Source: Bradyrhizobium arachidis | GTDB taxonomy: Bacteria; Pseudomonadota; Alphaproteobacteria; Rhizobiales; Xanthobacteraceae | Direction of reading: 5' to 3' | Assembly (NCBI RefSeq): GCF_024758505.1 | Contig: NZ_CP077970.1 | Location: forward strand, 1-64,000 | DNA: 64,000 nt | Shown: in pieces, positions 1 through 64,000 of the stretch | Layout: the number at the start of each line of letters is the position of its first letter | Position numbering within the stretch: the stretch's first letter is position 1 | Made by a program: the position numbers and the translations under genes | Notes under the pieces: model-generated | The model's input: only the letters and a program-made list of their open reading frames with translations | Told to the model about the DNA's origin: nothing | Databases searched by the model: none

Positions 1-1389
1 GTGAAGGGACGGCTGCGCACGAGCGTTGGCGAGGACGTTTATACGAGCTGGTTTGCGCGGATGGATCTGGAAGGGGTGCAGGAGGAAAGCGTGCGGCTTT
101 CGGTTCCAACCCGCTTCCTGAAGAGCTGGATCCAGGCGCATTACGCCGAGCGCGTGCTGTCCTGCTGGCAGGCCGAGCTGCCGGAAGTGCATCGCATCGA
201 TCTCACGGTCCGCTCGGCGGTGCGTCCCGTCGTGCAGCCCAAGGAAGCGCCCGCGCCGGTCGAGGCGCGCCGCATGGACGGGCGTCCCGCGCCGGAGCTG
301 CGCTCGACCGCGACCGCGCCGGTCTCCGCCACGCATGATGCGCTCGGCGGTTCGCCGCTCGATCCGCGCCTGACCTTTGCGAGCTTCGTGGTTGGCCGCG
401 CGAACACGCTGGCGCACGCCGCCGCGCGCCAGGTCGCGGAAGGTCGCCGCGGCGATCCCGTGATGTTCAATCCGCTCTACATCCATGCCGGTGTCGGGCT
501 CGGCAAGACTCATCTGTTGCAGGCGGTGACCTGGGCCGGCAATTCCGGCAGCGAGCGCAAGGTGCTCTATCTCACCGCGGAAAAATTCATGTACGGCTTC
601 GTCGCCGCGCTGAAGACGCAGACGGCGCTCGCCTTCAAGGAAGCGCTGCGCGGCATCGACGTGCTCGTCATCGACGATCTGCAATTCCTGCAGGGCAAGT
701 CGACGCAGGCAGAATTCTGTCACACGCTGAACGCGCTGATCGACGCCGGCCGTCAGGTGGTGATTGCCGCCGACCGTCCGCCGTCCGATCTCGAGAGCCT
801 AGACGATCGCGTGCGTTCGCGGCTGGCCGGCGGCCTCGTGGTCGAGATGGGCTCGCTCGGCGAAGATCTGCGGCTTGGCATTCTCAAGTCGCGCGTTGCG
901 GCGGCCCGCGCCCATCATGCGAGCTTCGACGTCCCTGAGGAGGTGCTCAACTATCTGGCGCGCACCATCACCCATAACGGCCGCGACCTCGAGGGCGCGA
1001 TCAATAGGCTGCTTGCGCATTCGAAGCTCAACAACCAGCCGGTGACGCTGGAGATGGCCGAGCGCGAGGTGCGCGACCTGATCCGGCCGCAGGAGCCCAA
1101 GCGCATCAAGATCGAGGACATCCAGCGCGTGGTGGCGCGGCAGTATAATGTCAGCCGCTCCGACCTCCTGTCCTCGCGCCGCACGGCGAACGTGGTCCGG
1201 CCGCGGCAGGTGGCGATGTACCTCGCCAAGACGCTGACCCTGCGCTCGCTGCCGGAGATCGGCCGCCGCTTCGGCGGACGCGACCACACCACGGTGTTGC
1301 ACGCCGTGCGCAAGATCGAGGCACTGGTCAGCAAGGACACGGCGCTCTCCGAAGAGGTCGAATCGCTGAAGCGCCAGCTTCAGGAATAA
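1..1389 (+). CDS. dnaA: Chromosomal replication initiator DnaA (5' partial)
   Basis: AAA+ ATPase that binds DnaA boxes and opens the replication origin. Visible are Walker A GVGLGKTH at codons 164-171, Walker [10 protein letters not shown] near codon 221, and the C-terminal domain IV helix-turn-helix with signature [10 protein letters not shown]. Codons about 70-120 are the low-complexity linker expected between domain I and the AAA+ core. The window opens inside the gene: the first codon GTG is probably an internal valine, because family N termini run about ten residues further upstream. The 3' end is intact. A strong GC hairpin follows 30 bp after the stop, and dnaN lies 263 bp downstream, which suggests separate transcription from dnaN. 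Confidence 0.97.
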
Positions 1390-1419
1390 ACGCCTAAACC
1401 CCTCCGGACGTCGATCTGG

Positions 1420-1444
1420 ATCGCCCCGGCAGCCCCGGGGCGAT
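1420..1444. terminator. Strong GC hairpin after dnaA
   Basis: Perfect 10-bp stem (ATCGCCCCGG pairing with CCGGGGCGAT) around the 5-nt loop CAGCC, 30 bp after the dnaA stop. No T-tract follows, so it may act as a Rho-assisted terminator or transcript 3'-end stabiliser rather than a textbook intrinsic terminator. Confidence 0.55.
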
Positions 1445-1652
1445 TGCTGAAATTCGCCTGTAGATCGTGGGGGAACTGGCACCGAATCCCTTGAATCCCG
1501 CCCTCATCCGAGCCACCTTGCGCGACCCCGGCGGCTTTGATCATATCGGCTGAACTGATCCGGCTTTTCGGGTTTCTCAGTGCCGTGGCGCCCTTCCGGC
1601 TGCCCGGCTTTTCCAATCGCTTTTCCACCTTGGGGATCGGGCGGGTAGTGCA

Positions 1653-2771
1653 ATGAAGGTTACGGTCGAACGCGCGCAACTGCTGAAATCGCTGGGCCAT
1701 GTCCACCGCGTGGTCGAGCGCCGCAACACGATTCCGATCCTCGGCAACGTGCTGGTCCGCGCCGAGGGCGCAAAACTGTCGCTGAAGGCGACCGACCTCG
1801 ACCTCGAGGTGACGGAGACACTGGCCGCCGAAACCGCGACCGCCGGTTCCACCACCGTGCCGGCCCACATGTTCTACGACATCGTGCGCAAACTGCCCGA
1901 CGGCTCGCAGATCGTGCTGGAAGGCGACGGCGACCGCTCGGTGCTGGCGATCCGCGCCGGCCGCTCGCGCTTCACGCTGCAGACCTTGCCGGAGAACGAT
2001 TTTCCGGATCTCGCCGCCGGCGACATGTCGCATTCCTTCTCGCTGGCCGCCAAGGACGTGAAACGGTTGATCGACCGCACCCAGTTCGCGATCTCGACCG
2101 AAGAGACGCGCTATTACCTCAACGGCATCTATCTGCACGCCGCCGGCACCCCCAAGGCTGCGACGTTGCGTGGCGTTGCGACTGACGGACACCGTCTCGC
2201 CCAGCTCGACCTGGTGCAGCCCAAGGGCGCCGCCGGCATGCCCGGCGTGATCGTGCCGCGGAAAACCGTCGGCGAGGTGCAGCGCCTGATCGAGGACAGC
2301 GAGGCGGAGGTGACGATCGAGCTGTCGCAGGCCAAGATCCGCTTCACCATCGGCAATGTGGTGCTGACCTCTAAGCTGATCGACGGCACCTTCCCCGATT
2401 ACGGCCGCGTCATTCCGCAGAACAACGACAAGGAACTGGTCGTCGACAAGAAGGATTTTGAGGCAGCCGTCGACCGCGTGTCGACGATTTCGAGTGAAAG
2501 GGGTCGCGCGGTAAAACTGTCGCTCTCATCGGGCAAGCTGGTGCTGTCGGTGACCAACCCGGATTCCGGCAGCGCGACCGAAGAGCTCGAGGTCGAATAC
2601 GCCTCCGACGCGCTCGATATCGGCTTCAACTCCCGCTATCTGCTCGACATCGCCGCCCAGATCGAGGGCGAGGTCGCAACGCTCAGGCTCGCCGACCCCG
2701 GCTCTCCGACGCTGGTGCAGGACCGCGACGACAAGAGCGCGCTGTACGTGCTGATGCCGATGCGGGTGTGA
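1653..2771 (+). CDS. dnaN: DNA polymerase III beta sliding clamp
   Basis: Ring-shaped processivity clamp that tethers DNA polymerase III and other DNA enzymes to the template. The 372-residue product has the usual length and three-fold repeated clamp architecture. It starts MKVTVERAQLLKSLGHVHRV, carries the family segment RRNTIPILGNVLV, and ends in the typical C-terminal motif YVLMPMRV, part of the partner-binding pocket. The ATG start is supported by homology from the first residue. It lies between dnaA and recF in the classic dnaA-dnaN-recF order; the 263-bp gap to dnaA suggests its own promoter. Confidence 0.97.
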   Translation: MKVTVERAQLLKSLGHVHRVVERRNTIPILGNVLVRAEGAKLSLKATDLDLEVTETLAAETATAGSTTVPAHMFYDIVRKLPDGSQIVLEGDGDRSVLAIRAGRSRFTLQTLPENDFPDLAAGDMSHSFSLAAKDVKRLIDRTQFAISTEETRYYLNGIYLHAAGTPKAATLRGVATDGHRLAQLDLVQPKGAAGMPGVIVPRKTVGEVQRLIEDSEAEVTIELSQAKIRFTIGNVVLTSKLIDGTFPDYGRVIPQNNDKELVVDKKDFEAAVDRVSTISSERGRAVKLSLSSGKLVLSVTNPDSGSATEELEVEYASDALDIGFNSRYLLDIAAQIEGEVATLRLADPGSPTLVQDRDDKSALYVLMPMRV

Positions 2772-2802
2772 GGCTTCCCGCAACCGCATGTCTGACTACA
2801 TC

Positions 2803-2863
2803 CGTCATGGCCGGCCTCGTGCCGGCCATCCACGTCTTCGAAGACGTGGAGGCGCAGCAATGA
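2803..2863. repeat. Palindromic intergenic repeat between dnaN and recF
   Basis: Compound inverted repeat: a GGCCGGC..GCCGGCC hairpin, then a CCACGTCTTCGAAGACGTGG palindrome, bounded by CGTCAT and ATGACG. It fills most of the 102-bp dnaN-recF gap, ending about 10 bp before the recF start. It resembles the interspersed palindromic elements seen elsewhere in the window but shares no clear sequence with them. Confidence 0.6.
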
Positions 2864-2873
2864 CGAGTTGAAG

Positions 2874-4010
2874 ATGACCCCCTCCCGCATCCATCGCCTG
2901 ACGCTGACGCATTTTCGCAATTATCGGGCGGCGGGAATCGAGACGCAGGCCGACATGGTGGCGCTGGTCGGGCACAATGGCGCCGGCAAGACCAATTGCC
3001 TGGAAGCGATCTCGTTTCTCTCGCCGGGCCGGGGCTTGCGACGCGCGACGCTGGAAGACGTTGCCGACAATCAGGGCGACGGGTCCTGGGCGGTGTCCGC
3101 GCAGGTCGAGGGCGCGCTGGGGTTGGCGACGCTCGGCACCGGCATCGACCCGCCGCGCACTGACGCGACGGTGAGCCGGCGCAGCCGCATCGACCGCGAG
3201 CCTGTGAATTCCGCCACCGCCTTTGGCGATCACATCCGCATGGTGTGGCTGACGCCGGCGATGGACGGGCTGTTCATGGGGGCCGCATCGGAACGGCGGC
3301 GCTTCTTCGATCGCCTGGTGCTCGCCATCGACAGCGAGCATTCCAGCCGCGTCTCCGCGCTCGACCGCTCGCTGCGCTCGCGCAACCGGTTGCTGGAGAC
3401 CCGCAACTATGACGACCATTGGTGCGACGCCATCGAGCGCGAAACCGCGGAGCTTGCGGTCGCAGTCGCGGCCACGCGCGGACAGACCGCCGCCAAACTC
3501 GCCGAGATGCTGCATACGCGCGGACAGGCCTCCGCATTTCCGTCTGCGCAAATCGCCCTCGACGGTTGGATGGAAAATGCGCTGTTGAATGAGCCTGCGA
3601 CCGCAGTCGAGGACCGCTATCGCCAGATTTTGCGCGACAACCGCCCGCGCGATGCCATCGCCGGCCGCACCACTGACGGTCCGCACCTCACCGACCTCCA
3701 GGTGATCTACGCACCCAAGAGCATGCCGGCGCGCGATGCCTCGACCGGCGAGCAGAAGGCGCTGCTGATCGGCCTCGTGCTGGCGCATGCCACGCTGGTG
3801 GCCGAGATGACCGGCATCGTGCCGCTATTGCTGCTCGATGAGGTCGTGGCGCATCTCGATCCCAACAGACGCACCGCCCTGTTCGGCGAGCTCGCAAAGC
3901 TCGGCGCGCAAGTCTGGCTGACGGGCGCGGACCCGGCCGCCTTTGCCGAGATCGCCGCATCGGGCGCAATCTTCGACGTCGAGAATGGCCGCGTGGCCGC
4001 ACGGCGTTGA
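2874..4010 (+). CDS. recF: DNA replication and repair protein RecF
   Basis: SMC-like ATPase that loads RecA at single-strand gaps together with RecO and RecR. Walker A GHNGAGKTN lies near residue 34, followed by the RecF-typical FLSPGRGLR. An ABC signature-like STGEQKALLIG and Walker B LLLLDEVVAHLDP are near residues 285 and 317. Length 378 aa is normal. The ATG at 2874 is chosen over an in-frame TTG at 2868 because family members begin at this point. Normally gyrB would follow closely; here a four-gene paralogue array intervenes, and its first repeat unit begins at the recF stop codon. Confidence 0.95.
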   Translation: MTPSRIHRLTLTHFRNYRAAGIETQADMVALVGHNGAGKTNCLEAISFLSPGRGLRRATLEDVADNQGDGSWAVSAQVEGALGLATLGTGIDPPRTDATVSRRSRIDREPVNSATAFGDHIRMVWLTPAMDGLFMGAASERRRFFDRLVLAIDSEHSSRVSALDRSLRSRNRLLETRNYDDHWCDAIERETAELAVAVAATRGQTAAKLAEMLHTRGQASAFPSAQIALDGWMENALLNEPATAVEDRYRQILRDNRPRDAIAGRTTDGPHLTDLQVIYAPKSMPARDASTGEQKALLIGLVLAHATLVAEMTGIVPLLLLDEVVAHLDPNRRTALFGELAKLGAQVWLTGADPAAFAEIAASGAIFDVENGRVAARR

Positions 4011-4120
4011 ACCTGCCCTGCGGCCGCAACGACTAGCTTTCTGAGGCCGCGCCGACGGTGTCGCAGCCGTTGCAATCGCGCGATGTTCTGAAACACGCGC
4101 GACACCCTTGGAGAGTGAGC
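4007..4120 (+). repeat. Array leader repeat, copy 1
   Basis: First of four related leaders, one before each array gene. Shared landmarks in order: TTGAACC at the left edge (here overlapping the recF stop), a GACTAG core at 4031-4036, CTGAGGCCGCGCCGAC, a TGTCGCAGCC block, a GCAATCGCGCGA block and a TGGAGAGTGAGC ribosome-binding segment just before the start codon. The unit boundary at the recF stop suggests leader plus gene was the duplicated unit. Confidence 0.8.
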
Positions 4121-4864
4121 ATGACGACGGTAAGGCCCGGGGCGACCGTCCCGGCACGATGGCGGCCGTTCGCGTGCGGCCTCGCTTTTCTCGCAGTCTG
4201 CTTGGTCACGGCAACCAGCGGCGAATGGATGCCGCATCTGTCGCAATTGTTTTCGCCCGCACTCACAGCGGATCCCAAAGCCGAGCTGCCCGCGCCGACC
4301 CAGTACAGCTTCAGAGGGTTCTACACCACCGTAACATTCGGCGTCGAAACGCCGCTCCGGCGCGAGCTCGACGCCCGCCTGCCCGCGCGGCTCGGTGACG
4401 TGCTGGTCTTTTATCGCACGGAGCTCGCCAAGCTCGGCTGGCAGGAACAAGGCAATGGCGCCGATGTCCGCGCCGATCACGTGCAGCTCGCCTTCGCCTC
4501 CCCGGTGGGGCCGGCGCTGCTGAAGCTCGGCCGGAAGGACAACAGCACGACGGTGAGCCTGGTGCAGAAGAACGAAAGCGTCGCAACCAGGGCGAACCTC
4601 TTGCCCGAGCCCGGCCAGGCAAAACTGGTGTTCAGCAATATCAGCGACCAGGAAGCGGCGCTGACGATCAACGCGCAAACCATCACGCGCGCCGCTGACG
4701 CCCACGGGGTCGCGCTGGATCTGCCGCCCGGCAAATACGCTTACGAACTGAACGTGCCGGGCCACCCCGCCACCACGAATGTCCTCACCGTCGCCGCCGG
4801 CGACACCTGGGAGGTCTCGGTCGGGCGTGACGGAGGCGTCTGGTCGCCCCAGCATCTTTATTGA
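4121..4864 (+). CDS. Array paralogue 1, secreted or membrane-anchored protein of unknown function
   Basis: I do not recognise a named family. The 247-aa product has a positively charged N terminus and a hydrophobic segment (RPFACGLAFLAVCLVTA), then ALTADPKAELPAPTQY, the array motif VFYRTELAKLGWQEQ, a segment LLKLGRKDNSTTVSLVQKN, and a C-terminal beta-rich domain with LDLPPGKYAYELNVPGHP and LTVAAGDTWEVSVGRDG. A Cys follows the hydrophobic core, but LAVC is a poor lipobox, so it may be anchored or cleaved by signal peptidase I. The ATG is chosen because the GGAG ribosome-binding site and spacing match the other three copies; an upstream in-frame start at 4058 would translate the leader. Confidence 0.85.
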   Translation: MTTVRPGATVPARWRPFACGLAFLAVCLVTATSGEWMPHLSQLFSPALTADPKAELPAPTQYSFRGFYTTVTFGVETPLRRELDARLPARLGDVLVFYRTELAKLGWQEQGNGADVRADHVQLAFASPVGPALLKLGRKDNSTTVSLVQKNESVATRANLLPEPGQAKLVFSNISDQEAALTINAQTITRAADAHGVALDLPPGKYAYELNVPGHPATTNVLTVAAGDTWEVSVGRDGGVWSPQHLY

Positions 4865-4889
4865 GACCCGTCCCCTTCCGAGCCCCTTT

Positions 4890-5017
4890 TTGAACCTCTC
4901 CGGTTCCTGCCGCGACTAGTTGTCTGAGGCCGCGCCGACAGTGTCGCTGCCATTGCAATCGCGCGCGAGCCAAGTCTGTGCGAGCCGAGGCTACGCGCGA
5001 GATCCTGGAGAATGACA
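4890..5017 (+). repeat. Array leader repeat, copy 2
   Basis: Second leader: TTGAACCT at 4890, GACTAG at 4914-4919, then CTGAGGCCGCGCCGACA and GTGTCGCTGCC, which match copy 1 closely, and a TGGAGAATGACA ribosome-binding segment. About 15-20 bp longer than the other copies in the stretch before the ribosome-binding site. Confidence 0.8.
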
Positions 5018-7174
5018 ATGTCGACAGTTCAGCGCGGGACGAAGGTCCCGGCACGATGGCGGCTGCTTGCCTGCGGTCTGGTTCTGGTGACGAGCTCCGC
5101 GCTCGCGGCGACGAACGACGAGGGCATCGTCGACGTCCACGCGCTGCCGCAGCTCGAAGGCGCGGTGGAGGATACGTCGCGTCCCGATCCCTATCGCGTC
5201 GAATATCGTGTGCCGACGCCGGAGGCGGTGACATCGCCCGCCGTGCGAAAACTGCTCAGCGCCGACGGCTGGGTGCCCTACATCCGTCCGCTGGAAGAGA
5301 AGAGCACCACGCTGAATTTCAAGAAGGGACGCCAGGGCCTTTCGGTTCATTTCACGCAAGCCCTCGGCCGGCCCGACCAGTCCGTGGTCTACTACTCGCA
5401 CGACCGGATCTACGGGAACGTGCCGTTTCCGGACAACGCGAGCGACATCGTATTCGATGGGACCCGGCCCTATCTCGGCTGCATCACGTCAGGCGCGCTC
5501 GATGCAACATCGGATTTCTACGCAAAAGAGATGGCTGCGATCGGCTGGCAGAAACTCACGCCGGAAACCGCCGCCCGCTGGACCGCGACCGGCCTGGATG
5601 AGACCGTCCCGAACGGCCTGCGCGTGTTCTACGAGCATCCCGACAGCAACGCCACCGGCTTCTACAAGCAGAAGCCTGTGATGCTGACACTGACGCGCCG
5701 TGACGACGGCCGCACCAATGTCGATATCAGGGTCGCACCCTTCGCACTTCCCAGCGAGCTCAAGGCCGACGGCGATCTTGCCGGCCTGCCGCGGCCGAAT
5801 CCGACCAAGACGGCCAGGAGCCTCGGCAGCGCAAGCTCCAACAAGCGCGAGATGTCGGCTGCCGTGATGGCCGAGCTGCCCGCCGTGCTCGCTTTCTACC
5901 ATCGCGAGCTCGCCGCACGCGGCTGGCAGGAGAACGGCAATGCGCCGCTCGCCGCCGGCGACGAGGTGGCGATCAAGGTCTCCACGGCGGAGGAAACCGG
6001 CGTGCTGCGGCTCGGCCGCAAATATGATTTCACCATGGTCAGCCTGACCGCGCAATTGACGGAAGCGGCGCTCGCCGCACGGATCAAGGCCAAGAAGGAA
6101 GCCGACGAACGATTCTTCAAGGATGCCGAGGCCGCTGCCAAGCAGGTCATCGCCGCCGACGAGGCCCGCCGCAAGGTGCAGGCCGCCGCGCTTTCCGATG
6201 CGCCTCTCAACGCGCTCGCCGACAGCAAGACGCCGGTGCCGCTGCCTGAGACCGCCGAGAGCGTGAAGTTCGAAGGCGAGGACGGCCGGCTCGAATTCTC
6301 CTCCACCTCGAGCGTGAAGGCGCTCAGCACCTTCTACCGTGTGACGCTGAAGAATGCGGGCTGGAAGGAGCAGCCGTCCGTCATCAATCAGCCGAACATG
6401 GCGGTGATGGAGTTTTTGAAGGGCAGCAAGTCGATCTCGATGACCGTGATGCAGATGGGTCCGAAGGTAAATGTCAGCGCCAACGGATCTGGCCTCATCA
6501 TGGCCGCAGCAAAGCCTGCGGCTGGAAGCGAGATGCAGGCGAAGGCCACCGAGCCGCTCAAGCCCGATTCCGATTCCGAGCTCCCCGCGCCGACGCAGCG
6601 CTCATCGACCTCGCTTGCTTCCACCAAGATGCCCGGCAGCACCGCTCCGTTCCGCAGAGAGCTCGAAGCCAGCATCCCTGCCCCGCTCGGCGACGTCCTT
6701 GCCTTCTACCGTGCGGAGCTGACCAAGCTTGGCTGGCAGGAGAAGGCCGACGGCGCAACCGTCACGGCCGAGCGTGCGCAGATCGACTTCACGTCGCCGC
6801 AGGGACCGGCGGTGCTGAAGCTCGGCCGGGCCAAGGGCGAGACGTCAGTCAATCTGGCGCAGAAAAATCCGGATGCCGCCACCAAGGCGGACATCATGCC
6901 CAAACCGGGTCAGGCCCGGTTGATGCTCGGCAATATCGGATCCCAGGAAGCCTCGCTCACGATCAACAAGCAGACCATCAAGATCGCGGCGGGCACAGGC
7001 ACCCCGCAATCGCCGAAGGGCCCGATGCTCGACCTGCCGCCCGGGAAGTATCAATACTCGCTGAAGGTCGCCGGCCGCCCGCCCCGCAACGACACCATCG
7101 ACATCGCCGCGGGCGATGCCTGGGGCCTGATGGTGGGTCCGACCGGCGAGGTGCTGCCGCTGCAGATGTACTGA
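5018..7174 (+). CDS. Array paralogue 2, large multi-module exported protein
   Basis: Largest array member, 718 aa, function unknown. The N terminus has a signal peptide (LLACGLVLVTSSALAATND) with a plausible signal peptidase I site after ALA. The array motif recurs at about residues 166 (DFYAKEMAAIGWQ), 292 (AFYHRELAARGWQE), 438 (TFYRVTLKNAGWKE) and 562 (AFYRAELTKLGWQE), plus a degenerate DGW at 83-85. Most modules follow a short proline motif such as VPLPETA or LPAPTQ. A charged, probably helical stretch lies near 345-395. The last 220 residues align end to end with the other array proteins, including LDLPPGKYQYSLKVAGRPP. The ATG at 5018 matches paralogue spacing; ATG 5012 is an alternative. 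Confidence 0.87.
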   Translation: MSTVQRGTKVPARWRLLACGLVLVTSSALAATNDEGIVDVHALPQLEGAVEDTSRPDPYRVEYRVPTPEAVTSPAVRKLLSADGWVPYIRPLEEKSTTLNFKKGRQGLSVHFTQALGRPDQSVVYYSHDRIYGNVPFPDNASDIVFDGTRPYLGCITSGALDATSDFYAKEMAAIGWQKLTPETAARWTATGLDETVPNGLRVFYEHPDSNATGFYKQKPVMLTLTRRDDGRTNVDIRVAPFALPSELKADGDLAGLPRPNPTKTARSLGSASSNKREMSAAVMAELPAVLAFYHRELAARGWQENGNAPLAAGDEVAIKVSTAEETGVLRLGRKYDFTMVSLTAQLTEAALAARIKAKKEADERFFKDAEAAAKQVIAADEARRKVQAAALSDAPLNALADSKTPVPLPETAESVKFEGEDGRLEFSSTSSVKALSTFYRVTLKNAGWKEQPSVINQPNMAVMEFLKGSKSISMTVMQMGPKVNVSANGSGLIMAAAKPAAGSEMQAKATEPLKPDSDSELPAPTQRSSTSLASTKMPGSTAPFRRELEASIPAPLGDVLAFYRAELTKLGWQEKADGATVTAERAQIDFTSPQGPAVLKLGRAKGETSVNLAQKNPDAATKADIMPKPGQARLMLGNIGSQEASLTINKQTIKIAAGTGTPQSPKGPMLDLPPGKYQYSLKVAGRPPRNDTIDIAAGDAWGLMVGPTGEVLPLQMY

Positions 7175-7183
7175 TCCCTCGGA

Positions 7184-7303
7184 TTGAACCCACTCGGTTC
7201 CTCAGGCGACTAGTCGCCAAGAGCTAGGCTGCGACCGTGTCGCAGCCGTGGCATCGCGCCAAGACCAAAGATTCAAGGCGCGCGATATCCCTGGAGAATG
7301 CGC
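7184..7303 (+). repeat. Array leader repeat, copy 3
   Basis: Third leader, most diverged in the centre: TTGAACC at 7184, CGGTTCCTCAGGCGACTAG, GTGTCGCAGCCGTGGCATCG, then a GCGCGCGATATCCCTGGAGA segment next to the start codon. Confidence 0.75.
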
Positions 7304-7999
7304 ATGACGACGATGAGGCGCGAGCCGAGAGCTCCGGTACCTTGGCGGCTGCTCCTGTGCGGCCTCCTGCTCCTGACGAGCTGCCGGATCGAACCGCTTA
7401 CAGCGGACCCCGGTGTCGAGTTGCCCGTACCGAAGGGATACAGGTTCAGCGGGCTCAACGACACGACAGTGCGCGGCATTAAGGCTCCGCTCCGGCGCCA
7501 GCTCGACGCCACCGTGCCCGCCGAGCTCAACGATGTCCTCGCCTTCTACCGCGCGGAACTCCACAAGCGCGGCTGGCAGGAAAAACCGGATGGCGCGGTG
7601 GTCGAAGCCGATCGCGTCCAGATCACCTTCGCCTCACCGACCGGGCCGGCGGTGCTGAAGCTCGGCCGCAAGGACGACAGCACCAGGATCAACCTCGTAC
7701 AGCGGAACCAGGATGCCGCCGCTGAAGCGAACGTCATGCCGAAGTCCGGTCAGGCGAAGCTGTTGTTCGCCAACATCGGCGAGAAGGAGGCCGTGCTCGC
7801 GATCAACGAGCAGACGGTCAGCGAGGGCGCCAACGACAAGGTCGTCTCGCTGGATCTGCCGCCCGGCAAGTATTCCTACGAACTGCGCGTGCCGGGCCAT
7901 CCGGCCCAGGCGAACATCCTCACCGTCGCCGCCGGCGATGCCTGGGGACTCACGGTCGGGCGCGACGGCGACGCGTGGTCGCCGCTCCAGCTCTACTGA
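7304..7999 (+). CDS. Array paralogue 3, predicted lipoprotein
   Basis: 231-aa protein of unknown function. The N terminus is a good lipoprotein signal: charged residues, then LLLCGLLLLTSC, where the Cys would be lipidated. After IEPLTADPGVELPVPKGY comes one copy of the array motif (AFYRAELHKRGWQEK), the segment AVLKLGRKDDSTRINLVQRN and the shared C-terminal beta-rich domain (LDLPPGKYSYELRVPGHP, LTVAAGDAWGLTVGRDG). It is the closest relative of paralogue 1 by eye, down to the ending WSPLQLY. The ATG at 7304 is chosen over ATG 7298 to match spacing in the other copies. Confidence 0.85.
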   Translation: MTTMRREPRAPVPWRLLLCGLLLLTSCRIEPLTADPGVELPVPKGYRFSGLNDTTVRGIKAPLRRQLDATVPAELNDVLAFYRAELHKRGWQEKPDGAVVEADRVQITFASPTGPAVLKLGRKDDSTRINLVQRNQDAAAEANVMPKSGQAKLLFANIGEKEAVLAINEQTVSEGANDKVVSLDLPPGKYSYELRVPGHPAQANILTVAAGDAWGLTVGRDGDAWSPLQLY

Positions 8000-8034
8000 T
8001 TGCGCGCTTCTCCGGGCGCACGGTGAGCACCCGC

Positions 8035-8146
8035 TTGAACCTGTGCGGTCCCCCTGGCGACCTAGTCGTCTGAAGGCCGCGGCGCCCCTGTCGCAGCCGC
8101 GACATCGCGCGAAGATCAAGACGTGCGGCATCCCTGGAGAGTGAGC
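8035..8146 (+). repeat. Array leader repeat, copy 4
   Basis: Fourth leader: TTGAACCT at 8035, GACCTAGTCGTCTGAAGGCC (one extra C in the GACTAG core), CTGTCGCAGCCGCGACATCG, and CATCCCTGGAGAGTGAGC before the start codon. Its ribosome-binding segment is nearly identical to copy 1. Confidence 0.78.
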
Positions 8147-8830
8147 GTGACGATCGTCAAGCGCCCCACGAAAGTTTCGACGCGATGGCGGCTGTTGGTG
8201 TGCGCCCTCACTCTTCTCGCAAGCTGTTCGAAGGAGCCGCTGACGGCAGATCCCGACGTCGACATGCCGGCACCGAAGCAAAGCAGCTTCAGCCAATTCC
8301 ACACCACGCGCGCGCATGACGCCAAGGCCCCGCTCCGGATCGAGCTCGAAGCGCGCGTGCCCGCAGAGCTCAGCGAGGTGCTCGCCTTCTACCGCAGAGA
8401 GCTCGGACAGCGCGGCTGGCAGGAGAAGCCGGATGACGCGGTGATCGCCGCCGATCGCGTACAACTCGCTTTCGTCTCCCCAAAGGGCCCGGCCGTGCTG
8501 AAGCTTGAGCGGGCCAAGGACGAAACCACGGTCAGCCTGGCACAGCGGAATCCGGAGGCCGCGGCCGAGGCCAATTTCCTGCCAATATCAGGACAAGCGC
8601 GGCTGATATTCGGCTATCTCGTGCCAGAAGTGGCTTCGCTTGTGATCAACGATCAAACCATCAAGATCGCGGGCGGCGAAAATCATCCACAAGTGCTGGA
8701 TCTGCTGCCCGGCACGTATTCCTACAAGCTGCTCGTGTCGGGCCTTTTGGTGCGCACCGATACCGTCACCCTGGCCTCAGGCGAAGCCTGGGCCCTCAAC
8801 GACGATAAGAAGCCGTCCCAGGTATACTGA
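8147..8830 (+). CDS. Array paralogue 4, predicted lipoprotein
   Basis: 227-aa protein of unknown function with a lipoprotein signal (VCALTLLASCSKEP, lipobox LASC). One array motif (AFYRRELGQRGWQEK) is followed by AVLKLERAKDETTVSLAQRN and a more diverged C-terminal domain (DLLPGTYSYKLLVSGLL). Middle sequence resembles the last module of paralogue 2 (ERAKDETTVSLAQ versus GRAKGETSVNLAQ), and the signal region resembles paralogue 3 (EPLTADP), which suggests unequal exchange within the array. The start is GTG at 8147 by alignment of ribosome-binding spacing; GTG 8141 is possible. Its stop overlaps a TGAACCC sequence resembling the left edge of a repeat unit. Confidence 0.83.
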   Translation: MTIVKRPTKVSTRWRLLVCALTLLASCSKEPLTADPDVDMPAPKQSSFSQFHTTRAHDAKAPLRIELEARVPAELSEVLAFYRRELGQRGWQEKPDDAVIAADRVQLAFVSPKGPAVLKLERAKDETTVSLAQRNPEAAAEANFLPISGQARLIFGYLVPEVASLVINDQTIKIAGGENHPQVLDLLPGTYSYKLLVSGLLVRTDTVTLASGEAWALNDDKKPSQVY

Positions 8831-9055
8831 ACCCGTGGCCCGTTCCAGGGCGCGCGGCATCTCGGAACGCGCTTCTCCGCCCCCGCAAAATCAATGCCTT
8901 CGGGAGCCAAAAACGGGCTCTCGAATCGGGCTTTTTGCAGCGCCGAGAATCGGCCTTCCGGCGCCTTGAAAGCCGGCGAAAAATCCCTATCTGCTCAAAG
9001 GGTTGCGGGAGGATACTTTGCGCTAGGCGCAAGCCTCCTTTCATGGCACAAATAG

Positions 9056-11548
<2,493 letters not shown>

Positions 11549-11594
11549 GGCTGGTGGCTTTGGATTTGATCTCCTAACCAAGCACTCGCTGCAA

Positions 11595-11806
11595 CCTCTC
11601 CCGCTTGCGGGAGAGGTCGCGCCGAAGGCGCGGGTGAGGGCTTTCTCCGCTTGGGGATATTCTCCGCGGATTTCGACAATCCCACTGTGGAAGCATCCCC
11701 ACCCCACCCCCCCCCCCGGCAAACGGGAGAGGGGGCGCACCAGCTTCATGGCGACACCGCGTCCCTGAACCTCACCCCCCACAATCGCGACGAAGTGGCG
11801 TAGGCC
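11595..11806 (+). repeat. Direct repeat copy 1 with CCTCTCCCGC palindrome
   Basis: Begins with a perfect 10-bp inverted repeat (CCTCTCCCGC-TT-GCGGGAGAGG, 11595-11616), then GCGCCGAAGGCGC, an 11-base C tract at 11707-11717, CGGGAGAGGG, and ends in GACGAAGTGGCGTAGGCCCA. The same succession occurs at 12556-12785 in the same orientation, on the other side of the scramblase-like gene. It accounts for most of the 359-bp gap after gyrB. Confidence 0.75.
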
Positions 11807-11907
11807 CACCGGGCGCCTGCCGCCGCCGGCAAGGTTTCACGGATACACATGTTTTAGACAGACCAACCTTCGGTGCCGAAGGCAAATCTTGGAAGAGGTC
11901 CGAACGA

Positions 11908-12546
11908 ATGTTGCCGATCTTAGCTGAGCAGCGCCGGATGTATGTGCAGCAGGTCTTCGAAATGGCCGAACTCTTCGGTTTCGAGACCCGCAACAAGTAT
12001 CGCATCTGCGATGAGAATGGCCGCGATCTGCTCTATGCGGCCGAACAGCAAAAGGGAATTCTCGGCTTCTTGGGGCGCCAGGCATTTGGGCATTGGCGCT
12101 CCTTCGAGGTCCATTTTTTCGACAATGCTCGACAGGCGGTCATGCGCGGGATTCATCCCTTCCGCTGGTTTTTTCAGTGTCTGGAGCTGCGTTCGCGGGA
12201 CGGCCGCCTCATTGGGACCGTCGAGCGTCAGTTTTCGATTCTCACCAAGAGCTTCCATGTGCACGATGCGCAGGGGAGAGTGGTGCTCGAAGTCAGTTCG
12301 CCATTTTGGCGAGTATGGACCTTTCCGTTTATGCGCGGAGGGAAAGAGCACTCGCGCGTTGCGAAAAAATGGTCTGGCCTCGGCTATGAACTGTTTACAG
12401 ACCGCGATAGTTTTCTAGTGGAATATTTAGAACCCAGCCTGACAGAAGATGAGCGAGCGCTGGTTCTTGCTGCTGCGATCTACATCGATCTCATGTACTT
12501 CGAAGTCAAAGGCGAGGGCGGCGCAATCAATTGGCTCCGCAATTGA
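11908..12546 (+). CDS. Scramblase / LURP-one-like family protein
   Basis: 212-aa protein matching the phospholipid scramblase / tubby-like fold family by pattern: YRICDENGRDLLYAAEQ, RSFEVHFFDN, MRGIHPFRWFFQCLELRS, FSILTKSFHVHDAQG and WRVWTFPF. These are the alternating beta strands of a scramblase barrel, and the hydrophobic C terminus (LVLAAAIYIDLMYFEVKG) corresponds to the buried helix. Bacterial members have no settled function, and lipid scrambling should not be assumed. The gene sits alone between two direct repeats and looks less GC-rich than its neighbours. The ATG at 11908 is the first in the frame; 11938 is a possible later start. Confidence 0.75.
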   Translation: MLPILAEQRRMYVQQVFEMAELFGFETRNKYRICDENGRDLLYAAEQQKGILGFLGRQAFGHWRSFEVHFFDNARQAVMRGIHPFRWFFQCLELRSRDGRLIGTVERQFSILTKSFHVHDAQGRVVLEVSSPFWRVWTFPFMRGGKEHSRVAKKWSGLGYELFTDRDSFLVEYLEPSLTEDERALVLAAAIYIDLMYFEVKGEGGAINWLRN

Positions 12547-12555
12547 AGCGCGGTG

Positions 12556-12785
12556 TAACCTCTTCCGTTTGCGGGAGAGGGATAGGCCGCCTTCGGCGGC
12601 CGTTCTCAAGCAACGCCGAGGCAAAGCGCCGGGTGCGGGTTTTCTCCTCTAGGGGATTGTCCCGCTGCGGCGGCACCCCCACCCCGGCCCTCCCCCGCAA
12701 GCGGGAGAGGGAATGCACCACCTTCGTGGCCCGCCTGAACCCCATCATCCGCCATCACGACGAAGTAGCGTAGATCCATTGGCCA
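12556..12785 (+). repeat. Direct repeat copy 2 with CTCTTCCGTTTGCGGGAGAG palindrome
   Basis: Second copy of the element at 11595-11806, same orientation: imperfect left palindrome, GGCCGCCTTCGGCGGCC hairpin, CACCCCCACCCCGGCCCTCC, CCGCAAGCGGGAGAGGG, TGCACCACCTTCGTGGCC and ending GACGAAGTAGCGTAGATCCA. Left and right ends are better conserved than the centre. Confidence 0.72.
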
Positions 12786-12809
12786 ATACGGGCCGGGAAA
12801 CGCCACGTC

Positions 12810-13274
12810 ATGAGTGCTCCTGCATTGAAGCCTGTGATCCCCTCGCGCCGCCTTGGCGTGATCGGGAGCCTCATTGGCCTGCTGGCCTTCATTGCAGCCG
12901 TCCTGCCCCATTGGGTCGTGCCGATGGTGTATCCGCCGCCACCGGTTGACCAGGTGATCGTCGACACCGGACATCGCATCAAGGAGCGCGTCATCGCGCG
13001 CGTGAAGGGCGTGGAGTATCAGGCGCCGAAGGTCGAGAAATCGGCCGGACGAAGCTGGAGCGAAGCGGCTTCCGTCACCGCGATCTCACTCGGCCTGCTT
13101 GCCGTCCTGCTTTCGGTCCTCGCGCTGATCTCCAGGGAGGAGCGCCTCCTTGCCGCCGTCGCCGCGACGCTCGGCGCCGGTGCCATTGCGATCGAAATCT
13201 CCTTCGTCATGATCGGCGCGCTGATCCTGATCGCGATCCTCTATGTGGTAGGAAATATTATCGGGCTGCTCTGA
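12810..13274 (+). CDS. Small membrane protein of unknown function
   Basis: 154-aa protein, not assigned to a family. Hydropathy by eye gives one N-terminal membrane segment (LGVIGSLIGLLAFIAAVLP), a soluble loop of about 55 residues containing YPPPPVDQVIVDTGHRIKER, then a hydrophobic pair or triple (ISLGLLAVLLSVLALIS; LLAAVAATLGAGAIAIEI; VMIGALILIAILYVVGNIIG). The ATG at 12810 gives a short positively charged N terminus. It is read in the same direction as murA, 110 bp upstream of it; co-transcription is possible but not shown. Confidence 0.75.
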   Translation: MSAPALKPVIPSRRLGVIGSLIGLLAFIAAVLPHWVVPMVYPPPPVDQVIVDTGHRIKERVIARVKGVEYQAPKVEKSAGRSWSEAASVTAISLGLLAVLLSVLALISREERLLAAVAATLGAGAIAIEISFVMIGALILIAILYVVGNIIGLL

Positions 13275-13384
13275 GGGTCGCCCTGGCTGGCAGACCATCC
13301 AGCACAATTGCTACCGCGCTCAATTCCCTATAGTTTCCGCCCCCAAAGCAGCCCGCCCCAACCCAACAGGACGGAGAGATCCAA

Positions 13385-14680
13385 GTGGCGCCCATTCAGT
13401 ACATCGTCGAGGGCGGTCACCGGCTCTCGGGCACGATCGAGCCCTCCGGCAACAAGAACTCGGCACTGCCGATCATCGCGGCTGCGCTGCTGACCGAGCA
13501 TCCGGTCACGCTTCAGAACGTGCCGCGCATCCGCGACACCGAGACGCTGGTCGAGCTGATCCGTTCGGTCGGCGCGTCAGCCGAATGGACCGCGCGCAAT
13601 ACGCTCGTCATTCACGCGAAAAGCATCCGCGCGGCCGATCTCGATCCCGAGCTCTGCGTCCGCATCCGCGCCTCGATCCTGCTCGCAGGCCCCCTGCTCG
13701 CCCGCTGCGGCGAAGTGATGCTGCCACCGCCGGGTGGCGACGTCATCGGCCGGCGCCGGCTGGACACGCATGTGCTGGCGCTGGAGCAGTTGGGTGCCAA
13801 GGTCACCGCGACCGACCGGCTGGAGTTCCGTGCGCCCAAACTCACCGGTGCCGACGTGTTCCTGGATGAGCCGAGCGTGACCGCGACCGAGAACGCGCTG
13901 GTCGCGGCGGTCGCGGCCGAGGGCACGACTTATTTGCGCAACGCGGCCTCCGAGCCGCATGTGCAGGACCTCGCCAATTTCCTGGTCGCGCTCGGCGCCA
14001 GGATCGAGGGTATCGGCACCAACACGATGATCGTGCATGGCCCGGCGACGCTGGGCTCGACGACCTATGCGATCCAGCCCGATCATATCGAGGTCGGCTC
14101 ACTGATCGGGCTTGCCGCGGTGACGCGCTCGCCCCTGCGCATCGCGCGCGCCGGCGTCGAGCATCTGCGCTCGATCCGCATGGGTTTTGAGCGGCTCGGC
14201 ATCGTCTGCCGCGTCGAGGGTGACGATCTGATCGTGCCGTCCAACCAGACGCTCAAGATCCAGGACGATTTTGGCGGCCACGTGCCGAAGCTGGAGGACC
14301 AGCCCTGGCCGGCCTTCCCCGCCGATCTCATGTCGATCGCGATCGTCACCGCCACGCAATGCGAGGGCGTGATCCTGATGTTCGAGAAGATGTTCGAATC
14401 GCGAATGTTCTTCGTCGACAAGCTGATCGCGATGGGCGCGCGCATCGTGCTGTGCGACCCGCATCGCGCCATCATCGCCGGCTCCAGCCGGCTGCGCGGC
14501 GCATCGATGATCTCGCCCGACATCCGCGCCGGCATGGCCATGCTGCTCGCGGCCGTGTGCGCCGAGGGCACCTCGACCATCAACAATGCCGACCAGATCG
14601 AGCGCGGCTATGAGCGCATCGATGAGCGCCTGAACGCGCTCGGCGCGAAGATCAAGCGCGTGCCGGAGCGCAAGGGCTGA
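13385..14680 (+). CDS. murA: UDP-N-acetylglucosamine 1-carboxyvinyltransferase, Asp-type
   Basis: Catalyses transfer of enolpyruvate from PEP to UDP-GlcNAc, the first committed step of peptidoglycan synthesis in the cytoplasm. At 431 aa it spans the full EPT fold: IEPSGNKNSALPIIAA (Lys equivalent to E. coli Lys22), WPAFPADLMSIAIV (Asp305 position) and SPDIRAGMAMLLA (Asp369 position). The catalytic loop reads PPPGGDVIGRRRLD, so the usual Cys115 is Asp at residue 119, while the nearby Arg120 equivalent (Arg124) is kept. Cys-to-Asp enzymes are known to be active and fosfomycin-insensitive in other bacteria. The start is GTG at 13385. A separate Cys-type paralogue elsewhere in the genome cannot be excluded. 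Confidence 0.9.
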   Translation: MAPIQYIVEGGHRLSGTIEPSGNKNSALPIIAAALLTEHPVTLQNVPRIRDTETLVELIRSVGASAEWTARNTLVIHAKSIRAADLDPELCVRIRASILLAGPLLARCGEVMLPPPGGDVIGRRRLDTHVLALEQLGAKVTATDRLEFRAPKLTGADVFLDEPSVTATENALVAAVAAEGTTYLRNAASEPHVQDLANFLVALGARIEGIGTNTMIVHGPATLGSTTYAIQPDHIEVGSLIGLAAVTRSPLRIARAGVEHLRSIRMGFERLGIVCRVEGDDLIVPSNQTLKIQDDFGGHVPKLEDQPWPAFPADLMSIAIVTATQCEGVILMFEKMFESRMFFVDKLIAMGARIVLCDPHRAIIAGSSRLRGASMISPDIRAGMAMLLAAVCAEGTSTINNADQIERGYERIDERLNALGAKIKRVPERKG

Positions 14681-14706
14681 GGCTCGCTTCAATCTGAGAA
14701 TGACCT

Positions 14707-14850
14707 CGTGCCCCGGATGCAGCGCAGCACGCAAGTGATGCGCTGCTGAGCCGGGGCCCATGCGGCCAAGATCTGCGCCCGCGATGTCTGGGTCCCGGCT
14801 CTGCGCCGCAGCGCCAAAGAAGCGCTGCAGCGCGTCCGGGACACGAGAGC
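14707..14850. repeat. Palindromic intergenic repeat between murA and the MATE gene
   Basis: Contains GTGCCCCGGATGCAGCGCAG, then GCGCTGCTGAGCCGGGGCCC, a GTCTGGGTCCCGGCTCTGCG block and CGCGTCCGGGACACGA. The halves form nested inverted repeats (CCCCGG..CCGGGG; GTCCCGG..CCGGGAC). It has the layout of the interspersed repeats common in Bradyrhizobium genomes; only this copy is in the window. Confidence 0.6.
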
Positions 14851-14889
14851 GGCCATGTTTTCGACGTGCGGCCGTGTTATTGACCGGCC

Positions 14890-16281
14890 ATGCTCGACAC
14901 TGTCCAACATCCGCGGCCGCAATCCGGCGTGCAGCAGAACCACCTCGCCGACGAGTTCGGCGAGACGCTGCGGCTGGCCGTGCCGATGATGCTGACCCAG
15001 CTCGGCCAGATCGCGATGATGACGACCGATCTCGCTCTGATCGGCCGGCTGGGCGAGGATTCGGTGGCAGCCGCCGCGCTGGCACACACCGTCTATTTCG
15101 TCAGCTTCACCTTCGGCCTTGGTCTCGTGGCGGCGGTGTCGCCGCTGGCGGCGCAGGCGTTTGGCGCCGGCGATCCGCGCCGCATCCGCCGCTCCTTGCG
15201 CGTCGGCCTCTGGGTGTCGCTCCTGATCTCGCTGCCGATGATGGCCTCGCCGCTCTATGGCGAGGAGATTTTGCTTGCGCTCGGACAGGCGCCGCATTCC
15301 GCGGCGCTCGCCCAGCGCTATCTCCACGGGCTCGCCTGGGGCATCGCGCCGGCGCTCGGCTTCATTGCCCTGCGCGGCATGATGAGCGCGGTGAACCATC
15401 CGCAGCCGCCGCTGTGGATTACCATTGCCGCGATCCCGGCCAACGCGCTGCTGGTCTACGCCCTGATCCACGGCCTGTACGGCCTGCCGCGACTCGGGCT
15501 GTTCGGTGCGGGGCTTGCGACCACGCTGGTCAATTTCGGCACGTTCTTCGCAGCGCTCGGCATCGTCGCGTACCGGAAACCGTTCGCAGATTATCATCCG
15601 CTGGTTCATCTCTGGCGCATCGACTGGCCGTTGATGCGTCAGTTGCTGGCTATCGGGGCGCCGATCTCGTTCTCGCTGCTGATGGAATACGGCCTGTTCT
15701 CCTCGGCCGCGCTGCTGATGGGATTGATCAGCACGACCGCGCTTGCCGCCCATCAGATCGCGCTTCAGGTCACGGCCGTGCTGTTCATGATTCCGCTCGG
15801 CATCGGCCTCGCCGCAACCGTGCGGGTCGGGCACGCCTTCGGCCGCAACGAGCCGGCCGCGGTCAAGCGCGCCGGCCTGGTCGCGGCGCTGCTCGGCATC
15901 ACCCTCGTCGCCGCACTGACGCTGGCGATCGTGCTGACGCGCTACCAGCTCGCGCGGCTGTTCTTCGGCGGCGGCGACGCAAGCGAGGCCACGGTCGAGC
16001 TGACCGCGACGCTGCTGCTGGTCGGCGCCACCTTCTTCATTGCCGACGGCCTGCAGAGCATCATGGGCGGCGCGCTGCGCGGCCTCAATGACACGCGGAT
16101 GACACTGGTATTCGCGGCGATCGGCTATTGGTGCGTTGCCTTCCCGATCGCCTGGGTACTGGCCTTCCATACGCATCTCGGCGCCGTCGGCGTCTGGATC
16201 GGACTGTCGATCGGATCGTTCGTCTATGCGGGACTTCTGATCTTGCGCTTCCAGCGTCTCGCGCGCAAATTGGCGGTATGA
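14890..16281 (+). CDS. MATE family multidrug/toxin exporter
   Basis: 463-aa inner-membrane antiporter of the MATE family (NorM-like), which exports cationic compounds with a Na+ or H+ gradient. The pattern is the two-bundle, 12-segment MATE layout: ETLRLAVPMMLTQLGQIAM at the first helix, TTDLALIGRLGEDSVAA, SPLAAQAFGAGDPRRIRR after helix 2, and a second half starting MRQLLAIGAPISFSLLMEYG. The substrate cannot be told from sequence. The ATG at 14890 follows the palindromic repeat. Its stop overlaps the start of the next gene by 4 bp (ATGA), indicating translational coupling. Confidence 0.92.
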   Translation: MLDTVQHPRPQSGVQQNHLADEFGETLRLAVPMMLTQLGQIAMMTTDLALIGRLGEDSVAAAALAHTVYFVSFTFGLGLVAAVSPLAAQAFGAGDPRRIRRSLRVGLWVSLLISLPMMASPLYGEEILLALGQAPHSAALAQRYLHGLAWGIAPALGFIALRGMMSAVNHPQPPLWITIAAIPANALLVYALIHGLYGLPRLGLFGAGLATTLVNFGTFFAALGIVAYRKPFADYHPLVHLWRIDWPLMRQLLAIGAPISFSLLMEYGLFSSAALLMGLISTTALAAHQIALQVTAVLFMIPLGIGLAATVRVGHAFGRNEPAAVKRAGLVAALLGITLVAALTLAIVLTRYQLARLFFGGGDASEATVELTATLLLVGATFFIADGLQSIMGGALRGLNDTRMTLVFAAIGYWCVAFPIAWVLAFHTHLGAVGVWIGLSIGSFVYAGLLILRFQRLARKLAV

Positions 16282-16778
16282 ACGATGTCCGCCAAGTCTC
16301 TGTCCGAGAAGTCACCCCCGAGGTCGACGCAAGCACGCTGCTCGCCGGCGCGCAATTCGTCGACGCCTTTCGCGTCGACATCGGTGCGCGGCAGCTCGAC
16401 GCAAGGCGCGCCTGCGAAAAGATGGTGCTCGGCGGTCCCCGCTGGATCGATGCGCTGACGCGCCTGCGCAACATTCTGGTGTTGCCGTTCGGGCTCAAGA
16501 CCTCGGGCGAAGGCGCACCGGCGCCGGGCGGCATGATCGGCCTGTTTCCGGTCGTCAGCGAAACGCCGGAGCGGCTGGTCGCGGGCTTCAACGACTCTCA
16601 CCTCGATTTCCGTGTCGTCGTCGACGTCGGCAATGCCGCCGATGGCCGGCAAGTCACCGCGACCACGCTGGTGCTGACGCATAATCTGCTGGGCCGTGCG
16701 TACCTGACGCTCATCACGCCCTTCCACAAGCTGGTGGTGCGCGGCATGATGCGGCAGATCGTGAGCCAGGCCCGATGA
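16278..16778 (+). CDS. DUF2867 family protein
   Basis: 166-aa soluble protein resembling DUF2867, which has no established function. Recognisable segments are DAFRVDIGARQLDARRACEK, PRWIDALTRLRNILVLPFG and LVLTHNLLGRAYLTLITPFH. The start ATG at 16278 overlaps the MATE stop in an ATGA arrangement, so the two are probably one operon and translationally coupled. The longer frame beginning at 16128 is rejected because it would run through the MATE gene in another frame. Confidence 0.82.
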   Translation: MNDVRQVSVREVTPEVDASTLLAGAQFVDAFRVDIGARQLDARRACEKMVLGGPRWIDALTRLRNILVLPFGLKTSGEGAPAPGGMIGLFPVVSETPERLVAGFNDSHLDFRVVVDVGNAADGRQVTATTLVLTHNLLGRAYLTLITPFHKLVVRGMMRQIVSQAR

Positions 16779-16794
16779 CGCTGTCCGTCGACCT

Positions 16795-17931
16795 CTACTT
16801 CTCCTTCCGCTCCTGATCCGCCACCCGCGCGGGCTTGCCCGATGACGTCTCCGACCACTCGCCCACCACGCGATCGAGATCGCCGAGATTCTGGTGCATC
16901 TGCTCGAGCGAGAAGCTGAGCGCAAAAAAGCGCTCCGCGGTGTCGCCGGGATGGCCGCGGATCAATCCCTCGCGGCGGACGGCCGCGACCTCGTTCGCGT
17001 AGCGCTCCAGCGCCAGGTGCACCGGACGGATCGCCGGTGCACCCACGCCGGAACGAAGCGCCTCCGCCGCGGAGCGCATGTAGGCCGCGATGGTCGCCGA
17101 GACATCAGACAAGGGTCCGACGAGCCGCACCTGTACCTCGGCCGGCAGCGGCACCACGGTGGCGCGCCCGATCATCACGACGTCGTGGCGCAGCCGCAAA
17201 ATCGTCCGCAGCAGCGGGCCTGTGTCTGGCCCGGACGACAGCCGCGCCGCGCGCTCGCGTTCGGCCTCCGCACCGATCGCGTTGAGCGCGACGATCGCGG
17301 ACCCGATGCCGTCCTGGATCCCGTGCAGCGCATCGCTGTCGCGGCCGCGCGTGAGCCCTGCCAGCAATTCGGTGAAAGCGTCGGCGATCAATTCGAGGAG
17401 GTGTCCGGCGCTGGCGCGGATCTGCCGTACCGCGCGCGACGGCAGCACCACGAAGGAGACCAGAAGCCCCGTGACGGCACCGACCGAGACCTCGCTGACG
17501 CGATCGATTGCCGAAGTCATGGGATCGGCGTGGTGCATGGTCGGCACCAGCAGCACGATCACGGCGGTGACCGTCGCTGCGCTGAGGCTCGGATGGATCG
17601 CGGCGACGAAGGCGAGCGGTGCCACCGCCAGCACGAGCAGCCCAAGCAATTGAATTTCGCCGGAGTAGGGAATCAGCACCGCGATCGCGCCGCCATAGAT
17701 GGCGCCGCCGACCGTGCCGAGCATGTAGTCGCGCGTCGCCTTCAAGGAGCGTCCGACGCTCATCTGGGTCACGATCAGCGACGTCAGCACGGCCCAGAGT
17801 GGCAGCAACAGATGCAACGCCGTGGCAATCGCATAGGCCGCGGTGGCCGCCACCGTGACCCGGATCGCGAGCCCCAATTGCGTCCGCCGCGCCATGAACC
17901 GATCGACCAGCTGCTGTGAGAGAGCCATCAT
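16795..17931 (-). CDS. FUSC family inner-membrane protein (aromatic acid exporter type)
   Basis: About 378-aa membrane protein of the FUSC/YccS-like superfamily linked to fusaric acid or aromatic acid efflux. The N-terminal half holds about six membrane segments including VTVAATAAYAIATALHLLLP, LWAVLTSLIVTQMSVGRSLK and YMLGTVGGAIYGGAIAVLIP, where the Arg/Lys-rich loop after the second pair is typical. The C-terminal half is soluble and helical (RAVRQIRASAGHLLELIADA). The ATG at 17931 (or 17928) is preferred over the upstream TTG at 17949. It is convergent with the DUF2867 gene 16 bp away. No partner membrane-fusion protein lies next to it. Confidence 0.83.
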   Translation of the reverse strand: MMALSQQLVDRFMARRTQLGLAIRVTVAATAAYAIATALHLLLPLWAVLTSLIVTQMSVGRSLKATRDYMLGTVGGAIYGGAIAVLIPYSGEIQLLGLLVLAVAPLAFVAAIHPSLSAATVTAVIVLLVPTMHHADPMTSAIDRVSEVSVGAVTGLLVSFVVLPSRAVRQIRASAGHLLELIADAFTELLAGLTRGRDSDALHGIQDGIGSAIVALNAIGAEAERERAARLSSGPDTGPLLRTILRLRHDVVMIGRATVVPLPAEVQVRLVGPLSDVSATIAAYMRSAAEALRSGVGAPAIRPVHLALERYANEVAAVRREGLIRGHPGDTAERFFALSFSLEQMHQNLGDLDRVVGEWSETSSGKPARVADQERKEK

Positions 17932-18052
17932 CCAATGTCCCGGCAACAATCCCGTTTAAGCCACTGACAGCATAGCTGATCCCCGCAAGCCAATGGCAGC
18001 TTGAAAGGCAAAATCAGCCCGCCTAACTTGCCCGGCAAAACGAGGAAACACG

Positions 18053-19420
18053 ATGGCCAACGAAACCGCAACGCTCGCCGCCTATGTCGCCGACCTGAAA
18101 TACCAGGACATCCCGGCCGAGGTGCTGGACCGCGCCAAGGTGCTGACGCTCGATTTTCTCGGCAGTGCCATCCGTGCGCGCAGCGAGGCGGAATCGACGC
18201 CGTCGCTCCTCAAGATGCTGGAGGCGCTTGCGCTCGACGCCAAGGGCGACTCCACCGTGTTCGGCGATGCCAAGACCTGGACACCCGCGGTCGCGGCGCT
18301 GCTCAACGGCGCGCTCGGCCATTCGCTCGATTTCGACGATACCCATGCCGACTCCTCGCTGCATCCGAGCGCGCCGGTGGTGCCTGCGGCGTTCGCCGTC
18401 GGCGAGATGGTCGGTGCGTCCGGGCGCGACGTGCTCACCGCGATCGTCGCCGGCTACGAGGTCTGCTGCCGGCTCGGCAACGCACTCGATCCGACCTCGC
18501 ATTATGCGCGCGGTTTTCATCCGACCGCGACCGCCGGCACCTACGGCGCGGCGGCGGCGGCCGCAAAGCTGTTCGGCCTCACCGAGACGCAGATCATCGC
18601 CGCGTTCGGCGTCTCCGGCAGCCAGGCCGCAGGCTCGCTGCAATTTCTGGTCAACGGCGGCTGGAACAAGCGTTACCAGGTTGGCGCGGCCGCGATGAAC
18701 GGCGTCATCGCCGCAACGCTCGCGCGCAACGATTTCATCGGCGCGACCGAATCCGTCGAGGGCAAGCACGGCCTGCTGGTCGGCTACACCGATGACGCGC
18801 ATCCCGACAAGGCGGTCTCCGAGCTCGGCAAGAGCTATGAGACGATGAAAATCGGTGTCAAACCTTATCCAAGCTGCCGCTACACCCATGCCGCGATCGA
18901 CGCGCTGATCGCGATGCGACGCGAGCACAATCTGACACCGGAGCAGGTCAAGCGCGTCGAGATCGGCCTGCACCGCAACGGCATCACGCTGACCGGCGAT
19001 GCCGCGACCAAGCGGCATCCGACGTCGATCGTCGGCGGACAGTTCTCGATGTTCTTCACGGGCGCGCTCGCGCTCGACCAGGGCAGCTTTGGCTGGGACG
19101 ACTATAACCGCCTCGGCGATGCCGCGATCGACGCGCTCGCCGACAAGTTCGACGTCGTGCAGGACGAGCGCCTGGAAGGCCGCAGCCACCCCTTCGGCGC
19201 GCGCGTCAGCATCACCACCGACGACGGCGTGCATGAGCGCCTCTACGCCGACCCTTCCGGCGAGCCAAATTCCTTCCCCGACGCCAAGGCGATGCAGCAG
19301 AAGTTTCTGACGCTGGCGCGCCCGGTGCTGAGCGGCCGCGCCGAGCAGTTTGCCGATGCGATCCTGTCGCTGGAGCGGTTCGATCGCGTGGAGAAGGCGA
19401 CGCAGTTGGGACGGCAGTAG
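18053..19420 (+). CDS. MmgE/PrpD family protein
   Basis: 455-aa member of the MmgE/PrpD family, which includes 2-methylcitrate dehydratase and cis-aconitate decarboxylase. Family segments are LDFLGSAIRARSEAE, NGALGHSLDFDDTHADSSLH (the conserved active-site region), YEVCCRLGNALDP, GFHPTATAGTYGAAAAAAKL and VKPYPSCRYTHAAIDAL. Substrate is unassigned: no prpB or prpC neighbours are present, so the methylcitrate cycle is not supported by context. The ATG at 18053 follows an AACGAGGAAACACG segment that can serve as ribosome-binding site. It is convergent with a serine hydrolase. Confidence 0.87.
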   Translation: MANETATLAAYVADLKYQDIPAEVLDRAKVLTLDFLGSAIRARSEAESTPSLLKMLEALALDAKGDSTVFGDAKTWTPAVAALLNGALGHSLDFDDTHADSSLHPSAPVVPAAFAVGEMVGASGRDVLTAIVAGYEVCCRLGNALDPTSHYARGFHPTATAGTYGAAAAAAKLFGLTETQIIAAFGVSGSQAAGSLQFLVNGGWNKRYQVGAAAMNGVIAATLARNDFIGATESVEGKHGLLVGYTDDAHPDKAVSELGKSYETMKIGVKPYPSCRYTHAAIDALIAMRREHNLTPEQVKRVEIGLHRNGITLTGDAATKRHPTSIVGGQFSMFFTGALALDQGSFGWDDYNRLGDAAIDALADKFDVVQDERLEGRSHPFGARVSITTDDGVHERLYADPSGEPNSFPDAKAMQQKFLTLARPVLSGRAEQFADAILSLERFDRVEKATQLGRQ

Positions 19421-19486
19421 CGCGGCATTGACGACGCTCTGCCACCCTCCCCTGGAGGGCCCCGGGAGGGTAAGAGGCAGCCTCCC

Positions 19487-20914
19487 CTAATCCCCGTCCG
19501 CCACCTTCGCCTTGTCGCGCGTCGCCGCAACGACGTCGCGGACGAGATCGAACACGCCATCGGCTTCCGGCGGCGCGTTCGGCGAGCGGCCGAGGCGCAC
19601 GATCACCAGCCGCTCCGACGGGATCACGATGGTATACTGCCCGATCGTGCCCTTGGCGAAGAAGGCATCGCGCGGCCAGCCGTGCTTGATTCGAAACTTT
19701 GCGCCAAAGCTGTCGCCCTGGTTGGTCCAGAAGCCGGCGCCGATGCCGACCCAGGCGTTCGGCGTGGCGGACGCCGAGTATTTCACCCAGCCCTCCGGCA
19801 GGATGCGCTTGCCGCCGGCAACTCCGTCGTTGAGATAAAGCTGGCCGAAGCGCGCCCAGTCGCGCGCGGATGCGAGCATTTTGCTTGAGCCTTCGATCGT
19901 GCCGGTGCCATCGAGCTGGAGCGTGACGTGATTCATGCCGAGCGGTGCGAACAACTCGCGGCGTGCAAAGGCAAGCGCATCTTCGGGCTTGCCGCCGGCG
20001 GCGTTGCGGATCAGATGCGCGAGCATGATGGTATTGCCATCGTGATAATTCCACACCGTGCCCGGCGCGGTCGCGAGCGGCATGCTCGCGGCATAGGTCG
20101 CCATGTCATCCTCGGCGAATTTCATGGCGTTGACCGGTTCGAGCGCCGAGCCGAGCCAAGCCTCCAACGAGCTGCCGAGCGCAATGCCTGCGGTGTGGCG
20201 CAACAACTGATCGACGGTGATGGCATGACGCGGATCAGCCGGATTTTGCCAGGCCGCAACCGGCGCGGGCCCGTCGAGCTTCAACTTGCCCTGGCGCACG
20301 AGAATGCCCGTCAGCGCAGACATCACGGACTTCGTCATGGAGAAACCGAGCAACTGCGTCTCCGGCCCGACACCGTCGGCATAGCGCTCGGCGATGATGC
20401 GGCCGGCCTTCATGACGACGATCGCGCGGGTGCGACGGTAAGGCGGCTGCGCGGGCTCAGCGAAGGCGCGGTCGAGCGCGGCTGACAGTTCCTCGCTTTG
20501 CGGCGGCACGAGTCCCGGACCGGCGATTTCGGGCAGCAAGGCGGGCTGCCTGTCGTCCGGCGGCAGCGCGACGGCGGCGATCCCCTGGCTGTGCTCGAGC
20601 GTGCAGCCAAGCCTCTCGCGATAGACGGCATGGCTGCGGCCGATGCCGAACAGCGTCACGGTGACATCCCTGCGCGCGCGATCGATCTGCAAATTCATCG
20701 CCCAGGTCAGGAGGCCGGTGCCCGGCATCGCGTCGGTGGTCTCGGCGAGGTCGCGCATGGGATCGAGGCCGGAGACGAACGTCTCCGAGCAGAGCGTGTC
20801 GGCGATGAAGCCGGTGGCAACCTTGGGCACGTCACGCGCCCGCGCCACACCGAGCGCGAGGCCGGCGCAGGCGATGGCGGTGGTCAGGAGGACGATTTTA
20901 CGACGACGGGTCAC
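19487..20914 (-). CDS. Exported serine hydrolase, beta-lactamase fold
   Basis: 475-aa protein of the serine beta-lactamase-like / penicillin-binding esterase superfamily. A signal peptide (KIVLLTTAIACAGLALGVARA) predicts export. The nucleophile motif SMTKS places the catalytic Ser at residue 192 and Lys at 195, and a YHDGN segment is the likely Tyr-containing second motif. FGQLYLNDGVAGGKRILPEG is typical of the esterase/6-aminohexanoate hydrolase-like branch. Actual substrate unknown. It lies 145 bp downstream of a same-strand membrane-bound AraC regulator, which may control it. An inverted CCCTCCC/GGGAGGG repeat in the 66-bp convergent gap (about 19443-19470) may terminate transcription. Confidence 0.85.
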   Translation of the reverse strand: MTRRRKIVLLTTAIACAGLALGVARARDVPKVATGFIADTLCSETFVSGLDPMRDLAETTDAMPGTGLLTWAMNLQIDRARRDVTVTLFGIGRSHAVYRERLGCTLEHSQGIAAVALPPDDRQPALLPEIAGPGLVPPQSEELSAALDRAFAEPAQPPYRRTRAIVVMKAGRIIAERYADGVGPETQLLGFSMTKSVMSALTGILVRQGKLKLDGPAPVAAWQNPADPRHAITVDQLLRHTAGIALGSSLEAWLGSALEPVNAMKFAEDDMATYAASMPLATAPGTVWNYHDGNTIMLAHLIRNAAGGKPEDALAFARRELFAPLGMNHVTLQLDGTGTIEGSSKMLASARDWARFGQLYLNDGVAGGKRILPEGWVKYSASATPNAWVGIGAGFWTNQGDSFGAKFRIKHGWPRDAFFAKGTIGQYTIVIPSERLVIVRLGRSPNAPPEADGVFDLVRDVVAATRDKAKVADGD

Positions 20915-21059
20915 GGGCTTTCTCCGGCTGCAGGGCGAGTGCGGGAGAACAGGCCGGATGCGGGCGATATGCGCTCGCCGGATTTGAAAAGCGACCTCGT
21001 CGAAACTGATCGGGACTAGTCGATTTCGGAATTCTTACGTGATTTCAAAGGCCTGAAAT

Positions 21060-22121
21060 CTAGGCCGCGTCGACCTTGAGCCGCCGGTACTCCGTTGGCG
21101 TCACGCCGGTCACCGCCTTGAAGGCGCGGTTGAACGGACCCAGCGACTGGAAGCCGGCGTCCATCGCGATGGTGATGACGGGGACCTCGGCCTGGGTGGG
21201 GTCGGCGAGCGCGGCCTTGGCCTCCTCGATCCGGTGGTTGTTCAGGAACACATTGAAGTTGCGGTAGCCGAGCCGCTGGTTGATCAGCCGGCGCAACCGG
21301 TACTCCGGAATCTTCAGCCGGCCGGCCAGGACGCCGATGGTCATGTTCTCCTGGCGATAGATGCGCTCATCCGCCATCAGACGCATCAGCGCGTCGATCA
21401 GCTTTTGATCGGCGGCATCATCTACCGCAGGCTGACTGAAAACGTCAGGCGGTGCGGGCTCCGCCGCGGCCGGAAACAGATCCGCGCCGTCAACGCGCAT
21501 CATGGCATAGACGATCGCCGCGACGGTGCAGGTGAGCACGCCGGCATTGATGGTTTCGGCGACATCGCCGACGTGGTAGCCGGCGACGGCGATCTGGAGC
21601 ACCGCGTTCAGCCCGCCATAGAGCGCGGTTGCGCAGACGATGAAGACACGAACGCGGCGGCGGCGTTCGACCAGGTCGGCCGGCCAGGAGGCGATCATCT
21701 GCCCGACCGCAAGCGCGATGAAACCGAGCACGATCAGATTGACCACCGTCACTGAGAACCGCACATGGCCGCTGGGTGCAATCCAGACGCAGCCGGCGAA
21801 GCTGAAGGCCGTCACCAGCGCCCAGATCAAACCGTGCCACCAGCGGAGGCGAAACTCGTCGTCGAACAGGGCGCGTGTGAACAGCCAGAACACCACGATG
21901 GTCCCGGTCGACAACGCGATCAGCGGTGCATGCCAGAGCGGGATCCGCGACGTGACATCCAACGAATAGCTCACAGCGTGCGCGGCCGAGCCCAGCACGA
22001 AGGCCGCACCGAGGCGGGCAGCCAGCACATTGCGAAAATCCGAGAGCAGCGAAGCCGCCAGCACCAGCAGCAGCGCGACGCTGGCGGCGCGGAAGGCGAG
22101 TTCGAGGGCGGCAAGAGACAT
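21060..22121 (-). CDS. Membrane-anchored AraC-type transcriptional regulator
   Basis: 353-aa regulator with an unusual architecture: the first 220 residues form about seven membrane segments (ALELAFRAASVALLLVLAAS, GTIVVFWLFTRALFDDEF, FSVTVVNLIVLGFIALAVGQ), and the last 110 form an AraC/XylS double helix-turn-helix (MTIGVLAGRLKIPEYRLRRL; VITIAMDAGFQSLGPFNRAF ending KAVTGVTPTEYRRL). It probably senses a signal in or across the membrane and acts on DNA from there. The serine hydrolase gene 145 bp downstream on the same strand is the nearest candidate target or operon partner. ATG start at 22121. Confidence 0.87.
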   Translation of the reverse strand: MSLAALELAFRAASVALLLVLAASLLSDFRNVLAARLGAAFVLGSAAHAVSYSLDVTSRIPLWHAPLIALSTGTIVVFWLFTRALFDDEFRLRWWHGLIWALVTAFSFAGCVWIAPSGHVRFSVTVVNLIVLGFIALAVGQMIASWPADLVERRRRVRVFIVCATALYGGLNAVLQIAVAGYHVGDVAETINAGVLTCTVAAIVYAMMRVDGADLFPAAAEPAPPDVFSQPAVDDAADQKLIDALMRLMADERIYRQENMTIGVLAGRLKIPEYRLRRLINQRLGYRNFNVFLNNHRIEEAKAALADPTQAEVPVITIAMDAGFQSLGPFNRAFKAVTGVTPTEYRRLKVDAA

Positions 22122-22184
22122 CAGGCAACGCGGTCCATCGAGATCCGAACGGCCTTGCGACCATCGTTCGTTACATCGGCATTT

Positions 22185-22760
22185 TCAAGCACCATCCGCC
22201 CGCCAGCCTGCCCGCGCGGTGACCCAGAGATCGACTTTCTCCCCGCTCATCTCGGCCTCGCCGTCGATGGCGGCACCGAGCCTGCGCGCGACGGCTTGCG
22301 AGGCGGCGTTCTCGGGCACGATACAGTGCACGATGCGATCGAGCGCAAAGGTCGCAAATGTCCAGTCGATCGCCGCACGCGCCGCCTCCACCGCATAGCC
22401 GCGCCCGCGAAATTCCTTCGCAATCCCCCAGCCGACTTCGAAGCCGGGCCATCCCGGCGGGCACCAGGGGCCGACGCGGCCGACATACCGGCCGGATGAT
22501 TTGTCCTCGACGGCGAACATGCCAAAGCCGTGCAGGGCCCAGTGTCCCATGATGATGGCGGCATTGCGCCAGCCATTGGTCTCGTTGGTGATCGGCTTGC
22601 GATCCGGCGTGATGAAGCGCGCCGTATCAGGATCGGACAGCATGGCCGTATTCGCGGCGACGTCGCGCGCCTGCCACGGCCGCAGGATCAGGCGTTCCGT
22701 CTCGATGCGCGGGCCGGAAACCTCCAGCAGCCGCGCGCCCGGCCTGAGCGGTGGGATCAT
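22185..22760 (-). CDS. GNAT family N-acetyltransferase
   Basis: 191-aa acetyltransferase of the RimJ/RimL-like branch. It has RIETERLILRPWQARDVAAN at the start, then SGRYVGRVGPWCPPGWPGFE, EVGWGIAKEFRGRGYAVEAA (the acetyl-CoA binding signature RGRGYAVEA) and LDRIVHCIVPENAASQAVAR, where the Asn-containing PENAAS motif is typical. Substrate not predictable. It is divergent from the pirin gene with 65 bp between start codons, and reads toward the AraC regulator 63 bp away. Confidence 0.87.
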   Translation of the reverse strand: MIPPLRPGARLLEVSGPRIETERLILRPWQARDVAANTAMLSDPDTARFITPDRKPITNETNGWRNAAIIMGHWALHGFGMFAVEDKSSGRYVGRVGPWCPPGWPGFEVGWGIAKEFRGRGYAVEAARAAIDWTFATFALDRIVHCIVPENAASQAVARRLGAAIDGEAEMSGEKVDLWVTARAGWRADGA

Positions 22761-22825
22761 CGGTTTCCTCCCGTTCCCAAGATTGTTCTGCTACGATCAT
22801 AGCAACAAACAAGAAGGAGTCTTCC

Positions 22826-23743
22826 ATGAGCTGGATGCCCGACAACGATCCCGTGCTCGGTGATCCCAAATCCTGCGATGCGCTCGACCTCGTCATCGTG
22901 CCGCGCACCCGCGACCTCGGCGACGGATTCGCCGTGCGCCGCGCGCTGCCGCACGGCAAGCGGCAGATGGTCGGCCCCTTCATCTTTTTCGATCATTTCG
23001 GCCCGGTGCAGTTCGTTTCCGGCAAGGGCATGGATGTGCGGCCGCATCCGCATATCGGGCTTGCGACCGTCACCTATCTCTTCGACGGCTCGATCATGCA
23101 TCGCGACAGCGAGGGCAACATCCAGGAGATCCAGCCCGGCGCGATGAATTTGATGACCGCCGGCCGCGGCATCGCGCATTCCGAGCGCACGCCGGATGCG
23201 CAGCGCGCCTCGGGGCAGAAGATGCTGGGCCTGCAAAGCTGGATCGCACTGCCGGCCGGATCCGAGGAGATCGCGCCATCGTTCCAGCATTACGGTGCCG
23301 GCGACCTGCCGATGATCTCCGAGCGCGATTTCACCGCGCGGGTGATCGCGGGCTCGTCGTTCGGCATTTCGTCGCCGGTCTCGATGGTGTCGCCCTGGTT
23401 CTATACCGAGGTGACGGCAGCGCAGGGCGCAAGCATTCCGCTCGACCCGGATCACGAGGAGCGCGCGATCTATGTCGTCGAGGGAGAGGTCGAGATCGCC
23501 AACGAGCGCTATGAGGGACCGCGGCTCCTGATCTTCCGGCCCGGCGACCGCATCACCGTGAAGGCGCGGACGGCCACGCGGATGATGTTTTTGGGCGGCG
23601 ACGCGCTGGAAGGTCCGCGCCATATCTGGTGGAATTTCGTGTCGTCCAGCAAGGAGCGGATCGAGCAGGCCAAGCAGGACTGGAAAACCGGCCGCTTTGC
23701 GCCAGTTCCGCAGGAACATGAGTTCATTCCGCTGCCGGAATAG
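22826..23743 (+). CDS. Pirin family protein
   Basis: 305-aa bicupin of the pirin family. The N-terminal cupin keeps the metal ligands: [17 protein letters not shown] (two His), and [10 protein letters not shown] with the third His and Glu. The second cupin contains [20 protein letters not shown]. Bacterial pirins have been reported as quercetinases or as modulators of pyruvate dehydrogenase, but the role here is unknown. The ATG at 22826 is preferred over upstream frames because AAGAAGGAG sits at ideal distance. purC follows 56 bp downstream; an unrelated operon partner is possible. Confidence 0.9.
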
Positions 23744-23799
23744 GATATCCCGGTCGTCGCGCGCCGCGCGCGACGACCTCCTACCGAAGGCCCTCTGCG

Positions 23800-24714
<915 letters not shown>

Positions 24715-24728
24715 CCTCACCCTCCGCT

Positions 24729-24857
24729 GTCGTCCTGGCGAACGCCAGGACCCATACCGCGGAATCTATCGATTGCGTGTGGTGCCAGTACCGGTCGGCC
24801 AGTCTTCGCCAAACTCCTCCCTGGGGTAACGGGTCCTGGCGTTCGCCAGGACGACAC
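24729..24857. repeat. Interspersed repeat B, copy 1
   Basis: Bounded by GTCGTCCTGGCGAACGCCAG on the left and CTGGCGTTCGCCAGGACGAC on the right, which are exact inverted repeats of each other. The interior contains CCCATACCGCGGAATCTATC and CGCCAAACTCCTCCCTGGGG. The copy at 31081-31208 has the same interior in reverse order, so the two elements lie in opposite orientation. It fills the purC to enoyl-CoA hydratase gap. Confidence 0.8.
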
Positions 24858-24952
24858 CGTGCGAGAGGCGCAATGCTTCGCTTCCTTCCAGCATTGCCTG
24901 TGAAGAGCACCGGTGCAAAACTCCCTGCAAATAACAACAGGGACGCGAACCC

Positions 24953-25756
24953 ATGTCGGAAGCCAATGCCGTGCTGATCGAGCGCGACGGGCCGGTCACC
25001 ATCATCTCCATCAATCGTCCGCATTGTCGCAACGCCGTCGACGGTACGACCGCGCGCAAACTCTATGACGCATTCCTTGCCTTCGACGCCGATAAGGACG
25101 CCTCGGTCGCCGTATTCACCGGCACGAATGGACATTTTTGCGCCGGCGCAGATCTCAAGGCCGTGGCAAAAGGCGACCGCGAAAAGATGCGCGAGATCGG
25201 CGGGCACAACACGATTGCGCCGATGGGACCGAGCAGGTTGCGGCTGTCCAAGCCGGTGATCGCCGCGATCGAAGGCTACGCAGTCGCCGGCGGCATGGAG
25301 CTTGCGCTGTTCGCCGACATGCGCGTGGTCGCGGAGGATGCGACCTTCGGCATCTTCTGCCGCCGTTTCGGCGTGCCGCTGATCGACCTCGGCACCATCC
25401 GCCTGCCGCGCCTGATCGGCCATTCGCAGGCCATGGACCTCATCCTCACCGGGCGCCCGGTTGGCGGCGCCGAAGCGCTGCGCATGGGACTTGCCAACCG
25501 CGTCGTCGGCCGCGGCGAGGCGGCGGCGCAGGCGATTGCACTCGCCAAGGAGATCGCACGCTTCCCGCAGAAATGCCTGCGGGCCGATCGGCTGTCGGCG
25601 CTGCGGCAATGGGACCTTTCCGAAGAAGAAGCGATCGCCAATGAGATGCGCGGCGGGCTCGAGGTGATCGCTTCGGGCGAAACGCTATCGGGCGCGACGC
25701 GCTTCGCCTCCGGCGTCGGACGTCACGGCGCGTTCGGCAGCGACGCCAGCGATTGA
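24953..25756 (+). CDS. Enoyl-CoA hydratase/isomerase (crotonase) family protein
   Basis: 267-aa crotonase-fold protein. The oxyanion-hole segments are present: HFCAGADLKAVA and GYAVAGGMELALFADMRVVA, the second carrying the conserved Gly-Gly. TGRPVGGAEALRMGLANRVV is typical of the family. The region normally holding the first catalytic Glu reads FGVPLIDLGTIRLPRLIG, so a simple hydratase assignment is uncertain; isomerase, hydrolase or decarboxylase activity is possible. ATG 24953 begins MSEANAVLIERDGPVTIIS, the normal N terminus. It is convergent with gabD, 6 bp apart. Confidence 0.87.
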   Translation: MSEANAVLIERDGPVTIISINRPHCRNAVDGTTARKLYDAFLAFDADKDASVAVFTGTNGHFCAGADLKAVAKGDREKMREIGGHNTIAPMGPSRLRLSKPVIAAIEGYAVAGGMELALFADMRVVAEDATFGIFCRRFGVPLIDLGTIRLPRLIGHSQAMDLILTGRPVGGAEALRMGLANRVVGRGEAAAQAIALAKEIARFPQKCLRADRLSALRQWDLSEEEAIANEMRGGLEVIASGETLSGATRFASGVGRHGAFGSDASD

Positions 25757-25762
25757 TCGCAG

Positions 25763-27253
25763 CTACACCCCCGCCATCATCACGTATTTCATCTCGACAT
25801 ATTCCTCCATGCCGTGACGCGAGCCTTCGCGGCCGAGGCCGGATTCCTTCACGCCGCCGAACGGCGCGACTTCGGTCGTGATCAGGCCAGTGTTGACGCC
25901 AACCATGCCCGACTCCAGCGCCTCCGCAACGCGCCAGACGCGGCCGAGATCGCGGGAGTAGAAATAGGACGCGAGACCGAACGGCGAGGCGTTGCACAGC
26001 GCGATCACCTCGGCCTCGTCCTTGAAGCGGAACACCGGCGCGAGCGGGCCAAAGGTCTCCTCATGCGCGACGAGCGCGTCGGGCTTCACGTTCGCCAGCA
26101 CCGTCGGCTCGAAAAAACTGCCGCCGAGCGCATGACGCTTGCCGCCGGTGACGATTTTTGCACCGCCCTTCACCGCATCCGCAATGTGCTTCTCGACCTT
26201 GTCGACGGCTTCCATGTTGATCAGCGGTCCCTGCACCACACCGGCTTCGGTGCCGTCGCCGATCTTCATCGCCGCGACCTTCTTCGAGAGTTTTTCGACG
26301 AACTCGTCGTAGATCTTGTCCTGGGCGTAGATGCGATTGGCGCAGACGCAGGTCTGGCCCATGTTGCGATATTTCGAGACGATGGCGCCTTCGACCGCGG
26401 CGTCGATGTCGGCATCGTCGAACACGACGAAGGGCGCGTTGCCGCCGAGCTCCAGCCCGAGCTTCTTCACGCCGACGGCGGCCTGCTGATAGAGGATCTT
26501 GCCCACTTCGGTCGAACCGGTGAAGCCGACGAAGCGCACGGCGGGATGCTCGCACAGCACCTTGCCAATCGCCGACGAATTGCCGGTGAGGATGTTGAAC
26601 ACGCCCTTCGGCACGCCGGCCTTCTCGGCGAGCGCCACCAGCGCAAGCGCGGTCAGCGGCGTTTCATTGGCGGGCTTCAGCACCACGGTGCAGCCGGCAG
26701 CCAGCGCCGGCGACACTTTTCGGGTGATCATCGAGCAGGGGAAATTCCACGGCGTGATCGCGCCGCAGACGCCAATCGGCTGCTTGATCGCGAGCAGGCG
26801 CGCGTCGGGACGCTGGGTCGGAATGGTCTCGCCATAAACGCGGCGGGCTTCCTCCGCAAAAAACTCGACATAGGCGCCGCCGATATCGACCTCGCCGAGC
26901 GCCTCCGCCAGCGGCTTGCCCTGCTCGGAGGTGAGGATCAGCGCCAGATCCTCGCGGTTGGCGGCGATCAGCTCGAACCATTTGCGCAAAATGTTGGAGC
27001 GCTGCTTGGCGGTGAGTTTCGCCCAGGCCGGGAAGGCGCGCTCGGCGGCTTCAACCGCCTGCGTCGTCTCGGCCGTGCTCATGACCGGGATTTTTGCCAG
27101 CTCGGTGCCGTTCACCGGATTGGTCACCGGCCGCGACGGCGTGCCGACCCAGGCGCCGTCGATGTAGCAGGCCTCGCGCAGCAGCGACGGGTCCTTGAGA
27201 CGATCGCGGAAGGAGGCGGATTGGGCGGCGCGTGCAGCGGCGGTCGGGGTCAT
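25763..27253 (-). CDS. gabD: NAD(P)-dependent succinate-semialdehyde dehydrogenase
   Basis: 496-aa aldehyde dehydrogenase, best matched to GabD, which oxidises succinate semialdehyde to succinate in GABA degradation. Catalytic residues are in canonical places: Glu268 in LGLELGGNAPFVVFDDAD and Cys302 in GQTCVCANRIYAQ. TPWNFPCSMITRKVSPALAA and GFTGSTEVGK form the cofactor site, and EVAPFGGVKESGLGREGS is the typical GabD C terminus. The ATG at 27253 is chosen since homologous sequence begins there; the upstream 26 codons look random. No GABA transaminase gene is adjacent, so assignment to that pathway rests on family resemblance. Confidence 0.9.
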   Translation of the reverse strand: MTPTAAARAAQSASFRDRLKDPSLLREACYIDGAWVGTPSRPVTNPVNGTELAKIPVMSTAETTQAVEAAERAFPAWAKLTAKQRSNILRKWFELIAANREDLALILTSEQGKPLAEALGEVDIGGAYVEFFAEEARRVYGETIPTQRPDARLLAIKQPIGVCGAITPWNFPCSMITRKVSPALAAGCTVVLKPANETPLTALALVALAEKAGVPKGVFNILTGNSSAIGKVLCEHPAVRFVGFTGSTEVGKILYQQAAVGVKKLGLELGGNAPFVVFDDADIDAAVEGAIVSKYRNMGQTCVCANRIYAQDKIYDEFVEKLSKKVAAMKIGDGTEAGVVQGPLINMEAVDKVEKHIADAVKGGAKIVTGGKRHALGGSFFEPTVLANVKPDALVAHEETFGPLAPVFRFKDEAEVIALCNASPFGLASYFYSRDLGRVWRVAEALESGMVGVNTGLITTEVAPFGGVKESGLGREGSRHGMEEYVEMKYVMMAGV

Positions 27254-27366
27254 GGCGTTACTCCCAGGGGCTTTTCGGATTGGCCCGGAATATAGGCCCA
27301 ACCGGCGCGCAATGCACCGCCGGCAACGCAAAGCTGCTTCAAGCTATTTTGGGGGCGAGCCGCGGC

Positions 27367-27687
27367 TTAAGCCGCCCCGCTCATATAGGTCTCGCGCCGG
27401 CCGATCATACGCTCGGCCGCAGCCTTGGCATCCGCCTTCGAATGGGTCGCGCAGGTCCGATATTCGAGATCGGGCACAGCCTTGGTGTCGCGGCGGCCGA
27501 ACCAGGACTTTGAGCCGACCGGCAGCAGCGCCAACGACTGCGCCAGATTGTCGACCGCACCGAAGGAGTAGAGTGCGCCGGTCCCGGCAATCCGGACCTC
27601 GTAAATACCGGGCGAAATCGGCGCTTCGAGGTTCTCGCCCCGTCCGGGACGGGGATAGCGCTTCCATTCGCTCCAGGTCGAAATCAT
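27367..27687 (-). CDS. Small protein with possible GIY-YIG-like fold
   Basis: 106-aa protein, no firm family. It reads SPGIYEVRIAGTGALYSFGA then VDNLAQSLALLP, a spacing reminiscent of the GIY and YIG strands of that nuclease-like fold, but the usual catalytic Arg and Glu are not evident. The C terminus (KADAKAAAERMIGRRETYMS) is helical. The ATG at 27687 follows GAGGGG by 7 bp, a good ribosome-binding site, so the gene is probably real. It stands alone, downstream on the same strand from nothing obvious and 113 bp before gabD. Confidence 0.6.
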   Translation of the reverse strand: MISTWSEWKRYPRPGRGENLEAPISPGIYEVRIAGTGALYSFGAVDNLAQSLALLPVGSKSWFGRRDTKAVPDLEYRTCATHSKADAKAAAERMIGRRETYMSGAA

Positions 27688-28032
27688 CTTAAATCCCCTC
27701 ACGGCCATGAATGGCCGTCAATATTTGAATCAATCTTTGCACCGGCGGCCCGGCAGGCCAGGTTCTGAACGCCTTAGGGCACAATATGTTTCAGAGGCAA
27801 CGCATCCGGAAACATATCGCCTGCTACCCGGCGAGGTCACGCCCGGTTGAAGCCATCCACCGCAGATTGCGAAGAGGTGTTGCAGATTGGTTGTCCTGTC
27901 GTCCTTCTCGCGTGGCCTGCCGTCAAGTCACGACATCGCGACCGGCACGGACCGGTTGACGCGCTTGCCGCGCGCGACCTGCGGGAGGATGATCGAACAC
28001 TTCCAACAATAATCAAACCGGAGGAAACGTGC
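27688..28032. other. Intergenic region between divergent genes
   Basis: 345 bp between the divergent starts of the small 27367-27687 gene and the serine hydrolase. I see no gene, RNA or repeat. Codons of the downstream open frame from 27847 have no recognisable protein character. A ribosome-binding site CCGGAGGAAACG lies at its right end. Confidence 0.5.
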
Positions 28033-29226
28033 ATGCAGAGCAAAGCTCAGATCGATCAGCTTTTGCGTCAGACCAGCGATGCCAAGGAGATCCCCGGCGT
28101 CGTCGCAATCGCCGCCACCGGCAAGGACGTGATCTATCAAGGCGCGTTTGGTAAACGTGACCTGTCCAAGCCCGACCCGATGACGACAGACAGTGTGTTC
28201 TGGATTGCGTCGATGACGAAGGCGGTCACCACCGCCGGCGCAATGCAGCTTGTCGAACAGGGCAAGCTCTCGCTCGACGAGCCGATCGGAAAGGTGTTGC
28301 CCGACATCGCCGCACCGCAGGTGCTCGAAGGTTTTGACGCCAAGGGCGAGCCGAAACTGCGACCAGCGAAAAAGCCGATCACGCTGCGCCAGCTCATGAC
28401 GCATACCGCCGGCTTCTGCTACAACGTGTGGAACGGCGACTTCGCGCAATATCTCGAGAAGACCGGAACTCCGGACATCTTTTCCTGCAAGAACATCGCG
28501 CTGAAGACGCCGATCATGTCAGATCCCGGCTCGCGCTGGGAGTACGGCACCAACATCGACTACGTCGGCAAGGCCGTCGAGGCCGTCAGCGGCAAGAAGC
28601 TCGACGCTTACCTGCGCGACCACATGTTCGCACCGCTCGGCATGAGCGACACCGCGTTCAAGATCACCGGCGACATGCGCAAGCGCCTCGTCGGCGTGCA
28701 CGCGCGCGGCGCGGACGGCCAGCTCGCCGCGATGCCGTTCGAGCTCGAGCAGAATCCGGAATTCCACATGGGTGGCGGCGGCCTCTATTCGACGGCCGGC
28801 GACTACATCAAGTTCACCCAGATGATCCTCAACAAGGGCCGCGGCAACGGCAACCAGGTGCTGAAGGCCGAGACCGTCGCCACGATGGGGCAGAACCACA
28901 TCGGCGATCTCGCCATGACCAAGATGACCACGGTCGCGCCGATGTACACCAACGACGTCGACCTCTATCCGGAGCAGGTGAAGAAGTGGGGCCTCAGCTT
29001 CATGATCAACACCGCCAAGACCGCGGAAGGCCGCAGCGCCGGCAGCCTCGCCTGGGCGGGCCTCGCCAACACCTATTTCTGGATCGACCCATCGCGCGAC
29101 GTCACCGGCGTGATCCTGATGCAGCTGTTGCCGTTCGTGGACGCGAAATGCCTGCAGGCTTTTGCGGGTTTCGAGCGCGGCGTCTATGCGGGGCTCGATG
29201 CCGGCAGCGGCCAGCGGGCGGCCTAA
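28033..29226 (+). CDS. Serine hydrolase, beta-lactamase/esterase family
   Basis: 397-aa protein of the class C beta-lactamase-like esterase superfamily. The SxxK nucleophile motif SMTKA gives Ser60 and Lys63, followed by the typical QLMTHTAGFCYNVWN and a YGTNIDYVGKAVEAVSGKKL segment with the second-motif Tyr. GGGGLYSTAGDYIKFTQMIL matches many family VIII esterases. No signal peptide is present, so a cytoplasmic esterase is likelier than a beta-lactamase. The ATG at 28033 has a strong GGAGG ribosome-binding site. An acyl-CoA synthetase follows 118 bp later on the same strand. Confidence 0.87.
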   Translation: MQSKAQIDQLLRQTSDAKEIPGVVAIAATGKDVIYQGAFGKRDLSKPDPMTTDSVFWIASMTKAVTTAGAMQLVEQGKLSLDEPIGKVLPDIAAPQVLEGFDAKGEPKLRPAKKPITLRQLMTHTAGFCYNVWNGDFAQYLEKTGTPDIFSCKNIALKTPIMSDPGSRWEYGTNIDYVGKAVEAVSGKKLDAYLRDHMFAPLGMSDTAFKITGDMRKRLVGVHARGADGQLAAMPFELEQNPEFHMGGGGLYSTAGDYIKFTQMILNKGRGNGNQVLKAETVATMGQNHIGDLAMTKMTTVAPMYTNDVDLYPEQVKKWGLSFMINTAKTAEGRSAGSLAWAGLANTYFWIDPSRDVTGVILMQLLPFVDAKCLQAFAGFERGVYAGLDAGSGQRAA

Positions 29227-29344
29227 CCCGTTAGTATGAGACGCGCCTCGTCGCGCGCGCCCGATACAACGGATACCCTCGTGCTCCGAAGGCAATCGCC
29301 TCCGGAGCACCAGGCAATAATCGACCGAGCGGGAGGACACGACC

Positions 29345-31039
29345 TTGGCAGACAAAGCCGACAGTTACGTTTGCGGCATCTCCGACACCCCGTTGCTCGG
29401 CGACACGATCGGGCGCAGCCTCGATCTGGCGGTGCGGCGCTGGGGTGGCCGCGAGGCGCTGGTCTCGCCCAGCCACGGTATCAGATGGACGTGGACCGAA
29501 TTTGCCGCGCGGGTCGACGCGCTCGCCGCGGGCTTTCTCGCGCTCGGGCTGGAGCCGGGGCAGCGGATCGGCATCTGGTCGCTCAACCGTCCCGAATGGA
29601 CGCTGACCCAGTTTGCCGCCGCCAAGGCCGGCCTGATCCTGGTGACGATTAACCCCGCCTATCGGCTGAGCGAACTCGAATTTGCGCTACACAAAGTCGG
29701 ATGCGCCGCCCTCGTCACCGCGACCGCGTTCAAGACCAGCAACTACATGGAGATGCTGAACACGCTGCTGCCCGAGCTTGCGACCTCAAAGCCAGGCCAG
29801 TTGCGCGCGGCAAAGCTGCCCAATTTGCGCATGGTGATCCAGATCGGCGGTCCCGCGTCATCAGGCGCGATCCCCTTCGACGAGGTCGCCGCGATGGGCG
29901 GCGCAGGACATCCCGAGCAGTTGGCCGCGCTCGGCGCCTCGCTCCAGTTCGACGATCCCGTCAACATCCAGTTCACCAGCGGCACCACGGGATCGCCGAA
30001 GGGCGTGACGCTGACCCACCACAACATCCTCAACAACGGCTATTTCGTCGGCCGCGCCATGCGTCTGACGGAAGCGGATCGCATCTGCATCCCGGTGCCG
30101 CTCTATCACTGCTTCGGCATGGTGATGGGCAACCTCGCCTCGGTGACGCTGGGCGCGACCATGGTCTATCCCGGTGAAGGCTTTGATCCGCTCACCACGC
30201 TGAAGACGATCCAGCAGGAGAAATGCACCGCGCTCTACGGCGTGCCGACCATGTTCATCGCCGAGCTCGATCATCCGGAGTTTTCGAGCTTCGATCTCAA
30301 GTCGCTGCGCACCGGCATCATGGCGGGCGCACCCTGCCCGATCGAGGTCATGAAGCGCGTCAACACCGAGATGAACATGCGCGAGGTGACGATCGCCTAT
30401 GGCATGACCGAGACGAGCCCTGTGAGTTTTCAAAGCGCGGTCGACGATCCCCTCGAACGCCGTGTCTCCACCGTCGGGCGCATCCATCCGCATGTCGAGG
30501 TCAAGGTCGTCGACCTCGACGGTAAGATCGTCAAGCGCGGCGAACGCGGCGAGCTCTGCACCCGGGGCTACAGCATCATGCTGGGCTATTGGGACGAGGC
30601 TTCGAAGACCGCCGACGTGCTCGACAAGAACGGCTGGATGCACACCGGCGATCTCGCCACCATCGACGCCGCCGGCTATTGCAACATCGTCGGCCGTATC
30701 AAGGACATGGTGATCCGCGGCGGCGAAAACCTCTATCCGCGCGAGATCGAGGAGTTCCTGTATCGCCATCCAAAGATCCAGGACGTGCAGATCTTTGGCG
30801 TCGCCGACCAGCGCTACGGCGAAGAACTCTGCGCCTGGATCAGGGTCCGCGCCGGCGAGACGCTGACGGCCGAAGAAGTGCGCGCCTTCTGCGAAGGGCA
30901 GATCGCCCACAACAAGATCCCGCGCTATGTCGAGTTCGTCGACGAATTCCCGATGACCGTGACCGGCAAGATCCAGAAGTTCTTGATGCGCGATGCGGTC
31001 GAGCAGCGGTTGGGGTTGAAGGCGGCGAAGACGGCGTGA
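29345..31039 (+). CDS. Fatty acyl-CoA synthetase (AMP-binding family)
   Basis: 564-aa adenylate-forming ligase, best matched to medium/long-chain fatty acyl-CoA synthetases, which activate acids to acyl-AMP and then acyl-CoA. Signature motifs: [18 protein letters not shown] (phosphate loop), [31 protein letters not shown] and [17 protein letters not shown] (hinge), and the C-terminal catalytic Lys in [13 protein letters not shown]. The start is an unusual TTG at 29345, supported by GGGAGGACACGACC upstream and by family alignment from [10 protein letters not shown]. Chain length specificity cannot be read from sequence. Repeat B copy 2 follows the stop. Confidence 0.92.
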
Positions 31040-31080
31040 CGCATTGGCATGGGACGGACGCGCTTGCCGCATCCTCCGAT

Positions 31081-31208
31081 GTCGTCCCGGCGCAGGCCGG
31101 GACCCATAGCCCCAGGGTAAAGTTTGGCGAAGATCGGTCGTTCGGGATTGGCACCGCGCGCACCCGATGGATTCCGCGGTATGAGTCCCGGCCTGCGCCG
31201 GGAGGACA
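31081..31208. repeat. Interspersed repeat B, copy 2 (inverted relative to copy 1)
   Basis: Ends GTCGTCCCGGCGCAGGCCGG and CCGGCCTGCGCCGGGAGGAC are inverted repeats. The interior order is CCCAGGGTAAAGTTTGGCGA then GATGGATTCCGCGGTATGAG, the reverse complement of the interior order in copy 1 at 24729-24857. It lies in the convergent gap between the acyl-CoA synthetase and the TauE/SafE gene. Confidence 0.8.
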
Positions 31209-31214
31209 CTGCAT

Positions 31215-32075
31215 TTACAGCCCGCTCGCCAGGCTCACCACAAAGCGGCTGCCGACGATGAGGAGATAGCAGCCGAACGCCGTCTCCAGCGTTCGCTTCG
31301 ACATCGCGTGCGCGGCCTTCACCCCGAGCGGGGCCGTCACGAGGCTCATCGGCATGACCAGGATGGCGCCGATCAGCGAGACGAAGCCGAGCGCGAACGG
31401 CCATTGCAGGGCTGCGACGGCGGGATAGCGTGTCGCCGCGGGCCAGCCGGCATAGACATAGCCGAGCGCGCCGGGAATCGAGATCAGCACCGCGAGCGCG
31501 GACGAGGTCGCAACCGCCTGATGGATCGGCCGCCCGTAGAAGGTCATCAGGAGATTCGAGAACAACCCGCCGCCGATGCCCATCAGCGTCGAGAGGATGC
31601 CGACGCAGAAGCCGTAGGCGCGCATCAGCGGACCCTGTGGCAGGTCGTTGCCGAGCTTCCAGGTGTCGCGCGCGAAGATGAGGCGTATTGCAGCGGACCA
31701 GGCGACGCAGACGAACACGAGCTTGAACAGCCGCTCCGGCGCGTAGCGCGCGACGACGCTGCCGGCGATGACGCCGATCGCGATCGGCAGCCACCAGACC
31801 TTGAGGATCTCCATATCAACAGCGCCGCGCTTGTAATGCGCCTGGAACGAACGGATCGAGGTCGGGATGATGATCGCGAGCGACGTGCCGATGCAGAGCG
31901 GCATCCGCACGTCGAGCGGGACGCCGGCGACGCGAAAACATTCGTAGAGTACCGGTACGAGAATCGCGCCGCCGCCGATACCGAATACGCCGGCGAGGAA
32001 TCCGGACAACGCACCGACACCGACGAGCAGCAGCGCCAGTTCGACAACGTCCCGAAGTGGAAGACCTGCGATCAC
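31215..32075 (-). CDS. TauE/SafE family permease
   Basis: About 286-aa inner-membrane protein of the sulfite exporter TauE/SafE family, with roughly eight membrane segments. The two hallmark Gly-rich repeats are FLAGVFGIGGGAILVPVLYE and STLMGIGGGLFSNLLMTFYG, and ATSSALAVLISIPGALGYVY matches the family's core helix. Substrates in the family are sulfite, sulfonates or organic anions; none is indicated here. The start is uncertain. GTG at 32075 gives a normal length; the open frame continues to 32237, but that extension is Arg-rich and unlike the family. Confidence 0.85.
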   Translation of the reverse strand: MIAGLPLRDVVELALLLVGVGALSGFLAGVFGIGGGAILVPVLYECFRVAGVPLDVRMPLCIGTSLAIIIPTSIRSFQAHYKRGAVDMEILKVWWLPIAIGVIAGSVVARYAPERLFKLVFVCVAWSAAIRLIFARDTWKLGNDLPQGPLMRAYGFCVGILSTLMGIGGGLFSNLLMTFYGRPIHQAVATSSALAVLISIPGALGYVYAGWPAATRYPAVAALQWPFALGFVSLIGAILVMPMSLVTAPLGVKAAHAMSKRTLETAFGCYLLIVGSRFVVSLASGL

Positions 32076-32574
32076 GCGAAAGATTGCCCCGTGCGTGCGG
32101 CGACGGTTGTCCCGCCTGTTCTGGCGAGCTCTAGGCGATCTTGCCGTCGCGGTCGACGCGCCGGACCGCATGGCTGAGGTGGAATGCGTCGGTCGCATAT
32201 CCACGGAGACCGCGTCCGATGGGCTCGCGCAATGCACTTGAGCGCCGAATCGCCGACCAGCGTTCGGCGCTGATGCGGGTGATCCGTCATTGAACGTACC
32301 GGACGGTTTAGAGCCGTTCCATGAAGCATTTCAAATCGGTGCGGCAACGCATCAGAAGGAGCGGTTCATGATTCATTGTTATGCTGCCACTATGAGGCTC
32401 TGGTATACCAAGCCCCTGATGATCCTTGTTTCATCATCGTTCAAGAGCTGAACAGCCGTTCGGTTTATCGCGATTTGGTGATTGCACGGATAGATTCGAC
32501 TCCGTAAATAGGGCCGACCTTTCGCGATCCCCGCGCGCCCTATGCTGGGCCGCAATAAAACATCAAAGTCGCCC
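32076..32574. other. Upstream region of the sdh operon
   Basis: About 500 bp (340 bp if the longer TauE start is used) between the divergent TauE/SafE and sdhC genes. The middle, roughly 32300-32500, is visibly less GC-rich than the flanks. It holds a candidate 27-codon ORF at 32368-32451 and presumably the sdh promoter, but I cannot assign -35/-10 boxes. No tRNA or repeat copy is seen. Confidence 0.45.
32368..32451 (+). CDS. Candidate 27-residue leader or small ORF upstream of sdhC
   Basis: Short frame starting ATG at 32368 with AAGGAG six bases upstream, one of the best ribosome-binding sites in the window. The product begins MIHCYAATMRLWYTKPLMIL and ends in a Ser-rich SSSFKS tail. It lies 124 bp before sdhC in an AT-richer patch. 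It may encode a leader peptide or small membrane peptide, or be chance; no homologue is known to me. Confidence 0.35.
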   Translation: MIHCYAATMRLWYTKPLMILVSSSFKS

Positions 32575-32970
32575 ATGACCGCACGGATCGAACGACCGCT
32601 CTCACCCCACCTGCAAACATACCGCTGGACGCTGACGATGGCGCTGTCGATCGTCCATCGCGCCACCGGCATCGCGCTCTATTTTGGAACGCTTCTGCTG
32701 GCCTGGTGGCTGATTGCGGCCGCGTCGGGTCCGGCGGCCTATTCCCATGTGCAGGCGTTCACCGGCAGCTTCCTCGGCCGCCTCATCCTGTTCGGCTACA
32801 CTTGGGCGTTGATGCACCACATGCTCAGCGGCATCAGGCATTTCGTCTGGGATCTCGGCTACGGCTTCAAGGCCAATGAGCGCGAGGCGCTGACCTGGGG
32901 CGCGCTGATCGGCGGCATCGCGCTGACCGTGCTGATCTGGATCATCTTCGCGATCGGAGTCGGACGATGA
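32575..32970 (+). CDS. sdhC: Succinate dehydrogenase cytochrome b556 subunit
   Basis: Membrane anchor of complex II, holding heme b and part of the quinone site together with SdhD. The 131-aa protein has the family start RPLSPHLQTYRWTLTMALSI, followed by VHRATGIALYFGTLLLAWWL (quinone-site Ser/Arg/His region) and the heme-ligand helix LMHHMLSGIRHFVWDLGYG. Three membrane segments are evident. The ATG at 32575 is chosen because family proteins begin here; the frame's upstream ATG at 32542 adds an unconserved stretch. Its stop overlaps the sdhD start by 4 bp (ATGA). Confidence 0.95.
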   Translation: MTARIERPLSPHLQTYRWTLTMALSIVHRATGIALYFGTLLLAWWLIAAASGPAAYSHVQAFTGSFLGRLILFGYTWALMHHMLSGIRHFVWDLGYGFKANEREALTWGALIGGIALTVLIWIIFAIGVGR

Positions 32971-33371
32971 ACGCGCCCGACACGCCCAAGCGCAGCATGC
33001 GCACCCCGCTCGGCCGCGTCCGCAATCTCGGCGCCGCCCATTCCGGCACGTCCGACTTCTGGCGCCAGCGCCTCACCGGCGTCGCCATGACGCTCTTGAT
33101 GATCCCGGTGCTGGTCGTGATCATGATGCTGCTCAGCAGCAACCAGGCCGGAGCCAAAGTGATCCTCGGCTCGCTGCCGATCGCGGTGATCATGCTGCTC
33201 TTCATCTTCGCCAGCGCCTGGCACATGAAGATCGGCATGCAGGTGGTGATCGAGGACTACGTCCATAACGAGAAGCTGAAGCTCGTCTCGGTCATGCTCA
33301 ACAACTTCTTCGTGATCGCGGTGGCGCTTGCCTCGACCTACGCGATTCTCAAACTTTCATCGGGAGTCTAG
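32967..33371 (+). CDS. sdhD: Succinate dehydrogenase membrane anchor subunit
   Basis: 134-aa second membrane anchor of complex II. The family segment GAAHSGTSDFWRQRLTGVAM precedes three membrane helices (LLMIPVLVVIMMLLSS; SLPIAVIMLLFIFASAWHMK; NNFFVIAVALASTYAILKL). WHMKIGMQVVIEDYVHNEKL carries the expected His (heme ligand region) and the Asp-Tyr of the quinone pocket. The start overlaps sdhC, and sdhA follows after only 3 bp, so translation is probably coupled across the operon. Confidence 0.94.
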   Translation: MNAPDTPKRSMRTPLGRVRNLGAAHSGTSDFWRQRLTGVAMTLLMIPVLVVIMMLLSSNQAGAKVILGSLPIAVIMLLFIFASAWHMKIGMQVVIEDYVHNEKLKLVSVMLNNFFVIAVALASTYAILKLSSGV

Positions 33372-33374
33372 CCC

Positions 33375-35210
33375 ATGGCCGGCGGTGCAAATGGCAAGGG
33401 AAACGGCGCTCCTGCCACGAATGGCAAGGCCTATCCGATCGAGGACCACACCTATGACGTCGTGGTGGTCGGCGCCGGCGGCGCGGGCCTGCGCGCCGTG
33501 GTCGGCTGCAGCGAAGCCGGCCTGCGCACCGCCTGTATCACAAAAGTCTTCCCGACCCGCTCGCACACCGTAGCCGCGCAAGGCGGCATCTCGGCCGCGC
33601 TCGGCAACATGCACAAGGACGACTGGCGCTGGCACATGTACGACACCGTGAAGGGGTCGGACTGGCTCGGCGACCAGGACGCGATCGAATACATGGTGCG
33701 CAACGCGCCCGAAGCCGTCTACGAGCTCGAGCATTGGGGCGTGCCGTTCTCGCGCACCGAGGACGGCAAGATCTACCAGCGCCCGTTCGGCGGCATGACC
33801 ACGGAGTTCGGCAAGAGCCAGGCCCAGCGCACCTGCGCCGCCGCCGACCGCACCGGTCACGCGATGCTGCACACGATGTACGGCCAGTCGCTGCGCCATG
33901 CGGCCGAGTTCTTCATCGAGTTCTTCGCCATCGACCTGATCATGGACGACCAGGGCGCCTGCCGCGGCGTCATCGCGCTCAAGCTGGACGACGGAACGCT
34001 GCATCGCTTCCGCGCCCAGACCACGATTCTGGCGACCGGCGGCTATGGCCGCGCCTATGCCTCCTGCACCTCGGCCCATACCTGCACCGGCGACGGCGGC
34101 GGCATGGTGCTGCGCGCAGGGCTCCCGCTCCAGGACATGGAGTTCGTGCAATTCCACCCGACCGGCATCTACGGCTCGGGCTGCCTCGTCACCGAAGGTG
34201 CACGCGGCGAGGGCGGCTATCTCGTCAACTCCGAGGGCGAGCGTTTCATGGAGCGCTACGCACCTTCTGCGAAGGATCTGGCCTCGCGCGACGTCGTCTC
34301 GCGCGCGATGACCATCGAGATCCGCGAGGGCCGCGGCGTCGGCAAGAAGAAGGACCACATCTTCCTGCATCTCGACCACCTCGATCCCAAGGTGCTGCAA
34401 GAGCGGCTGCCGGGCATCTCCGAATCCGCAAAGATCTTCGCCAATGTCGACGTGACGCGCGAGCCGATCCCGATCGTGCCGACCGTGCACTACAACATGG
34501 GCGGCATCCCGACGAACTATCACGGCGAAGTGCTGACCAAGAGGGACGGCGACGACAACGCCATCATCCCCGGCCTGATGGCGCTCGGCGAAGCGGCCTG
34601 CGTCTCCGTGCACGGTGCCAATCGCCTCGGCTCCAACTCGCTGATCGACCTCGTGGTGTTCGGCCGCGCCGCGGCGCTGCGCTGCGCCGAGAAGCTCACC
34701 GCTAACGGCAAGCAGCCGGAGCTGCCGACCGACTCGGCCGAGAAGGCGCTCGGCCGGCTCGACCATTATCGCTACGCCTCCGGCGGCACGCCGACCGCAA
34801 AGCTGCGCGAAGGCATGCAGCATGTGATGCAGAACAATTGCGCGGTGTTCCGCACCGGCGACGTCCTGAGCGAAGGCCAGAACCTGATCCAGAAGGTCCA
34901 TGGCGGCATCACCGATATCGCCGTGTCCGACCGTTCTCTGGTGTGGAATTCCGACCTGATCGAGACGCTGGAGTTCGACAATCTGATCTCGCAGGCGGTG
35001 GTGACCATGAACTCGGCCGCCAACCGCACCGAAAGCCGCGGCGCGCATGCGCGCGAGGATTTTGCCGACCGCGACGACAAGAACTGGATGAAGCACACGC
35101 TCGCCTGGATCGACGAGGCCGGCAAGGTCGCGATCGAGTACCGCCCGGTGCACAACTACACCATGACCAACGACGTGCAGTATATCCCGCCCAAAGCTCG
35201 CGTTTACTAA
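33375..35210 (+). CDS. sdhA: Succinate dehydrogenase flavoprotein subunit
   Basis: Catalytic subunit that oxidises succinate to fumarate with covalently bound FAD. The 611-aa protein shows the FAD-binding [20 protein letters not shown], then [16 protein letters not shown], where His64 is the covalent FAD attachment site, then [20 protein letters not shown] and [14 protein letters not shown] at the active site, and [19 protein letters not shown]. An N-terminal Gly/Asn-rich tail of about 25 residues is a normal variable region. It ends with the conserved PKARVY. ATG 33375 lies 3 bp after sdhD. Confidence 0.97.
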
Positions 35211-35252
35211 ATCGACGCGCGTGTACTAAGCGAAAGCGAAGGCCTTATCGAA

Positions 35253-36035
35253 ATGGTTGAATTCGCACTTCCGAAGAATTCCAAGATCACCGGCGGCAAG
35301 ACCTGGCCGAAGCCGGCCGGCGCGACCGAGCTTCGCGAATTCCGCGTCTATCGCTGGAATCCGGACGACGGCAAGAATCCGAGCGTCGACACCTACTACG
35401 TCGACACCCACGATTGCGGGCCGATGGTGCTGGACGGCCTGATCTGGATCAAGAACCACATCGACCCGACGCTGACCTTCCGCCGCTCCTGCCGCGAAGG
35501 CGTCTGCGGCTCCTGCGCCATGAACATCGACGGCCAGAACACGCTGGCCTGCACCCGCTCGATGCACGACGTGAAGGATGGCGCGGTGAAGATCAACCCG
35601 CTGCCGCACCAGCCCGTCGTGAAGGACCTGGTGCCCGACCTCACCAATTTCTATGCGCAGTACGCCTCGGTCGAACCGTGGCTGAAGACGACCTCGCCGA
35701 CGCCGCAGAAGGAATGGCGGCAGAGCCATGAGGACCGCGAGAAGCTCGACGGTCTCTACGAGTGCATCCTGTGCGCCTGCTGCTCGACGTCCTGCCCGAG
35801 CTATTGGTGGAACAGCGACCGCTATCTCGGACCCGCCGCCCTGCTCCAGGCCAACCGCTGGGTCTCTGATTCGCGCGACGAAGCCACCGGCGAACGGCTC
35901 GACAATCTCGAGGATCCGTTCCGGCTTTATCGCTGCCACACCATCATGAACTGCGCCAAGGCTTGTCCGAAGGGACTGAACCCGGCCGAGGCCATCGCCG
36001 AGCTCAAGCTCAAGATGGTCGAGCGGCAGGTTTAA
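35253..36035 (+). CDS. sdhB: Succinate dehydrogenase iron-sulfur subunit
   Basis: Electron-transfer subunit of complex II carrying [2Fe-2S], [4Fe-4S] and [3Fe-4S] clusters. The N-terminal ferredoxin domain has [20 protein letters not shown], followed by Cys. The C-terminal domain has [17 protein letters not shown] and [17 protein letters not shown], covering the other two clusters. At 260 aa it is the usual length. It lies 42 bp after sdhA, and that gap contains an imperfect copy of the sdhA 3' end. A 9-bp-stem hairpin follows 20 bp after the stop. Confidence 0.96.
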
Positions 36036-36054
36036 GCAAAGTTTTAGGGATCAC

Positions 36055-36075
36055 TCCCGGCGAGAATCGCCGGGA
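36055..36075. terminator. Hairpin after sdhB
   Basis: Perfect 9-bp stem TCCCGGCGA/TCGCCGGGA around loop GAA, 20 bp after the sdhB stop. There is no T-tract; it may mark the 3' end of the sdhCDAB transcript. Confidence 0.5.
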
Positions 36076-36225
36076 AGCACCCCACTACCTGCAATAGATT
36101 GTGGCAAAATTTGCTACCGACCCGCCCTGGCGGGCAGATGGAAGCATTGCGGTGGTTCCGACCACAAGCTGCTTCCTTCCGACCGGGAGTTTCAAGTAAG
36201 ATTCGCTCCGGGACAGGAGCGGAAT

Positions 36226-38358
36226 GTGCAGGGCGCGCACCGCAATTCGCTAAGACTCTTGCAGTGGATGATGGCGGCATCCCTGGCGCTGCCGATTGCG
36301 CTGTTCGCGATTGCCTCCGCGATCTCCTACACCTCCACCAACGACATCGCCGATCGTGAAATCGAGCGCACGCTCGATGTCGCGCATGAGCACGCGCTGA
36401 AAGTGTTCGAGACCATCGACCGCAGTCTTGCCGAGCTCAACGAGGTCGTGCACGGGATTCCGGACGAGGTCATCAGGTCGCGCGAGCCCGCGCTACACCT
36501 GCGGCTGAAGCGGCTTTCGGACTCGCTGCCACAGCTCAAATCCGCCTGGGTGTTCGATGCGCAAGGCCGGCCGCTCGTCAACAGCATCATCTCGCCCGCG
36601 CCGCAGATGAGCTTTGCCGATCGCGACTATTTCAACGCCCATGTCGACCACAATGTCGGCACCTTCATCGGCACCCCGCTGACGCCGCGCCAGCCCTATC
36701 AGGGCGCGCGCTTCTTCGGCGTCAGCCGGCGCCGCGACTCCGATGACGGCAGCTTCATCGGCGTGATCCAGGCCTCCGTCCTGCCGGAATATTTCGAGAG
36801 CTTCTACACGCGGATCGGCCGCGATCCCGGCAGCTTCTTCGCGATCGGCCGGACCGACGGCATGGTGCTGGCACATTTCCCGCGCCTCGATCGCGACGTC
36901 CGGCTCGATCCGGGCGGGCCGGTCGGACGGAAGATCGCCGCGAGCCCGGACCATGGGCTGATAACCATCGCGTGGCCGTCCGACGGCATCGAGCGGCGTA
37001 TCGGCTACAAGCGCGTCGCCGAATATCCGATCTATGTCAGCGCGGGCCTGGAGACGTCGGCGATCCGCGCGCGCTGGTATGCGACCATCGGCCAGCATCT
37101 GGTCTTCGGCGTGCCCGCGACTGCGCTGCTGTTCCTGTTCCTGGCCCTGGCGTTCCGGCGCACCCAACATCTCCAGGCCGAAGGCGCGAGGCGCCGCGAC
37201 GCCGAGGAAGCGCTCAAGCACAGCCAGCGCCTCGAGGCGCTCGGCCAGCTCACCGGCGGCGTCGCGCACGACTTCAACAATCTCCTGACGGTGATCCGCG
37301 CCTCCGTCGACCTGTTGAACCGGCCGCAATTGTCGGAGGAGCGGCGGCAGCGCTACATCAACGCCATCGCGGACTCGGTGGCGCGCGCCGCCAAGCTGAC
37401 CTCGCAGCTCCTCGCCTTCGCGCGGCGCCAGACGCTGAAACCGGAAGTGTTCGATGTCGGCGCGCGGGTGCAGTCGCTGCACGACATGCTCGCCACGCTG
37501 CTCGGGCCCGGCGTCGACATCGCGATGCGGCTGCCGGCGGAGCCGTGCCTGGTCAATGCCGATGCCGGCCAGTTCGAGACGGCCTTGTTCAACATGGCGG
37601 TGAACGCGCGCGATGCCATGCAGGGTCGCGGCAAGATCGTTTTCACGGTGCAGGCGGCAACGGCCGTGCCCGATTCACTGGCCCATCTGGTCGGCAGCCA
37701 CGGCTTTGTCACCGTCGACGTCGCCGACACCGGCGTCGGCATCCCGGCGGCGCAGATCGGCCGCATCTTCGAGCCGTTCTTCACCACCAAGCAGGTCGGT
37801 CGCGGCACCGGCCTCGGCCTGTCGCAGGTGTTCGGCTTTACAAAGCAGTCCGGCGGCGAGGTCACGGTTGCGAGCGAGGTCGGCAAGGGCAGCACCTTCA
37901 CGCTCTATCTGCCGCGCGTGCCCGCCGAGATCCTCCCACGGCGGCAGGCGCCCGACACGGCGCCCGCGGTTGCCGGCAACGGCATGTCGGTGCTGCTGGT
38001 CGAGGACAATATCGAGGTGGCGAATTTCGCCGCCGACGGCCTCACCGAGCTCGGCTATTGCGTGACACTGTCAGACAATGCCGACGACGCGCTCGCAGAA
38101 CTCGCCGGCGATGCCGATCGCTTCGACGTGGTGTTCTCCGACGTGGTGATGCCCGGCAAGAGCGGGCTCGATCTCGCACACGAGGTCCGCAACCGCGGCA
38201 TCGAGGTGCCGATCGTTCTCACCACCGGCTACAGCCAGGTGGTGTCGCAGGAGGGCAGCGGCGGATTCGAACTGCTGCAAAAGCCCTACACGATCGAGCA
38301 GCTCTCGCAATTCCTGCACAAGGCCGCCCGGCTGCGCCAGGTCGGAGCCGCCGAATAG
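36226..38358 (+). CDS. Hybrid sensor histidine kinase with C-terminal receiver
   Basis: 710-aa membrane kinase. Order: membrane helix (WMMAASLALPIALFAIASAI), a periplasmic dCache-like sensor with FADRDYFNAHVDHNVGTFIG, a second helix (LVFGVPATALLFLFLALAF), dimerisation domain with phospho-acceptor His348 in LTGGVAHDFNNLLTVI, ATPase domain (NMAVNARDAM, DTGVGIPAAQIGRIFEPFFT, GTGLGLSQVFGF), and a receiver with phospho-acceptor Asp639 in VVFSDVVMPGKSGLDLA. The layout allows an internal His-Asp relay. No response regulator with a DNA-binding domain is adjacent. The start is GTG at 36226 after CGGGACAGGAGCGGAAT. dCache sensors often bind small organic acids; its position after sdh is suggestive only. 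Confidence 0.92.
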   Translation: MQGAHRNSLRLLQWMMAASLALPIALFAIASAISYTSTNDIADREIERTLDVAHEHALKVFETIDRSLAELNEVVHGIPDEVIRSREPALHLRLKRLSDSLPQLKSAWVFDAQGRPLVNSIISPAPQMSFADRDYFNAHVDHNVGTFIGTPLTPRQPYQGARFFGVSRRRDSDDGSFIGVIQASVLPEYFESFYTRIGRDPGSFFAIGRTDGMVLAHFPRLDRDVRLDPGGPVGRKIAASPDHGLITIAWPSDGIERRIGYKRVAEYPIYVSAGLETSAIRARWYATIGQHLVFGVPATALLFLFLALAFRRTQHLQAEGARRRDAEEALKHSQRLEALGQLTGGVAHDFNNLLTVIRASVDLLNRPQLSEERRQRYINAIADSVARAAKLTSQLLAFARRQTLKPEVFDVGARVQSLHDMLATLLGPGVDIAMRLPAEPCLVNADAGQFETALFNMAVNARDAMQGRGKIVFTVQAATAVPDSLAHLVGSHGFVTVDVADTGVGIPAAQIGRIFEPFFTTKQVGRGTGLGLSQVFGFTKQSGGEVTVASEVGKGSTFTLYLPRVPAEILPRRQAPDTAPAVAGNGMSVLLVEDNIEVANFAADGLTELGYCVTLSDNADDALAELAGDADRFDVVFSDVVMPGKSGLDLAHEVRNRGIEVPIVLTTGYSQVVSQEGSGGFELLQKPYTIEQLSQFLHKAARLRQVGAAE

Positions 38359-38409
38359 CGGCACCGGAACCTCAGGGAACCATTTGAATTCCCTCCGCGT
38401 TACCGGGCG

Positions 38410-40377
38410 ATGGAGAGCCAACCCGCAGCGCGCAAGCAGAACAAGAAGGGCAAGCCGCCGCCGATTGTCGAGATCGTGGGCGAGAATGGCGAAGAAGTCG
38501 CGCCGCCGCCACCGGAGGTTCTCGAATCCGACGCCGAGCTGACGCCCGAGGAGGCCGAGCAGGCGCGGAAGGATTATCTGCTCACCCGGTTCTGGATCAG
38601 CGCGCGGGGCTTTTGGGGCAAGAACGGCGACCGGCTGGCGTGGCCGTTCTCGATCGGCCTCGTCGTGCTGATCGTCCTGACCGTCGGCTTCCAGTACGGC
38701 ATCAATGTCTGGAATCGCGCGATTTTTGACGCGATCGAACAGCGCGATGCGGCGACGGTCTTTCACCTCTCCGCCGTGTTCTTTCCGCTCGCGATCGGCA
38801 GCATCGTGCTCGGCGTCGTGCAGGTGTTTGCGCGCATGGGCATTCAGCGCCGCTGGCGCGCCTGGCTCACCAACAGCGTGCTGACGCGCTGGCTCGCCAA
38901 CGGCCGCTATTACCAGCTCAATCTCGTCGGCGGCGACCACAAGAATCCCGAATACCGGATCGCCGAGGATTTGCGGATCGCAACGGATTCGCCGGTCGAT
39001 TTTCTCGCCGGCGTGACGTCGGCGTTCCTGTCGGCCGCAACCTTCATCGTCGTGCTCTGGACCATCGGCGGCGCGCTCACGGTGACGCTGGGCGGGACAT
39101 CGCTCACCATCCCCGGCTTCCTCGTGATCGCGGCGATCGTCTACGCCGCGATCGCGTCGAGCTCGATCATGGTGATCGGCCGGCGTTTCGTGCAGGTGTC
39201 CGAGGACAAGAACCAGGCCGAGGCCGACTTCCGCTACACGCTGACGCGCGTGCGCGAGAACGGCGAAAGCATCGCGCTGCTGGGCGGCGAGGAGGAAGAG
39301 CGCGGCGGCATCGACCGCAACCTTACAAGCCTCTTGCGGCAATGGGCGCGGCTTGCCGGGCAGCACATGCGCACCACGCTGGTGTCGCAGGGATCGGGCC
39401 TCGTTGCACCCGTCGTGCCGCTCCTGCTCTGTGCGCCAAAATTCCTCGACGGCAGCATGTCGCTCGGACAGGTGATGCAGGCGGCTTCCGCCTTCACCAT
39501 CGTGCAGAGCGCGTTCGGCTGGCTGGTGGATAATTATCCGCGGCTCGCCGACTGGAACGCCTGCGCGCGCCGCATCGCCTCGCTGATGATGTCGCTCGAC
39601 GGCCTCGAGCGTGCCGAGCAGGGCGACGGCATCGGCCGCATCAAGCGCGGCGAGACCGGCAATGATGCGATACTCGAGATGAAGGATCTTTCCGTCACGC
39701 TCGACGACGGCACTGCCGTGGTCGCCGAGACCGAGGTGGTGATCGAGTCCGGCGAGCGCCTGCTGGTCGCCGGCGAATCCGGCACCGGCAAGAGCACGCT
39801 GGTCCGCGCCATCGCCGGCCTGTGGCCATGGGGCGGCGGCAGCGTCAATTTCCATCCCGACCGCCGGCTCTTCATGCTGCCGCAGCGGCCCTACGTGCCT
39901 TCGGGCAGCTTGCGCCGCGCGGTCGCCTATCCCGGTGCCGCCGAAGACTGGACCGTGGACGAGATCGGCGGCGCCTTACACAAGGTCGGCCTCGATCATC
40001 TCAAGGAAAAGATCGAGGAAGAGGGCCCGTGGGACCAGACGCTGTCCGGCGGCGAGAAGCAGCGCCTCGCCTTCGCACGGCTCTTGCTGCACAGCCCCGA
40101 CATCGTCGTGCTGGATGAGGCGACCTCGGCGCTCGACGAAAAGAGCCAGGACAGGATGATGAAGACGGTCACGGACGAATTGCCGAAGGCGACCATCGTC
40201 AGCGTGGCGCATCGCGCCGAGCTCGAAGCCTTCCACAGCCGCAAGATCGTGCTGGAGCGGCACAAGGGCGGCGCAAAGCTCGTCAGCGACATCGACCTGA
40301 TTCCGCGCAAGGGCAAGCGCCGCCTGCTCGGCTGCTTCCTGCGCCACCGCGGGTCAAACGCGAAGAAGGCGGCGTGA
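38410..40377 (+). CDS. BacA/SbmA-like ABC transporter, fused permease and ATPase
   Basis: 655-aa half-transporter of the SbmA/BacA-related ABC family (ABC_membrane_2, similar to YddA and the ABCD group). An N-terminal cytoplasmic tail of about 70 residues is Pro/Glu-rich (VAPPPPEVLESDAELTPEEA), then the membrane domain with GFQYGINVWNRAIFDAIEQR and LTRWLANGRYYQLNLVGGDH, family hallmarks. The ATPase has Walker A GESGTGKSTLVRAIAGLWPW, signature LSGGEKQRLAFARLLLHSPD and Walker B IVVLDEATSALDE. Relatives move peptides, vitamin B12-like molecules or very-long-chain acyl groups. ATG 38410; 51 bp after the kinase, so co-transcription is possible. Confidence 0.9.
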   Translation: MESQPAARKQNKKGKPPPIVEIVGENGEEVAPPPPEVLESDAELTPEEAEQARKDYLLTRFWISARGFWGKNGDRLAWPFSIGLVVLIVLTVGFQYGINVWNRAIFDAIEQRDAATVFHLSAVFFPLAIGSIVLGVVQVFARMGIQRRWRAWLTNSVLTRWLANGRYYQLNLVGGDHKNPEYRIAEDLRIATDSPVDFLAGVTSAFLSAATFIVVLWTIGGALTVTLGGTSLTIPGFLVIAAIVYAAIASSSIMVIGRRFVQVSEDKNQAEADFRYTLTRVRENGESIALLGGEEEERGGIDRNLTSLLRQWARLAGQHMRTTLVSQGSGLVAPVVPLLLCAPKFLDGSMSLGQVMQAASAFTIVQSAFGWLVDNYPRLADWNACARRIASLMMSLDGLERAEQGDGIGRIKRGETGNDAILEMKDLSVTLDDGTAVVAETEVVIESGERLLVAGESGTGKSTLVRAIAGLWPWGGGSVNFHPDRRLFMLPQRPYVPSGSLRRAVAYPGAAEDWTVDEIGGALHKVGLDHLKEKIEEEGPWDQTLSGGEKQRLAFARLLLHSPDIVVLDEATSALDEKSQDRMMKTVTDELPKATIVSVAHRAELEAFHSRKIVLERHKGGAKLVSDIDLIPRKGKRRLLGCFLRHRGSNAKKAA

Positions 40378-40391
40378 CGATCGGCCTCGGT

Positions 40392-41123
40392 TCACGATTG
40401 CGCCGTGGGTCGAACCACGATATCGCCGACATCGACGTCCGCAGGCTGCTCGATCGCGAACGCGATGGCTCGTGCAATCGCATCCGGTGCGATCGCGATC
40501 TCGTCCATCCTGGCGGCAGTGTCCGCCCTGATCGGAGGATTGGTCATCGAGGCCGGAAAATCCGTCTTGACGAATCCGGGTGAGATGCCGGTGACCCGCA
40601 ACTTGTCACCCGCCTCGAGCCGCAAACCCTCCGAAATGGTCCGAACCGCGTTCTTCGTGCCTGCATAGACCGCCTGGTTTGGCACAATCTTCAAACCGGC
40701 CGTTGAGATCACGGTCACGAGGTGGCCGAAGCCCTGTTGCCGAAAAACGGGAAGCGCGGCGGCAACGCCATAGAGGAACCCCTTGAGATTGACGTCGATC
40801 ATCGCCTCCCAATCGTCGACGCGCAGATCGTCGAGCGGCGAAATCGGTCCTATGCCGGCATTGCCCACGAAAACGTCCAGCTTGCCGAATCGTGCGCAGG
40901 CAAACTCCACCAGTTCGTCGAGTTCCCGGCGGATCGTGACGTTCGTCGCCCTGCAGGCGGCTTGTCCTCCGGATCCGATGATTTCATCGCACAAGCCTTC
41001 AAGCCGCTGTACGCGACGGGCAGCAAGAACGACCTTTCCGCCCCGTGCCGCAAGCAGGCGCGCGCTAGCTGCGCCGATGCCACTGCTCGCCCCGGTAATG
41101 ACAATGACTTTTCCGTCAATCAT
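40392..41123 (-). CDS. SDR family oxidoreductase
   Basis: 243-aa short-chain dehydrogenase, classical type. TGASSGIGAASARLLAARGG binds the cofactor, NAG lies at 88-90, and the catalytic triad is Ser140, Tyr153 and Lys157 (VISTAGLKIVPNQ then VYAGTK). SPGFVKTDFPASM and the C terminus match clavulanate dehydrogenase-like or YdfG-like members acting on alcohols or hydroxy acids; substrate unknown. The ATG at 41123 is chosen by homology with a GGAGAG ribosome-binding region upstream. It is divergent from an AraC regulator with 111 bp between starts, a layout in which the regulator typically controls the enzyme. Confidence 0.88.
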   Translation of the reverse strand: MIDGKVIVITGASSGIGAASARLLAARGGKVVLAARRVQRLEGLCDEIIGSGGQAACRATNVTIRRELDELVEFACARFGKLDVFVGNAGIGPISPLDDLRVDDWEAMIDVNLKGFLYGVAAALPVFRQQGFGHLVTVISTAGLKIVPNQAVYAGTKNAVRTISEGLRLEAGDKLRVTGISPGFVKTDFPASMTNPPIRADTAARMDEIAIAPDAIARAIAFAIEQPADVDVGDIVVRPTAQS

Positions 41124-41234
41124 CGACGCTCTTCTCTCCTTCGGCAGAAGTCTCATCAGCTCGAGATTTTGCAGGATCTCTCCGGACGGTCTATGCTTGA
41201 AGCTCCGCAATTTCATCGCAACCGTCCAAGATCG

Positions 41235-42161
41235 ATGACCGACGCCCTATCGGACCTGTTCTCATTTCTCGACGTTCGGAGCGCGCGGTGCACGCGGTTC
41301 GAGGCCGGCGGAAAATGGGCCTTCAGATTTCCAGCGAAGCCGGCCCTCAAATTCGCGGCGGTCCTGTGCGGAGAATGCTGGATCATGCTGCCGGGACGGA
41401 GTCCGCAGAAGCTCGTGGCCGGCGACACCTTTCTTCTCGCGGAAGCTCCGCCCTACGTGCTGGCAAACGATCCGAACCTGAATCCCCGGGATGGACTTGC
41501 ATCATTCGACTGGGCGCATTCCGACATCGCGCGTCATGGTGGAGGCGAAACCGCACTCATGGCGGGCAGCTTCGTCTTCGAGGCGCTTCATGTGCGGCTG
41601 CTGCTCGATGCATTGCCGTCCTTCATGCTCATTCCCGCGAAGGATAGGGCGGCCGACGTGCTACGCGGGGTGCTCGAAATTCTCGACCGCGAGATTCGCT
41701 CCGAACGGATCGGCGCCTCCGTGGTGACGCGGCGCCTTGCCGAAATCCTGCTCGTCCAGGTCCTGCGCGGCAATGACACGCAGCATGGCAATGCCGAAAG
41801 CGGATGGATTGGCGCCGCGGCCGATCCCAAGATTGGAGCCGCCCTCAGCGCCATGCACTCCGACATAGCGCACCGCTGGACCGTCGAGGAGCTTGCGCGT
41901 CGCGCCGGGATGTCGCGGTCGGCTTTTGCGCTCGCATTCAAGACGAAGGTCGGCACGTCACCGCTTGACCATTTGCTGCGCTGGCGCATGCAGGTCGCGC
42001 GCGCGGCCTTGCGCCGGGGCGAGACGATCACCTCCGTGGCTGCCAGGACGGGTTATGCCTCGGAATGCGCATTCGGCAATGCGTTCAAGCGCGTCCATGG
42101 CAAGCCGCCAAAGCGGTACTGGTCCGTGTCGGAAGCGGCGCCCGAAATTTCGCCGATTTAG
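41235..42161 (+). CDS. AraC family regulator with N-terminal cupin
   Basis: 308-aa transcriptional regulator. The N-terminal half is a cupin-like ligand domain (FRFPAKPALKFAAVLCGECW, LVAGDTFLLAEAPPYVLAND) of the AraC_binding/Cupin_6 type. The C-terminal half is the AraC double helix-turn-helix (WTVEELARRAGMSRSAFALA; GETITSVAARTGYASECAFG ending RVHGKPPKRYW). The open frame continues upstream to 40722, but ATG 41235 is chosen because the cupin begins here and the extension would overlap the SDR coding strand. It probably regulates the divergent SDR; the ligand is unknown. Confidence 0.88.
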   Translation: MTDALSDLFSFLDVRSARCTRFEAGGKWAFRFPAKPALKFAAVLCGECWIMLPGRSPQKLVAGDTFLLAEAPPYVLANDPNLNPRDGLASFDWAHSDIARHGGGETALMAGSFVFEALHVRLLLDALPSFMLIPAKDRAADVLRGVLEILDREIRSERIGASVVTRRLAEILLVQVLRGNDTQHGNAESGWIGAAADPKIGAALSAMHSDIAHRWTVEELARRAGMSRSAFALAFKTKVGTSPLDHLLRWRMQVARAALRRGETITSVAARTGYASECAFGNAFKRVHGKPPKRYWSVSEAAPEISPI

Positions 42162-42260
42162 GCGGTTGAAGCCGCTAGGCAGCAGCGTGGTCTTCTTCTT
42201 GCGCCGACGCGAGACGGCCGCGCGAAGGGTCGTTGGAGTCGCGACCAAAACCGGCTATGC

Positions 42261-43118
42261 ATGCGGCCGCCCGCAACGAGGACGCCTTATTTGACTCCCG
42301 ACAACGACCCTTCGCCCGCGCCGTTCGGCGTTTTCGCGCCCAATGCGGCGCAGGCTGCGATTATCAGCCTTGCGCAGCGCTCGCGGCTGAAGCGCGGTGC
42401 GTTCCGTCCCTGGTTGTCGCGGCTGGTCAATCTGATGCGCTCGGGCCCCGTCGACGTCACCTATCAGGGCGCTTCGTTCCGCTTCTATCACCAGGGCAGC
42501 GCGACCGAGCGCGGCGCGCTGTTCAATCCCGACTACAATCTCGATGAGCTCGATTTCCTGCGCCAGCACACGCCATCAGGCGGCGTCTTCCTCGATGTCG
42601 GCGCCAATGTCGGTACCTTCTCGCTGGTGATGGCGCGCCATGTCGGCGCACAGGGCAAGGTGGTCGCGATCGAGCCGCATCCAACAACCTTTGCGCGGCT
42701 GTCCTTCAACCATGCGGCATCTGACGTGCCGCAGGTCCGCCTGGTGCAGGCGGCCGCCGGTCCAAGCGATGGCGAACTGATGATCGAGACCGACGGCGAC
42801 AATCTCGGCGCCAGCCACGTCGTCACCGGCACGGCCACGGCGCAAGCGATCAAGGTGCCATCGTTGCGCTTGACGCGGATCCTCGAAGAGGCCGGCGTGA
42901 GCAAGGTCGACGGCCTGAAGATCGACGTCGAGGGTTTTGAGGATCACGTCCTCATCCCCTTCTTCAAGGAGGCAGCGCCCGCGCTGTGGCCGCGCGCGGT
43001 GGTGATCGAACATCTGTCACAAAAGGAATGGCGCGAGGATTGTATTGCAGACATGGTCGCACGCGGTTTTGCGATCATCAAAAAGACACGCAGCAATACC
43101 TTCCTGCAACGCGAATGA
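42261..43118 (+). CDS. FkbM family methyltransferase
   Basis: 285-aa SAM-dependent methyltransferase of the FkbM type, usually O-methylating sugars or glycolipids. Motif I is FLDVGANVGTFSLVMARHVG, followed by VVAIEPHPTTFARLSFNHAA and KVDGLKIDVEGFEDHVLIPF, the characteristic FkbM IDVEG motif. The preceding N-terminal stretch (PVDVTYQGASFRFYHQGSAT) is an extra domain seen in relatives. Start uncertain: ATG 42261 is given; a TTG near 42291 is a credible alternative because residues before it are not family-like. A VOC protein follows 21 bp downstream. Confidence 0.87.
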   Translation: MRPPATRTPYLTPDNDPSPAPFGVFAPNAAQAAIISLAQRSRLKRGAFRPWLSRLVNLMRSGPVDVTYQGASFRFYHQGSATERGALFNPDYNLDELDFLRQHTPSGGVFLDVGANVGTFSLVMARHVGAQGKVVAIEPHPTTFARLSFNHAASDVPQVRLVQAAAGPSDGELMIETDGDNLGASHVVTGTATAQAIKVPSLRLTRILEEAGVSKVDGLKIDVEGFEDHVLIPFFKEAAPALWPRAVVIEHLSQKEWREDCIADMVARGFAIIKKTRSNTFLQRE

Positions 43119-43139
43119 AATTGAACGACGGAGATTGCG

Positions 43140-43526
43140 ATGATCGACCATCTGGGCTTTCCGGTTTCCGACTATGAGCGCGCCAAGGCGTTCTACCTGA
43201 AGGCGCTGGCGCCGCTCGGCTACAGCCTGATCATGGAAGTGACGCAGGAGCAGACCGGCCACGATGCCGCCGCGGGCTTTGGCGCCGACGGCAAGCCGGA
43301 TTTCTGGATCGGCGGCGAAGGCGCGCTGAACAAGCCGGTGCATGTCGCGATTCTCGCGAAGGACCGCGCCACGGTGGATGCATTCTACAAGGCCGCAATC
43401 GCGGCCGGCGGACGCGATAACGGACCGCCCGGCATCCGGGCGCATTATCACCCCAATTACTACGGCGCCTTCGTACTCGATCCCGACGGCCACAATATCG
43501 AGGCGGTCTGCCACACGCCGGCCTAA
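43140..43526 (+). CDS. VOC family (glyoxalase/dioxygenase fold) protein
   Basis: 128-aa vicinal-oxygen-chelate protein. It begins MIDHLGFPVSDYERAKAFYL with the first-strand His, contains HVAILAKDRATVDAFYKAA, and ends GAFVLDPDGHNIEAVCH with the characteristic PDG and metal-ligand Glu. Metal binding is therefore plausible; the reaction is unknown. It lies 21 bp after the FkbM gene on the same strand, which suggests co-transcription. ATG 43140 gives the standard N terminus. Confidence 0.9.
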   Translation: MIDHLGFPVSDYERAKAFYLKALAPLGYSLIMEVTQEQTGHDAAAGFGADGKPDFWIGGEGALNKPVHVAILAKDRATVDAFYKAAIAAGGRDNGPPGIRAHYHPNYYGAFVLDPDGHNIEAVCHTPA

Positions 43527-43616
43527 AGCGCGACGAATTTGGACATCGCGCACAGGGGAACATCGGCGCATCGCCGACGTTGTCGTCCTTCGAGCAACGA
43601 ACCCAGATGATGCACG

Positions 43617-43970
43617 ATGCCGATCGAACCGCCGGAGATACCTCCGGCCACGCCGGGCAATCCCACCGAGCCACCGCCGGGCATTCCGCCCGGGAATCCG
43701 CAGCCCGAAATCACGCCACCGGTGCGCGAGCCCGGCGAATCACCGCGGCCGGACGAACTGCCGGGCCGCATTCCCGAAGAGATTCCGCCGCGCGGTCCGA
43801 ACGGGCCGCGCACACCAAATCCCGCGACCGACGCGGATTTGTCGCGGGCCATGCATGTGAAGCGATTGCAAGATGCATCTGAATGCGCAATGAACGTCGA
43901 TGTTTTGAATCGCTTCGCATGCGGAAATAAATCGAGCCGCGTGGCGCCCGACCGCCACATTCCGGCCTAA
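43617..43970 (+). CDS. Small proline-rich hypothetical protein
   Basis: 117-codon frame whose first 72 residues are regular and Pro/Glu/Arg-rich (MPIEPPEIPPATPGNPTEPP, REPGESPRPDELPGRIPEEI), consistent with a real disordered protein. The last 45 residues lose this character and may be a read-through extension after loss of a stop, or not native. The ribosome-binding site is weak. It sits 90 bp after the VOC gene and 70 bp before the proline-rich OmpA-family gene. No function is assigned. Confidence 0.45.
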   Translation: MPIEPPEIPPATPGNPTEPPPGIPPGNPQPEITPPVREPGESPRPDELPGRIPEEIPPRGPNGPRTPNPATDADLSRAMHVKRLQDASECAMNVDVLNRFACGNKSSRVAPDRHIPA

Positions 43971-44040
43971 CGCGTATCAGTTCATCGTCCGACGACTATT
44001 CACCCGACTTCGTTCAAGAACCTTCCGGGGATTTGTTCTC

Positions 44041-46187
44041 ATGACTCACCTTCGCTTCGTGCTGCTTGCCACGACGGCTCTTACCGCGATGCCATTCGCA
44101 AGCTCCGCATCGCATGCGCAAGACGCATCTGCGCCCATCGTGATCGCGCAGGCCGGCCCGGCAGGCGAAGTCGGCCCTGACGGAAAACCGAAGCAACCGC
44201 CGAAGGGACCTGCGGCACCCCCGCCCGCAGCAAAGCCGCCGGCTCCGCCGCCGCCACCTGCTGCAGCCCCGCCGCCGCCTCCCGCGCGTCCGGCCGCACC
44301 GCCGCCTGCGGCTGCACCGCCGCCGCCACCGCGCCCGGCTGCTCCACCTCCGCCGCCCCCCGCACCGTCACGTCCGACGCCGCCACCGCCGCCGGCCGCG
44401 ACGCATCCGGCACCTCCGCCGCCGCCTCCTGCAGCAGCACCGAAGGCACCGACACCGCCTCCGGCCGCAGCCCCGCAGCAGCATGCGCCGACGCCACCAC
44501 CTCCGCCGCCTGCGGCTGCGCCACCGGCGCGCGTTGCTCCGACGCCCACTCCGGCTGCTCCGCCTCCGCCGCCCCCAACCACACGCGCGACACCAACTCC
44601 GCCGCCCCGCCTCCGGCTTCACCGCCACCGGGACGAACGCCGCCGGCGCCGACGCCCGCTCCGGGTGCTGCGCCCGCTCCGACGGCAACACCGGCTCCAG
44701 GAGCTGCACCGACCACGCCGCCACCGGGCCGCTCGGGTCCGCCGCCTGCCGGCGCACCGACGGCTGCGCCGGGCGCAACCCCTGCGCCCACCGGAACGCC
44801 TCCGGCTGCTGGCGCCGGCACGCCGCCGCCCGGACGCCCGGGCCAGCCACCTGCTCCGGCGGGATCGCCGACGCCTGCGCCCGGCGCGACACCGGCACCC
44901 ACGGGCACGCCGCCCGCTGGTGGTGCTCCGACCCCGCCTCCGGGACGTCAGGGCGGCACGCCGCCTGCCGGCGCACCTGCCGCTGGCGCACCCGCAACCG
45001 GACCTGCCGCCGGCGCGCCTGCCGGCACACCGACCGCGCCACCGCAGGCGGTCGGACCCCGGGCGCCATCTGTCGTCCCCGGTACGCCAGCCGCAGCGCC
45101 ACCGCCCGACAGGGCACAAAACGCTCCGCCGACGGTTGCCCCGGCCTTCCGGGCCGCGCCGACGGTCACAGCACCGCTGCCGCCACCGCCGCGCCCGCCG
45201 CAGCGCGATCTGACGCCGCTGGCGATCGGTGCAGGTGTCGTGGCCGGCGCCGTGATCGGCGCGACCATCGCCGACTATCGCAACCAGCGACGCGAGACCG
45301 TCGAAGGTGGCCGCACTGTCTACACCGAACCGGATCGCATCATCGTCCGCGATCCGGGCGGGCAGGCATATGTCCGCGGCAACGATCTCTATCGCTTCCG
45401 CTATGGCGCCCGCGACATCCGCACCGACACCGTCGGCGGCGACACCCGCACCGTCGTGATCCGTCCCGACGGCAGCGAGGTGATCACCGTGGTCGGTCCG
45501 GACGGTCGGTTGCTGCGGCGAGTCCGCAGGGACCCCGGCGGTCGCGAGATCATCATCATCGACAACAGCTACCGCGATCCGCGGTCGGTCGGCGGCTTCT
45601 ATGTCGACGTGCCGCCGCCGGTCGTCAACATTCCCTACGATCGCTATATCGTCGATGCCCAGGAGGCATCGCCGGATGTGATCTACCAGACGATGGTGGC
45701 ACCGCCGGTGCAACGGATCGATCGTCGCTACACGCTCGACGAGATCCGCTACAGCCCCAATGTTCGCATGCAAATGCCGAGCATCGACGTCAACACGATC
45801 AACTTCGAGACGGGATCGTGGACCATCCCACCGGATCAGGCGGCGAAGCTGCAAGCGATCGCCGACGGTCTCAACCGTGCGATCCAGGCCAATCCGCGCG
45901 TGGTGTTCCTGATCGAAGGTCACACCGACGCGGTCGGCAACGACGTCGACAATCTGTCATTGTCGGACCGTCGTGCGCAGTCCGCGGCCGAATTGCTGAC
46001 CCAGCAATTCAACGTGCCGGCAGAGAACCTGACGTCGCAGGGTTACGGCGAGCAGTATCTGAAGGAGCAGACGCAAGGGCCGAGCCTGATCAACCGGCGC
46101 GTCACCATCCGCAACATCACGCCGCTGCTCAACGGCGGACAGGCCTCGCTGCCGCCGCCCCCTCCCGGCACCGCGCCGCCGCGCTGA
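44041..46187 (+). pseudogene. Proline-rich OmpA-family outer membrane protein, split by an apparent frameshift
   Basis: One gene in two frames. Frame one starts ATG 44041 with a signal peptide (FVLLATTALTAMPFASSASH then AQDA) and a long Pro/Ala repeat region of about 180 residues. At the CCCC run 44605-44608 the Pro-rich reading moves to another frame, which continues without a stop through more Pro/Ala/Gly repeats, a hydrophobic segment (LAIGAGVVAGAVIGATI), a middle domain and a C-terminal OmpA peptidoglycan-binding domain (FLIEGHTDAVGNDVDNLSLS, DRRAQSAAELL, INRRVTIRNITPLL). One extra C would join both parts into about 715 residues. Without it, frame one turns Arg/His-rich and stops at 45213. 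Sequencing error, real mutation and programmed shifting are all possible. Confidence 0.82.
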
Positions 46188-46206
46188 GACAAAGCACGCA
46201 AAATGC

Positions 46207-46240
46207 AAATGGCCGGGAGCGATCCCGGCCATTTCATTTT
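46207..46240. terminator. Bidirectional intrinsic terminator after the OmpA-family gene
   Basis: Perfect 12-bp stem AAATGGCCGGGA/TCCCGGCCATTT closed by the GNRA-type loop GCGA, followed by CATTTT on the plus strand and preceded by a short A-rich stretch, so it can work both ways. It lies in the 56-bp convergent gap between the OmpA-family gene and the homocysteine methyltransferase. Confidence 0.85.
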
Positions 46241-46243
46241 GGA

Positions 46244-47200
46244 TCATGCGCTCAGTGCCTGAAACGGCATGCATGCGTCGCAGACGGCTGCGACATGCCG
46301 GTGATCGGTGCCGCAGCAACCGCCGAGAATTCGCATGCGCGGGAACGCGCGCCTGAGCGACAGATAGCGGCGGCCGAGATCGATGGGATCGCCACTGTCG
46401 AGCGTCTCGGACTCGTCAAGCTCGGCATGACTCTTGATAGATGCATTGGCCCTGACGCCATGAATGCGCTCGACCCATGCCTCGCCGGCTTCGAGAGCGC
46501 CCTCAAAATGCGTTGGATGAGCGCAGTTGATCAAAAAATATTCGCAAGCGCGTTCCGTTGCACCGTCGACCGATTCGATCGCTTCGCGCAGTGTTTCTCC
46601 CCTGACCAGCCGACCGTCGGTTTCGACCGTAAAAGAGATAGCGACCGGAATAGCCTGCGTCTTCGCTGCACGCGCCACGCCGATGGCCTCATTGATACTG
46701 TTCAGCGTGAACGCGGTCACCATGTCGGCGCCCGCCGCGGCGAAGGCCCCGATCTGGGTAACATGATAGGCCTCCGCCTCTATCGCATCCATGTTGCCGG
46801 CCTTGTAACCGTCGCCCCGCGGACCGATCGCGCCGTTGATCACGCAAGGCAGGCCAGGAGCCTCCCACGCCCTCCGCAACTCCTCGAGGAAACGAATGGA
46901 GCGCATGTTGATTGCCTTGAGCCCGTCCGCATCGTAGCCGAGCTTGGCACCCCAATCGGGATTGGCGCGCCAAGTGGGACTATCGAGCACGAAACCGAGC
47001 CCATGCTGCCGCGCGATGCGGAGATAGGCTTCGTAGTACCGCTTCAAATGCGCGCGGCCATCCGCGCTGTCGAGCAGCACGAATGCGGCGAAGTGGGGCA
47101 GTTCCAGCCCATCGTGAAAGATCAGGGTGGTTTCCATGCCGCCGTCGGTCAGGAAGATGCCGCCGCGGTGCTGCGGCAGATCGTGTCTGTATTTGGCCAT
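46244..47200 (-). CDS. Homocysteine S-methyltransferase family protein
   Basis: 318-aa zinc enzyme of the MmuM/BHMT-type family, transferring a methyl group (for example from S-methylmethionine or a betaine) to homocysteine. FLTDGGMETTLIFHDG opens the barrel, FLINCAHPTHFEGALEA holds the first zinc Cys, and ILGGCCGTDHRHV holds the paired zinc Cys. DSPTWRANPDWGAKLGYDAD is typical. The methyl donor cannot be told. The ATG at 47200 is chosen by homology, with GGAG upstream. It is divergent from a TetR regulator with 233 bp between starts. Confidence 0.88.
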   Translation of the reverse strand: MAKYRHDLPQHRGGIFLTDGGMETTLIFHDGLELPHFAAFVLLDSADGRAHLKRYYEAYLRIARQHGLGFVLDSPTWRANPDWGAKLGYDADGLKAINMRSIRFLEELRRAWEAPGLPCVINGAIGPRGDGYKAGNMDAIEAEAYHVTQIGAFAAAGADMVTAFTLNSINEAIGVARAAKTQAIPVAISFTVETDGRLVRGETLREAIESVDGATERACEYFLINCAHPTHFEGALEAGEAWVERIHGVRANASIKSHAELDESETLDSGDPIDLGRRYLSLRRAFPRMRILGGCCGTDHRHVAAVCDACMPFQALSA

Positions 47201-47433
47201 TGGTCGCTCCATCGCTTGCGAGGGCCGCTCTCTTCGTTCGGTCGCCTCGGCCGCCCTTCGGTCTCGCGCAAGTGGTGCCGCATAATGTCGCGCGACTCTA
47301 GAAGCCTGATGGTGCGGCTGAACCTCGGCTCTCAAACCAATACAAAATCAGAGACTTGCATGAAGCATGACGGTCCCGCGAGGACGTTGCATGCGGTGGA
47401 ATCCGCACCGATGGTACGGTTTTGGAGGCAGCG

Positions 47434-50288
<2,855 letters not shown>

Positions 50289-50334
50289 GGCGCGCGGTTT
50301 AGCCGAGGCGGATGGCGATGGAAACCCTCTCACA

Positions 50335-50414
50335 GTCATTCCGGGGCGGCTCGAAGAGCCGAACCCGGAATCTCGAGATTCCGGGTCTGGTCCTTCGGAC
50401 CATCCCGGAATGAC
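50335..50414. repeat. Interspersed repeat A, copy 1
   Basis: 80-bp palindromic element bounded by GTCATTCCGGGGC and CATCCCGGAATGAC, with an internal GAACCCGGAATCTCGAGATT palindrome continuing CCGGGTC and a GGTCCTTCGGACC hairpin. Related copies lie at 52244-52323 and 60298-60372. This one is in the gap between the PAP2 gene and the following small membrane protein gene. Confidence 0.85.
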
Positions 50415-50423
50415 TGTGTTTGA

Positions 50424-50921
50424 CTACTTCATATCCGGCGGCCGCGAAGCCGCTGGCAGCGGCGGGGGCGGCTTGAGCGGGGGCGGCGGGTGGCGCCAGG
50501 CGCCGGCGTTGCGGCCGGCGATGATCCAGTAGACAAAACCCGCGACGATGCCCGCACCGGTCATGATCTCGAGGTGACGACGAACGATGCCGGAAAATTG
50601 CAGCGTATCGGGATCGAAGGGAACGAGGCCGAGATAGCAGGCCAGCCCCACGAGGCCGCCGCCGATCGCATAGGCGAGCACGCTGCGGATATAAAATGCC
50701 TCGGTGATCGCAACGATCACCATCGCCGGCAGCAGCGCAAAGCCCGAGACGAAGATGAAGCCGAAGCCGAGCAGGATGTCGATGGTGCTCTCATCGACTG
50801 GACCGGCGCCGAGATCGCTGAACTCGGGAAACAACAGCGCAGCGACCACGATCATGCCGCCCACCAGGCATGAGGCGAAAAATCCGATCAGGATGACGAA
50901 GAGGCGCCCGATCAATCCCAT
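50424..50921 (-). CDS. Membrane protein of unknown function
   Basis: About 165-aa protein, not assigned to a family. Four membrane segments are visible: IGRLFVILIGFFASCLVGGM, LGFGFIFVSGFALLPAMVIV, SVLAYAIGGGLVGLACYLGL and MTGAGIVAGFVYWIIAG. The cytoplasmic C terminus is Pro-rich (AWRHPPPPLKPPPPLPAASR). The ATG at 50921 (MGLIGRL) is preferred; an ATG 9 bp upstream is possible. It is on the same strand as the PAP2 gene and rlmN, and may be cotranscribed downstream of rlmN (gap about 100 bp). Confidence 0.75.
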   Translation of the reverse strand: MGLIGRLFVILIGFFASCLVGGMIVVAALLFPEFSDLGAGPVDESTIDILLGFGFIFVSGFALLPAMVIVAITEAFYIRSVLAYAIGGGLVGLACYLGLVPFDPDTLQFSGIVRRHLEIMTGAGIVAGFVYWIIAGRNAGAWRHPPPPLKPPPPLPAASRPPDMK

Positions 50922-51020
50922 CGGACACATCCATGGTCGTTTACAAAGAGCAGCACAACATCCCCACCGTCACGCCCGGACCCGTCAGCGGCCATGACGG
51001 ATGTTGATGGCCGCTTCATG

Positions 51021-52223
51021 TCAATCCGTCATCGCCATGGCACGGAGCGCATCGCGCTCGCGGACGGAGAGCTTTTCGGTTTCCGACTTGAGCTGACCGC
51101 AGGCGGCGAGGATGTCGCGGCCACGCGGCGTGCGTACCGGCGAGGAATAGCCGGCGTTGAAGATGTATTCGGAGAATTTCTCGATCTGGTCCCAGTCCGA
51201 ACACTCATAGGCCGTGCCGGGCCAGGGATTGAACGGGATCAGATTGATTTTTGCCGGAATGCCCTTCAGGAGCTTCACCAGCAGCTTGGCGTCGTCGAGC
51301 GAATCGTTGACACCCTTGAGCATCACATATTCGAAGGTGATGCGGCGTGCATTCGAAGCGCCGGGATAATCGCGGCACGCCTGCAACAGCTCGGCGATCG
51401 GATATTTGCGATTGAGAGGCACCAGCTCGTTGCGCAGCTCATCGCGCACGGCATGCAGCGAAATCGCCAGCATCACCCCGATCTCGTCGCCGGCGCGCAC
51501 GATGTTCGGCACCACGCCCGAGGTCGACAGCGTGATGCGCCGGCGGGAGATGCCGATGCCTTCATTGTCGCCGACGATCAAAAGCGCATCGCGCACCGCG
51601 TCGAAATTGTAGAGCGGCTCGCCCATGCCCATCATCACGATGTTGGTGACGAGACGCGTGCCGTTCTCGCGATCGGCCCAGTCGTTGAGGCGATCGCGCG
51701 CCACCATCACCTGACCGACGATCTCGCCGGCGGTGAGATTGCGCACCAGGCGCTGCGTGCCGGTGTGGCAGAAGGCGCAGTTCAGCGTGCAGCCGACCTG
51801 CGAGGAGACGCACAGCGTGCCGCGATCGGTTTCGGGGATGTAGACGCACTCGACCTCGTGCGCCTTCTGCACATTGTCGCCGCTCGGCAGGCGCAGCAGC
51901 CATTTGCGGGTGCCGTCGTTGGAAATCTGCTCGGCCACCACTTCGGGCCGGTCGACGGTGAAACGTTCTGCGAGGTCGGCGCGGATGCCCTTCGAGACCG
52001 AGGTCATCTCGTCAAAGCTCTTGGCGCCGCGGAAATAGATCCAGTGCCACAATTGCTGCACGCGCATCTTGCGCTGCGAGGGCTGAACGCCGATCTCGCC
52101 AAGGCGATCGGCGAGCTCGTTGCGCGACAACCCGATCAGCGACGGCTTTGCCGGCGGCACATAGGTCTCGAGCGGCGTCTTCTCCACCAGGGTTGCGTTA
52201 TGCGGCACGGTCGTCGGTTGCAT
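51021..52223 (-). CDS. rlmN: 23S rRNA (adenine-2503-C2) / tRNA methyltransferase RlmN
   Basis: Radical SAM methylase that modifies A2503 of 23S rRNA and A37 of some tRNAs. The 400-aa protein has the radical SAM cluster Cys145, Cys149 and Cys152 in [13 protein letters not shown], preceded by [59 protein letters not shown]; and [18 protein letters not shown] second conserved Cys for the methyl transfer mechanism lies near the C terminus in ILAACGQLK. The ATG at 52223 follows immediately after repeat A copy 2, so that element lies in the promoter or mRNA leader. Confidence 0.95.
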
Positions 52224-52243
52224 TGAATGGACCTGATTGCGTT

Positions 52244-52323
52244 GTCGTTCCGGGGCGATGCGAAGCATCGAACCCGGAACCTCGAGATTCCGGGTCTGGT
52301 CCTTCGGACCATCCCGGAATGAC
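52244..52323. repeat. Interspersed repeat A, copy 2
   Basis: 80-bp copy of repeat A (GTCGTTCCGGGGC..ATCCCGGAATGAC), with the same CTCGAGATTCCGGGTCTGGT core and GGTCCTTCGGACC hairpin. It ends 20 bp upstream of the rlmN start codon, so it probably forms part of the rlmN promoter or leader. Confidence 0.85.
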
Positions 52324-52409
52324 GGAAGAAAGCTTGGAGCCGCCCCTATATAGCAACCGGAACTCCCGATTGCGACCGTGGCTATTGCCTGGCGTTACCG
52401 CTCACGATC

Positions 52410-53054
52410 TTAGCGCTTACAATCCTGCGCGATACGGTCGAGCGCCTGGGCGAGGCCCTTCAGCGAGAAGGTGTCGGTCGTCTCCGTCCCCTTGGCCGAC
52501 ATGCCCTTGACCACCAGATCGGCCGATTTGCGCATGGCTTCCACCATTCGCTCCTCCTCGGCCGCATTCTTGATCCAGAGACCGTCGCCCTGGGTGTACA
52601 TCGCGTAGGAGCCGCCGCCGACCTCGAGCGTCGATTCCGAGCCCGGCTTCAGCGCGTAGCCGATCATGATCGAGACTTCGTTGGCGACCTTCTCCGACGG
52701 CCGGGTCGAGACGAAGGCGTAGGCCGGATCGCGCGGGCGATTCGGCGGATTGGTCTTGGACGACGACGGCTTTGCCAGCGCGAAGCAGACTTTCTTGCCG
52801 TTGGGCGTGGCGGAATAGGCACCCCAGGTTCCGAACTGGCCGATCAGGGTCGGCTCGGCTCCGCCCGTCATTGCCGCGGGCGGCGCGACAGGCTTGCTCT
52901 CGGGTTTTGCCGCCGTCTTCGGCGCGGGACTCGGTGCCGTCGTAGACGTTTTGGGCGCCGCTTTCGGCGCGGGTTGCGCCGTCTGCGCCTGCGCGAGATC
53001 GGCAATCCCGCACACCACCACTCCCATCATCAAAGCTAATAGCACCCGCCACAT
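52410..53054 (-). CDS. Invasion-associated locus B (IalB) family protein
   Basis: 214-aa exported protein of the IalB family, found widely in rhizobia and Bartonella; biochemical function not settled. A signal peptide (LLALMMGVVVCGIADLAQAQ) is followed by a Pro/Ala/Lys-rich linker (QPAPKAAPKTSTTAPSPAPK) and the conserved domain (GQFGTWGAYSATPNGKKVCF, AFVSTRPSEKVANEVSIMIG, LWIKNAAEEERMVEAMRKSA). The two conserved Cys (VCF and DCKR) may form a disulfide. ATG 53054 is used; Met9 or Met10 could also start. Confidence 0.87.
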   Translation of the reverse strand: MWRVLLALMMGVVVCGIADLAQAQTAQPAPKAAPKTSTTAPSPAPKTAAKPESKPVAPPAAMTGGAEPTLIGQFGTWGAYSATPNGKKVCFALAKPSSSKTNPPNRPRDPAYAFVSTRPSEKVANEVSIMIGYALKPGSESTLEVGGGSYAMYTQGDGLWIKNAAEEERMVEAMRKSADLVVKGMSAKGTETTDTFSLKGLAQALDRIAQDCKR

Positions 53055-53168
53055 GCCGGAGTGGTTCCCTCAATATTGTGACTGGAAGATGGCCCGATAG
53101 CGCGTTGTCCCCGGGCAGAGATACCCGGGAAAACCCTGCTTGGGAAGGTAGTTAGGGGTGGTGTTGCG

Positions 53169-54008
53169 CTAACCTTTAGCCCGTGCGGCGCGTTGCTCGG
53201 CCCATTGCGCGTCGCTCCAGCGCAGCAAATCCTCGGCACCGGAACTGCGCAAGTGCGCGCCGCCGTCGATGACGACCATCTCGCCATTGATGTAACCGGC
53301 GCGATCCGAGACGAGGAAGCTCGCGAGATCGGCGAGCTCGCCATGCTCACCGGTGCGGCCCATCGGGTTGCGCGAGGTCCAGCCCTCGTCGCGGCCCTCG
53401 GGGCGCAATTGCCCGGTGGCGCCTGCGGTCGGGAACGGCCCCGGGGCGATCGCGACGGTGCGGATGCCCTTCGGTCCCCATTCCACCGCAAGGCTCTTGG
53501 TCATCGCGAGCACCGCCGACTTCGCCATCGCCGACGGCACGGTGAAGGCGCGGCCGGTGATGATCGAGGTCGAGAGGATCGAGAGCACGACGCCCTTGTG
53601 CTTGCCCTCGATCCAGCGCTTGCCGGCCGCGAGCGTGCAATACATCGCACCATGCAGCGTCGGCGCGAGGATGGCGTCCGCGGCATGGAATGAGAGATGC
53701 TCGCTCTGCGCGATGAAGGTTGCGGCGGCGTTGTTGACGAGAATATCGAGCGGCGCTTCGCGCCAGATCTGATCCATCATGGCGTCGACCGCAGCGCCGT
53801 CGCGAATGTCACAGCCAACAGTCGTGACCTTGCCGCCGGTCTGCTGGCGCATGTCAGAGGCAGCGGCCTCGAGCCGATCGACCTTGCGGCCGCAGATCAC
53901 GAGCTCCGCGCCGAGTTCGAGGAAGCGTCGCCCCATCGCAGCGCCCAGCCCCGAGCCGCCGCCGGTCACCAGGATGCGCTTGCCGCCGAGCAGACCTGTT
54001 TCAAACAT
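53169..54008 (-). CDS. SDR family oxidoreductase, 2,4-dienoyl-CoA reductase-like
   Basis: 279-aa short-chain dehydrogenase most like mitochondrial 2,4-dienoyl-CoA reductase. LVTGGGSGLGAAMGRRFLEL binds the cofactor and NNAAATF follows. The active site region reads FTVPSAMAKSAVLAMTKSLA, where the usual Tyr of YxxxK is replaced by Ser, as in that family. AVEWGPKGIRTVAIAPGPFP, the FLVSDRAGYINGEMVVIDGG end and the tail match as well. It probably reduces dienoyl-CoA in unsaturated fatty acid oxidation. The ATG at 54008 is chosen by homology. It is divergent from the quinone oxidoreductase gene by 151 bp. Confidence 0.87.
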   Translation of the reverse strand: MFETGLLGGKRILVTGGGSGLGAAMGRRFLELGAELVICGRKVDRLEAAASDMRQQTGGKVTTVGCDIRDGAAVDAMMDQIWREAPLDILVNNAAATFIAQSEHLSFHAADAILAPTLHGAMYCTLAAGKRWIEGKHKGVVLSILSTSIITGRAFTVPSAMAKSAVLAMTKSLAVEWGPKGIRTVAIAPGPFPTAGATGQLRPEGRDEGWTSRNPMGRTGEHGELADLASFLVSDRAGYINGEMVVIDGGAHLRSSGAEDLLRWSDAQWAEQRAARAKG

Positions 54009-54159
54009 CGTTTGAATCCTCCCTTTGGTCATTGCGGGGATAGGCTTTCGTGTCGCCTTGGACAAAGAAACCGGATTGTCGCCCGTGCCTAAATCCGGCA
54101 GAAACGGACAAACTATAATTCCGTCCTGGAACGCCAAACGCTCTCAAGAAGGTGCCGCC

Positions 54160-55134
54160 ATGAAAGCCATCCTCTGCTCGCAATATTGCCAACCCGACGA
54201 TCTCGTGCTGGCCGACGTGCCGGATCCGGTGGCAGGTCCCGGCGAGGCCGTGATCGCGATCAAGGCAGCGGCACTCAACTTCTTCGACATACTGATGATC
54301 CAGGGCAAGTACCAGATCAAGCCGCCCTTCCCGTTCTCGCCGGCGGCGGAAGTTGCTGGCGTAATCGAGAGCATCGGCCCCGGCGTGACCGACCTCAAGG
54401 TCGGCGATCGCGTCGTGGCTTCGTGCGGCCACAATGGCGCGCGCGAAAAGATCGCGCTGCCGGCCGCCTCGATCGTAAAAATCCCCGACAATCTCGACTA
54501 TGACCGCGCCGCCGGCATCATCATCATCTACGGCACCGCGCTGCATGCGCTGGAAGATCGCGCCAGCCCGAAACCCGGCGAGACGCTCGCGGTGCTGGGT
54601 GCGGCCGGCGGCACCGGCCTTGCGGCCTGCGAACTCGGCAAGCTGTTGGGCCTCAAGGTGATCGCCTGCGCCTCGTCGGAAGAGAAGCTTGCATTCGCGA
54701 AGGCGCACGGCGCCGAGCTGACGCTCAACTACGCCAAGGAAGATCTGAAGGAAGGTCTGCGCAAGCTCACCGACGGCAAGGGCGTCGACATCATCTTCGA
54801 TCCCGTGGGCGGTGCCTATGCGGAAGCCGCGCTGCGCTCGATCGCCTGGGAAGGCCGTTTCCTGGTGATCGGTTTTGCCGCCGGCGACATTCCGAAGATG
54901 CCGCTCAATCTCGCGCTGCTCAAAGGCTGCGATATCCGCGGCGTGTTCTGGGGCGCGTGGACGCGGCTCAACCCGGCGAAGAACCGCGCCAATCTCGAGA
55001 AGCTGGTGAAGTGGACGGCGGAAGGAAAAATCTCCTCGCATGTCGACCGCACCTTCCCGCTCGCGCGGACCGCCGACGCGCTGAAGGTGCTCGCTGGACG
55101 TCAGGCCATGGGCAAGGTGATCTTGCATCCGTGA
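54160..55134 (+). CDS. NADPH:quinone oxidoreductase family protein (zinc-less MDR)
   Basis: 324-aa medium-chain reductase without catalytic zinc ligands, like QorA or crotonyl-CoA-type reductases. VAGPGEAVIAIKAAALNFFD, PFPFSPAAEVAGVIESIGPG, LGAAGGTGLAACELGKLLGL (cofactor Rossmann motif) and FDPVGGAYAEAALRSIAWEG are recognisable. It likely reduces quinones or enoyl-CoA compounds with NADPH. The ATG at 54160 follows an AAGAAGGTG ribosome-binding site. Divergent partner is the dienoyl-CoA reductase-like SDR, so a shared lipid-oxidation role is plausible but unproven. Confidence 0.88.
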   Translation: MKAILCSQYCQPDDLVLADVPDPVAGPGEAVIAIKAAALNFFDILMIQGKYQIKPPFPFSPAAEVAGVIESIGPGVTDLKVGDRVVASCGHNGAREKIALPAASIVKIPDNLDYDRAAGIIIIYGTALHALEDRASPKPGETLAVLGAAGGTGLAACELGKLLGLKVIACASSEEKLAFAKAHGAELTLNYAKEDLKEGLRKLTDGKGVDIIFDPVGGAYAEAALRSIAWEGRFLVIGFAAGDIPKMPLNLALLKGCDIRGVFWGAWTRLNPAKNRANLEKLVKWTAEGKISSHVDRTFPLARTADALKVLAGRQAMGKVILHP

Positions 55135-55638
55135 GTTACCGACTGTTTCCGTCACGGCGCCGTCGCCACAACTGAGATGTTGTCGCCCGACTTGATCGAG
55201 CGACCCCGTAATCCAGAGTTGCAGTGAGTTAGCCGCAAGGCCGCGGCGTACTGGATGCTCCAGTCCCGGCTACGCCCGGCCACCAGGGTGCTCGGCCGCC
55301 GAAGCTTTGGCGAAAGCGGCAAACCGGGGCATAGCAGCGTCTTGTGGGCGCGCGCATGCTCGTCTATCGAGTGGAACACTGCTCGCGTCCGCCCTTGCCG
55401 CCACCCGCATCGTAAACTTGGCCTCAACCAACGCGCGTAAAATTGTGGTGCGCTCCGCGGCATCGCCTCAATCAAACCCAAATATTTCCTGATTCGCGCA
55501 AATCGCCGTCGCTTTTTGGGCTGATTCAGACGGCGATTTACCGGTTCCAGTTTGCGGGGCGCTTCTGGACAAAAACAATAAGAAAACTGCCGTCAGGGAC
55601 TGCCCCAGCGTTGCGTTATGTATTTGGGGAGTATCACC
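55135..55638. other. 500-bp gap with one 11-bp inverted repeat
   Basis: No convincing gene: short frames on both strands lack ribosome-binding sites and protein-like composition. It contains a perfect 11-bp inverted repeat AAATCGCCGTC (55500-55510) / GACGGCGATTT (55529-55539) with an 18-nt spacer, roughly 100 bp before the next gene, which could be an operator or a hairpin. Nothing else is seen. Confidence 0.5.
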
Positions 55639-56517
55639 ATGGAGACGACGGCCTACCGGGCCTCCGTGACATCGAGGGAACTCGACGACAACCAGGACGC
55701 GAACGATCCGCACGCCATGCCATATCACCTGGCACGCGCGGACCGGACCGACCTTTCACCGCATGATCCGATGCCGCTGTTTCTGTCCGATCCGGAAATC
55801 GCGCCCGATCCGCAGGAGTTTTCGCCGCGCAGCGTGCGGCCGCGTACCGGCCTCGCCACGCAGATCGTGGCGAGCGTGCTCGCCGCAAGCGCCATTGCGG
55901 TGCTGTTCGTCCTGTTTCAGGCCGATGTCGGCCGCCTCTTGCAGATCAATACCGGTGCCTGGGTGAGCAGTGTGATGGCGAACCAGCCGGCTACGCCTCC
56001 CGTCAGCTCTCCGCCGGTCCGCCAGATTCCGCTGAAGGATCCGACGCGCGTGTCGAACCCGCAGGTACAACTTGCGAGCGCTGATACGAAGGATGCCGCG
56101 GCGCCGGCGGCGCCGAGCCGCGAGGCGATCGCGAATGCCTACCAGACCGCGCTACAGGCACAGACGCCATTGCCGTCGCCGGCTCCGATGCCGGCTGCTG
56201 CACCGCCGCCACCGTCCGCACCTGCGCCTGCGAAAACGCTCGACGCCGATACGCTTGCCGGGCTCATGACCCGCGCCAAAAGCCTGATCGGCATCGGCGA
56301 TATCTCGGCCGCGCGGCTGCTGCTCGAACGCGCCGCAAACGCGCAGGATGCGACCGCCGCCTTCATGCTGGGACAAACGTTTGATCCGGCGGTGCTGGGC
56401 ACGAAGGACACGCGCAGCATCACCGCAGACGCGGCCGCCGCGCGCGACTGGTACCAGAAAGCGGCACGGCTCGGCTCGGCGGAAGCCAAGCAGCGCCTCA
56501 CTCAGCTTCAAAACTAG
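55639..56517 (+). CDS. Single-span membrane protein with Pro-rich linker and C-terminal repeat domain
   Basis: 292-aa protein, family not recognised with certainty. A cytoplasmic N terminus of about 75 residues precedes one membrane helix (IVASVLAASAIAVLFVLFQA), a Pro/Ala-rich linker (QTPLPSPAPMPAAAPPPPSA) and a helical C terminus (ISAARLLLERAANAQDATAA, ARDWYQKAARLGSAEAKQRL) resembling Sel1/TPR repeats. The topology suggests a periplasmic binding domain. The ATG at 55639 follows GGGGAG by about 7 bp, better than ATG 55618. A TAXI binding protein gene follows after 24 bp, so the two are probably cotranscribed. Confidence 0.78.
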   Translation: METTAYRASVTSRELDDNQDANDPHAMPYHLARADRTDLSPHDPMPLFLSDPEIAPDPQEFSPRSVRPRTGLATQIVASVLAASAIAVLFVLFQADVGRLLQINTGAWVSSVMANQPATPPVSSPPVRQIPLKDPTRVSNPQVQLASADTKDAAAPAAPSREAIANAYQTALQAQTPLPSPAPMPAAAPPPPSAPAPAKTLDADTLAGLMTRAKSLIGIGDISAARLLLERAANAQDATAAFMLGQTFDPAVLGTKDTRSITADAAAARDWYQKAARLGSAEAKQRLTQLQN

Positions 56518-56541
56518 AATCGACCTAAGCAGGGAACCAGC

Positions 56542-57708
56542 ATGCGTAATGTTGCAAGGATGGCGCTTGCCGCCATGATGATGATCTGCGGCAGTGCCGC
56601 ATATGCCGCCGAGCAGGGCGAATATGACCCGAGCAAGGTCTCCGACAGTCTGAAGGCGATCTTCCAGTTCGGCTCGACCTCGACCAAGCAGGCGCTCAAC
56701 GCCAACACAGTGACGCTGATCACCGGCACCATCGGCGGCACCTATGTGCAGTTCGGGGCCGACCTCGCCTCCGTGCTCGACGACGGCAACAAGTTGCGCG
56801 TATTGCCGATCGTCGGCCGCGGCTCGGTGCAGAGCGTCGCCGACATTTTGTTCCTGCAGGGCGTCGACCTCGGCATCGTCCGGGCCGACACGCTCGACTA
56901 TCTCGAGCGCAAGGGCTTTGCGAAGGACATCAAGAAGCAGTTCACCTATGTGACGAAGCTCTACAATGAGGAGATGCAGGTGATCGCGCCGAAGTCGGTG
57001 GCGACACTGAAGGACCTCGAAGGCAAGAAGGTCAGCGTCGATCTGCCCAATGGCGGCACCTTCGTCACCGCGCTGACGGTGTTCGAGCGGCTCGGGATCA
57101 AGGCGAACTTCGTCTATATCGAGCAGCGCATCGCGATGGAGAAATTGAAAGCCGGCGAGATCGACGCCGTGATCGTGGTCGGCGGCAAGCCGTACAAATC
57201 GGTCTCGACTTTCAACAATGACGGTCGCTTCCATCTCGCCGCCGTCGACTACGCCAAGCCGCTGCAGAACGACTATCTGCCTGCGTCGCTCACCGCAAAG
57301 GACTATCCGAACCTGATCAAGGACGGCGAGACCGTGGATACGATCGCGGTGCCCGCTGTGCTCGCGGCCTATAACTGGGATGCCAAGACCGAACGCTATC
57401 GCAAGATCTCGCAATTCGTCGACGCGTTCTTCACGAAATTCCCGACGCTGCAGAACCCGCCGTTCCATCCGAAATGGAAGGAAGTCTCGCTCGCCGCGCC
57501 CCTGTCGGGCTGGAACCGGTTGCCGGTCGCGCAGCAATGGCTCGACAAGCACGGCGTCGAGCCGGTGGCGCGACAGCGTTTTGAGGCCTTCCTGAAGCAG
57601 AATCCCGCGGCGGCCAAGGTGGTGCAGTCGGAGACCGACAAGGAAGCGCTGTTCAAGCAATTCCAGGCCTGGGAAGCCGAGAACGCGCGGGCGCAGCAGC
57701 GGAAGTAG
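56542..57708 (+). CDS. TAXI family TRAP transporter solute-binding protein
   Basis: 388-aa periplasmic binding protein of the TAXI family. The signal peptide (MALAAMMMICGSAAYAAE) is followed by VTLITGTIGGTYVQFGADLA, LPIVGRGSVQSVADILFLQG and VDLGIVRADTLDYLERKG, the family core, then IAPKSVATLKDLEGKKVSVD. TAXI proteins normally feed DctQM-type permeases with acidic substrates such as 2-oxoglutarate or other carboxylates, but no permease gene lies nearby, so the transport partner or a non-transport role is open. A second, membrane-bound TAXI gene lies about 1.1 kb downstream. Confidence 0.88.
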   Translation: MRNVARMALAAMMMICGSAAYAAEQGEYDPSKVSDSLKAIFQFGSTSTKQALNANTVTLITGTIGGTYVQFGADLASVLDDGNKLRVLPIVGRGSVQSVADILFLQGVDLGIVRADTLDYLERKGFAKDIKKQFTYVTKLYNEEMQVIAPKSVATLKDLEGKKVSVDLPNGGTFVTALTVFERLGIKANFVYIEQRIAMEKLKAGEIDAVIVVGGKPYKSVSTFNNDGRFHLAAVDYAKPLQNDYLPASLTAKDYPNLIKDGETVDTIAVPAVLAAYNWDAKTERYRKISQFVDAFFTKFPTLQNPPFHPKWKEVSLAAPLSGWNRLPVAQQWLDKHGVEPVARQRFEAFLKQNPAAAKVVQSETDKEALFKQFQAWEAENARAQQRK

Positions 57709-57713
57709 TCCTC

Positions 57714-57828
57714 GTCATTGCGAGGAGCCCGCGACAAAATTGCGTAGCAATTTTTCGCTGGTGCGACGAAGCAATCCAGACTGTGACCGTGGATACATCT
57801 CTGGATTGCTTCGCTTCGCTCGCAATGA
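57714..57828. repeat. Interspersed repeat C
   Basis: 115-bp element with terminal inverted repeats GTCATTGCGAGGAGCCCGCG and GCTTCGCTCGCAATGAC (shared core GTCATTGCGAG/CTCGCAATGAC) and internal AAATTGCGTAGCAATTTTTC and GACGAAGCAATCCAGA / TCTGGATTGCTTCG pairs. This sequence type is widespread in Bradyrhizobium intergenic regions. Single copy here, filling the gap between the TAXI and DUF1232 genes. Confidence 0.8.
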
Positions 57829-57853
57829 CAGCGATGTGTGGCTGAACTCGCCC

Positions 57854-58231
57854 TTACTCCGCCGCTTCCTCCACGCCGCGCTTCAGCGCGGCGCGGGCGG
57901 CTTCGCGGTGCTCTGACGTGATGTTGCTGGCGACGAGTTTTATCGCGGTGGCCAGAATCGCGGCGTCGTCGGTGAAGCCGAGCACCGGCAGCACGTCGGG
58001 AACGAAGTCGAACGGCAGGATGAAATAGGCGATTGCCCCTAACAGCGATGCCTGCACATGGCGCGGCGTCTGCTTGTCGAAGGCGCAGTAATAGGCCGCG
58101 AGCAGGTCCTCGGCGAACGGCAGGTGCGCCGCGACGCGCTTCGCCTTCCGCCAGAAGCGGCGGCGCACGCTGTCGCGATCTTCCGCGAGCCGGTCGGCCG
58201 GCTCGAAGCCGACACCGTGTTCGGCAGCCAT
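57854..58231 (-). CDS. DUF1232 (YkvA) family protein
   Basis: 125-aa protein of the YkvA/DUF1232 family, function unknown. The family core is ASLLGAIAYFILPFDFVPDV followed by LPVLGFTDDAAILATAIKL; it may lie at or in the membrane. N-terminal region DSVRRRFWRKAKRVAAHLPF is basic. ATG 58231 is the start given by the frame. It is convergent with the first TAXI gene across repeat C and on the same strand as the pterin dehydratase upstream (110 bp). Confidence 0.85.
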   Translation of the reverse strand: MAAEHGVGFEPADRLAEDRDSVRRRFWRKAKRVAAHLPFAEDLLAAYYCAFDKQTPRHVQASLLGAIAYFILPFDFVPDVLPVLGFTDDAAILATAIKLVASNITSEHREAARAALKRGVEEAAE

Positions 58232-58340
58232 GGTCGAAAACTCCCCGTTCAGTCCGGCGCGGCCGATGGCCGCATCCGTCGTCGTTCACAAGATGGGGAT
58301 TGGCCGACGCCCTGCAAGATACCGGCCCGTCAGGCCTTGG

Positions 58341-58634
58341 TCAGGCTTTGGCGATCGCGTTCATCGCCTTGGCAAGCTCGACGTCGAGCGCGGTGACGCC
58401 GCCGGCGTCGTGGGTGGCCAGCACCACCTCCACCGTCTTGTAGACGTTGCGCCATTCCGGGTGGTGATCCATTTTCTCGGCGACAAGGGCCGCGCGCGTC
58501 ATGAAGCCGAAGGCTTCGTTGAAATCCTTGAACGTGAAGGTCTTGCCGATCGCTTCGCGTCCCGGGGTCTCATTCCAGCCCGCCAGCCCACCCAAGGCCT
58601 GCTTGCGTGCTTCCGACGACAACCGCTCCGCCAT
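58341..58634 (-). CDS. phhB: 4a-hydroxytetrahydrobiopterin dehydratase
   Basis: 97-aa pterin-4a-carbinolamine dehydratase, which regenerates the pterin cofactor after aromatic amino acid hydroxylation. The signature [18 protein letters not shown] contains the catalytic His57 and His58. [20 protein letters not shown] and [20 protein letters not shown] match the rest of the fold. No phenylalanine hydroxylase gene is adjacent. The ATG 58634 is the only plausible start, followed by [11 protein letters not shown]. Confidence 0.92.
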
Positions 58635-58798
58635 GACCGCCTCCGTTCTTCAGGGGAACTTTACCCTAACAACTTTACCCCAACACCTGGCTTACGCCCG
58701 GGTTCATAGGGATTTCGGCCATCCGCTAACCATGACGTAGAAGTAACCCCGGCGGGCAAGAAATTTGCTACAATTATGGGCGTAGCTACCAGGCCAGG

Positions 58799-60247
58799 AT
58801 GAAACCAGGCCTGAAACGCATGTTTGGGAGATCGATGACCGGGGGCACCGACCGGACCGACATACCCACGCCGACGTCGCCGCGATCGGCGGCGCGGAAA
58901 ACCATGCTTGCGTCGCTCGCGCTCGTGCTCGCCGTCATCGGCACGCTCGTCGGCGGCTATTACTTTGCGATGCGTCCGGTGACGCTGAAGATCGCGGTCG
59001 GCCCGGCCAACAGCGATGACGTCAAGGTCGTGCAGACGCTAACCCAGGCCTTCGCGCAGAGCAAAGGCTATGTACGGCTGCGCCCGATCCAGACCGACGG
59101 CGCGACCGCCAGCGCCCAGGCGCTCGCGGAAAACAAGGTCGATCTCGCCATCGTGCGCGGCGACGTCGACGTTCCCAAGAACGCGCAGGCCGTCGCCACG
59201 CTGCGCAAGAACGTCGTCGTGCTCTGGGTGCCGCCGCCCGGCAAGGGCAAGAAGAAGGGTCCCAAGATCACCAAGATCGCGCAGCTCGCCGGCCATCGCG
59301 TCGGCGTGGTCGGTCGCACGCAGGCCAACGTCAACCTGCTGAAGGTGATCCTGCAACAATATGGCGTCGATCCCGCCAAGGTGGAGATCGTGCAATTCCC
59401 GGCGAACGAAGCCGCGGAGATGATCCGCGGCCAGAAGGCCGATGCCTATCTCGCCGCCGGCCCCGTCAACAGCAAGATCACCGCCGACGCCATTGCAGCC
59501 TCGACCAAGGACGGCGGCGTTCCGACCTTCCTTGCGATCGACTCGGCAGATGCGATCGCGCAGAACCATCCGGTGTACGAGTCGGCCGAGATCCCCGCCG
59601 GCACCTATGGCGGCGCGCCCGACCGCCCCGACGATGAGGTCAAGACGATCAGCTTCGCGCACCACATCGTCGCGCGCAAAGGCCTGTCGGAAACCACGGT
59701 TGCGATGTTCACCCGGCAGCTCTTCGCCGTGCGCCAGCAATTGGTGACGGAGTTCCCGCTGGCCGCGAAGATCGAAACGCCTGACACCGACAAGGACGCC
59801 GTGATTCCCGTGCATCCGGGCGCCGCCGCCTTCGTCGACGGCGAAGAAAAGACCTTCCTCGACAAATACAGCGATTACATCTGGTGGGGCCTGATGGCGC
59901 TCTCCGCCATGGGCTCGATCGGCGCGTGGTTCGCGGGCTATCTGAAGAAGGACGAGCGCGACAACAACAGCCATCTGCGCGAACGGCTGATGGACATGAT
60001 CGTCGCGGCCAGGAAGAGCGAGACGGCCGAAGAGCTCGACCAGATGCAGACCGAGGCCGACGACATCCTGCGCGACACGCTGCGCTGCTTCGATCACGGC
60101 GCGATCGAGGAAGGCGGCCTCACGGCATTCAACATCGCGCTCGATCAATTCCATGCGGCGGTTGCCGACCGCAAGGCAGTGCTCTTGAGCCTGCCGCAAA
60201 ACCTGCAGCGCGCCGGCGCGCAATTTCGCGCGGCAGGTAACGCATAA
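58799..60247 (+). CDS. Membrane-tethered TAXI family protein
   Basis: 482-aa TAXI-domain protein flanked by membrane segments. The first (ASLALVLAVIGTLVGGYYFA) anchors residues 1-55, a TAXI-like binding domain follows (LKIAVGPANSDDVKVVQTLT, VDLAIVRGDVDVPKNAQAVA, GHRVGVVGRTQANVNLLKVI), and a second helix (YIWWGLMALSAMGSIGAWFA) precedes a cytoplasmic helical tail of about 100 residues (IVAARKSETAEELDQMQTEA, DDILRDTLRCFD). Such TAXI proteins cannot be free periplasmic receptors, so a sensory or assembly role is likelier. ATG 58799 is used, but 58820 and 58835 are possible. Repeat A copy 3 follows. Confidence 0.83.
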   Translation: MKPGLKRMFGRSMTGGTDRTDIPTPTSPRSAARKTMLASLALVLAVIGTLVGGYYFAMRPVTLKIAVGPANSDDVKVVQTLTQAFAQSKGYVRLRPIQTDGATASAQALAENKVDLAIVRGDVDVPKNAQAVATLRKNVVVLWVPPPGKGKKKGPKITKIAQLAGHRVGVVGRTQANVNLLKVILQQYGVDPAKVEIVQFPANEAAEMIRGQKADAYLAAGPVNSKITADAIAASTKDGGVPTFLAIDSADAIAQNHPVYESAEIPAGTYGGAPDRPDDEVKTISFAHHIVARKGLSETTVAMFTRQLFAVRQQLVTEFPLAAKIETPDTDKDAVIPVHPGAAAFVDGEEKTFLDKYSDYIWWGLMALSAMGSIGAWFAGYLKKDERDNNSHLRERLMDMIVAARKSETAEELDQMQTEADDILRDTLRCFDHGAIEEGGLTAFNIALDQFHAAVADRKAVLLSLPQNLQRAGAQFRAAGNA

Positions 60248-60297
60248 GCACTTGCCGGCGTAATCGCCGCGTCACATTGTCTCAATATAGCTGCGCC

Positions 60298-60372
60298 GTC
60301 ATTCCGGGGCGCGCGCCAGCGCGAACCCGGAATCTCGAGATTCCGGGTCTCGTCCTTCGGACCCGGAATGAC
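60298..60372. repeat. Interspersed repeat A, copy 3
   Basis: 75-bp copy with GTCATTCCGGGGCGCGCGCC, GAACCCGGAATCTCGAGATT, CCGGGTCTCGTCCTTCGGAC and CCGGAATGAC. The right arm is shorter than in copies 1 and 2 (no CAT before the terminal half). It lies about 25 bp upstream of the phoD start, in its promoter or leader. Confidence 0.85.
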
Positions 60373-60396
60373 GTTGCCTCAGCCAGCGAATCCTCC

Positions 60397-61938
60397 ATGA
60401 AAATCAAACTCTCCCGCCGTCGTTTCCTCTCCACCGGCGCCGGTGCGCTCGGCGCACTCGCGATGCCGCATCTGTCGCGCGCCGGCGACCGGCCGCTGAT
60501 CACTCACGGCGTGCAATCCGGCGACGTTACCGTCGACGGCGGCGTGGTCTGGGCGCGTGCCGACCGGCCCTCGCAAATACTGGTCGAGGTGGCGACGACC
60601 GAATCCTTCCGCAATGCCCGTGCGCTGCCGCCGATCGCGGCGCTGCCCGAGAGCGATTTCACCGCCAAGATGCTGCTGGAGAACCTCCCCGGAGGGCAGG
60701 ACATCTTCTACCGCGTCCGCTTCCGCGATCTCTCCTTTACGGCCGCCGAGAGCGAGCCGGTGGTCGGCCGCTTCCGCACCGCGCCTGCCGATCGCCGCGA
60801 CGTCAGCTTCGTCTGGGGCGGCGACGTCGCCGGCCAGGGCTGGGGCATCAATCCCGATGACGGCGGCATGTTCACCTTCGCGACCATGCGCAAGCACCGC
60901 CCGGACTTCTTCCTGCATTCCGGCGACACGATCTACGCCGACGGCCCGATCCAGCCGGAGGTGAAACTCGCGGACGGCAAGCTCTGGAAGAACGTCACCA
61001 TTGCCGAGAAGGCCAAGGTCGCCGAAACGCTCGACGAATTCCGCGCCGCGCATAAGTACAATTTCTCCGACGACAATGTCCGCGCCTTCAATGCCGAAGT
61101 CCCGATCTTCGTGCAGTGGGACGACCATGAGGTGACCAACAACTGGTCGCTGTCGAAGGAGCTGCCGGCCGCCTACAAGGAGCGCAACATCACGCTGCTG
61201 GCGGCGCGCGGGGCGCGCGCCTTCCGCGAGATGTATCCGATGCGCGAGAGCATCGTGGAGCCGGGCCGGGTTTATCGCCAGATCTCCTACGGCCCGCATC
61301 TCGACGTCTTCATGCTCGACGAGCGCAGCTATCGCGGCGCCAACGGTCCCAACCAGGAGACCGCGTACGGGCCCGCCAGCTACTTCCTCGGCCCGGACCA
61401 GATTGCCTGGCTGAAGCGCGGCCTGCTCAACTCGCGCGCGACCTGGAAGGTGATCGCCTCCGACATGCCGCTCAGCCTCATCGTGGCCGACACCGCAAAG
61501 GGGGGCTCGGAAGCTTTTGCGCAAGGCGACGGTCCGCCGCGCGGCCGCGAGCTGGAGATCGCCGACCTCCTGCGCTTCATCAAGATGGCGCCGATCAGGA
61601 ACACCGTCTGGCTCACGGCCGACGTGCACTACGCCGCGGCGCATTACTACGATCCGAACAAGGCGCAGTTCCAGGAATTCGACCCGTTCTGGGAGTTCGT
61701 CTCCGGTCCGCTGCATGCGGGCACGTTTGGACCCAACACGCTCGACAACACCTTTGGTCCGGAGGTGCGCTTCATCAAGGCGCCGGAGCCGGGCCAAGCC
61801 AACCTGCCGCCGTCAGCCGGCATGCAGTTCTTCGGCCACGTCAAGATCGACGGCGCGAGCGGGCAGATGACGGTGACGCTACGCGACCGCGCCGACGTCG
61901 CGCTGTGGGCGACCACACTCGACCCGAAGCTCGCCTAA
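60397..61938 (+). CDS. phoD: PhoD-type alkaline phosphatase, Tat-exported
   Basis: 513-aa metallophosphatase of the PhoD family, releasing phosphate from phosphodiesters and monoesters outside the inner membrane. A twin-arginine signal (KIKLSRRRFLSTGAGALGAL) is followed by GVQSGDVTVDGGVVWARADR, the PhoD N-terminal domain. Metal-site motifs are VWGGDVAGQGWGINPDDGG, HSGDTIYADGPIQPEV, VQWDDHEVTNNW and WLTADVHYAAAHYYDP. The ATG at 60397 is chosen because it gives the Tat signal directly; the frame's earlier ATG at 60277 would translate repeat A. PhoB control is plausible but no Pho box was identified. Confidence 0.93.
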   Translation: MKIKLSRRRFLSTGAGALGALAMPHLSRAGDRPLITHGVQSGDVTVDGGVVWARADRPSQILVEVATTESFRNARALPPIAALPESDFTAKMLLENLPGGQDIFYRVRFRDLSFTAAESEPVVGRFRTAPADRRDVSFVWGGDVAGQGWGINPDDGGMFTFATMRKHRPDFFLHSGDTIYADGPIQPEVKLADGKLWKNVTIAEKAKVAETLDEFRAAHKYNFSDDNVRAFNAEVPIFVQWDDHEVTNNWSLSKELPAAYKERNITLLAARGARAFREMYPMRESIVEPGRVYRQISYGPHLDVFMLDERSYRGANGPNQETAYGPASYFLGPDQIAWLKRGLLNSRATWKVIASDMPLSLIVADTAKGGSEAFAQGDGPPRGRELEIADLLRFIKMAPIRNTVWLTADVHYAAAHYYDPNKAQFQEFDPFWEFVSGPLHAGTFGPNTLDNTFGPEVRFIKAPEPGQANLPPSAGMQFFGHVKIDGASGQMTVTLRDRADVALWATTLDPKLA

Positions 61939-62055
61939 GCCGAACCCGGCGTCCGGATGGCCGTGAACCAACCGGCCGGCTCAGACGACCATTGCAGGCC
62001 CATCCCGTCTTCGACGTGGGCCTGATTTCGTTTGAGCCGTTTTCGAGTTGAAGCC

Positions 62056-62775
62056 GTGCACTCTAGCCGCCGATTGATCGTCATCGCGCTCCTGCTAACC
62101 CAAACGCCGTTCGCCTCGGCACAGGCGCCGGAAAAGGACAAGGCCACGCGGGTCCGCGAGGCCTTTGCCTCGCCTTACGGCAAGGCGATGACAGCAGAGC
62201 TCGGAAAATCGCTGCGTAGCAGTGCCGATCCGGCGTGCCTCGCGGACAAGGGCATCAACGCCGACCAGCTCGAGCCGCGTGGCCGCGACATCGTCATCAA
62301 ATGGGGCACGCGGCTTGTGGAAGGCTTGTTGGCGCCCATCGACCGGCAGATCTCCGCCAAGCCATTTGCGGGCACGGCGGAACTCGAACGCCTGAAGGGC
62401 AATGCGGACGTTAAGCGCTATCTGGCCATGGAAGAACCGATGCGCCAGGCGAAGGTTCTTGACGTGGTCTTTGAGAATTTCGATCGCTACAATCTGGTTC
62501 GCCGCGTCAGGCTTCGCGCGGTATATCCCTTGGGTACCGGCAATGAAGACTTGCTTCGTCTCAATCCGAGCGATGCCACGGAAGAGGCGCTGGACAAGTT
62601 CGCGGGTGACAGCCGGTCGAAGGCGCTGAAGCGCTTCCTGCAATTGTCCGAACAGGCAGCGACTGCGGAAGCGGCGATCATCAAGGCATCTCAGACCCCG
62701 TCAATGACTCCGCTCAACTTCTTCGAGGGCGTCGAAGCCGATCTCGCCGAGCTCTGCATTCGCACTGGAAAATAG
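62056..62775 (+). CDS. Exported protein of unknown function
   Basis: 239-aa protein, no recognised family. A signal peptide (RRLIVIALLLTQTPFASAQA) predicts periplasmic location. The mature part is mostly helical and charged, with AFASPYGKAMTAELGKSLRS, CLADKGINADQLEPRGRDIV and KWGTRLVEGLLAPIDRQISA. It contains two Cys (ACLADK and ELCIRTGK) that could pair. The GTG at 62056 is chosen because it gives a compact signal peptide; a TTG at 62032 is possible. It is convergent with the response regulator across 3 bp. Confidence 0.65.
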   Translation: MHSSRRLIVIALLLTQTPFASAQAPEKDKATRVREAFASPYGKAMTAELGKSLRSSADPACLADKGINADQLEPRGRDIVIKWGTRLVEGLLAPIDRQISAKPFAGTAELERLKGNADVKRYLAMEEPMRQAKVLDVVFENFDRYNLVRRVRLRAVYPLGTGNEDLLRLNPSDATEEALDKFAGDSRSKALKRFLQLSEQAATAEAAIIKASQTPSMTPLNFFEGVEADLAELCIRTGK

Positions 62776-62778
62776 ACG

Positions 62779-63180
62779 TCAGAGCTTGCGCGTCCGCAGC
62801 GCCGCTTCCAGCGCATCGCTCGGACACGGCTTTTGCAGCCGCGGTACTTTGGCGAATTGCGCCGGGATGCTCACCTCGGCGCCATAGCCGGTGACGAACA
62901 CGAGCGGAATCTTCAACGCCGTCAGCCGTTCGGCAATCGCAAAGCTCTTCTCGCGAACCAGCTCGACATCGAGCAGTGCGAAATCGGGCTCACGCCTCTC
63001 GATCTCCTGAAGCGCGCGTGCGACGGACGCAACCGTGCGGACGTGCTTCACGCCGAAGCTCAGCAAGCGGTCTTCGAAATCGATGGCGATGATCGGGTCG
63101 TCCTCGGCGATCAAGACGTCGGCGGGATGGTCGGGGTCGTCAGGCAAAGTGGCTATGATCTCGTTGACATAGGGCTGCAT
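62779..63180 (-). CDS. Single-domain response regulator
   Basis: 133-aa receiver domain without an output domain. The acidic cluster is AEDDPIIA (Glu26, Asp27, Asp28), the phospho-acceptor is Asp71 in FALLDVELV, Thr97 lies in LVFVTGYGAE, and the conserved Lys follows in RLQKPCP. Such stand-alone receivers act by phosphotransfer or protein contact. An N-terminal extension of about 20 residues precedes the receiver. It is divergent from a Crp/Fnr-type regulator with 162 bp between starts. No kinase is adjacent. Confidence 0.88.
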   Translation of the reverse strand: MQPYVNEIIATLPDDPDHPADVLIAEDDPIIAIDFEDRLLSFGVKHVRTVASVARALQEIERREPDFALLDVELVREKSFAIAERLTALKIPLVFVTGYGAEVSIPAQFAKVPRLQKPCPSDALEAALRTRKL

Positions 63181-63342
63181 GTTTCTTCCTATCCGGAAGC
63201 CTCAACACGACACCTGCGCCCAACATGTCGGAGAGTTCCAGGAACGAAACTCAGCACATCGTCGTTGGTCCGTCTGTCCACTTGTGCACACAAGTCCTGG
63301 ACGAACCTCGCTAAACACGAAGGGGGGAGAAGGGGACCGACG

Positions 63343-64000
63343 ATGGACGTGTTGACTGGCAAGGCGGCGGAGACGACCAGCCGGCCCTACAACAATCTGC
63401 TGCGGCGATTGAACGAGGCGGACTACGCGCTGATCGCACCGCATGTCGCGCTCGAGACCGCAGATGCCAACGATCTGCTCTACAATCCCGGCGACGACGT
63501 CCAGGTCGTGCATTTTCCGTGCGGGCCCGCGCTCGCAACCTTCCTCGTTGCCAACGAGGACGGGCGCGACGTCGAGACCATTCTCGTCGGCCGCGAGGGT
63601 GCGGTTGGCGGCATCGTCAGCGAGGGTTTTCTGCCGGCCTACACCCGCATCGTCGTAAAATTCGGCGGACCCTTTGCGCGCATTCACGTCGCCAAGCTGG
63701 AAGCGGCGAAGGCGAAATCGAAAATACTGAGCAACATTTTTGCACGCTATGCCGACTGCATGCTGGCGCAGATCTTTCAGTCGACCGCATGCAACGCCAT
63801 CCACTCGATCGAGCAGCGCACCGCCAAATGGATTTTGGCCGCGATGGAGCGGACCGATGGCAACGACAGCGTGCCGCTGACACACGAGCAGCTCGCGACC
63901 CTGCTTGGCGTCGGGCGCAGCTATGCCAGCCGGGTGATCCAGTCGTTCAAGGCCGACGGCGTGATCGAGACGCGGCGGGGATCGATCCTGGTCCGCAATC
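63343..64000 (+). CDS. Crp/Fnr family transcriptional regulator (3' partial)
   Basis: 219 codons to the window end with no stop, so the 3' end is missing. An N-terminal cyclic-nucleotide-binding-like barrel (LLYNPGDDVQVVHFPCGPAL, ILVGREGAVGGIVSEGFLPA) lacks obvious cAMP-binding Arg/Glu residues. A helical linker leads to a Crp-type winged helix (LTHEQLATLLGVGRSYASRV). No Cys cluster for an Fe-S sensor is visible. The ATG at 63343 follows a GGGGGGAGAAGGGG stretch that can serve as ribosome-binding site. It is divergent from the response regulator gene, suggesting shared control. Confidence 0.85.
   Translation, partial: MDVLTGKAAETTSRPYNNLLRRLNEADYALIAPHVALETADANDLLYNPGDDVQVVHFPCGPALATFLVANEDGRDVETILVGREGAVGGIVSEGFLPAYTRIVVKFGGPFARIHVAKLEAAKAKSKILSNIFARYADCMLAQIFQSTACNAIHSIEQRTAKWILAAMERTDGNDSVPLTHEQLATLLGVGRSYASRVIQSFKADGVIETRRGSILVRN

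Follow-up and report, generated by a model that had tools for sequence, protein, structure and literature searches.

What are the four related genes that lie between recF and gyrB in Bradyrhizobium arachidis, and what might express them? We examined these questions in a window of 64,000 nucleotides (contig NZ_CP077970.1, positions 1 to 64,000), to which all coordinates below refer. An earlier note, made from the letters of this DNA, had described four related genes here, three short and one of 718 aa, and the open reading frames of the window bear this out: the gap holds four paralogues on the + strand, of 247, 718, 233 and 227 aa. Its left flank is recF (2868..4010, +), a reading frame found again in relatives, with its stop at 4010, and its right flank is the gyrB reading frame (9113..11548, +; start 9113). 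The short g1 (4121..4864, +; 247 aa) encodes one FYR/GW domain and a C-terminal beta domain; the long g2 (5018..7174, +; 718 aa) encodes four FYR/GW units and a C-terminal beta domain; the short g3 (7298..7999, +; 233 aa) and g4 (8147..8830, +; 227 aa, GTG start) follow. We chose the start codons of g1 to g4, guided by likeness; that of g2 opens a signal peptide-like segment, and an alternative ATG at 5012 gives 720 aa. Units I to III of g2 span 5177..6510 (+), at 5177-5750, 5756-6154 and 6203-6510, with borders set by us. The locus was also said to be adjacent to the origin, which agrees with dnaA, dnaN and recF immediately upstream; dnaA was named from its letters, and dnaN and recF recur in relatives.

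Judged from their sequences, the array genes are paralogues, as had been claimed, and their likeness is far beyond chance: g3 shares 60% identity with g1, 53% with g4 and 55% with the C-terminal part of g2 (E 4e-79 to 6e-63). The motif FYRxEL..GWQE, reported as common to the set, is present in 4/4. Two other motifs were ascribed to all members: g1, g2 and g3 have KLGR and LDLPPGKY in intact form, and g4, whose C-terminal motif is the most diverged, has KLER and LDLLPGTY instead. Absent from the earlier description were the repeat architecture of g2, with its four FYR/GW units, and a fifth paralogue (L005) dispersed elsewhere in the same genome; dispersed paralogues outside the recF-gyrB slot occur in some relatives as well. 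A strict lipobox within the first 45 residues is found in g3 (LTSC) and g4 (LASC), and the N-termini of g1 and g2 are hydrophobic without one. Across loci including the window, with start codons picked by script, a strict lipobox is carried by 34/69 first, 9/62 long and 23/33 last genes. On sequence, the products are probably exported, as suggested earlier.

No model above cut-off was obtained when the array proteins were searched against copies of Pfam and NCBIfam, which returned sub-threshold matches only; the earlier statement that no function could be recognised is consistent with this lack of a named family. The fvmX5 family (PF20003) was rejected at 18 and 13.5 bits against a gathering cut-off of 24.2. 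Also set aside were the single match to solved structures by sequence search (E 0.48) and the Foldseek matches of the long g2 model (pLDDT 73.5), mostly partial or of low TM-score. The AlphaFold2 model of g3 reached a pLDDT of 88.9, and the predicted structure has the helix-grip fold of the DcrB and BamC lipoprotein families. The array proteins are predicted to consist of helix-grip domains resembling those of DcrB/BamC, one to four per protein, and a beta-sandwich resembling that of AlgF/PepT. Neither DcrB nor BamC gave a sequence-profile match above cut-off in Pfam or NCBIfam, and the AlgF profile did not match at E up to 1; the likeness to AlgF is at fold level only. Relative to the DcrB / PA1624 / Eag-chaperone (SciW) / BamC fold group, the array proteins are without a sequence-family match, and they carry the helix-grip domain in one to four copies with a beta-sandwich attached. 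They share ~12-16% identity with AlgF domains and with the extracellular domain of PepT1/PepT2, and they have no transporter part. The Pfam accession PF27226, precomputed for g2 and on the long relatives, covers the long proteins listed; it is not listed for the short paralogues, and the Pfam copy that we searched gave no match to it. If the predicted fold is right, the proteins would reside in the periplasm or on a membrane, each a string of helix-grip domains with a beta-sandwich as its cap, and their role may be to bind envelope components or to brace them, not to catalyse a reaction.

The earlier note spoke of an array inserted between recF and gyrB; comparison of this interval across relatives does not support an insertion special to this genome. 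Among named loci, 70 have both flanks, having been selected for encoding the family, and every one of them holds one to three members in this interval; the four members of the window are the highest count among the 71 loci (70 and the window), frames shorter than 200 aa being excluded from these counts. Within the genus, 86/146 genomes have a family match and 60/146 have none. The long gene lies immediately upstream of gyrB in 67/70 listed copies, and it occupies recF-gyrB in two other genera as well. A unique insertion in this genome is therefore ruled out, and because of these same figures the array largely answers to the ordinary, fixed gene set that had been named as the opposing outcome, the 60 unmatched genomes being the part that falls outside it. 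Elsewhere the slot is empty (229-491 bp), holds a relic, or holds unrelated genes (a sulfatase-like reading frame, an acyltransferase). Median dN/dS was 0.42 for first genes (59 pairs), 0.28 for long genes (60 pairs) and 0.43 for last genes (14 pairs), compared with 0.08-0.10 for recF and gyrB. The array genes are under purifying selection. Together with the variable copy number (1-3 in the 70 loci, 4 here), these dN/dS values of ~0.28-0.43 uphold the proposal that the copies arise by duplication.

Each of g1 to g4 is preceded by a bipartite element, GAACC-N16-CGAC, a putative regulatory layer that is new here and was missing from the earlier note. In its fullest form, TTGAACC-N16-CGACTAG, the promoter-like element is found before g1 (4007..4036, +), g2 (4890..4919, +) and g3 (7184..7213, +), and before g4 it reads TTGAACC-N16-CGACCTAG (8035..8065, +). 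For g1, the upstream box of the element overlaps with the stop codon of recF, which on its own would favour TGA at that point. The core GAACC-N16-CGAC has nine matches in the window against 0.95 expected, four at the array genes and five elsewhere. Across the 146 genomes we found 118 exact matches to the full form, 116 of which are linked to the array by place, relics included: 114 lie at most 15 kb upstream of gyrB on the gyrB strand (two of these being relics) and two precede array genes at contig ends, leaving two elsewhere. In 78 non-redundant TGAACC-N16-CGACT sites, a set for which the boxes are required by the pattern and which includes at least four sites outside the array, conservation is weak over most of the spacer, whereas the T before the boxes is conserved at 0.91 and the A and G after them at 0.82 and 0.79; part of the sequence below the element also shows conservation. 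The dispersed paralogue L005 has GAAC-N17-CGACTAA ~80 bp upstream, the core with one base changed. In other genera, the exact motif precedes the long gene in only 5/18 fetched regions (L137, L140, L141, L147, L153), and one more (L136) has a near match. Genome-wide, the shorter GAACY-N16-CGACTA shows no clear enrichment in this genome (22 matches vs 16 for the reversed pattern). The spacing control TGAAC-N16-CGACTA, one base shorter, has one match here vs seven reversed. The boxes as read give no support to a housekeeping promoter. Two boxes at fixed spacing around a variable spacer are the layout of ECF promoters, and from its sequence the element likely acts as one.

The same core also precedes an operon in this genome that encodes an ECF sigma factor (L208, 189 aa), an anti-sigma-like protein (33 bits, below the model cut-off of 100) and an S8 subtilase. 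Close upstream of the sigma gene, GAACC-N16-CGACC is present in 9/9 members of its ECF group, L208 itself and eight further sigma factors with 75-97% identity to L208, and is absent upstream of 4/4 EcfQ-type paralogues and of the 65% relative L214. All nine sigma genes have the motif in front of them, as expected of autoregulation, with a second box CGACC(A/T)A that differs from the CGACTA(G) of the array. A second sigma factor, the EcfQ-like L225 (203 aa with a start chosen by us), is 63% identical to L208, which makes a paralogue pair with an anti-sigma gene adjacent to one of the two. We searched 12 genomes for the sigma factor, chosen by us partly for having the motif: sigma and motif occur together in eight; in G162 the long gene carries the motif, and a close orthologue of the L208-type sigma is absent; in G214 the sigma is present, and the search of the long gene for the motif found none; G155 and G185 have neither. 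G155, whose own long gene is without the motif, carries a different ECF gene behind TGAACC-N16-CGACTAA; there are 13 further matches in G155, of which one repeats the same sequence.

A similar pair is described in Bradyrhizobium japonicum, where EcfQ (Bll1028) and Blr3042 form a class-33 ECF pair with 55% identity, compared with 63% for the pair here (PMC3420878). The same paper places an anti-sigma gene near one member of each pair, with blr3042-43-44 a tricistronic operon, calls Blr3042 enigmatic, and found neither a phenotype for its deletion nor a recognition motif for EcfQ; blr3042-44 are also named in PMC8632152. This genome likewise combines an EcfQ-like protein with a partner of 189 aa whose gene has anti-sigma and subtilase neighbours, and L208 is probably the equivalent of Blr3042, judging by layout, length and pairing rather than by sequence comparison. 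In its accessible text, PMC3420878 draws no link from EcfQ/Blr3042 to bll0825 or bll0826. EcfF/OsrA of B. japonicum, from the same paper, is an autoregulated ECF with a bipartite promoter, like the one proposed here, although that promoter reads GTAAC(g,a)-N14-15-(c,t)CG(t,a) rather than GAACC-N16-CGAC. As far as its accessible text goes, a dRNA-seq study of B. japonicum describes RpoD- and RpoN-like motifs and no further conserved one (PMC4842269); a regulon of few genes might be missed in such a survey. Our literature search found no paper naming bll0824, bll0825 or bll0826 and none joining TGAACC with an ECF sigma factor, and the best-ranked titles for Bradyrhizobium recF/gyrB lipoprotein genes were not about this locus.

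A further target may be a caspase-fold gene (L098), preceded by TTGAACC-N16-CGACTA in this genome; TGAACC-N16-CGACTA precedes a caspase-fold gene in 6/23 further family genomes, the Pfam caspase domain having been checked for L098 and L157 and the other genes assigned by letter likeness. We lean towards the explanation that an ECF sigma factor, once set free by its anti-sigma, jointly switches on the array and the caspase-like gene through GAACC-N16-CGAC promoters. In this model, a membrane anti-sigma would release the sigma factor upon envelope damage, and the sigma, of the EcfQ-like class with an anti-sigma gene or a close relative, would read the array element and turn on the array and a predicted exported caspase-like protein. 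Because the core precedes the array, a stress-type sigma operon and a gene for a predicted exported caspase-like protein, these genes together probably make up a response to envelope stress. If true, this would give testable targets and a recognition motif for an ECF sigma class in symbiotic Bradyrhizobium whose function is reported as enigmatic, and would bring together, in a single predicted response, a subtilase, a protein of caspase fold and a family of uncharacterised repeat proteins.

Other readings have to be weighed, whose probabilities overlap and are not additive with that of the main explanation. A different ECF sigma (of the G155 type, EcfQ, or the general stress factor EcfG) might read the element, the L208-type sigma sharing its box style only. 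The ECF gene of G155 indeed implies that another sigma can have the same boxes; G155, G162 and G214 break the pairing of sigma and motif, and L225, at 63% identity, could recognise the same site. The sites of EcfG, with the boxes GGAAC and CGTT, have GAAC and a similar spacing in common with the array element. Sites of the GGAAC/CGTT kind are given for RpoE2 in PMC6180224. We nevertheless find this reading doubtful: the motif marks all nine members of the proposed sigma group and none of the four EcfQ types, and the second box of the array is CGAC, not CGTT. A G155-type sigma was dropped as general regulator because its nearest relatives in this genome are only 28-32% identical.

That the element is instead an operator, or acts at the RNA level, and was duplicated along with each gene, the array being expressed by the housekeeping sigma, seems improbable to us. 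An inverted repeat, GAACC-N5-GGTTC, does lie inside the element in 17/21 long and 13/23 later genes matching the strict pattern, and the conservation below the element would suit such a role; however, the repeat occurs in only 7/68 first-gene elements and 0/5 other-genus elements, the two boxes and their 16-base spacing persist where it is missing, and the geometry is that of ECF promoters, with ECF genes preceded by the element too. Scarcely better is the chance that these are ordinary fast-evolving exported proteins that happen to occupy a permissive slot and share no response: the varying content of the slot fits this, but the boxes are nearly private to the array in the genus and recur at L005, and selection on the genes is purifying. 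The proteins might also be AlgF-like adaptors, accessory parts of a surface-polysaccharide acylation system, an idea that we rate as very unlikely and that is compatible with ECF control.

Returning to control by the anti-sigma-released ECF sigma, the short genes would most simply derive from the C-terminal part of the long gene (g2 unit IV and C-terminal beta domain, 6545..7171, +), new copies arising when this unit is duplicated together with its promoter. A promoter copied with its gene would let the new copy join the response at once, and expression capacity near the origin would therefore rise. With less than even confidence, we extend this to a previously unrecognised envelope-protease stress regulon of Bradyrhizobium and kin, in which an EcfQ-class sigma, anti-sigma and subtilase control an exported caspase and a dosage-scaled array beside oriC; each duplicate would bring its own sigma promoter, and the response would thus be scaled by gene copy and origin dosage. 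The origin-adjacent slot would then be a place where a family grows and shrinks through duplication and deletion. In the tree of the family, one row (L028_s1_1) with a very long branch, its frame picked by script, was ignored. Relics in the slot are still readable as a lone promoter-like element and a signal peptide start.

The interval between recF and gyrB, directly below dnaA and dnaN, holds an array of four genes, all on the plus strand. Three are short (g1, 4121-4864; g3, 7298-7999; g4, 8147-8830), encoding proteins of 227-247 aa that each begin with an export segment, carry a single FYRxEL..GWQE domain and end in an LDLPPGKY domain. The long gene (g2, 5018-7174) encodes 718 aa, ending in the same domain after four FYR/GW units. 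The earlier note had proposed motifs common to all four paralogues; these are present in g1 to g3, and two of them are worn in g4. A fifth family member of 296 aa (L005) lies dispersed at 6.456 Mb, and a search of the 9.43 Mb source genome at E 0.001 returned no others. Judging from sequence, the array is most likely the copy-variable target of a predicted envelope response driven by an extracytoplasmic function (ECF) sigma factor.

A scan of named genomes with the family alignment identified 97 stretches encoding a relative, of which 80 were kept, representing 73 distinct loci. Both recF and gyrB are present in 70 loci (two of them, L026 and L029, on one contig), and in all 70 family frames of at least 200 aa lie between the two genes. 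Because the loci were selected for encoding the family, this is evidence of place and not of frequency. The layouts are short-long-short (28), short-long (27), short (11), long-short (2), long-short-short (1) and long (1), making the short-long-short-short of the window the largest among these 70 loci and the window. In Bradyrhizobium japonicum SZCCT0153, the dnaN-recF-array-gyrB block occurs twice on one contig (L026/L029), in opposite orientation and with identical positions within the locus, which is either a real duplication or an assembly artefact. As read by eye from the protein letters, a sulfatase-like gene lies between the long and last short gene in L023 (13100-15703) and L027 (7751-10356), split over several frames in the latter.

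Within the genus, the long protein was matched in 86 of 146 genomes (E 0.001). Among the matches listed, 70 long-gene copies were examined for place; for 67 of them gyrB lies downstream on the same contig and strand. Of the other three, two come from genomes without a gyrB hit at the threshold applied (G016, G099), and the third is on a different contig from gyrB (G007). We fetched 20 recF-gyrB intervals; in 13 cases the genome had matched only weakly or not at all. Ten of these 13 intervals, of 229-491 bp, are empty; L106 and L107 retain the promoter-like element plus the first part of the signal peptide, and L115 retains a C-terminal scrap. Given these leftovers, deletion of the array in place is the simplest reading for the latter three. 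In divergent genomes of the genus (L116, L117, L119, L121), the space from the long gene to gyrB contains a convergent frame; it is an acyltransferase-3/SGNH fusion by Pfam in L116 and by likeness in the others, split in two in L117. Further genomes have about 2.2 kb between the long gene and gyrB.

Across the taxonomic family, matches were found in 38 of 248 genomes and 11 of 47 genera, the genus itself included. Among 20 regions fetched, the recF-gyrB interval houses the long gene in five genomes of genus g26 (L136-L139, L152), in two of genus g20 (L140, L153) and, as two tandem copies, in G357 of the same genus (L154). No short genes were seen in the L154 interval, where each long gene has its own TGAACC-N16-CGACT element. 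In 11 regions, with frames of up to about 1,010 aa, neither recF nor gyrB was seen in the fetched stretch, the sequence being too short to tell on the L151 contig and to the left in L143; L155 is a dispersed paralogue from the same genus. A membrane-protein-like 402-aa frame separates the long gene from gyrB in L138, L139 and L152. In a tree of C-terminal units, rooted by our reading on the other genera and with one aberrant row ignored, two short-gene groups (support 98/100 and 85/94) and the array-clade long genes are separate from a 100/99 group that unites the divergent long genes of the genus with every other genus. From these groupings, the simplest origin of the short genes would be the long gene's C-terminal unit, within the genus.

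TTGAACC-N16-CGAC precedes all four array genes, followed by TAG in three and CTAG in g4. The window holds nine GAACC-N16-CGAC matches vs 0.95 expected (none of 100 shuffles reached nine): four at the array and five at 11767-11791, 12737-12761, 38497-38521, 40412-40436 and 61965-61989. For the named loci and the window together, the strict pattern lies upstream of 68/69 first, 21/62 long and 23/35 later genes, and a looser pattern precedes 40 of the 54 genes without a strict match. TTGAACC-N16-CGACTAG has 118 matches in the 146 genomes vs, by our count of the table, 38 for the reversed pattern; 114 are on the gyrB strand, at most 15 kb upstream of that gene (including two relics), two precede array genes at contig ends and two are elsewhere. 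Of 18 other-genus regions, five have the boxes, their spacers unrelated: three at gyrB (L137, L140, L153) and two elsewhere (L141, L147); L136 has a near match before the long gene, and the pattern was not found there in 12, including most of g26 and all of genus g41. A TGAACC-N16-CGACTGAG site, not linked to the array, recurs kilobases beyond gyrB in partly conserved surroundings (L021 ~18483, L053 ~18333, L063 ~17976, L075 ~19793).

TGAACC-N16-CGACTA has 47 matches in 23 genomes with the protein family. Among the surroundings read (30 loci and all those of G155), it precedes a caspase-fold gene in six genomes (G357, G164, G214, G335, G316, G155), Pfam PF00656 having been tested for L157 only. 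The caspase gene of the source genome, assigned by Pfam, has TTGAACC-N16-CGACTA 51 bp upstream (L098). GAACY-N16-CGACTA occurs there at 22 sites vs 16 reversed, mostly by chance; six have TTGAACC, before three array genes and the caspase gene and at L097, preceding a membrane-protein-like frame, and L100. The dispersed paralogue L005 has GAAC-N17-CGACTAA.

The closest relatives in the source genome of an ECF sigma from G155 are 28-32% identical to it. The same search surfaced a second ECF group in nine genomes, including the source (6339833-6340399), to whose sigma the others are 75-97% identical. GAACC-N16-CGACC lies close upstream of all nine members and of none of the four EcfQ-type paralogues fetched. 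Downstream of the source sigma are an anti-sigma-like protein (NCBIfam anti-sigma match, E 5e-8, below the model's cut-off; one membrane segment by our reading) and an S8 subtilase. According to PMC3420878, EcfQ and Blr3042 form a class-33 ECF pair in B. japonicum, an anti-sigma gene accompanies one member of each pair, and blr3042 heads a three-gene operon; deleting blr3042 produced no phenotype, its function is termed enigmatic, and the study identified no recognition motif for EcfQ. We infer that the source sigma is of the Blr3042 type.

G162 breaks the sigma-motif pairing, as G214 and G155 do in part. In G155 (L186-L199), TGAACC-N16-CGACTA has 14 matches vs 0 reversed, one before the ECF sigma gene; the set resembles a larger regulon under a related sigma, in a different genus. 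Many of the G155 matches stand ahead of predicted exported proteins.
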